A stretch of 26,110 nt of DNA from positions 1-26,110 of IMG/VR virus record IMGVR_UViG_3300043427_000226. One strand, written 5' to 3'. Numbering within the stretch: position 1 is the stretch's first letter; every line of letters starts with the position of its first letter. Positions 1-26,110 of the stretch are shown piece by piece. This DNA is from a virus. The position numbers were made by a program, and so were the translations under genes. Below the pieces are notes generated by a model that searched no databases, had not been told where the DNA came from, and worked only from the letters and a program-made list of their open reading frames with translations.

Positions 1-181
1 CCTTATGGTTGCGCACGCGCTCGGGGAATGGTTGGGCAGGCGTCCATGTTTGGACGTCTTCATCATCAAAAGCCCACGACATGCACAGCACGTCAGTCGA
101 TGGGTCTTGAGCGTAGTTGTAAACGCCCGCAACTTTTAGGTCGCAGGCGCTACGGGTTTCAAAGTCAACCCAGAGTGTCAT
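1..181 (-). CDS. DNA polymerase I (family A), N-terminal exonuclease part, cut by window edge
   Basis: Only the first 60 codons lie in the window, so the gene continues beyond base 1. The protein starts MTLWVDFETRSACDL. The DFET motif (Asp6, Glu8) is the metal-binding Exo I motif of DEDD 3'-5' proofreading exonucleases. The next stretch, ending in LCMSWAFDD, matches the beginning of phage family A (T7-like) DNA polymerases. The ATG overlaps the TGA of the methyltransferase gene upstream (ATGA), so the two are probably translationally coupled. The role would be phage genome replication. The exonuclease assignment is good. That a polymerase domain follows is inferred from the family and from the neighbouring nuclease/helicase genes. 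Confidence 0.8.
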   Translation of the reverse strand, partial: MTLWVDFETRSACDLKVAGVYNYAQDPSTDVLCMSWAFDDEDVQTWTPAQPFPERVRNHK

Positions 182-765
182 GCCGTTGCCGCCGTCAAAA
201 TATGCAAGCCCAACTCAGCATCAACGCAGTTGCGCAGCGCTTGCCTTTTGTTTGGTATCTTGCTGGCGGCGACTATCTCATGGCCGTCAAAGTCTGAAAT
301 CTTGTTCTTGTGTCGGATGTCAGCCTTATCAAACCTGCGCGGCGCTACTTCAAAGTTTGACCAGAAAAGATGGCGTTGCATTTCAAACGTGGGCCTGACC
401 AGAGGCTCATAGTATGGCTTGACGTTTTCGACAACCCATTTGCCCTTGGCGTAGTGTTGCAAAAACACGATCTGCGCGTACAGCGTCATGTCAGGCATGA
501 TGGGTGCAAAGCCTTTGCCGATCACGCCGACGTTGTGCCGGTACTGGCCATGGCTTGGGCAAGGCGGGCTGGCCCATATAAAGTCAAACTCCGCATAGTG
601 CGCTTCCAAATACGCAACTGCGTCGCCGACCACAACAGTATCCTGTGGGTATAACTGCGCGTAGACCTTGGCGATCTCGGGTGAGTATTCGACTGCCGTC
701 ACTTCACACCCCCCCCATAGGCTACGGTTACCGCCGATACCGGCGTACAAATTTAAAATCTTCAT
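178..765 (-). CDS. Short C5-cytosine DNA methyltransferase
   Basis: 195 aa from the ATG at 765. A GTG in frame at 798 would add 11 residues (MRWWGFGPAFS), but family proteins begin at the MKILNLYAGIGG stretch. Neither start has a convincing SD. Motif I (SAM binding) is LYAGIGG at residues 6-12. The acidic ribose-binding Glu is E26 in AVEYS. Motif IV with the catalytic Cys is SPPCPSHG (Cys69), and motif VI is ENV at 113-115. The protein is much shorter than standard Dcm/HhaI enzymes (over 300 aa) and has no room for a normal target-recognition domain. No restriction partner is visible, so it is an orphan enzyme, possibly for self-protection or regulation. It lies between a possible ssDNA-binding protein and DNA polymerase in the replication arm. 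A run of eight G encodes W17-G18-G19. Confidence 0.85.
   Translation of the reverse strand: MKILNLYAGIGGNRSLWGGCEVTAVEYSPEIAKVYAQLYPQDTVVVGDAVAYLEAHYAEFDFIWASPPCPSHGQYRHNVGVIGKGFAPIMPDMTLYAQIVFLQHYAKGKWVVENVKPYYEPLVRPTFEMQRHLFWSNFEVAPRRFDKADIRHKNKISDFDGHEIVAASKIPNKRQALRNCVDAELGLHILTAATA
709..716 (-). repeat. G8 homopolymer inside the methyltransferase gene
   Basis: Eight consecutive C on the + strand, so G8 in the coding strand, spanning codons W17-G18-G19 just after SAM motif I of the cytosine methyltransferase. In the sequence as given the frame is open through the tract and all later motifs are in frame. One base gained or lost would truncate the enzyme almost at once. Such tracts are slippage-prone in many bacterial methylase genes. 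They are also a common place for sequencing errors. Confidence 0.8.
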
Positions 766-798
766 GGAAAAGGCAGGGCCGAAGCCCCACCATCTCAC

Positions 799-1434
799 TT
801 AGGCAGACCGACGACGACGGCCAGCGGGGGCAGGCGCGGGCGCTTCAACAGCAACCTCAGGCTCGCCGTCCATGCTGACCCACTCTTGCACCTCGAAAAC
901 CGGGGTGTAGATTTTGCCGTAGCTCTTGTGGGCGTAGTGATCCTTTTTGAGTTTCACAATTGCCACCGGCTTTGCTTGGTCTTTTTCAACCTGCTCTGCC
1001 AACGCCACAGCCAAGGTCTGCACAGAGCGCTTACCGCCCACTGACGTGGTGGTGTACCGCGCTTCCATGCCCTTGTCTTCTCCTGATATACATTTCAAAG
1101 ACATGCCCACTTGTGTCTCCCAGCCTTTTTTGGCGCCGGGGGGCGCTTCGTCAAGCTCGGGCAGCGGTTGGGACACCGACGCCATCTTCTCGGCCAGCAC
1201 TTCACCATCGCCCCAGGCGATGAAGCCGTGGACAAAGCTGAAAGGATTGATGGCCCAGGAGGAGTCGTCTTCCACTTCGGTCTGATCGGCACCGAAAACC
1301 CAATGACCAGTCTTGTCCATTTTGAGGATGACTGTACCGGCTGGGCCCACGTCTGCTTGGATCGCGCGCAAAGCGGTTGAGAGGGTGGAGACTGCGGGCA
1401 AGCCCGCTTGAGAGAACGCTACTAAATTGGACAT
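799..1434 (-). CDS. Replication-arm protein, candidate ssDNA-binding protein
   Basis: 211 aa, ATG at 1434, with an AAGGAA SD just upstream. I do not recognise a named family with certainty. The C-terminal third (KIYTPVFEVQEWV, about residues 175-187) looks like the last strands of a compact beta fold. It is followed by a low-complexity Pro/Ala tail ending GRRRRSA. Position suggests a job. In many phage replication modules the DUF2800 nuclease gene is followed by a DUF2815 (Enc34-type OB-fold) ssDNA-binding protein and then family A polymerase, and this gene sits exactly in that place. The basic tail differs from the acidic tail of bacterial SSB. The ssDNA-binding role is inference from synteny; other replication accessory roles are possible. 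Confidence 0.55.
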   Translation of the reverse strand: MSNLVAFSQAGLPAVSTLSTALRAIQADVGPAGTVILKMDKTGHWVFGADQTEVEDDSSWAINPFSFVHGFIAWGDGEVLAEKMASVSQPLPELDEAPPGAKKGWETQVGMSLKCISGEDKGMEARYTTTSVGGKRSVQTLAVALAEQVEKDQAKPVAIVKLKKDHYAHKSYGKIYTPVFEVQEWVSMDGEPEVAVEAPAPAPAGRRRRSA

Positions 1435-1443
1435 TTCTGTTCC

Positions 1444-2571
1444 TTATTGAAGTTTAGAAAGGGCAGCAGTGAGTTGCTTCCCGATTTGAATCACCGCCGG
1501 CCTGGGATCACTCTCAGACGCGATGGTGGTACCCGAAGAGACGGCGACGACCAGATCATCGGGCAGGGCTTGCTTGCGCTTTTTGAGCGCCTTCTCAGCC
1601 TTGGCCGGTGAAATGATTGATGTCTCCATCACTTCAGATTCTGTGAGACCGAACGCAAACAGGGCGACTTTGGCCTTGTCTTCGTCAGTCCATTGGCGGA
1701 TGGCACGCTTGGCCACCAACTTGTAATCGGGCAGTTTAGCACCGCTGTCCAGCATCTGAAGGGCCAGCGCGCGCAGGTCAGCGATCCACTGCTCCAGCAT
1801 ATCGGCGTTCTTCAGATACGCGCTGATCTGGGGCGCGTCCAGGCTCTCGATGGACGTCTTCAAGGCCCGGTCAACAGCGCCGGTCATCTGTGGGCAGATG
1901 GGCTTGGCTGCGCACCAGCGGCAGTGGTCGCCGGTCTTGAGCTCAGCGTCTGGCTTTTGCGCCAGCTTGACGGCCTGCACCAACTGCAACTCAAACTCAG
2001 CAATGCGCTTTGGTGTGGTCACCCAACGCTTGACTTGGGGCGGCTGCACGATCACGCATTCGATCTCATCAACGCCATCAAAGGCCCACTTGGCGGCTTC
2101 AGTGCGCATGGACGCAGCGGCGTAGAACATCAGTTGTGGGTTCTCTTCTACGTCAACCATAACACCGTCGCCAAACTTCCAATCAAGTACGACAGCCCGA
2201 TTGCCAACCCGACCGATAAGGTCAGTAGACCCAAACACACCAGGAAGCAAATCACCAAAACCAACGCGAGTTTCAGCTTCAATTTCCATCTCCTTATTTG
2301 GGTCGATCTCATCAAGCGCGGCCAGCGCCACCTTGAGTTTGTTGTCGATCAACTCTTGCGTGAGCACTTGGTCTTCGTACTTGGTGCCCAGGTAGTGCTC
2401 GGGTGGGTTGTCGGTCATCACGATGTCGGCGATGACGTTGTGAAGGAGCGTGCCCTCATCGGCGTATTTGTTGCTGGGTTGGGGCGGCATTTTTTGCACC
2501 AAGGCCACAGAGCCTGGGCAGTTGATGACGCGCTTGGCGGTCGAGCCGCCGACGATGTTACTGTGCTGCAT
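1444..2571 (-). CDS. DUF2800 family PD-(D/E)XK nuclease (Cas4/RecB-like)
   Basis: 375 aa, ATG at 2571 behind an AGAGGAAA SD that lies inside the small upstream gene. Nuclease features: DEGTLLH (Glu39, His44), STDLIG (Asp117), VLDWKFGDG (Asp130, Lys132) and the EENPQLMFYA stretch with Gln146, in the order expected for Cas4/AddB/RecB-like enzymes. Four cysteines (C18 in the N-terminal NCPGS, and the later CRWCAAKPIC group) have the spacing of an iron-sulfur cluster that staples such nucleases. A C-terminal helical region of about 130 residues follows. Expected role: exonuclease in replication or recombination. The next genes encode a putative ssDNA-binding protein, a methyltransferase and polymerase. 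The family call is firm; exact polarity and substrate are not visible. Confidence 0.88.
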   Translation of the reverse strand: MQHSNIVGGSTAKRVINCPGSVALVQKMPPQPSNKYADEGTLLHNVIADIVMTDNPPEHYLGTKYEDQVLTQELIDNKLKVALAALDEIDPNKEMEIEAETRVGFGDLLPGVFGSTDLIGRVGNRAVVLDWKFGDGVMVDVEENPQLMFYAAASMRTEAAKWAFDGVDEIECVIVQPPQVKRWVTTPKRIAEFELQLVQAVKLAQKPDAELKTGDHCRWCAAKPICPQMTGAVDRALKTSIESLDAPQISAYLKNADMLEQWIADLRALALQMLDSGAKLPDYKLVAKRAIRQWTDEDKAKVALFAFGLTESEVMETSIISPAKAEKALKKRKQALPDDLVVAVSSGTTIASESDPRPAVIQIGKQLTAALSKLQ

Positions 2572-2716
2572 CTGGTGTTTCCTCTTTAGTGAATTTGATT
2601 TCGCCGCTGTAGCTGTAGGTTTTGATTTCTACGGTGTTGAAGGCATCTGGGAATCTGGCTTGCGCCCATTCCAAGAGAATTTTCTCTGCTTCGGTGGTGG
2701 TGATTTTTAGTTCCAT
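2558..2716 (-). CDS. Small 52-aa protein, first gene of the leftward replication operon
   Basis: 52 aa, starting MELKITTTEAEKILLEW and ending TPDAAQ. A strong SD, AAAGGAG (2724-2730), sits 7 nt before the ATG. The stop lies 14 nt inside the DUF2800 gene, a coupling overlap. The sequence looks like a compact alpha/beta fold: an amphipathic helix (residues 8-22), then two strands around VEIKTYSYSGEIKF. It has no family match that I recognise. As the first gene behind the divergent promoter it would be among the earliest expressed. It may be a small regulator or host-takeover peptide, but no function can be claimed. Confidence 0.75.
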   Translation of the reverse strand: MELKITTTEAEKILLEWAQARFPDAFNTVEIKTYSYSGEIKFTKEETPDAAQ

Positions 2717-2745
2717 GTGGACTCTCCTTTAGTTAATGAGCCTTG

Positions 2746-2754
2746 ACTGTAGCA
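2746..2754 (-). promoter_or_regulatory. Extended -10 of the leftward early promoter
   Basis: On the minus strand the bases read TGCTACAGT, a TGn extended -10 followed by TACAGT (4 of 6 to TATAAT). A start site about 7 nt further would give a leader of roughly 20 nt, enough to hold the AAAGGAG SD of the 52-aa gene. No good -35 is present at 16-18 bp, as is common for extended -10 promoters. This is a prediction from sequence only. Confidence 0.4.
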
Positions 2755-2774
2755 CAAAAAATAAAAGTGTGCTA
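2750..2774. promoter_or_regulatory. Operator-like inverted repeat in the divergent intergenic region
   Basis: TAGCACA (2750-2756) and TGTGCTA (2768-2774) are perfect inverted 7-mers with an 11-bp A/T-rich spacer, centred at 2762 between the divergent early operons. Half-site centres are 18 bp apart, about 1.7 helical turns. Each arm overlaps one of the two opposed extended -10 elements, so a bound dimer could block both directions. As RNA it could also fold into a weak stem, but there is no U-tract and no gene end here, so an operator is the better reading. The regulator is unknown. Confidence 0.5.
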
Positions 2775-2778
2775 AACT
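2770..2778 (+). promoter_or_regulatory. Extended -10 of the rightward early promoter
   Basis: TGCTAAACT: a TGn extension and TAAACT (4 of 6 to TATAAT). A TTGACT hexamer (2743-2748) lies upstream, but 24 bp away, too far for a normal -35. A transcript from this -10 would begin at about 2785, almost on the ATG at 2786, which also lacks an SD. The first rightward gene may therefore be read from a leaderless mRNA. Prediction only. Confidence 0.4.
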
Positions 2779-2785
2779 TTTTGAC

Positions 2786-3073
2786 ATGAAAGAATCTGAA
2801 GTCGAAAAATATTTTGTCTGGACTGTGGAGCGCATGGGTGGCAAGACGTGGAAGTTCACCTCGCCAGGGCGGCGCGGTGTGGCTGACCGGATCGCTTGTT
2901 TGCCTGATGGCACGACATGGTTTGTGGAGTTGAAAACAAAAGGCGGCAGGCTGAGTGAGTTGCAGAAGATTTTCATGTCGGACATGGCGCTACTGAACCA
3001 GCGCTATGCGTGTTTGTGGACTAAGGAGCAGATTGATGGTTTCGTTACGACCGTATCAAGAGCAGGCCGCTGA
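2786..3073 (+). CDS. VRR-NUC domain nuclease
   Basis: 95 aa, which is the length of a stand-alone VRR-NUC domain. Visible motifs: GVADRI with catalytic Asp34, FVELKTKGG with Glu48 and Lys50 (the E-x-K of the PD-(D/E)XK fold), and Gln60 in SELQK. Family members are nucleases that in phages usually sit beside an SNF2-type helicase, as here. The first ATG is chosen because domain homology begins at its fourth residue. It has no SD, and the predicted transcript start is within a few bases of it. The end overlaps the helicase gene by 38 nt. Likely role: structure-specific nuclease in replication or recombination. Confidence 0.88.
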   Translation: MKESEVEKYFVWTVERMGGKTWKFTSPGRRGVADRIACLPDGTTWFVELKTKGGRLSELQKIFMSDMALLNQRYACLWTKEQIDGFVTTVSRAGR

Positions 3074-4376
3074 CTTCTTGTACGAGAGCGACCGCGCCAT
3101 GGTGCTGGCGCCTGTGGGTGCTGGCAAGACAGCGATCACGCTCACGGCCATGGACGCCATGATCAAAGACGGCCACGTCAAGCGCTGGTTGGTGGTGGCG
3201 CCCAAGCGCGTCTGCACCGACGTGTGGCCCGTCGAAGCGCTCAAGTGGAGCAAGCACTTGAAGTTGGCCATTGCAGTCGGCACGCCCAAGCAGCGCAACG
3301 ATGCGTTTAACAGCGACGCCAACGTCATCGTCATCAACTACGACAACCTGCAATGGTTGGCCGATGTGTGCGACAGCCTGCCCGTAGACGGGCTGGTGTT
3401 TGATGAGCTGACCAAACTCAAGAACCCATCAGGCGCGCGCTTCAAAGCGTTCGACAAAATCATCAAGAGCGTGCCCATTCGCTGGGGCTTGACCGGCAGC
3501 TTCACCAGCAACGGCCTGGAAGACGTCTTCGGCCAGTGCAAGATCATTGACCTAAGCCTGCTGGGCCGCTCCAAGGGCGCGTTCATGCAGCAGTACTTCG
3601 TGCTGATCAACAAGGAGTTTGGCGAGTGGGCGCCACGGGTTGGTTCGCTGGCCAAAGTCATGGACAAGATCAAGCCGGCGACGTTTGTATTGGAGCCAGG
3701 CGAGTACAAGGACAAGCTGCCCCCGCTGCACGTTGTCGAGGTGCGCTGCGACTTGATTGACCGCAAGCCGTATGAAAAGATGAAGGCCGACTTCGTGGTG
3801 AAGTTCCCTGACGCTAAGGCGATTGCGGCCAACGGCGGCGTGGTGACCGGCAAGCTGCAACAAATGGCCAGTGGGTTCGTGTACGACACGCGAAAGACGG
3901 CGTCTGACGTACCCGGCAAATTCATTGTCACACAGACGCCGGTGTGGTTTAGCCCACACAAATTTGATCGCTTGGAGGAGTTGCTCGATGAGAACCAGCA
4001 CGCAAATACCATCATTGTTTACCAGTACCAAGAAGAGCTTGCCGAACTCAAGCGCCGGTTCAACCCCACGACTCTTGACGACGACCGAGCCATTGAGCGA
4101 TGGAATGCTGGACAAGTCAGGCTACTGGCCGTCCATCCAAAGTCAGCCGGGCACGGGCTCAACCTCCAGCACGGCGGGTGTCACATGGTGTTTCTGTCCC
4201 TGCCGTGGAGTCTGGAGTTGTACGAACAGACCATTGGTCGTTTGCACCGCTCAGGCCAAGCACACGCTGTGTGGTGCTACGTGATGATCACCAACAAAAC
4301 GGTTGACGAGAAAATTTTTGCCGCCTTGCATGACAAGCGGGCGGTGTCGGATATTGCAATGGAGGAACTTAAATGA
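3036..4376 (+). CDS. SNF2/DEAD-like superfamily 2 helicase
   Basis: 446 aa from the ATG at 3036, placed 7 nt after an AAGGAG SD (3023-3028); an in-frame ATG ten codons upstream lacks this. Helicase motifs in order: Q-motif-like LRPYQEQ (residues 4-10), Walker A GAGKT (28-32), Walker B-like VFDELTKLKN (Asp123-Glu124), motif III GLTGSFTSNG, and in the second lobe motif V SAGHGLNLQ and motif VI QTIGRLHRSGQ with arginine fingers. This is the single-module phage SNF2-type ATPase found next to VRR-NUC. It probably translocates on DNA during replication or recombination. The stop overlaps the ATG of the next gene (ATGA). Confidence 0.93.
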   Translation: MVSLRPYQEQAADFLYESDRAMVLAPVGAGKTAITLTAMDAMIKDGHVKRWLVVAPKRVCTDVWPVEALKWSKHLKLAIAVGTPKQRNDAFNSDANVIVINYDNLQWLADVCDSLPVDGLVFDELTKLKNPSGARFKAFDKIIKSVPIRWGLTGSFTSNGLEDVFGQCKIIDLSLLGRSKGAFMQQYFVLINKEFGEWAPRVGSLAKVMDKIKPATFVLEPGEYKDKLPPLHVVEVRCDLIDRKPYEKMKADFVVKFPDAKAIAANGGVVTGKLQQMASGFVYDTRKTASDVPGKFIVTQTPVWFSPHKFDRLEELLDENQHANTIIVYQYQEELAELKRRFNPTTLDDDRAIERWNAGQVRLLAVHPKSAGHGLNLQHGGCHMVFLSLPWSLELYEQTIGRLHRSGQAHAVWCYVMITNKTVDEKIFAALHDKRAVSDIAMEELK

Positions 4377-4540
4377 CCAGACTAGACCTGTGGAAGGCGC
4401 AACTCAAAGCGGCGCGATCCATACTGAAAATTCACCGCAAGGACTTCAACGCTGCCGCGCGGACGTTACGACGCACACTTGACTTGATATATAAACTGGA
4501 GACAAAAATTGGAAATCACCTGGCGAAAACTGAACGCTGA
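4373..4540 (+). CDS. Small basic helical protein (55 aa), unknown
   Basis: 55 aa, starting MTRLDLWKAQLKAARS. The ATG overlaps the helicase stop and is preceded by a strong GGAGGAA SD within the helicase gene. The whole protein looks helical and basic (many Lys/Arg, few acidic residues), possibly a short coiled coil. Such a peptide could bind nucleic acid, but no motif proves it. It overlaps the next gene by 32 nt in another frame. No family recognised. Confidence 0.65.
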   Translation: MTRLDLWKAQLKAARSILKIHRKDFNAAARTLRRTLDLIYKLETKIGNHLAKTER

Positions 4541-4700
4541 ACTCAAGACCCTGGACGAAGCCAAGGTGCTTGAGATGCTGACCCATGAACGCGAGTCAGG
4601 CAAACGAGTGTCTGTGCTGGAGCGGCTGCACCAGCGCTACACGGCCTTGCGGGCATCCCGCGAGCGTATTGAAATCCTACAGGAGGCAAGACGACCATGA
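4509..4700 (+). CDS. Small charged helical protein (63 aa), TTG start
   Basis: 63 aa, beginning MEITWRKLNAELKTLDEAK. The start codon is TTG, with a TGGAGA SD-like stretch ending 6 nt before it. The sequence is charged and helical (DEAKVLEMLTHERESG, then LERLHQRYTALRASRERIEIL) and may form a two-helix hairpin. It resembles the small orphan proteins common in phage early operons. Its stop overlaps the ATG of the next gene. Function unknown. Confidence 0.65.
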   Translation: MEITWRKLNAELKTLDEAKVLEMLTHERESGKRVSVLERLHQRYTALRASRERIEILQEARRP

Positions 4701-4897
4701 GCAATTGGACACCCCCACCCGGCACCAAGATCACCAAACCTTGGATTAACGTCGATCACCCGCGCTACAAGTGGACAACCGGCGCTGACGTGCAAGAAAC
4801 TTGGCGCAAGCAAGGCTGGGTACCGCCCAGCGCGAGCCTGCCCACGCCCCCGCCGGAGAAGTTTATCGAACCCAAGCCACTGCGCCGAGTGAGGTAA
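4697..4897 (+). CDS. Small Pro/Trp-rich protein (66 aa), unknown
   Basis: 66 aa with ATG at 4697 behind an AGGAGG SD, overlapping the previous stop (ATGA). It has two proline-rich ends (TPPPGTKITKP near the start and PTPPPEKFIEPKP near the end) and a Trp-rich middle (PRYKWTTGADVQETWRKQGWVPP). The middle repeats the W-x-T-G...W-R-K-x-G-W pattern seen in small phage hypothetical proteins. There is no signal peptide or membrane segment. Function not recognised. Confidence 0.7.
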   Translation: MSNWTPPPGTKITKPWINVDHPRYKWTTGADVQETWRKQGWVPPSASLPTPPPEKFIEPKPLRRVR

Positions 4898-4900
4898 GCC

Positions 4901-5050
4901 ATGCCAGCATTTGACACATGGAGCCAAGAGAACTTGGCCAAATTTGCCGCAGAGGCTTACGCCAAGATGCAAGAGCAAGACGACCGCATTCAGCAGTTGC
5001 AAAACGATTTGAAAACCGCCATCAACGCATACCGGGAGTTGATCAAATGA
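4901..5050 (+). CDS. Small helical protein (49 aa), unknown
   Basis: 49 aa, starting MPAFDTWSQENLAKFAAEAY and ending YRELIK. The ATG follows the previous stop by 3 nt and a GAGG SD. The second half (KMQEQDDRIQQLQNDLKTAINAYREL) has the heptad pattern of a coiled coil, so it may form a dimer. The stop overlaps the next ATG (ATGA). No family recognised. Confidence 0.65.
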   Translation: MPAFDTWSQENLAKFAAEAYAKMQEQDDRIQQLQNDLKTAINAYRELIK

Positions 5051-5226
5051 ACAAACCAATTACACCCAATAAATTTGCCACAGACCTGTGGGGCATGATG
5101 CAAATGGCGATTGACGAAGCAGTTGCCGCAGAGCGTGAGGCGTGTGAAAGAGCAGTTGAAGAACTGTTGCCCAATGCTGATCGCAGTGACTGCGCCGCCG
5201 CCATCCGAGCAAGGAGACAAGCATGA
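5047..5226 (+). CDS. Small protein (59 aa), unknown
   Basis: 59 aa from the ATG at 5047, chosen because it forms an ATGA overlap with the preceding gene and follows a GGGAG SD; in-frame upstream codons would read through that gene. It contains WGMMQMAIDEAVAAEREACERAVEE, a long amphipathic helix typical of small phage proteins with an ERE-C-E-x-A core, and ends with an AAAIRARRQA tail. No enzymatic motif is visible. Confidence 0.65.
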   Translation: MNKPITPNKFATDLWGMMQMAIDEAVAAEREACERAVEELLPNADRSDCAAAIRARRQA

Positions 5227-5705
5227 CACTACAACAACTAAAGGCCATGAAGCTGGCGCTGTCAACATTAAGGGAAGTGCAAAGCGAAACATTCCGATTG
5301 TTAAGAAATGGGCAAAGGCTTTACGCGGAAGAAAAGGTGTGGAACACCATAATTGAAATCAAACAAGCATTGGCAGACCATGCCATGAGCGAAGTGCAGA
5401 GGCTTGGGCAAGAGATTGAGCAAGAGCCAAAGATTGGTTGTGTGAATCACGATTGTGACCAATGCAAAGCACAGCCAGATCAGGAGCCGGTGATTGGCAA
5501 ATGGAGTTTGCGTGAAGTGTATTTTGATGAAGATGGAGAGCCAATAAGCCACAGAAGCCCACCACAGCGCACAGAGCAGCCAGCACAGCGCACATGGGTG
5601 GGGCTGACTGAGCAAGACCTTGATTACCTTTGTAACTTAGCCTATACCGGAGATGAAGAATTTGCGTTAGCAGTGCAAGCAAAACTTATGGAGAAGAACG
5701 CATGA
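5223..5705 (+). CDS. Phage early protein (160 aa) with Cys cluster, unknown
   Basis: 160 aa, ATG overlapping the previous stop, AAGGAG SD nearby. The N-terminal half is helical (LKAMKLALSTLREVQS and on to about residue 70). The middle has CVNHDCDQC (a C-x4-C-x2-C pattern with a His) between two related segments, EQEPKIG and DQEPVIGKW. This looks like a duplicated linker of the kind seen in modular early proteins of beta- and gammaproteobacterial phages. The C-terminus (RTWVGLTEQDLDYLCNLAY) forms a second small helical module that recurs in such proteins. The Cys cluster could bind zinc, but this is unproven. Function unknown. Confidence 0.7.
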   Translation: MTLQQLKAMKLALSTLREVQSETFRLLRNGQRLYAEEKVWNTIIEIKQALADHAMSEVQRLGQEIEQEPKIGCVNHDCDQCKAQPDQEPVIGKWSLREVYFDEDGEPISHRSPPQRTEQPAQRTWVGLTEQDLDYLCNLAYTGDEEFALAVQAKLMEKNA

Positions 5706-6364
5706 CACCGCTTGTGCAAAAAGCTGTCAGATTTGCGCCAGAACCAGAAACCGCACTTTGGTTTGATGTTGGTCAAATGCAAAGCACTCTTGAAATGAAA
5801 GTGCCAGCAGATTTCTTAATGCACCTTCCATCCAAAAGAACGGGGATTGTTGGCCTTGATACAGCGGGGAAAGATTTTGCCCTATGGTTGCTTAAGGGCG
5901 AAGGTTCTGTGACCGTTGGAGGCTGTTCAATGTGGCATGGAAAATACTTCCCGCCTTATGCTTACATGGCAACTGATGACGGGTTTAAGATTTACCAAAA
6001 AGACAAAGAAATAACGATTGATGATGTAAAGCCTGTACATCGTATGGTGCTTGCTGTGTTGGTCAAAATCAATGCACAAGCGCAAGGTTATAGGGCAACA
6101 CCAAAGCGCACATTTCTAAATCAAAAGCGGCAGGCAAAAGGCAAATCAGCATTGACATTTGATTGGCACACGATTGAGATTGAGCCGCCAAAAGTTAAGA
6201 ACGACCCCCAAGGTGGCACACACGCAAGTCCAAGAAGGCATCAAGTCAGAGGGCATTGGCGCACCTATAAATCGGGCGCAAAAGGATGGGTCAAAGAGTG
6301 CTGGAAAGGCGATGCAAGCAAAGGGTCTGTTTTTAAAGATTATCAATTAAAGGAGAACACATGA
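5702..6364 (+). CDS. 220-aa phage protein with C-terminal HASPR/RGH motif, unknown
   Basis: 220 aa, ATG overlapping the previous stop with an AGAAGAA-type SD. The N-terminal part (about residues 1-130) is a mixed alpha/beta region with no recognised family. The C-terminal 50 residues hold HASPRRHQVRGHWRTY, then GWVKECWKGD and GSVFKDYQL. This HASPR-x-H-x-x-RGH-x-R...WV pattern recurs at the ends of uncharacterised phage proteins and is rich in His, Arg and Trp, consistent with nucleic-acid or metal binding. It is the largest gene after the helicase in this operon. No function can be claimed. Confidence 0.75.
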   Translation: MTPLVQKAVRFAPEPETALWFDVGQMQSTLEMKVPADFLMHLPSKRTGIVGLDTAGKDFALWLLKGEGSVTVGGCSMWHGKYFPPYAYMATDDGFKIYQKDKEITIDDVKPVHRMVLAVLVKINAQAQGYRATPKRTFLNQKRQAKGKSALTFDWHTIEIEPPKVKNDPQGGTHASPRRHQVRGHWRTYKSGAKGWVKECWKGDASKGSVFKDYQLKENT

Positions 6365-6513
6365 AAGCACGAAAAGTATTCCACGCACTGATGGCCTCTA
6401 AAGGCTATACAGAATCTGATCTTGCAATGGATGGAGACAAGTACACCAATCCGGCTATGCAGGGCAGATGGAACTATTTCCTTGCAGGCTGGGAAATGAG
6501 AGGTGTAATGTGA
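6361..6513 (+). CDS. Small phage protein (50 aa), unknown
   Basis: 50 aa, ATG overlapping the preceding stop, AAAGGAG SD just upstream. The pattern KGYTESDLAMDGDKYTNP followed by QGRWNYFLAGWEMR matches a small recurrent phage type (Y-x-N-x-x-x-Q-x-x-W...G-W) that I know only as hypothetical. No membrane segment. Its final ATGTGA supplies the GTG start of the next gene. Confidence 0.7.
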   Translation: MKARKVFHALMASKGYTESDLAMDGDKYTNPAMQGRWNYFLAGWEMRGVM

Positions 6514-6614
6514 TCGAAACCATACTTGCCGTATTTGCGGTTGGATTCCTTGGCATCGCGGTGGGCATTGGCGTGATCTGTCTGATGGTCTGGATGGCGC
6601 TCAATGAAGACTAA
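6510..6614 (+). CDS. 34-aa single-span membrane microprotein
   Basis: 34 aa, GTG start at 6510 preceded by an AGAGG SD (6498-6502) at 7 nt. It overlaps the previous gene's TGA and runs 11 nt into the next gene. Residues 5-31 form one continuous hydrophobic span containing a GxxxG helix-packing motif (G15, G19). The N-terminus has one Glu and the tail is NED. It might be a small membrane effector, an antiholin-like factor or a superinfection-exclusion peptide. The lysis cassette lies right beside it but on the opposite strand. Expression is supported only by the SD and the tight packing. Confidence 0.55.
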   Translation: MIETILAVFAVGFLGIAVGIGVICLMVWMALNED

Positions 6615-6777
6615 GGGCGGCGCCAGGCCAGGCAGCGGGCGCAAGCCCACACCCATCAGCGAGTCCAGGGCCATAACGCTGTGGAACGATGGCGTCACCA
6701 AGAAGGAAATTGCCAAGCGCTTTGGCGTGGACTACGAGGTAATCAAGTATTTTTTTAGGAAGAAATTTAAGACATGA
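6604..6777 (+). CDS. 57-aa helix-turn-helix DNA-binding protein
   Basis: 57 aa, starting MKTKGGARPGSGRKPTP. The basic Gly/Arg N-terminus (GGARPGSGRKP) is the type found at the start of many phage DNA-binding proteins, including terminase small subunits, and has an AT-hook-like GRKP. Residues 22-54 form a homeodomain-like helix-turn-helix: RAITLWNDGVTKKEIAKRFGV followed by a recognition helix around DYEVIKYFFRKK. It is too short for a terminase small subunit with an oligomerisation domain, so a transcription regulator is more likely. As last gene of the rightward operon it overlaps the convergent lysozyme gene by 11 nt. The target site is unknown; the dyad at 2750-2774 is a candidate. Confidence 0.7.
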   Translation: MKTKGGARPGSGRKPTPISESRAITLWNDGVTKKEIAKRFGVDYEVIKYFFRKKFKT

Positions 6778-7243
6778 ACAGCGCGGCTTCGTCTTTGCGG
6801 CGGTTCTCAAGACCTCTGAGCACCTTGCCGCCGGCTTTGCAGTACTGCAACAGCGACGCTATGGCCGCGTCTTTTTCCCCGCGAATAACCTTCTGACGGA
6901 AGGTGCTGCGCTGTAGCGTTCCCAAACCAACGTTAAAAGCAAAGCTGACGCAAGCATCGAATTGGCCTTGGGTAAGTCTGACAGGAATGAGTTGGCCCAC
7001 ACCGCGCTCAAAGCGCTGGAGATCGTTTCTGAGAATTCCATCTACTTCGTCTTTTGAAAACGTGCGATTGTCTTTTGGCCGAAGCGGGTAAGCGCCTCTT
7101 TGATCCATTGGAATTTTTGCTTGATCAGGGTAAAGTACATGTCCGACTCCTATTGTCCAAAGCTGTGCTGGGCACCGATACGCCTTGTACCTGATGCCCT
7201 CATGGTGCTGGATCATCTTGATCGCATCAGCGCTGACGTTCAT
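6767..7243 (-). CDS. Endolysin, GH24 phage-type lysozyme
   Basis: 158 aa from the ATG at 7243, which overlaps the holin-like gene's stop (ATGA). An in-frame start 14 codons upstream lies inside that gene and is not needed. The motif HHEGIRYKAYRCPAQLWTIGVGH carries catalytic Glu15, Cys24 in the place of T4 Asp20, and Thr30: the E-9-C-6-T spacing of the GH24 family. QFDACVSFAFNVG and LENRRKDEAALF are the conserved helices of the C-terminal lobe. There is no signal peptide or SAR segment, so it needs a holin. It cleaves peptidoglycan and is the last gene of the late operon; its end overlaps the convergent early operon. Confidence 0.92.
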   Translation of the reverse strand: MNVSADAIKMIQHHEGIRYKAYRCPAQLWTIGVGHVLYPDQAKIPMDQRGAYPLRPKDNRTFSKDEVDGILRNDLQRFERGVGQLIPVRLTQGQFDACVSFAFNVGLGTLQRSTFRQKVIRGEKDAAIASLLQYCKAGGKVLRGLENRRKDEAALFMS

Positions 7244-7743
7244 TTTTTGAACGCCTGCCCGCCAAACCAGAAGCTCACGATACACGCCCAGATGATCTGG
7301 GTTTCATCGTCCCACAGGTGATTGAGCGCCACATCAAAGGCGACGTCTGTGTGCCATGCGTAATAAAAGCCAAAGATTTCAACAAACATGAACATGGCAA
7401 ACATGCCATAGGTAATCACTGAGCGGGTCGCAGCGCGCATGTTGGTCACCCATTGAGCCGCGCCTTGGCCCAGCGCAATATCGTGCGCATAGAGCGCCTG
7501 GCGCTCCTGCATGGCCGTCTGGTTGTTGGTGACCTCGGCGTTGATCTGAATCTGTTCGGTCTGGATGTGCTCGATGCGCTCTTGTGCTTCCAGGCCAGCT
7601 TTCTTGAGGGTCAGCTCGCGCTCGGTTTGCATGGCGGCCAAGGCAAGCTCATGCTTCTTATCGGCGCGGTCTTGGAATAGCTCAAGGATTTTGGGCAGGC
7701 CGCCCATCAGGAAGCTGATTAGGCTGGAGAACAGGGTTAGCAT
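7240..7743 (-). CDS. Holin-like membrane protein with coiled coil
   Basis: 167 aa, ATG at 7743 after an AAAGG SD. It has a hydrophobic N-terminus (LTLFSSLISFLMGGLPKIL), a long charged helix of about residues 22-90 likely to be a coiled coil, then two membrane spans: VITYGMFAMFMFVEIFGFYY (about 109-128) and IIWACIVSFWFGGQAF (about 149-164). The last span with its FWFGGQ ending resembles the three-helix holins used for gene-transfer-agent release (GTA_holin_3TM). It directly precedes the lysozyme with a 4-nt overlap, the usual holin position. The family match is from memory; a holin role fits well. Confidence 0.7.
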   Translation of the reverse strand: MLTLFSSLISFLMGGLPKILELFQDRADKKHELALAAMQTERELTLKKAGLEAQERIEHIQTEQIQINAEVTNNQTAMQERQALYAHDIALGQGAAQWVTNMRAATRSVITYGMFAMFMFVEIFGFYYAWHTDVAFDVALNHLWDDETQIIWACIVSFWFGGQAFKK

Positions 7744-7745
7744 GT

Positions 7746-8201
7746 TTAACCTTTCAGGTCGAAACTTAAATTGGGGTGGCGCGGGTACTGCACAACGCGC
7801 TCCCCTTCAGGGCATTTGTATTTGATGGTCGCCAGCAAGGTGGCCTTGCCTTCAGCAATCTTTTCTTTTCGTACCATTGTCAACTGGTACGTAAACGTGT
7901 CAATCTCTGGGCCTGCTGGGCCGCTGAATCGGCTTGCGGTGGTGGTTGCTTCATGCACCATGCCCGCTGCGTCCCGAATGCTTGGCGTAAAACTTTCAAC
8001 AGAACAGTCATCGCGCTTCTTGATCCGCGCAACGGTGACGTTGATGGGTTGCCCAGCTTCTGCCACGATTTTGAAATGCTCTGGTGACCATTCAATGATT
8101 GTGCGGTCGAACCAACCAAACTTGTCGGCCAGCGTGTAACTGCCGCCCAGTGCGGCAACGCTTGCGGCAACTGCTCCAATGGCTTTGGTGAGGTCGATCA
8201 T
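7746..8201 (-). CDS. Membrane-anchored periplasmic protein of lysis cassette, unknown
   Basis: 151 aa. The ATG at 8201 overlaps the previous stop. Residues 8-28 are hydrophobic (IGAVAASVAALGGSYTLA) and lack a clear cleavage site, so this is probably a signal anchor. After WFDRTIIEWSPEHFKIV comes a beta-rich region with only two Cys (in DDCSVES and KYKCPEGE). That would suit a disulfide-bonded Ig-like domain outside the membrane. It sits between two membrane proteins and next to the holin-like gene. A spanin-like or inhibitor role is possible, but no spanin signature (lipobox, coiled coil) is visible. Confidence 0.65.
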   Translation of the reverse strand: MIDLTKAIGAVAASVAALGGSYTLADKFGWFDRTIIEWSPEHFKIVAEAGQPINVTVARIKKRDDCSVESFTPSIRDAAGMVHEATTTASRFSGPAGPEIDTFTYQLTMVRKEKIAEGKATLLATIKYKCPEGERVVQYPRHPNLSFDLKG

Positions 8202-8422
8202 TTGTCGGCTTTGTTGTCGAGCTTGTCGAAAATCTTGCCCAGCAAGTCGCGCATCTCGCGGATGTCGGCCTTGTAGTCGTCGCGGCTCACGTAGTCGTGG
8301 GGCATGCTGCGCACGTCGCTATCCAGCCGGTCGATGGCGATGTAGATGCGGTTGAGCGTCCACCCGCCGAAAAACCCGGCGATGGCCACGGCGATGTTGA
8401 AAAGTACTTGGTAATCCATCAT
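8198..8422 (-). CDS. Small membrane protein with coiled-coil tail (74 aa)
   Basis: 74 aa. Two adjacent ATG codons (8422 and 8419) are possible starts. The gene overlaps the stop of the upstream ejection gene, so translation is probably coupled. One N-terminal membrane span (YQVLFNIAVAIAGFFGGWTL) is followed by a charged helix (RDDYKADIREMRDLLGKIFDKLD), the arrangement seen in XhlA-type haemolysin/holin accessory proteins. It probably belongs to the lysis cassette, as a holin accessory or antiholin. The function is inference. Confidence 0.65.
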   Translation of the reverse strand: MMDYQVLFNIAVAIAGFFGGWTLNRIYIAIDRLDSDVRSMPHDYVSRDDYKADIREMRDLLGKIFDKLDNKADK

Positions 8423-10563
8423 CGTCCAGTTGATCCGATACCGCGAATTTCTACGCGAAATGGTTCGTTTAATGCGTTTTGGTTGTCAGAGGCCAAAGCA
8501 TTGGTAACGCCAATGGCCGCAGGTGCAGTCAGTTTCTGCGTCAACCCTTGAGGGTTGGACAACAATTGCGCAACACGATTACGTTCCGCGCCGGGCAATC
8601 TTTCCAACAAGTCGGCCATGGTTTGAGGGTTTTTGGCAGCTTCGGTCAGCACCTTCATGCTCTTAGCGCCAATTTTCTTTTCCAACTCGCTGATGGCTTG
8701 ATTGCCCGCCGTAGTCCAGAAATTAAGCCAAGAGGGAAATCTGAAGTTTGACGTCTGTTGGGAAACCAATTGCGTCAACGCCTTTTGACCTTCAGTGGCT
8801 TGTTCTTTTACCGACATTTGCGTCAGATGTTTTTGCGCTTGCATTTCTAGCAGTTTTAACGTGCTATCGGCCACTTCAGTAGCGATGTTGTAATTTCCTT
8901 TGCCAAGGATTTTTTCAACTGTTTCAGGCGATTCGTTTTGCACCAAGCGCACAAATGCGTCTTTGTTGGTCTTCCACATTTGAAGCGCTTCACCGGCCAA
9001 TTTTTTCTCGGCGATTCTTTGCATGCCTTTGGTGTAGTCAGCGTTGTATTGTTTCCACCCCACGCCGCCTGACGACTCAATAGCGTCGTCAATTAAGGGG
9101 CGAATCTTGGCCAAAACACTCGCCGCCAAATTACGCTGAGTTGTAGCGTCTGCGCCAGGGCGCAGTTGCTGAATGGCTGCGTTAACCGAATTTTTGCGGA
9201 TTGCTTCTAGCGCGTACATGTCAACTATGCCGGCGCTGTTAGTCCACTTGGTGATGTCATTCGCCACATTTTTAACCGCACCTTCAAGCACGTCGTTGCC
9301 GGGGATACCCGATTTAGGGTCAGACAACACGGCGGTGATTTGTTTAATCAATGGCTTTGCTTCTAGCGGTTTAATTCCAACCGCCCGCATGGCGTCCGCA
9401 GCGCCTTGCGCAAAGCGCGCGCCTTGGCCCAGATCAAGCGAACCAGTAGCCGCTTGAGAAGACCAATTTTCTGCCTGCTTGGCCAAGTCAGCGGGATAGC
9501 TGTATCGTCCAGGCATAAGGGGTTGGCCAATGCGCTCGCCGCTGGGCGCACGAACCGGCACGCGGCCTGCGGCCTGCTCGGCCACGCCTTTAGCCCGCTC
9601 AAGAAACCGTACTTCTTCAACTTTATCTGCCGCAGCGCGCGCCAATCGTTCAGCTTCAGTTTCATACGCGGCTACTGTTTTACCTAGGTTTCCGCGCGCC
9701 AACGCCGCTTCACGGGCTGGGCCGGTAATTGTGGTAAGCGCATTCTTGGCAGCTTCTGTGGTGCCTCTGGTCGCCGTAGCGGTCGTGCCACCGGCCAACT
9801 GCGCTAACACATTGGTGGATTCCGCTTCGCCCATCAAACGCATTTTGCGCAAGAACTGCGGGTCTTTTTGCAGTGCATCTTGAATCAACGCTTGCCAAGT
9901 GGGGTTTTCAATTTTAGCGGTCAACTCAGCGACGCTACTTGTTGGCGACGCCGTTCGCAATGCATTGACTACTTGGGGTAAGTCATTGCCTATGGCGGCT
10001 TGCGCCAGCTTGGCTGCTTTCTGCTGCGCCAACTGGCGCAAATCAGCAACTTTACCTACGCCTGCCGAAATCAAATTCCCCGCAACGCGCCCGCCGGCCT
10101 CATACGTTGCGCCTTCAAGAACATTCCTAACCGGCTCTACAACCGCTTCAGCTCCGGTGCGTGGTGCTTTGCCGCCTATGTATATGTCGGCCAAGTTAAG
10201 CGCTTCTTTGGCCATGCCGTAGCCCAAGCCTGCGCCGCCCACAATACCTAACGGGCCCAACGGCGTACCTAACGCCGCGCCGCCAGCCGCGCCCAATGCT
10301 TCAACAGTAGGAGCAACAAATCCACGAACTTTTTCGTATGTAGTCGGCTCTTGCCGCGCAGCCGGCATACCTTCTGCGGGCTTAGGCATTTCAAGCGCAA
10401 TAGCAGTAAGGCCAAATTTTTGTTTAATGGCTGATTGCGTTGCAAGGTTAGCATTTGCAAAGTTAGGGTCTTGCGGTGCCCATTTGTCAAAAATAGCCTG
10501 CTTAGTAGCAGGATTGGCGTTGACAAAATTAGGGTCGGCAAGAATTGACGCTAGATCGGCCAT
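8419..10563 (-). CDS. Large internal virion/ejection protein, gp16-like by position
   Basis: 714 aa, ATG at 10563 with an AAAGGA SD. The N-terminus has two copies of a 22-residue unit (residues 10-31 and 32-53). A Gly/Ala-rich hydrophobic segment follows at about 81-120 (PTVEALGAAGGAALG and GIVGGAGLGYGMAKEA), a likely membrane-active region. The rest is Ala-rich and helical with strong coiled-coil character. This composition is typical of podovirus injection proteins. It is the third of three consecutive genes with 230, 448 and 714 residues, echoing P22 gp7, gp20 and gp16 in order and rough size. No lytic transglycosylase motif is seen. Role inferred: passage of DNA through the cell envelope. 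Confidence 0.7.
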   Translation of the reverse strand: MADLASILADPNFVNANPATKQAIFDKWAPQDPNFANANLATQSAIKQKFGLTAIALEMPKPAEGMPAARQEPTTYEKVRGFVAPTVEALGAAGGAALGTPLGPLGIVGGAGLGYGMAKEALNLADIYIGGKAPRTGAEAVVEPVRNVLEGATYEAGGRVAGNLISAGVGKVADLRQLAQQKAAKLAQAAIGNDLPQVVNALRTASPTSSVAELTAKIENPTWQALIQDALQKDPQFLRKMRLMGEAESTNVLAQLAGGTTATATRGTTEAAKNALTTITGPAREAALARGNLGKTVAAYETEAERLARAAADKVEEVRFLERAKGVAEQAAGRVPVRAPSGERIGQPLMPGRYSYPADLAKQAENWSSQAATGSLDLGQGARFAQGAADAMRAVGIKPLEAKPLIKQITAVLSDPKSGIPGNDVLEGAVKNVANDITKWTNSAGIVDMYALEAIRKNSVNAAIQQLRPGADATTQRNLAASVLAKIRPLIDDAIESSGGVGWKQYNADYTKGMQRIAEKKLAGEALQMWKTNKDAFVRLVQNESPETVEKILGKGNYNIATEVADSTLKLLEMQAQKHLTQMSVKEQATEGQKALTQLVSQQTSNFRFPSWLNFWTTAGNQAISELEKKIGAKSMKVLTEAAKNPQTMADLLERLPGAERNRVAQLLSNPQGLTQKLTAPAAIGVTNALASDNQNALNEPFRVEIRGIGSTGR
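10405..10536 (-). repeat. Two tandem 22-residue units in the ejection protein N-terminus
   Basis: Residues 10-31 (DPNFVNANPATKQAIFDKWA plus PQ) and 32-53 (DPNFANANLATQSAIKQKFG plus LT) align without gaps, sharing DPNF-x-NAN-x-AT and a later AI-x-x-K. This is a coding tandem duplication. Similar DP-x-F-x-x-A-x-P-x-x-x-Q-x-A-I units occur near the start of other phage internal virion proteins, so the unit is probably functional rather than accidental. Confidence 0.75.
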
Positions 10564-10572
10564 ATCAATCCT

Positions 10573-11919
10573 TTATGGTTTTAACAAAGGGTTAGATGTA
10601 TCAACCGTATTATCTTTGCCTACGGTCGATACGCCCCCACCAACCCGCGTCTTAGCGCGTTCTACGCCTTTGCGCACAATGTCTTGGAATTCGCGAGCTG
10701 CAGTAACAAACTCTTTTTCGCTTTGGGCCAAGCCCATGCGGTTAAGCGCTGCGGTACCTTTTTCACCTTCAATGTTGGTGATAGAACCGCCGCCCTTAAG
10801 CGTTTCAAACGCTTGCAAAAACGCGCCGCCTTTGACTTGGTCAAAACGTGATTGAAAATCAGACGCGGGGGTTCCCGGGACAAAGCGAGCGCCAGGCAGC
10901 CAACTAGCGCCAACAGCGGTTTCAAAGCCGGGGTGTGGTTTAGTGCCTGCCGCGATAACGTTACCGGTTTTGTCGCGCACCTCTTGCTTACCAACTAAGG
11001 AGTCAATCAAGTTCAATGTGGTTTCAGCAGTGTCTAAAACCTTTGGTAACACTTGTTGCGCAAGGGCTTGATCTTTGGATATTGCCGCGCCCGTCGCCTT
11101 AGCCTGCGCTATTTGCGTTTGGAACACGGGGTCTGCCGCGCGGCGTTGGTCTTCTTGTTGTATCTTAAGATTTTCCATTGCGCGCGCATTAACAAGGTCT
11201 TGGCCCCGCAAGGTAATGTCTTGGCCCCGTCTTGCAGTTGTAGCGCTAAGAACGTCGCTTGGCGTGGCTTGCATTTGGATAGGCGCGCGCACGACTTGGC
11301 CAAAACTTGGTAGGCGTGGGTTGCTTTCTTCAAGCCATTTGCGTTGGCCGTCAGATCGCTCGACAGGCTTAGACTCAAACAAGGCCATCAACTCTTTGGA
11401 CTGAGCGCCTTGCGCGGCCATATAGGCTTGGCGCTCGGGCACGGGCATACTTAACAATTGCTTGGTTTTAGCCGCAGATTCTTCGGGCGTCATCAGCTTC
11501 TGGATAACTGCATCTTGGCCAAACGCAATGATGTTTTCATCCGAAGGGTTTAGCGACAAATCCCGCAGCGCTTGCGTACCAAAATCACGTTTTTGTTTGT
11601 AGATTTTTTGCCGCAATTCGTCGCGCGTTAGGTTTGCGGTCTCCTGTTCCGACAACAGTTTGGAATACGCCAACCCGGTTTTGCCAAACCCCGTCAGTTT
11701 ATTTCGCGCTTCTGGCGATGCTAAATCGGGGTTTGAGGCAAAAAAGTTTTTAACCGCAACCTCTTCTTCAGCCCCGCGTTTTGCGGCTTCTACTTGCAAC
11801 GCTGCCAATTCATTTTGCTTTTGCGCGTTTTGAATCTGCGAGAATTGCGCGTATTGAGCCAAAGGGTTGTCAAGCTGAAGAGGGCGACCGCTCATCGCAA
11901 TGTTTGGGTTGATCGGCAT
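10573..11919 (-). CDS. Internal virion/ejection protein, gp20-like by position
   Basis: 448 aa, ATG at 11919 after an AAGGA SD. It begins MPINPNIAMSGRPLQLDNPL, then a long Gln/Ala-rich helix (YAQFSQIQNAQKQNELAALQ), and remains largely helical to a flexible, charged C-terminus. A segment around residues 350-400 (PASDFQSRFDQVKGGAFLQ, then IEGEKGTAALNRMGLAQSEK) is of a sort often seen in podovirus internal proteins. No enzymatic motif. Its place between the 230-aa and 714-aa proteins matches P22 gp20. Predicted to be packaged in the head and ejected with DNA. Synteny is the main evidence. Confidence 0.65.
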   Translation of the reverse strand: MPINPNIAMSGRPLQLDNPLAQYAQFSQIQNAQKQNELAALQVEAAKRGAEEEVAVKNFFASNPDLASPEARNKLTGFGKTGLAYSKLLSEQETANLTRDELRQKIYKQKRDFGTQALRDLSLNPSDENIIAFGQDAVIQKLMTPEESAAKTKQLLSMPVPERQAYMAAQGAQSKELMALFESKPVERSDGQRKWLEESNPRLPSFGQVVRAPIQMQATPSDVLSATTARRGQDITLRGQDLVNARAMENLKIQQEDQRRAADPVFQTQIAQAKATGAAISKDQALAQQVLPKVLDTAETTLNLIDSLVGKQEVRDKTGNVIAAGTKPHPGFETAVGASWLPGARFVPGTPASDFQSRFDQVKGGAFLQAFETLKGGGSITNIEGEKGTAALNRMGLAQSEKEFVTAAREFQDIVRKGVERAKTRVGGGVSTVGKDNTVDTSNPLLKP

Positions 11920-11928
11920 GATCTGTCC

Positions 11929-12621
11929 TTATGAACGAATAGGTAGGCGGTTAAGATACTGCTGGCCACCGTAGAAGTTTATCCCCGAACCTATTGCGCT
12001 AGTCAACGCATTTGATTCGCCCAGATACCCAGACGCCCGCGCATTTGCGCCGCCCAAAATATTTTCGCCTAATTGAGCACCTAGATTGCCCGCCGCGCCA
12101 GTCAATGTATTGGCAGAACTTTGCGCTTGGCCAGCTAAACTTTGAAGCGGGTTAATTAACGCTGCGCGTTCAGCTTGATACCGGTTAAAAGCATTTCCGT
12201 ACTCTTGGCTTGCTACATCTTGACCATATCGTTGCGCAGCTTTCATGGCCCCGCCAGAGATCAAACCGCCCCGCGCTGCCGCACTTCGATCCAGCGCCTT
12301 TTGGCCTTCTGACAATCGGAACGCATATCCTGGGTCGGTTCTAAACTCAGCTTCGCCAAAGGGTTTTGCCGCGCTGCCATAGCCTTGCGCGCCCGTGCGC
12401 CCGCTCAAGCCTAGCAAATCCATCAGCCTATTTTGACCCGTCAACCCCGCTTCGCGAAACGGCGCTTGAAGTTCAACTTGTTTGTTAAAAATGTCTTGTT
12501 GAGCAGCAGAGGCTTGCTCTGTTCCCCGCACTTGCGCGTCCGCAGCTTGACTGGCCGCTTGTTTACCTGTGTATGCGCTGTATGCCAGCGCGCCGCCTAC
12601 GGCAACCATTCCCCATGTCAT
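11929..12621 (-). CDS. DNA transfer/ejection protein, gp7-like
   Basis: 230 aa, nearly the size of P22 gp7. ATG at 12621 behind an AAGGAG SD; overlaps the cupin gene stop by 4 nt. The N-terminus is a short hydrophobic Gly/Ala helix (WGMVAVGGALAYSAYTG). The core has the widely conserved phage motif FRTDPGYAFRLSEGQKALDR followed by SAAARGGLISGGAMKAAQRYG. Long Ala/Gln-rich helices and a Gly-rich tail follow. Proteins with this motif are annotated as DNA transfer or internal virion proteins in many podoviruses. Expected to leave the capsid with the DNA and help it cross the envelope. Confidence 0.78.
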   Translation of the reverse strand: MTWGMVAVGGALAYSAYTGKQAASQAADAQVRGTEQASAAQQDIFNKQVELQAPFREAGLTGQNRLMDLLGLSGRTGAQGYGSAAKPFGEAEFRTDPGYAFRLSEGQKALDRSAAARGGLISGGAMKAAQRYGQDVASQEYGNAFNRYQAERAALINPLQSLAGQAQSSANTLTGAAGNLGAQLGENILGGANARASGYLGESNALTSAIGSGINFYGGQQYLNRLPIRS

Positions 12622-13133
12622 AGTGTTTCTCCTTGCGCCGTTAATTCCGGCAATGCGTCAACAGATGCAATCAAGCCCATTTCGTCATACGATGGTGCAA
12701 TAACTTCTTGTTCGATTTTATCTAGTTCAGCCTCAGACTCAAACTCAGTCATGTGAACCGTAGTCCAAAGCGTGTCCTCTTCGGCGTAGACCGCGCGTTT
12801 AAGCCCAACTTCGGAAATAAACGTGCAAGGCGCTTCCAAATGCTTTTCGCCAAACTCGGTAAACACTACAACTTTACCCTTGGAAATAAAGTTTAGGTGT
12901 TGATGCCGGTGAATTTTGCCAATGATCAATGTGCCTTTGGGAATCATCATCTCGCGCGCGTATGTGCAGCAGCCGTATTTTTCATCTTTGGGTGAAAAAT
13001 AGTGCTTCAACGTGCAGTCTTCCAGCGTAGACTCCAGCGCGCCCTGCGCGATGAGTTTTTGCAAGCCATCTTGCACGACAAGAATGTCTTGTCGAAACCT
13101 GACTTTATCGGAAGAATTGGCGATCTCGTTCAT
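12618..13133 (-). CDS. Cupin-fold protein in the virion operon
   Basis: 171 aa. The ATG at 13133 overlaps the previous gene's stop. A beta-barrel cupin core is visible: IPKGTLIIGKIHRHQHLNFI (metal-ligand-like His-x-His), ISKGKVVVFTEFG and the later TFISEVGLKRAVYAEEDTLWTT. Upstream is a helical segment with CGCCTYARE-like cysteines (YGCCTYAREMM). Cupins of this type appear among phage structural genes, but their role is not known to me; sugar binding, metal binding or an assembly task are options. The position matches P22 gene 14, whose product is a head assembly protein of similar size, but the fold is not the same, so I do not transfer that function. Confidence 0.75.
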   Translation of the reverse strand: MNEIANSSDKVRFRQDILVVQDGLQKLIAQGALESTLEDCTLKHYFSPKDEKYGCCTYAREMMIPKGTLIIGKIHRHQHLNFISKGKVVVFTEFGEKHLEAPCTFISEVGLKRAVYAEEDTLWTTVHMTEFESEAELDKIEQEVIAPSYDEMGLIASVDALPELTAQGETL

Positions 13134-13465
13134 GTCACCTCACGGCCACTGACGCGCATGTTGATAGCTGTGGCAGTGCCTGCAATGGTGCTGATGAAGT
13201 CGCCTATGCCCAGCACTTGGCCCACCAACTCGGGGAAAGTATAGACCTCAGATGCTTGGAGCGTTTTGGTCTTGGTGATCAAGTTGGCGTTGCCGGCAGA
13301 CCCAGCCGCAGTGACCAAGTTGACGCTGATGGTCGCAGCGCTGCCGCTGTAGTTGGTTGCGGTGAATTTATCGATGATGGCCGTGACGCCAGTAGCGGTG
13401 TACTGGGTGGTCTGGCTGTTCTCAACGTTCTTGGCGGGTACAAGGACTTTGACGGTGACTGTCAT
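13130..13465 (-). CDS. Small beta-rich virion protein (111 aa)
   Basis: 111 aa, ATG at 13465 after a TTGGAG SD. The sequence is beta-rich and Thr/Ala/Ser/Gly-rich (for example TATGVTAIIDKFTATNYSGS and AATISVNLVTAAGSAGNANL), with the pattern of a single jelly-roll or Ig-like domain, comparable to small structural proteins of other phages. Residues LQASEVYTFPELVGQVLGIG give a likely edge strand. No signal peptide. It lies between the needle/fibre-like protein and the cupin in the late operon, so a virion component is likely. The exact role is unknown. Confidence 0.65.
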   Translation of the reverse strand: MTVTVKVLVPAKNVENSQTTQYTATGVTAIIDKFTATNYSGSAATISVNLVTAAGSAGNANLITKTKTLQASEVYTFPELVGQVLGIGDFISTIAGTATAINMRVSGREVT

Positions 13466-13468
13466 GGT

Positions 13469-14839
13469 TTACTCCAATAAGAGGCAGTTATTAGCGGCTT
13501 GTTGCATGATGACCCAATTGGTGCCGTCAGACACCATTGTCGCCCAATTGCCTGCAACTGCCAAGAGGATTGCTGTGCCAGCAGACGTGCTGTCAATGGG
13601 CACAACGTTGCTTGACGCAGACACCAAAGTCTGCGCTTGCATGTTCTTAAAAGTCAAGGTGCGGCCAGTCCATGACGATGCGGCGGGCAAAGTCACGGTG
13701 CAAGTTGACCCGGTCTTATTGTTGATAAACCAAGTTTCACCGTTGGCAACCGTAAAGTTGGCGGTTTTGGTGACCGGCGCTCCTGACGCCGCCGCCAACA
13801 CAGACGCTGGCGTGACGTTTGTCCAATAGCCCAATGAAGTGCTGTACTGAATCAAGTCGCCGTTGGCCAACGTGCCAAACTCAACATTTGAGTCAGTGCC
13901 GCCAAGTTTTGAGCCTCGGATGATTTCAACGTGAAAAGACCCAGAACCGCCTGCCCCCGCTTTAATTACATACCCAACTTGTATCTTAATGTTAGGGGCA
14001 ACAGGCTCAACTTTGGTCGGGTTGCCTGTTACTGGGTTGTACCAAATTGGGTCGTCATCAGCCCAAACTTCACCAAAAGCAGTGCCGTTGGTTGTAATGC
14101 CGCGCACTGTTCCAAAAACAGTAGCCCGCCCAAAATCATTAAGAGCCAAGGATTCAGTAGCTACGCCGACAATTGCATTGGCGTCTGTAATCCCCGCAAT
14201 CGTGGGCGCAAACGTAATAACGCCGCTGGCCCCTACAACGCCTGTGTGATAGATAATTTGCAAGGGTGAATCGGTAACAGCGGCAGACGCTTTGCCGTAA
14301 ACAAAAATTTCTTCGCCCACTTGCTGAGTGATGTTGTTGTTGCCCATCTTGGCGTTGAATGAGCCCGTAGCCGAATCAAACCAGAATTGGCCCGCAGTCG
14401 TGCCGATCCAAGGTGGCGCGGTGTCAAAGCCAAGGTAAGGAACCCAATCAATGTTAACTGCCGACAGCGTGCCTAAATCTTGACGTGGCAGCGTTTCAAG
14501 TTGCTGACGCACTTGGTTGATCAGCGCTTGCAACTCGCCCACTTCAGCCGACGGCTGTAAATCGCCTTCATGCCTGATCTTGAGGATATCTTCAGAATAA
14601 TCAATTGCAGGCGGCAACGTCTGCAATTCTTGATTGACCGCACGAAGCGCGGCGTCATAGGACGCAAGCAGCGACTCGGAACTAAACGTAAGCCCCGAAT
14701 CGTCAATAACCCCCGTGGCAACTTCATTGAGCGACAAAAAGAACAAGTACCACGCTCGGTCAATCAACCCGGTGCGTGGGTCAATCAACGGCACCCTGGG
14801 GGGCGTGATGGGCGTCGGGTTTGCGTTTGGGCTAGGCAT
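13469..14839 (-). CDS. Tail needle- or fibre-like protein
   Basis: 456 aa, ATG at 14839 lying inside the end of the gp10 gene (8-nt overlap). The N-terminus is Pro-rich and then reads PLIDPRTGLIDRAWYLFFLS, a pattern seen at the start of many phage tail-tip proteins. A helical segment (about residues 50-120) with coiled-coil character follows, then beta-rich domains, and a C-terminal module (about 350-456) with SDGTNWVIMQ near the end, typical of fibre knobs. It occupies the place of P22 gp26, the trimeric tail needle that plugs the portal after gp10. A fused needle plus fibre is the best guess. Distal tail fibre is the alternative. Confidence 0.65.
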   Translation of the reverse strand: MPSPNANPTPITPPRVPLIDPRTGLIDRAWYLFFLSLNEVATGVIDDSGLTFSSESLLASYDAALRAVNQELQTLPPAIDYSEDILKIRHEGDLQPSAEVGELQALINQVRQQLETLPRQDLGTLSAVNIDWVPYLGFDTAPPWIGTTAGQFWFDSATGSFNAKMGNNNITQQVGEEIFVYGKASAAVTDSPLQIIYHTGVVGASGVITFAPTIAGITDANAIVGVATESLALNDFGRATVFGTVRGITTNGTAFGEVWADDDPIWYNPVTGNPTKVEPVAPNIKIQVGYVIKAGAGGSGSFHVEIIRGSKLGGTDSNVEFGTLANGDLIQYSTSLGYWTNVTPASVLAAASGAPVTKTANFTVANGETWFINNKTGSTCTVTLPAASSWTGRTLTFKNMQAQTLVSASSNVVPIDSTSAGTAILLAVAGNWATMVSDGTNWVIMQQAANNCLLLE

Positions 14840-16271
14840 TGGTCGGGCTGATAATCAATTCGGCCCCCATGATGGCCACTTTGACCGGGTCAGTCATGGA
14901 TAGCTCATAGACGCGATCCCGCAGCTTAAGCGTCATGCCCAGCCGCCTCCAAAACGTCCGGTGGCCATACGCACCGATTCTGCCAAGCGGCGACCAATGC
15001 TCATTTGACCAAGTGTGCCCGCCGTCATCTGACCAACGCAGCATGGCTTCGGGGTATGAGCCTTGGCCAGTATTTAACCCTACGCCTGTCTCACAGTCTA
15101 ATTGCAGGCTGTGGTGGGCCGTGCGCTTCAAGTTGTTCTGACCCGTGGGCAGCGCCCGCCAGGTGCGCAGCCACTTTTGAATCTGTCCATTGTCGGCGTA
15201 CACGTCAAGATCAAAGGCGTAGATGTTGCCGTTTTCAAAATCGCCAACGACAACCTCGTTGTTGAACGCCATCTGGCAGTTGCTGCGGTGCCGGGTAAAC
15301 GCGCCGTCAACAAAGCCGGCACGCTCATGCCAGGCTTGGGTGGCAGCGTCATACACCCAAGTGGTGTTGGCCGTGGGGAAAATCAGCACGTAAAAGCTGT
15401 GGCCATCCTGTTGATAAGTGTACGCAATGGCGTCCGACATATCGCTGTACTGCTGGATTTGCCATTCAACCGCATGGGTCGAGATGCGCTGGCCTTGGTA
15501 ACCGTTAGCCCGGTAGACAATACCTTGCCCCCGGCGATCCCGGCCCAGCCAAAACAGGCCGTTGTCCATCTTGGCGATGGAGTAAGGGGCCGCGCAGCCA
15601 AGCTCATTGAACGCGCCTTGGATGCGTTGCAGGGGGAAGTCTGTGGCGCCTGAGTCGTACCAGACCTCAATGGAATTGGTGCCAAAGGCCCAGACTTCGC
15701 GGAAGTTGGATACCACGGCCAGCAAGCCATCGGGCGACCCTTCGGTGCTGGCAAACTCAAGCGGGTCAATGGACGTGCCGTCCAAAAGGGTCGTGACCCA
15801 CATCTTTTGGCTATTGGGTTCGTTGAACACGAAATAGCCGTCCAAATAGCAGACCGTCACCGCGCCGGGAAAGTCGGGGTCAGTGATCTGGCCAAAAGCG
15901 TTTGTGGTGTTGTTGTAGATGTAGCTGGGGCCGTTGGCTGCGATGAACAGTTGCGTGCCGTTGTCGGCCATGCTGACCGGCCCAGAACCCGCTACGGTGC
16001 CAATCAGCGTGGGCACGTAGGCGTTGTTGATCTTGTAAAGCTCGGTGCCTGACACCACAAAGCCCACGCCATCGTTGGGTGAAAACGCCCACAAGCCCCG
16101 AACCGGGCCAGTGCCCACTGTTGACAAAAGCGTCAACCCTGGGCAACGCTGCAAGAATGCCGGCTCTTTACCGCCTTCGGGGATGACTTCTGGAAACAGA
16201 TTGACCATGCGAGCATCCGCAGCGTTGACGCTGCGGGTCACGTAGGTCGAGCCAAGGATAGGCGTTTTCAT
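14832..16271 (-). CDS. Packaged DNA stabilisation protein, P22 gp10 family
   Basis: 479 aa from the ATG at 16271 (TGATG overlap with the preceding gene). A TTG one codon upstream would add a residue but is less likely. P22 gp10 is 472 aa. The start MKTPILGSTYVTRSVNAADA followed by RMVNLFPEV is the family hallmark (serine/asparagine-rich then N-L-[FY]-P-E). Repeated beta-propeller-like blades with WAFSPNDGVGF, YLDGYFVF and WAFGTNSIEVWYDSG follow. gp10 forms the hexameric hub of the P22 tail below gp4 and closes the portal channel. The C-terminal half has the GxDGGHTWS-like element WSDDGGHTWSNEHWSPLG seen in this family. Confidence 0.92.
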   Translation of the reverse strand: MKTPILGSTYVTRSVNAADARMVNLFPEVIPEGGKEPAFLQRCPGLTLLSTVGTGPVRGLWAFSPNDGVGFVVSGTELYKINNAYVPTLIGTVAGSGPVSMADNGTQLFIAANGPSYIYNNTTNAFGQITDPDFPGAVTVCYLDGYFVFNEPNSQKMWVTTLLDGTSIDPLEFASTEGSPDGLLAVVSNFREVWAFGTNSIEVWYDSGATDFPLQRIQGAFNELGCAAPYSIAKMDNGLFWLGRDRRGQGIVYRANGYQGQRISTHAVEWQIQQYSDMSDAIAYTYQQDGHSFYVLIFPTANTTWVYDAATQAWHERAGFVDGAFTRHRSNCQMAFNNEVVVGDFENGNIYAFDLDVYADNGQIQKWLRTWRALPTGQNNLKRTAHHSLQLDCETGVGLNTGQGSYPEAMLRWSDDGGHTWSNEHWSPLGRIGAYGHRTFWRRLGMTLKLRDRVYELSMTDPVKVAIMGAELIISPTNA

Positions 16272-17002
16272 CAATAATTGCCGGCGTAGATGTTAAAGCG
16301 CTGGCGAGTCGCAATCAACGAGTACGGCATAGACATGATGTCATCAGGATTGTTGATGCGCTTCAAGTTGCGCTTGGACGTCATGGCGATGCGCTGCACT
16401 TGGGGGCTGGGCTCAACGCCAAACTCAGGCGCAAACTCCATGGCCAGGTTGTACACAAAAGCCCGTAGATACCCAGGCGGGAACAAAATGTCGGTTGCCA
16501 AATTGGCAGGCTGACTTAGCTCTTGCACGCTGACAAAGTGGAACTCAAGCAGACGTGTGGGGCGTGGGTAGATGTTGATCGTGACATCTGGGTAGGTCAT
16601 GTTGACGAACATGACTTGGGGAAAGGTTGAGGTTACGGTCTTGACCGCGATGCCGTTGTACTGCTGCTGATTGATCAGCTTAATGCCATACGACACCCCA
16701 GTGCCGGGGTCTTTAAAATAGGTGGCGTCGTCTACCAAAACAGGTCGCACGGCGGTGCCGTTTAGGCGCACTAGAGAACCGGTGGGGCCAAGGGTTTCTT
16801 CAATAGAGCCGACCGGCCAATTGACAATCTGGTCGATGGTACAGAAGACAGACAGACGCTCGGTGTTCCAAGAGTCAATCATCTGGTTGAGCGCCATTAA
16901 AGCGTCTTGAGACACCGATGCAGAAGGGGTTTCACCTTCGGCCAGCACACCCAGCAGCCGCAGCGCCCGGTTGATCTGATCGGCAGCGGTGTAGGTCGCC
17001 AT
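16271..17002 (-). CDS. Tail accessory factor, P22 gp4 family
   Basis: 243 aa, ATG at 17002 after a GGAG SD. The N-terminus TAADQINRALRLLGVLAEGE and the following QDALMALNQMIDSWNTERL match the helical core of the gp4 family, with the conserved W-x-x-E-[RK] group. A beta-rich region (VRPVLVDDATYFKDPGTGVS) and the LAMEFAPEFGVEPSPQVQRI element follow. It is longer than P22 gp4 (166 aa), as are many homologues in environmental phages. P22 gp4 binds the portal at the head-tail junction and has peptidoglycan-hydrolase activity; I see no clear catalytic site here. Located just before gp10, as in P22. Confidence 0.9.
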   Translation of the reverse strand: MATYTAADQINRALRLLGVLAEGETPSASVSQDALMALNQMIDSWNTERLSVFCTIDQIVNWPVGSIEETLGPTGSLVRLNGTAVRPVLVDDATYFKDPGTGVSYGIKLINQQQYNGIAVKTVTSTFPQVMFVNMTYPDVTINIYPRPTRLLEFHFVSVQELSQPANLATDILFPPGYLRAFVYNLAMEFAPEFGVEPSPQVQRIAMTSKRNLKRINNPDDIMSMPYSLIATRQRFNIYAGNY

Positions 17003-17004
17003 AT

Positions 17005-17202
17005 TTACGCTCCTTGTTCGACCGCCTCAACAGCCGGGCGGCCACGTCTACGTTTTACTTCCTGTGGAGCCGCCTCTTCAACAACAATCGGCGTGTCAAG
17101 AGTATAGCGTGTCCAGCCATTTCTTTCATCGTTCTCGGCTTCAAGTTCCATCGATGCAATCTTTGCGCCGTGGACAGGGTGAGACATGTAAATGATGGGC
17201 AT
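17005..17202 (-). CDS. Small AT-hook-like protein (65 aa)
   Basis: 65 aa, start MPIIYMSHPVHGAKIA with a later Met at codon 6. Neither start has an SD. The 17202 ATG abuts the U-tract of a terminator-like hairpin, so translation may be weak or coupled. The protein has an SHPVHGAKIASMELEAENDE segment, then GWTRYTLDTP, and a C-terminal VKRRRGRPAVE with the RGRP core of an AT-hook. This small type is common next to head genes in podoviruses and is usually hypothetical. Minor-groove DNA binding in the packaged head is possible but unproven. It precedes gp4 by 2 nt. Confidence 0.65.
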   Translation of the reverse strand: MPIIYMSHPVHGAKIASMELEAENDERNGWTRYTLDTPIVVEEAAPQEVKRRRGRPAVEAVEQGA

Positions 17203-17228
17203 AAAAAGAAGGGGGTGATTAGCCCCCT
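17203..17228 (-). terminator. Terminator/attenuator after the 73-aa gene
   Basis: On the minus strand AGGGGG (17228-17223) pairs with CCCCCT (17215-17210) over a 7-nt loop, followed by TCTTTTT. The U-tract ends exactly at the ATG of the next gene. The stem is GC-only apart from one A-T pair. It lies inside an operon, so partial termination (attenuation) is more likely than a full stop. Confidence 0.65.
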
Positions 17229-17235
17229 GGTTGGT

Positions 17236-17457
17236 TTAGGCAGTTATGCCAATGTTTTTCAACGCCACACGAAGCGCGTTAATTGCAGTCGCCAGTTCAG
17301 TACCGGTGGCGGTATTGGTGACGGCTGTGATGGCAGCAGCTTGGGCAACAGGCGTAGTGCCATAAAAGCCAGCAGTGCCGCCGGCAGTGCCAATGATTGC
17401 ACCGTCAAGTTGCGGGTCTTCGTACGCAACACCAACAGGTTTAGTGTTTGTAGGCAT
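17236..17457 (-). CDS. Small virion-associated protein (73 aa)
   Basis: 73 aa, ATG at 17457 after an AAGGAAC SD that overlaps the U-tract of the upstream hairpin. Features: DPQLDGAIIGTAGGTAGFYG, then TPVAQAAAITAVTNTATG, and a helical end ALRVALKNIG. This small, Gly/Ala/Thr-rich type with a GFYG-x-TPVAQ motif is frequent downstream of coat genes in phages and is probably a head-fibre or decoration component. It could also be a minor capsid protein. The pattern is familiar, but I know of no proven function. Confidence 0.7.
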   Translation of the reverse strand: MPTNTKPVGVAYEDPQLDGAIIGTAGGTAGFYGTTPVAQAAAITAVTNTATGTELATAINALRVALKNIGITA

Positions 17458-17468
17458 GATTGTTCCTT

Positions 17469-17489
17469 AAAAACAGGGGCCGAAGCCCC
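17469..17489 (-). terminator. Terminator/attenuator after the 135-aa gene
   Basis: On the minus strand GGGGC (17489-17485), tetraloop TTCG, GCCCC (17480-17476), then TGTTTTT. A 5-bp all-GC stem with a UUCG loop and a U-tract is a classic intrinsic terminator. It sits between two small virion genes, and the U-tract runs into the AAGGA SD of the next gene, so it probably passes a fraction of transcripts. Confidence 0.72.
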
Positions 17490-17497
17490 CATTAGGT

Positions 17498-17905
17498 TTA
17501 CTTCAAAAACGCCGAATAGGCTGCGTCACCAGTACGCACGAAACGGTACGTGTGCGCACCAAAACGTGGGACAGTCACAGAGCCAAAGATCGTAATACCA
17601 GTGCCTGTGGTAACAGGAACGGTAGACGATGAGCCGGTGTTGTTGTTGTTGCAAATGGTCAATTCAAAAGCTGAACCAACTTTTGCGCTAGGAATAGCTG
17701 CATCAAGCAACGCTGCGGTGGGCAACGTAACTGTCAATGTAGCGTCCGAGGCTTTTGCACAAACAACCAAACCAACCGCCACTTGAGCGGCGGTCAAAGT
17801 GGTGTCGCCGGTCAAAGTTGCGGGGATGGTTTGTACGGTGAGTTGAGCTTCAGTCAGATTGCCGTCACCAACTTGGTAACCGCCTGCGCCGTTAGGTAAT
17901 GCCAT
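17498..17905 (-). CDS. Beta-rich capsid decoration-type protein (135 aa)
   Basis: 135 aa from the ATG at 17905, behind an AAAGGAAA SD; the in-frame upstream Met at 17953 would read through the coat hairpin. Starts MALPNGAGGYQVGDGNLTEA. The sequence TLTVTLPTAALLDAAIPSAK, then FELTICNNN, TTGTGITIFGSVTVP and HTYRFVRTGDAAYSAF is a beta-sandwich of the knob type seen in phage decoration and fibre proteins. Its position right after coat and its strong SD point to an abundant head-surface protein. Weak resemblance to the C-terminal knob of the 456-aa protein (13469-14839) suggests a shared fold family. Confidence 0.7.
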   Translation of the reverse strand: MALPNGAGGYQVGDGNLTEAQLTVQTIPATLTGDTTLTAAQVAVGLVVCAKASDATLTVTLPTAALLDAAIPSAKVGSAFELTICNNNNTGSSSTVPVTTGTGITIFGSVTVPRFGAHTYRFVRTGDAAYSAFLK

Positions 17906-17918
17906 GATAATTTCCTTT

Positions 17919-17956
17919 AAAAAAGTTACGAAATGAAGCCCCCGAAGGGGCATTCA
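17919..17956 (-). terminator. Terminator/attenuator after the coat gene
   Basis: On the minus strand TGAA-t-GCCCC (17956-17947), loop TTCG, GGGGC-TTCA (17942-17934): nine base pairs with one bulged base. A TTT directly follows, and a TTTTTT run (17924-17919) lies about 10 nt further, just ahead of the next SD. The discontinuous tract suggests partial termination or an RNA 3'-end protector after the highly expressed coat gene. Confidence 0.6.
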
Positions 17957-17959
17957 AGA

Positions 17960-19159
17960 TCAACCCCAAATGCGGCAGGCCATCTGAGGACGAATGGTGG
18001 AGAAGCCATACAACACGTCGATACGGCAAGGCATACGGTCGTTGTTGATGTCGTACTGGCGAACCACACGCAAGCTGATGCCATTGTGGACGGCGCGCGC
18101 AGCCATGTCGACGCCTTGGGGCAGCAACAAGTCAGCGGTGGCGAACGTGATGGCGTCCTTGTGGTAGACCAAGTTCTGGGGGTACTGAGTTGAAGCAGCG
18201 CCCACAAACACCACAGCTTTGTTGTTACCAGGCAAGGTCAGCATGGTAGCCAGAGCGTGGCTGGCCGAGTACATCGGCGCAACGGTCACAGTGGCGGTTG
18301 TGGTGCTGGTCGAGGAGGCCAAAGCCACAAACTGGAACAGCGAGCCGGTGGACTCACGGGTCTGTGGGTTCACGGCGTAGCAGTCAGCAATGGTAAACAC
18401 GTCACCAACGGCGATGGTTTCACCAGAGCCAACAGTCAGCGTCAGCGTCGCAGAGCCTTCAGCGGTCACGGCGGCAGCAGTGACGGTGCCGGTAGCGGCG
18501 CGGGTGCCAGTGGAGTGCTGCTTGATCGACTGAGACATGTTGATCTCGTCAAAGCCCAACACACCCATGCCCATCATGCCATTCTTGAACTGGCGGCTGA
18601 TGGTATCGGTGGGGTTGAACAGACCCTTCATGCCTTCAACCAAACCAGCGTTAGCGGCGGGGTTGACGGTGGCATAACGGGGGCTCATCACAGCGGCGTT
18701 CTCGTTCAGCTTCTGCTGGGCTTGCAACAGCACCAAAGAGGTCGAAGGAGTGGTGCCAGGCGTGCCCACGGTGTTACCGATGCTCTTGTAAGCATTGGCA
18801 ACGTCGGCATCGATGGAGCTGGCCAACTGGCTGATACGAGGCTTCAACACACGCTCTGCGAAGTCATCCAATTGCATGGTCAATTCAGCAGATGTGAAGT
18901 TGACACCAATGTGCTTTTGGCTGGCCACGGTCAAGGTGGTGAACTGTTCGTTGTCGTCTTGAACTTGCAAGGCGGCACCGTCGGTCACCAAAGCGCGATC
19001 AGGCAGGCGAATACGCAGGGTCGAACCAATCTTGGCACCTTCAACAGCAAAGCTGTCGTCGTACTGACGGTTCACGTTACGGGTCAACACAAGGTTGTTT
19101 TCGAGAATCTCAAGCGCTTTGCGCGTGATCATGTCGATGGTTAAGATACTGTTAGCCAT
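17960..19159 (-). CDS. Major coat protein, P22 gp5 family
   Basis: 399 aa (P22 gp5 has 430), ATG at 19159 with an AAAGGA SD. The N-terminus MANSILTIDMITRKALEILE followed by NNLVLTRNVNRQYDD is the signature of the P22 coat family, as are GSTLRIRLPDRALVTDGAAL and QKHIGVNFTSAELTMQLDDF. The C-terminal HNGISLRVVRQYDINNDRMP and RIDVLYGFSTIRP complete the HK97-like fold. An Ala/Thr-rich insertion around residues 225-265 (TGTVTAAAVTAEGSATLTLT) is in the place of the accessory I-domain. It forms the icosahedral shell. Scaffold lies directly upstream and decoration-like genes directly downstream. Confidence 0.95.
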   Translation of the reverse strand: MANSILTIDMITRKALEILENNLVLTRNVNRQYDDSFAVEGAKIGSTLRIRLPDRALVTDGAALQVQDDNEQFTTLTVASQKHIGVNFTSAELTMQLDDFAERVLKPRISQLASSIDADVANAYKSIGNTVGTPGTTPSTSLVLLQAQQKLNENAAVMSPRYATVNPAANAGLVEGMKGLFNPTDTISRQFKNGMMGMGVLGFDEINMSQSIKQHSTGTRAATGTVTAAAVTAEGSATLTLTVGSGETIAVGDVFTIADCYAVNPQTRESTGSLFQFVALASSTSTTTATVTVAPMYSASHALATMLTLPGNNKAVVFVGAASTQYPQNLVYHKDAITFATADLLLPQGVDMAARAVHNGISLRVVRQYDINNDRMPCRIDVLYGFSTIRPQMACRIWG

Positions 19160-19179
19160 GGAAAAAGTCCTTTAAAAAT

Positions 19180-19962
19180 TTAGCGGTTTGCCTGCATCTT
19201 TTTCAACTGTCGGGCTCGTTCGGCATCAATCCACTCTGAAGCACTCATGGTCTTGGTAGACCGTGGGTCAGTCGTGTCATAAGCCGGCGCTCCAGAGGAG
19301 CGAGCCGTCACGGGCGAAATCGGTGCTGGCGCGGATGTCGTTTTCTTCACTGGTGGATCGCTGGCCAACTTGGCCTCAATCCTTCCAATTTCCTTGGCCT
19401 GCAAGATAGGTGCAAGACGGGAGATTCGATCTGCTTCCTTGGGGTTTGCACCGAGGTAGTAAGCTACTTCAGGGCCAACGTCCGAGGCTTGAATCGACTG
19501 AGCCATCACGGTCGTGATTGGAAGTTTCGGGTTGTACGCGACCTGTTCAAAGTCATCGTATTTGTTCCGAGCTTCTTCTTCCTTTTCGTGATAAGTCTCA
19601 AGAATTTCAGATTGCTGCCGGGCATGTTCACGCTGGGCAAGCAGCTCTTCAGCCTTTTTGTAGGCCAATGCGTCTGCATAGGCTTCAGGACTGTCAAACT
19701 GATCAACCGGCGGGATGTCTGCTGGCGCTCTCAATGCCTGCGTTTCCGCTTGCCTTTGAGTCTGCTCTCTTTCCCACTTACGCTGTTCTCTCGCAAGCCG
19801 CTTACCGATGGCTGCATCCAGTTCTTCTTGGGTAAAAACCCTTGAAGGTTCTTTCTGCTCATCAGCGACTACCGGCGCATTTTCTACAGTCTCAGGAGTG
19901 GCCGTCACTTCCGTTGCTGGCGCGGAGTCAACTTCCGCTAGGTTTTGGACTTCTTCAGTCAT
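19180..19962 (-). CDS. Scaffolding protein
   Basis: 260 aa from the ATG at 19962, with an AGGA upstream; in-frame upstream codons contain a perfect hairpin and look like leader. Sequence is highly charged and helical: FTQEELDAAIGKRLAREQRK, WEREQTQRQAETQ, then KKAEELLAQREHARQQSEIL. It ends with a basic helix (EWIDAERARQLKKMQANR), as in scaffolds where a C-terminal helix-turn-helix binds coat. P22 gp8 has 303 residues. Gene order scaffold-coat is conserved. The DUF is unnamed in my memory, but low complexity, charge and position make the call strong. It directs procapsid assembly and is expected to leave before DNA packaging. Confidence 0.85.
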   Translation of the reverse strand: MTEEVQNLAEVDSAPATEVTATPETVENAPVVADEQKEPSRVFTQEELDAAIGKRLAREQRKWEREQTQRQAETQALRAPADIPPVDQFDSPEAYADALAYKKAEELLAQREHARQQSEILETYHEKEEEARNKYDDFEQVAYNPKLPITTVMAQSIQASDVGPEVAYYLGANPKEADRISRLAPILQAKEIGRIEAKLASDPPVKKTTSAPAPISPVTARSSGAPAYDTTDPRSTKTMSASEWIDAERARQLKKMQANR

Positions 19963-19983
19963 GTCAATGAATCCTAAGATTCC

Positions 19984-20000
19984 CCGGTGAACCTCACCGG
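19984..20000 (-). promoter_or_regulatory. Hairpin in the leader of the scaffold gene
   Basis: CCGGTGA and TCACCGG form a perfect 7-bp stem with a 3-nt loop, 22-38 nt upstream of the scaffold ATG. No U-tract follows on the minus strand, so it is not an intrinsic terminator. It could protect or process the scaffold-coat mRNA or tune scaffold translation. It sits in an open frame extending upstream from the chosen start, which supports the shorter scaffold start. Confidence 0.45.
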
Positions 20001-20015
20001 TAAGGTTTGTCAGCA

Positions 20016-20255
20016 TTATGCTGGAATTTGGGCCGCTTGGTAAGCGGCAATTACATCAGCCGTATGCACCGCAGCGCAAATGGCTTGAACCTTGGCATCT
20101 TCTGCACTGTAATTATCCCCTGGGGCAACTACATGGCGGTGAAACGTGCTGCTAATTTGATTGCCATCTTCCATGACGGCGGTCTTGGTGCGGACTTGCA
20201 CACATCCGTTCTCAACAATTTCAATCAAATCGACAGAGATAATTTTTTCCAACAT
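20016..20255 (-). CDS. Small phage protein (79 aa), unknown
   Basis: 79 aa, ATG at 20255 with an AAAGGAAA SD. Begins MLEKIISVDLIEIVENGCVQ, a beta strand rich start, followed by VRTKTAVMEDGNQISSTFHR and a helical end (AICAAVHTADVIAAYQAAQ). The motif T-x-V-M-E-D-G-x-x-[IL]-[SA]-x-x-F-H-R-x-V-V-x-P-G-D is common in small phage proteins near tail-fibre genes and is usually unassigned. It lies between the tailspike side and the scaffold gene. Virion or chaperone role possible. Confidence 0.65.
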   Translation of the reverse strand: MLEKIISVDLIEIVENGCVQVRTKTAVMEDGNQISSTFHRHVVAPGDNYSAEDAKVQAICAAVHTADVIAAYQAAQIPA

Positions 20256-20267
20256 GATATTTCCTTT

Positions 20268-20522
20268 TTAGCAGTCGGTTGCGCCAGCAAATTCTGGCAG
20301 GGTTTTTAAATGTGCGTAGGCTTGGGCAATTGGGTTGTCACCTGCAATGTTGTAAGCACAACCAAAAGACGCATCAGCAAAGTGCGGAAGTTCAGAATTG
20401 TTTTTGTAAGACCTGACCTGAAAAGTCATTGCGTCTTTGCTGACCTGTGCGCCTTCAACGCGGTGATATGCGTTAGATGCCGAAAATCCGTGAGGTGTGG
20501 TCGTTGTTTTTTCAAGTGCCAT
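20268..20522 (-). CDS. Small phage protein (84 aa), unknown
   Basis: 84 aa from the ATG at 20522 (AAAGGAAA SD); the longer frame to 20579 would overlap the tailspike end. Starts MALEKTTTTPHGFSASNAYH and contains VEGAQVSKDAMTFQVRSYKN, then HFADASFGCAYNIAGDNPIA and a final helix. The pattern is that of a small beta-rich protein that often accompanies the preceding 79-aa type in phage tail-fibre neighbourhoods. Tail-fibre assembly factor or minor virion protein are the options; neither is proven. Confidence 0.65.
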   Translation of the reverse strand: MALEKTTTTPHGFSASNAYHRVEGAQVSKDAMTFQVRSYKNNSELPHFADASFGCAYNIAGDNPIAQAYAHLKTLPEFAGATDC

Positions 20523-20532
20523 GATTTTTCCT

Positions 20533-21933
20533 TTAAGCCAAGTTTGCCATTGGTTTCCAAGTGCCAGGGGTTCCCGCAACGGTGCAGACCCAGCCAGCGG
20601 GTTGCCCCGTGGCTGGCGCAGAGTTCATCACAACGTCTGTCACCCGCCAAGTGCCAGTTGTGGGCACTGCTGATTGTTTTCTAGGTAGATACACACCGCT
20701 CTCTGCGTTGTTTTCAAGTATTAATAAGCCGCCAGTGTAATTTGCGGCAATATCTACAAAAAGGGCTTTGGCAAAATAGTTATACCCAATGTAGACAGGT
20801 GCTTCAAGTACACTTCCAACAAAAATGCTGTTACCTGGAACCGAAGATATGCACCGATTGTTTTCAACAAAACATTGACCAGGGCTATTTAATTGAATGT
20901 CGTTGGTAGTCATTCCAACGATATGATTTCCTGTGAGCCTGTTGTGATATTGATTTGTGTTTGCGGCGGCATTGATACGAATGCCCGCAGGTACTGTCCC
21001 AGTTGCTATGCAGACATTCCCTTCAATATTTATTTGTGACTGTATAGGTGACGCAAGACCCAATCCGTAGATGCAAGCGTCCCCTGCGCCAGCGCTGTCA
21101 ACTTGAATGTAATTATTTTTTATATTAAATATGTTGCTTACCGAACCATATCTAATGCCATTAACAGTTGATTCCAAATCATTGTCAAGAATGTTTACAA
21201 AAATGGCGGAGCCGATAAAAATATCGCTATTAAATCCGTATATCAAATTACCAATTACATGGATGCCTTCGCAGCCAGTGCCGTCCATAAACACGCCATA
21301 TTCATCGGCTGAACCGCTAAACGAATCGCCGCCTTCAAAAATTATTGTGTTGTTGCATACATTGTGATTTAACGCATATACTCCAAAGTTAAATGGATTG
21401 TTTATTTTGGATATTTGCAAGTCTCTAAAACTGCATTGCCAAGTGTTGTTAATTATAAAACCTTGGTTGAAATCCCTAATGCGTAATCTGCTGAAATTTA
21501 AACCATCTCTTGAGTCAACGCCGACAGTCCCACCTGGGGGCAATATAGACTCTACCGCAGCCCAATTTGCTGTTGAGCCAACTGCACCTTGAAGTCCAAA
21601 ATCTTGGTAGAACATGCACCCGTTGTCGTATGACGCAGATGTAAAATTTAAGCCATTGCAAGACCTTGGGTATAAAGTAGATACAGAACCGCCTTCACCA
21701 AATATGGACACACCAAAGGGAATTGTTAAAGCTGAATCAATGCGATATTTTCCTGTTGGGATAAATATTGCACCGCCGCCCGCCGCATTAACCGCAGTGA
21801 TAGCAGCTTGGATGGCAGTTGCGTTATTTGTTCCTGCGCCTGTTGAGGTGTTGTAGTCTGCTACTGCGCCGTAATCCAAGATATTGGCGACAGCGCCAGT
21901 AATCATTGAATATGAAACTTTAGTAAGTGCCAT
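20533..21933 (-). CDS. Tailspike with pectate-lyase-like beta-helix
   Basis: 466 aa, ATG at 21933 after an AAAGG SD. Residues 17-80 (DYGAVADYNTSTGAGTNNAT, AIQAAITAVNAAGGGAIFIP and GKYRIDSALTIPFGVSIFGE) are the classic start of a pectate lyase superfamily beta-helix. Many Asn-rich turns follow (NIEGN, ENNRC, ILENNAES), typical of right-handed beta-helix rungs. The C-terminus has GTWRVTDVVMNSAP and GWVCTVAGTPGTWKPM, a trimerisation/knob module. It probably binds and may degrade a surface polysaccharide. No active site can be placed from sequence. The coding is visibly richer in A/T than neighbouring head genes, which fits recent exchange. Confidence 0.85.
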   Translation of the reverse strand: MALTKVSYSMITGAVANILDYGAVADYNTSTGAGTNNATAIQAAITAVNAAGGGAIFIPTGKYRIDSALTIPFGVSIFGEGGSVSTLYPRSCNGLNFTSASYDNGCMFYQDFGLQGAVGSTANWAAVESILPPGGTVGVDSRDGLNFSRLRIRDFNQGFIINNTWQCSFRDLQISKINNPFNFGVYALNHNVCNNTIIFEGGDSFSGSADEYGVFMDGTGCEGIHVIGNLIYGFNSDIFIGSAIFVNILDNDLESTVNGIRYGSVSNIFNIKNNYIQVDSAGAGDACIYGLGLASPIQSQINIEGNVCIATGTVPAGIRINAAANTNQYHNRLTGNHIVGMTTNDIQLNSPGQCFVENNRCISSVPGNSIFVGSVLEAPVYIGYNYFAKALFVDIAANYTGGLLILENNAESGVYLPRKQSAVPTTGTWRVTDVVMNSAPATGQPAGWVCTVAGTPGTWKPMANLA

Positions 21934-21942
21934 TTTTAACCT

Positions 21943-22575
21943 TTAAACAAAATATGTTCCGCTAATAAAAATATTTCCTGCGGCATCATAGGCCAAACCT
22001 ACATTTGCACCACCTACTGATGGAATTTCAACAAATCGAATTATTGTCACACTTGGATTTATTTGTGCTACAACTGTGGTTAATGCAGTTTTTGTAACGT
22101 TTTCAAGTTGCCCAATTGTCATAGCTTGATACCTACTAGCCACAGATGTGTAGGGCAGTCCTGCAATTGCTAACGACCCAGTTCCAGTGCCAGTATTCCA
22201 ATCAATATACAAAGTTATCGCAACAATATTGCCAATTTTTGTATATGAACCAGTTTGTGATGTGTAAGAAGCTGTTCCCGCAGTAGTTGTTCCTTCAATT
22301 GTTGCTGTCCAAGTACCTTCTTCGTAGTCAGCAAGCAATTCGCTGGTCATGCCAGCAGGATGTGATGTGGCAGAAAAGTCAATGCCTTTGCCCGATGTGC
22401 CAATAACAAGGTTACCTGTAGTCAGTGTTGCGTCAGCCATGCTGACTGATCGGCCAGCAGTCAAGTTAGCAACAGATACTTGTTTGGTCGTGCTGCTTTG
22501 AACAATAGGCAGAACTTCGGTGCCTGCAAGCGGAACAGTGGACGCGGGTAATGCGGAAATTTTGGTGTCGGCCAT
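21943..22575 (-). CDS. Tail fibre/virion appendage protein (210 aa)
   Basis: 210 aa, ATG at 22575 behind a TAAGGAA SD. The N-terminal ADTKISALPASTVPLAGTEV and the following LPIVQSSTTKQVSVANLTAG are a widespread anchor module of phage tail-fibre proteins. The centre (DYEEGTWTATIEGTTTAGTA, then YTSQTGSYTKIGNIVAIT) is the usual beta-rich receptor-binding or lectin-like domain of such proteins. No catalytic residues seen. It is grouped with a second short fibre gene and the tailspike, suggesting several receptor-binding components. Could also be a fibre-anchor for the tailspike. Confidence 0.75.
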   Translation of the reverse strand: MADTKISALPASTVPLAGTEVLPIVQSSTTKQVSVANLTAGRSVSMADATLTTGNLVIGTSGKGIDFSATSHPAGMTSELLADYEEGTWTATIEGTTTAGTASYTSQTGSYTKIGNIVAITLYIDWNTGTGTGSLAIAGLPYTSVASRYQAMTIGQLENVTKTALTTVVAQINPSVTIIRFVEIPSVGGANVGLAYDAAGNIFISGTYFV

Positions 22576-22584
22576 GATGGTTCC

Positions 22585-23082
22585 TTAATTAAACATGACT
22601 TCAATGGTTGAAGTGATGGGCGGCGCTTGTGAAAATGTCAGCGTTGTGCCCGACACGGTATATGTGTTTTTCTGCTGGTACACGCCATTGATATACACAA
22701 ACGTGAAGTTTTCGCCAAGGGATGCAGAACTTAAAGTAAATACGGTTTGTGACCCAGTGCCGGTAAAGTTTTGAACTTGAAATTCTGCTGCACCAACGCC
22801 AGAAATATTGTCGTATGTAGCAATAAGTACATCTGTTGACGTGTATAACGCAAATTTGTACGGGCCTACGCTTAACCATATTTCACCGCCTGGCACGCGC
22901 CCTGCGGAATCTAAAATAATTGGGTTGGTATGCGCCGTGTTGCCACTAGAAGATGTATAGCTTGCTTTTGGTGTGGTTGTTCCCGCTGCGTAAGTGTATA
23001 GCTTGCCACCAGACAGGATTACGCCGCTGTTGGTAAAGAACTGGGCCGCAGCGCCGCCCACAGGGGAAAGAAAGACGGCCAT
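22585..23082 (-). CDS. Tail fibre/adhesin N-terminal-type protein (165 aa)
   Basis: 165 aa, ATG at 23082 with a GGAG SD inside the end of the upstream small gene. The pattern GVILSGGKLYTYAAGTTTP, then YTSSSGNTAHTNPIILDSAG and IWLSVGPYKFALY is a common domain at the start of phage tailspike and fibre proteins, where it attaches the appendage to the tail. The second half (FTGTGSQTVFTLSS, then FVYINGVYQQKNTYT) is a second beta module also seen in fibres. It may be a stand-alone adaptor on which the tailspike sits. No enzymatic motif. Confidence 0.75.
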   Translation of the reverse strand: MAVFLSPVGGAAAQFFTNSGVILSGGKLYTYAAGTTTPKASYTSSSGNTAHTNPIILDSAGRVPGGEIWLSVGPYKFALYTSTDVLIATYDNISGVGAAEFQVQNFTGTGSQTVFTLSSASLGENFTFVYINGVYQQKNTYTVSGTTLTFSQAPPITSTIEVMFN

Positions 23083-23087
23083 TTAGG

Positions 23088-23249
23088 TCACTCCAAAAGA
23101 ATCAAACCACCGTCCTCTTGGACGAGATTGTCATTGTTTTCGCACAACAAATTGCCGATAATGATCTCGGCATGCTTTCCAGAAACCAACGTGGCAATAC
23201 CGCCAAGACCAATGGCTACTGCGTTGCGAAGAGCGACACCAAAGCTCAT
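23088..23249 (-). CDS. Small protein (53 aa) in the receptor-binding cassette
   Basis: 53 aa, starting MSFGVALRNAVAIGLGGIAT and ending GGLILLE. The ATG overlaps the stop of the preceding gene (ATGA) and the stop is 5 nt before the next gene, whose SD it contains. The first half is hydrophobic and helical, and the second contains LLCENNDNLVQEDGGLILLE, a strand-turn-strand ending typical of the last residues of phage appendage proteins. Similar short proteins with an N-V-x-x-E-D-G-x-x-L-I-x-E end are found beside fibre genes. Function unknown. Confidence 0.65.
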   Translation of the reverse strand: MSFGVALRNAVAIGLGGIATLVSGKHAEIIIGNLLCENNDNLVQEDGGLILLE

Positions 23250-23551
23250 TGCTTGTTAATCGGTTTGCAGTAGATCGCGCCGTCATCTGCAATGCGAATG
23301 GCACTTACGCGGAAGGGTGCGCCGGTGCCCATGGGCAAGTAGAACGGGATTGGGGTATACGCAGGGATCGGCGTGCTGCCAGTGGTGGCCACGGCGCCAG
23401 GGCCAATCTCTACATAGCAAGGGGTCGTAGACCAGACCATCACGCCTTCAGGGCCAGAACCCCAATCGGCAGTATTGCCCGCAGAACCGCTGTAAGACGC
23501 GGTGCGGCCAGGAAAACCAGTTTGTGATAGGGGGTTAAGAAGTTCCATCAT
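23246..23551 (-). CDS. Small virion protein (101 aa), unknown
   Basis: 101 aa, or 100 if the second ATG (23548) is used; the AAGGAA SD is better spaced for the second. Begins MELLNPLSQTGFPGRTASYS. The rest is beta-rich with PCYVEIGPGAVATTGSTPIP and PFRVSAIRIADDGAIYCKPI, reading like a small jelly-roll or decoration-type domain. Proteins with a W-x-x-x-x-C-[HY]-V-x-x-G core followed by P-x-[PL]-x-x-x-x-P and R-[VI]-x-[AV]-I-[RS] occur near phage portal and fibre genes. Probably a head-surface or tail-junction component. Not identified further. Confidence 0.65.
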   Translation of the reverse strand: MMELLNPLSQTGFPGRTASYSGSAGNTADWGSGPEGVMVWSTTPCYVEIGPGAVATTGSTPIPAYTPIPFYLPMGTGAPFRVSAIRIADDGAIYCKPINKQ

Positions 23552-23557
23552 ATTTCC

Positions 23558-23920
23558 TTATGCCAAAAAGCGGAGTTTGTACAGAGTGCGAAGATAAATC
23601 TCAATGATGTTGTCAATGAGCTGCTGCAAAGATGAGTCGGATTTGTCAGCCACTTCATACCGGCAGTCTTCAATTTCTTTCAGCGAGTCTTCCAAAAACT
23701 CAATGATGTTAGCCGTCTTCTTTGCCGAATGCAAAGTAATTGGCCCCATCAAACCATGCCGGCCTTGATAGGCTTCAGCAAAATCATCAGCCGCACCAAT
23801 AATTCGGTCGTAGAAAATGTTAAGCGCCACATGCTTGGAGTAGCTGCGGGTGTTCAGATGCACTGAATGCGCTACGTCCCGCGCCAAAAACAATAGACCT
23901 AGAAAATCGCACGCTTTCAT
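23558..23920 (-). CDS. Ferritin/Dps-like helical protein (120 aa), DUF5856-like
   Basis: 120 aa, ATG at 23920 overlapping the portal stop (ATGA). Residues 9-60 read LLFLARDVAHSVHLNTRSYS and KHVALNIFYDRIIGAADDFA followed by EAYQGRHGL. The His at HSVHLNT, the His in KHVAL and the D-x-x-x-E of DDFAEAYQG are in the positions of the Dps/ferritin metal site. The rest is helical, as in a four-helix bundle. This matches a phage family I recall as DUF5856. It lies directly after the portal gene, where several phages carry it. It may bind iron or have lost that activity and act in head assembly. Confidence 0.75.
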   Translation of the reverse strand: MKACDFLGLLFLARDVAHSVHLNTRSYSKHVALNIFYDRIIGAADDFAEAYQGRHGLMGPITLHSAKKTANIIEFLEDSLKEIEDCRYEVADKSDSSLQQLIDNIIEIYLRTLYKLRFLA

Positions 23921-26079
23921 TGTGGCATCCCTTGTTGTTCGGGCATCATCTCATTCTGATCTCGGCCAGGCATTTCGCTGACCAAGTCTCCTGATGTGAT
24001 CATGCCATGCACCGTACCCAAGACTATATCTTGAATTTGCTCTGGTGACATGCTTGCCTGCACTTGGGCCAAGCGCTTGGTTTCAGCCTCGTATGCCTTG
24101 ACTTGAGCCTCAAAATCTTTGCGCTCTTGCTCTTGCACTTCGATGGATTTGCCCACGTTTCTGATCATCTGGTGCATCTGCTCCATCTCTTGGCCCATAG
24201 CCTGCATCTGCTGCTGTGCAGCTTGCAGTGCCGGGTTGTCCTCACCGTCTGACAAGAATTTGGGGTCAATGGTCTTAGCAAAACGCTTAGACATCTCTTG
24301 GGCGCCAGGCCAATCCATGTTCTTGACAAACAGGTCACCGGCCACAGCCCACAGTTGAGGATTGCCTTGCAACAGTTGTGCCATTGCCTCCAATGCCTCT
24401 TGACGTTTGGTCGCGTAGCCTGGGCCAGTGATCGCTACCACGTCGTACTTGCCGACGCCTGGGTTGTAGATTTTTTCGATCACAATCCCGCGCTCATCCA
24501 TGATCTTGTTGACCGGCTGCTGTTGCTCCGGATTGATCTTGATCATCTTGGTCTCGCCATCTTCACCAATGATGCGAGCGATGCGCTGGGTGTCGTAAAT
24601 CTTGGGGATCAAGTCCACCAACTGACGGGCCACATGCCGCACGCCACGGGCTAGGTTATCCCCGTAATGGTAAGTACCTACGTCGCCTTCGCGCTGGCGA
24701 GCCAGAATGGCTTTGCCCGAACGCTCATTGGAACCCATACCCAAAGATGCGTTGTACTGGCCTGTGGTGCTCTTGATGTCTTCAGACGCCCCTGCCTTGG
24801 CTTGCAGAAGGCCGCTGGAGGCCATTGGTGGCTGGGCCCGCTGGGGTAGTGGCAACATGCCGCCTTGGCCGTCTGTAACGTCTGGATTGACCTCCAAATA
24901 CGGCCAATTCTGCGTGTTGGCGGTCTTCCATTGGTTTTCATAGCCTTCAAACTGGCCACCGTAGCCAATGAATGGGGCTTTGGGCGCCAAGGCCAGCATT
25001 TCGGCCTCTTGGCTGACCCAGTAGTTGTACATGCGCTGGGCGTCTTTGGCGTTGCGCACCAAGCCCGACACGTACAAACGACCATCCACCTCAAATTCGT
25101 TGCCCACGATGCGAATGACAGGGATGTATTTGCCCGCCCACTCGCGCTCTTCAAGGATTTCGTACCCGTTGATCTTGCAGTACTTGACTTTTTGGCGGTC
25201 AGATTGGCGTGACTTTTTGGGCTTGCCGTAGATCGCCCGCAGTTGCTTATCCTCGGGCGTACCTTCAAATGCCGTGGCGTTGCCGGGGTACAGATTCAGC
25301 GTTTCGGGGTCAAAGTCAATGTAGTAATAGTCAGCAATGCGGACTGTGTCTTCGTTAAGCCAATTGCTGATTGACTGATCGCCTACACCCAGCGATTGCA
25401 AGGTGGTGATGGGCGACGCATCTGGATACATTCGCTCAAACTCGGCCTTGGTCACATCTTCAGTGACAAAGCAATACTTGGCGTCCGCGCCGGTCGGGTC
25501 TTGGATCGTTGGATCCATGTAGACCGAAAAGGAGTTACGAACCCGGCCAATCTTGATGTCTTGGTCAAACGTGTTGTCGTCGCAATACTCGGTCAGCAGG
25601 CGAAGGTAACCTTCGCCGTAAGAAACTTGGTTTTCGCAGGCAGTGTCGTAGGCCACATCAGCGTCGCTCATGTACTCAATGTGCCGAATCATGCCGTTAA
25701 AAATGTCGGCCACTTCCACGTCGGCGTTGTCGTCCACCGGGATGACCTTGGCGCCTGGCCGGTTCTGGCGCTGGTCGTTGGTGACTTGGCGCACATGCTG
25801 GGGCAACTTGTTGATCGTCAGACACGGGCGAGCGTTGATGGTTTGACCTTGCACCGCACCGCGAGTGGCCAATACGTCGGCGGGCCACTGCCAGTGGTTG
25901 TCGGGCGAGCCGGCGTAAAAGCGCAGGTCGTCGATCTCATCTTCGCGGCTCTCGGCAAGCGCAGACACCGCCATGTCCAGCCGGGCACGGGCTGTGGCCA
26001 AGATGTCAGACGCGCTCTTCTTTGGTTTACCGCCTTCGGCCACTGCGCCAGCAGCCGCAATGCCTGTGAAGTCTGCCAT
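23917..26079 (-). CDS. Portal protein, P22 gp1 family
   Basis: 720 aa, almost the size of P22 gp1 (725). ATG at 26079 forms a TAATG overlap with the upstream stop and has no clear SD, so it is probably coupled. Family features: FYAGSPDNHWQWPADVLATR, then PCLTINKLPQHVRQVTNDQR with QNRPGAKVIPVDD, CENQVSYGEGYLRLLTEYCD, the DPTIQDPTGADAKYCFV segment and GSNERSGKAILARQREGDVG. The C-terminal about 100 residues are Gln/Met-rich coiled coil (QQQMQAMGQEMEQMHQMI), as in the P22 barrel. It forms the dodecameric packaging and ejection vertex. Confidence 0.94.
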   Translation of the reverse strand: MADFTGIAAAGAVAEGGKPKKSASDILATARARLDMAVSALAESREDEIDDLRFYAGSPDNHWQWPADVLATRGAVQGQTINARPCLTINKLPQHVRQVTNDQRQNRPGAKVIPVDDNADVEVADIFNGMIRHIEYMSDADVAYDTACENQVSYGEGYLRLLTEYCDDNTFDQDIKIGRVRNSFSVYMDPTIQDPTGADAKYCFVTEDVTKAEFERMYPDASPITTLQSLGVGDQSISNWLNEDTVRIADYYYIDFDPETLNLYPGNATAFEGTPEDKQLRAIYGKPKKSRQSDRQKVKYCKINGYEILEEREWAGKYIPVIRIVGNEFEVDGRLYVSGLVRNAKDAQRMYNYWVSQEAEMLALAPKAPFIGYGGQFEGYENQWKTANTQNWPYLEVNPDVTDGQGGMLPLPQRAQPPMASSGLLQAKAGASEDIKSTTGQYNASLGMGSNERSGKAILARQREGDVGTYHYGDNLARGVRHVARQLVDLIPKIYDTQRIARIIGEDGETKMIKINPEQQQPVNKIMDERGIVIEKIYNPGVGKYDVVAITGPGYATKRQEALEAMAQLLQGNPQLWAVAGDLFVKNMDWPGAQEMSKRFAKTIDPKFLSDGEDNPALQAAQQQMQAMGQEMEQMHQMIRNVGKSIEVQEQERKDFEAQVKAYEAETKRLAQVQASMSPEQIQDIVLGTVHGMITSGDLVSEMPGRDQNEMMPEQQGMPQ

Positions 26080-26110
26080 TATTTGATCTTGTTAAGGACT
26101 TTGTCCACCG
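26079..26110 (-). CDS. C-terminal end of upstream gene, probably terminase large subunit (partial)
   Basis: Only nine codons (reading VDKVLNKIK) and a TAA stop lie inside the window, with the stop overlapping the portal ATG (TAATG). This frame stays open to the window edge. In P22-like phages the gene directly before portal is the terminase large subunit, so this is the likely identity. The nine residues themselves carry no diagnostic motif, and the call rests on position only. Confidence 0.35.
   Translation of the reverse strand, partial: VDKVLNKIK

Follow-up and report, generated by a model that had tools for sequence, protein, structure and literature searches.

In a freshwater phage whose coat protein is of the P22 type, three GC-rich hairpins stand in series within the virion operon, one each behind the coat gene and two small genes whose products are predicted to sit on the capsid surface. 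As judged by sequence comparison of related loci, these hairpins are real, selected RNA elements and not chance structures. This conclusion is based on compensatory change in the stem arms, on the location of the characteristic loops on the transcript strand, and on the concentration of terminator-like matches in the three gaps concerned. Each hairpin most likely acts both as a weak intrinsic terminator and as a barrier at the 3' end of the message.

Gene order around the hairpins

The window, which is the whole viral fragment of 26,110 bases that was analyzed, carries its virion genes on the minus strand in the order portal, tailspike-like protein, scaffold, coat, 135-aa product, 73-aa product, 65-aa product, head-tail adaptor, and head closure. 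The product of the major coat protein gene (17960 to 19159) belongs to the P22 coat family (Pfam PF11651, 134.9 bits; PHROG 283, major head protein). It is followed by the genes for the 135-aa protein (17498 to 17905) and the 73-aa protein (17236 to 17457) and by the 65-aa gene (17005 to 17202), which abuts the adaptor gene (16271 to 17002; PHROG 637, Ad3) in the position of P22 gp4. The 65-aa gene is the counterpart of P22 orf69 by position and weakly by sequence; its product shares 41% identity with an 81-aa product of phage DSL-LC05, and the match to P22 orf69 is weak. Three gaps, of 54, 40, and 33 nt, separate the genes from coat to the 65-aa gene, and each of them contains one GC hairpin. 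No other gap in this part of the operon exceeds about 25 nt.

A 163-nt gap at positions 23083 to 23245 was considered as a fourth regulatory gap and rejected, because a reading of the sequence revealed a 53-aa open reading frame inside, which is annotated likewise in DSL-LC05. The tailspike-like gene (20533 to 21933, minus strand), the product of which has a pectate-lyase fold, is located between portal and scaffold and upstream of coat; this place is unusual, and the order in DSL-LC05 is identical. Searches of the window matched no Rfam family and found neither tRNA nor tmRNA.

Structure of the hairpins and their U-rich tails

All three hairpins possess, on the transcript strand, a GC-rich stem of at least 5 pairs and a loop of 3 to 8 nt, as in the stem of an intrinsic terminator. 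Hairpin 1, GCCCC-UUCG-GGGGC (17938 to 17951, minus strand, as for all features of this section), is GC-only, begins 8 nt past the coat stop codon, and is followed by UUCAUUUCG; its stem can be extended to about 17956 to 17934. Hairpin 2, GGGGC-UUCG-GCCCC (17476 to 17489), lies behind the 135-aa gene and is followed by UGUUUUU, and hairpin 3, AGGGGG-CUAAUCA-CCCCCU (17210 to 17228), lies behind the 73-aa gene and is followed by UCUUUUUAUG. A first-pass annotation of this DNA had placed one hairpin behind each of these three genes and had described two UUCG loops with GC-only cores; reading of the minus strand confirmed both statements.

The same annotation had the U-tracts merge with the Shine-Dalgarno (SD) sequence or start codon of the next gene. 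This was the case for hairpin 2, the U-tract of which runs into the SD of the 73-aa gene (UGUUUUUAAGGAA, 17463 to 17475), and for hairpin 3, where the U-tract UUCUUUUU (17203 to 17210) reaches the AUG of the next gene, the 65-aa gene, with no SD between this AUG and the stem. It was not the case for hairpin 1. Directly 3' of its stem is UUCAUUUCGUAAC, and the tract there is only weakly U-rich (UUCAUUUC), in contrast to the U-rich tracts directly 3' of the stems of hairpins 2 and 3, which are present in the window as well as in the relatives. A run of six U residues (17924 to 17919) begins 13 nt past the stem of hairpin 1, beside the SD UUUUUUAAAGGAAA of the 135-aa gene. As a terminator tail of hairpin 1, this run was rejected. 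Relatives that lack the hairpin have it as often, and it occurs also in the coat leader, so that the run and the SD (together 17911 to 17924) form the ribosome-binding site.

Among the relatives, the T fraction at positions 1 to 5 past hairpin 2 was 0.90, 0.94, 0.89, 0.85, and 0.77, and that past hairpin 3 was 0.92, 0.92, 0.58, 0.79, and 0.65, compared with 0.71, 0.55, 0.45, and 0.41 past hairpin 1. Since no SD follows hairpin 3 in the window that could explain the U-rich stretch, this stretch supports the reading as a terminator. In most relatives, 8 to 10 nt without an SD separate hairpin 3 from the AUG of the 65-aa gene (17210 to 17200 in the window), and SD-like purine runs are found just before stem 3 in the loci L016, L040, L044, L046, and L073.

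Conservation and selection

The relatives were 80 IMG/VR loci with coat proteins 86 to 100% identical, the best 80 of at least 600 candidates, among which near kin are over-represented. In the relatives kept in the analysis, a hairpin was present in 49 of 67 distinct sequences of gap 1, in all 62 of gap 2, and in all 53 of gap 3, compared with none of 49 distinct sequences of the coat gene's own leader, which served as the control gap. Conservation in relatives, named in the first-pass annotation as a check of its proposal, was thus found. Hairpin 1 is absent from 18 of the 67 distinct relatives, about a quarter; single-locus exceptions are L021 without hairpin 2 and L024 without hairpin 3.

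The arms of the stems differ between relatives in both halves while pairing is kept. Covariation reached 0.92 to 0.94, compared with maxima of 0.32 to 0.37 in shuffles, and for hairpin 3, with 20 distinct stems, it was 0.93 compared with at most 0.32; as folding served to locate the stems, the fraction of pairs does not by itself count as independent evidence. When a strict hairpin-plus-U (T) rule was applied to 32 long loci (357 kb), 65 of the 105 sense matches were within the three gaps, which comprise 3.8 kb or 1% of the DNA. This is an approximately 150-fold enrichment over the rest of the loci.

UUCG, UACG, UCCG, or UUUG loops closed by C-G were found in 42, 52, and 19 distinct sequences of gaps 1, 2, and 3, respectively, on the sense strand, and in 1, 0, and 2 on the antisense strand. 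This bias of the loop sequences toward the transcript strand points to RNA. An inverted repeat or recombination site at the DNA level is therefore improbable, for hairpins 1 and 2 at any rate; in gap 3, the folding energy had no bias toward the sense strand (19 versus 33).

Probable partial termination and protection of the message

The terminator scores of hairpins 1, 2, and 3 in the window were -11.2, -4.4, and -3.3, respectively, which are modest values that shuffled sequence sometimes exceeded. The same scoring code gave -16.4 for TJ and +27.6 for TH of phiX174, +22.3 for T7 Tphi, and +10.3 for the P22 stem-loop; it is a rough guide, since TF and TG of phiX174 scored below -50 and are mapped terminators nevertheless. 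Measured termination efficiencies in phiX174 are 40 to 60% for TJ, TF, and TG and 90% for TH (PMC11527146). The three scores of the window are between those of TJ (about 40 to 60%) and TH (about 90%), which would fit partial termination and protection of the 3' end. For hairpin 1, the U-tract is poor not only in the window but in most relatives, too, with 29% of the relatives scoring above 0.

In the stretch from the hairpins to the tail genes, no conserved sigma-70-like promoter matching at least 10 of 12 positions was found. This indicates that the downstream genes, beginning with the adaptor gene, would be reached by read-through. In having several terminator-like hairpins behind consecutive structural genes of one operon, without a promoter signal between them, the window resembles the serial ladder of phiX174 in its arrangement. 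The proposal of three consecutive attenuator-type hairpins in the first-pass annotation agrees with their conservation with compensatory change, the U-rich sequence past hairpins 2 and 3, and scores in the class of partial terminators.

If each hairpin acts in this way, RNA polymerase would pause at the U-rich stretch and a share of the complexes would be released, while the remaining polymerase would read on into the next gene, the ribosome-binding site of which starts immediately. The stem would block 3'-to-5' nucleases, and the shorter messages ending behind coat would be longer-lived. With a stem 6 to 8 nt past the stop codon, a ribosome finishing translation may cover the 5' arm, so that termination would stay partial. 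Three such sites in series would make the transcript level fall past coat toward the genes for adaptor and tail.

Lambda and P22 use a Q-type antiterminator, and by analogy the hairpins might be bypassed if the present phage uses one, too. The hairpins may then be 3' barriers only, which shield the messages for coat and decoration proteins once processing or decay has occurred, with antiterminated late transcription and no useful termination. This is the less probable reading. The hairpin is kept in many relatives in which the U-tract varies or is absent, with almost no U-tract left in gap 2 of L058 and gap 1 of L065, and the hairpin of gap 1 is tight on the upstream stop codon (7 nt) and not on the downstream start codon (about 28 nt). 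Lambda, HK97, and P22 have such stem-loops within operons, and TJ of phiX174 stabilizes mRNA (PMC3335065). A barrier, however, needs no T-rich run, and such a run is located directly past hairpins 2 and 3 in most relatives, with T at 90% or more at positions 1 and 2. Termination and protection are compatible roles that do not exclude each other.

The terminator-like hairpin with the highest score in the window is located elsewhere, at positions 791 to 772 on the minus strand (GGUGGGGC-UUCG-GCCCUGCC followed by UUUUCCAUG). It lies 7 nt past the stop codon of a 211-aa gene (799 to 1434), which has an exonuclease gene as its neighbor, and shortly ahead of a methyltransferase-like start. This spot is variable in the relatives, some of which have other hairpins and others an overlap with the next gene.

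Distance to the stop codon and sequence turnover

The distance from the stop codon to the first GC pair is mostly 6 to 8 nt, with maxima of 9, 9, and 13 nt in gaps 1, 2, and 3 of the relatives. This position is constant across the relatives while the sequence of the hairpin changes. On the coat tree, hairpin 1 requires at least 8 gains or losses and at least 20 changes among four classes when absence is counted as one of them. L001 and the window have identical coat proteins, and gap 1 contains GGGGC-UUCG-GCCCC in L001 and GCCCC-UUCG-GGGGC in the window. To judge from the two sequences, this difference is a swapping of the arms with the UUCG loop kept and not an inversion, and a segment of about 25 nt was replaced.

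The near-fixed distance of 6 to 8 nt, seen at all three places in almost every relative whatever the hairpin sequence, suggests masking of the 5' arm by the ribosome. The three hairpins may accordingly be translation-sensitive attenuators, where the ribosome finishing the coat or decoration gene sets the read-through of the polymerase; this is a tentative idea that is probably not correct in this form. As a part of it, and just as doubtful, selection may act on position and fold only, because the hairpin sequence is freely exchanged. If the hairpins were such attenuators, expression of head and tail genes would track the ribosome supply.

Alternatively, the hairpins may act on translation itself by insulating the next ribosome-binding site, by preventing re-initiation, or, as in gene 38 of T4, by bringing start signals close to each other. 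In gaps 2 and 3, the stems are near an SD or AUG. Ahead of the 65-aa gene, the stretch from stem to AUG mostly lacks an SD, and the SD-like purines before stem 3 are found in several relatives. Hairpin 1, on the other hand, is about 28 nt away from the start codon, the ribosome-binding site there is the same with or without the hairpin, and the U-tracts would be left unexplained, which makes this the least probable of the explanations considered.

Hairpins and capsid-surface genes

The AlphaFold2 model of the 135-aa protein had a pLDDT of 86, and its best Foldseek match in the PDB was 9ny6_C, a capsid spike from Pseudomonas phage Pa223 (E value of 4.7e-5, probability of 1.00), with a TM score of only 0.43 on the query. 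The model thus shares a capsid spike fold by this match, and the gene is predicted to encode a capsid spike or decoration protein, also with regard to a match to PHROG 673 at 1.4e-7. In an alignment of relatives, the 73-aa family, which is head-fiber-like, combines a constant N-terminal leader of about 17 to 20 residues, M-x-NTK-x-[IV]GVA[YF], with swapped C-terminal parts of at least six kinds, unrelated by eye. The family resembles a capsid anchor with interchangeable display domains. One close member matches PHROG 6994, head fiber protein, at 1.9e-5. A beta-type variant of the 73-aa gene gave a model with a pLDDT of 66 and no PDB match below 1e-3, and a sequence-profile search of the PDB with the 135-aa, 73-aa, and beta-type proteins gave no credible match. 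From models and sequence matches together, it is reasonable to name the 135-aa and 73-aa products putative decoration proteins.

In P22, VvAW1, and PAE2, the coat gene is followed by one hairpin and the orf69-like gene, with no added gene. With one gene added, DSL-LC05 and PBR31 contain two hairpins; with two genes added, the window contains three. Genes added elsewhere, namely a 53-aa gene in L002 and L005 and extra genes in L052 and L079, are without hairpins. Since the number of hairpins tracks the capsid-surface genes and genes added elsewhere have none, the hairpins belong to the coat and capsid-surface genes. The inserts in L052 (5387 to 5962) and L079 (3269 to 3778) are located between the 65-aa and adaptor genes and resemble, by eye, GIY-YIG homing endonucleases.

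This correlation may also reflect the history of the region without any tuning of expression. The decoration genes may have been added singly between coat and the orf69-like gene in the manner of morons, each bringing its own hairpin, as would fit the stepwise numbers (none added, one hairpin; one added, two; two added, three), the mosaic distribution of the 135-aa and 73-aa genes among relatives, and the annotated moron with its own terminator in HK97. There is no promoter beside the added genes, however, selection keeps the hairpins with compensatory change long after their gain, and the genes of L002, L005, L052, and L079 arrived without hairpins. History as the sole explanation is rather unlikely.

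Among the annotated phage records examined, a hairpin was found behind the coat gene in 12 of 14, the two without being cta1H496 and phiAX1. The window shares the arrangement of the P22 family, a PF11651 coat gene with a stem-loop before the next gene, which is annotated as stem_loop in the P22 record. A DNA search of phage records with the region gave a sole match of 65 bp, in DSL-LC05.

Relation to known systems

Terminator hairpins behind capsid genes are already known as a kind from phiX174, lambda, HK97, P22, and T7. The putative P22 stem-loop behind gene 5 (NC_002371, 6102 to 6119), AGGGGC-UGCG-GCCCCU followed by UUUCUUUAUGGAG, occupies the equal place behind a homologous coat gene. It is a single hairpin, in contrast to the window, because in P22 no decoration gene separates gene 5 from orf69. 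The P22 record describes its location as similar to those of the stem-loops of HK97 and lambda. HK97 has annotated putative terminators behind gp5 (coat) and other late genes inside the late operon. The D-E and E-FI gaps of lambda fold alike, inside the late operon beside coat and decoration genes, with a CUUCGG loop in E-FI; late transcription of lambda is antiterminated. HK97 and lambda, however, represent another head lineage with another gene order. In T7 (Tphi) and LUZ100, a terminator directly behind the major capsid gene allows read-through to the tail genes (PMC10134795). This terminator, however, is stronger and stands alone, and the polymerase reading it is that of the phage, which has a local promoter.

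A close likeness is also seen to phiX174, where the partial rho-independent terminators TJ, TF, TG, and TH follow the structural genes J, F, G, and H in series and successively less mRNA is found past each of the four (PMC3335065). TJ, in the J-F gap, has the identical GGGGC-UUCG-GCCCC stem-loop as hairpin 2, a few nucleotides past a stop codon and running into an SD, and when it was disrupted, the upstream message decayed faster (PMC3335065). In contrast to the present phage, phiX174 is a single-stranded DNA microvirus with unrelated proteins, TF and TG are far weaker folds, and the efficiencies were measured in phiX174.

The first-pass annotation had interpreted the ladder as a device for stoichiometry. 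The attenuator-type hairpins of this proposal are retained, and, provided that the terminators work, a falling series of transcripts from coat to the tail genes is to be expected. An extension of this to the proteins does not follow, because portal and scaffold are upstream of coat with no hairpin between them and because the mRNA differences along the phiX174 ladder are not mirrored in protein amounts (PMC3335065).

No earlier report of such hairpins in the present phage group was found in the literature searched. Added here are comparative proof of selection, the link between hairpin number and capsid-surface genes, the fixed distance from stop codon to stem, and the fast turnover of the hairpin sequence. 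These phages differ in the number of hairpins (two or three), in the strength of the U-tracts, and in the presence or absence of a hairpin behind nearly identical coat genes, and so provide a large natural series that would allow a direct test of how late gene dosage is tuned without extra promoters.
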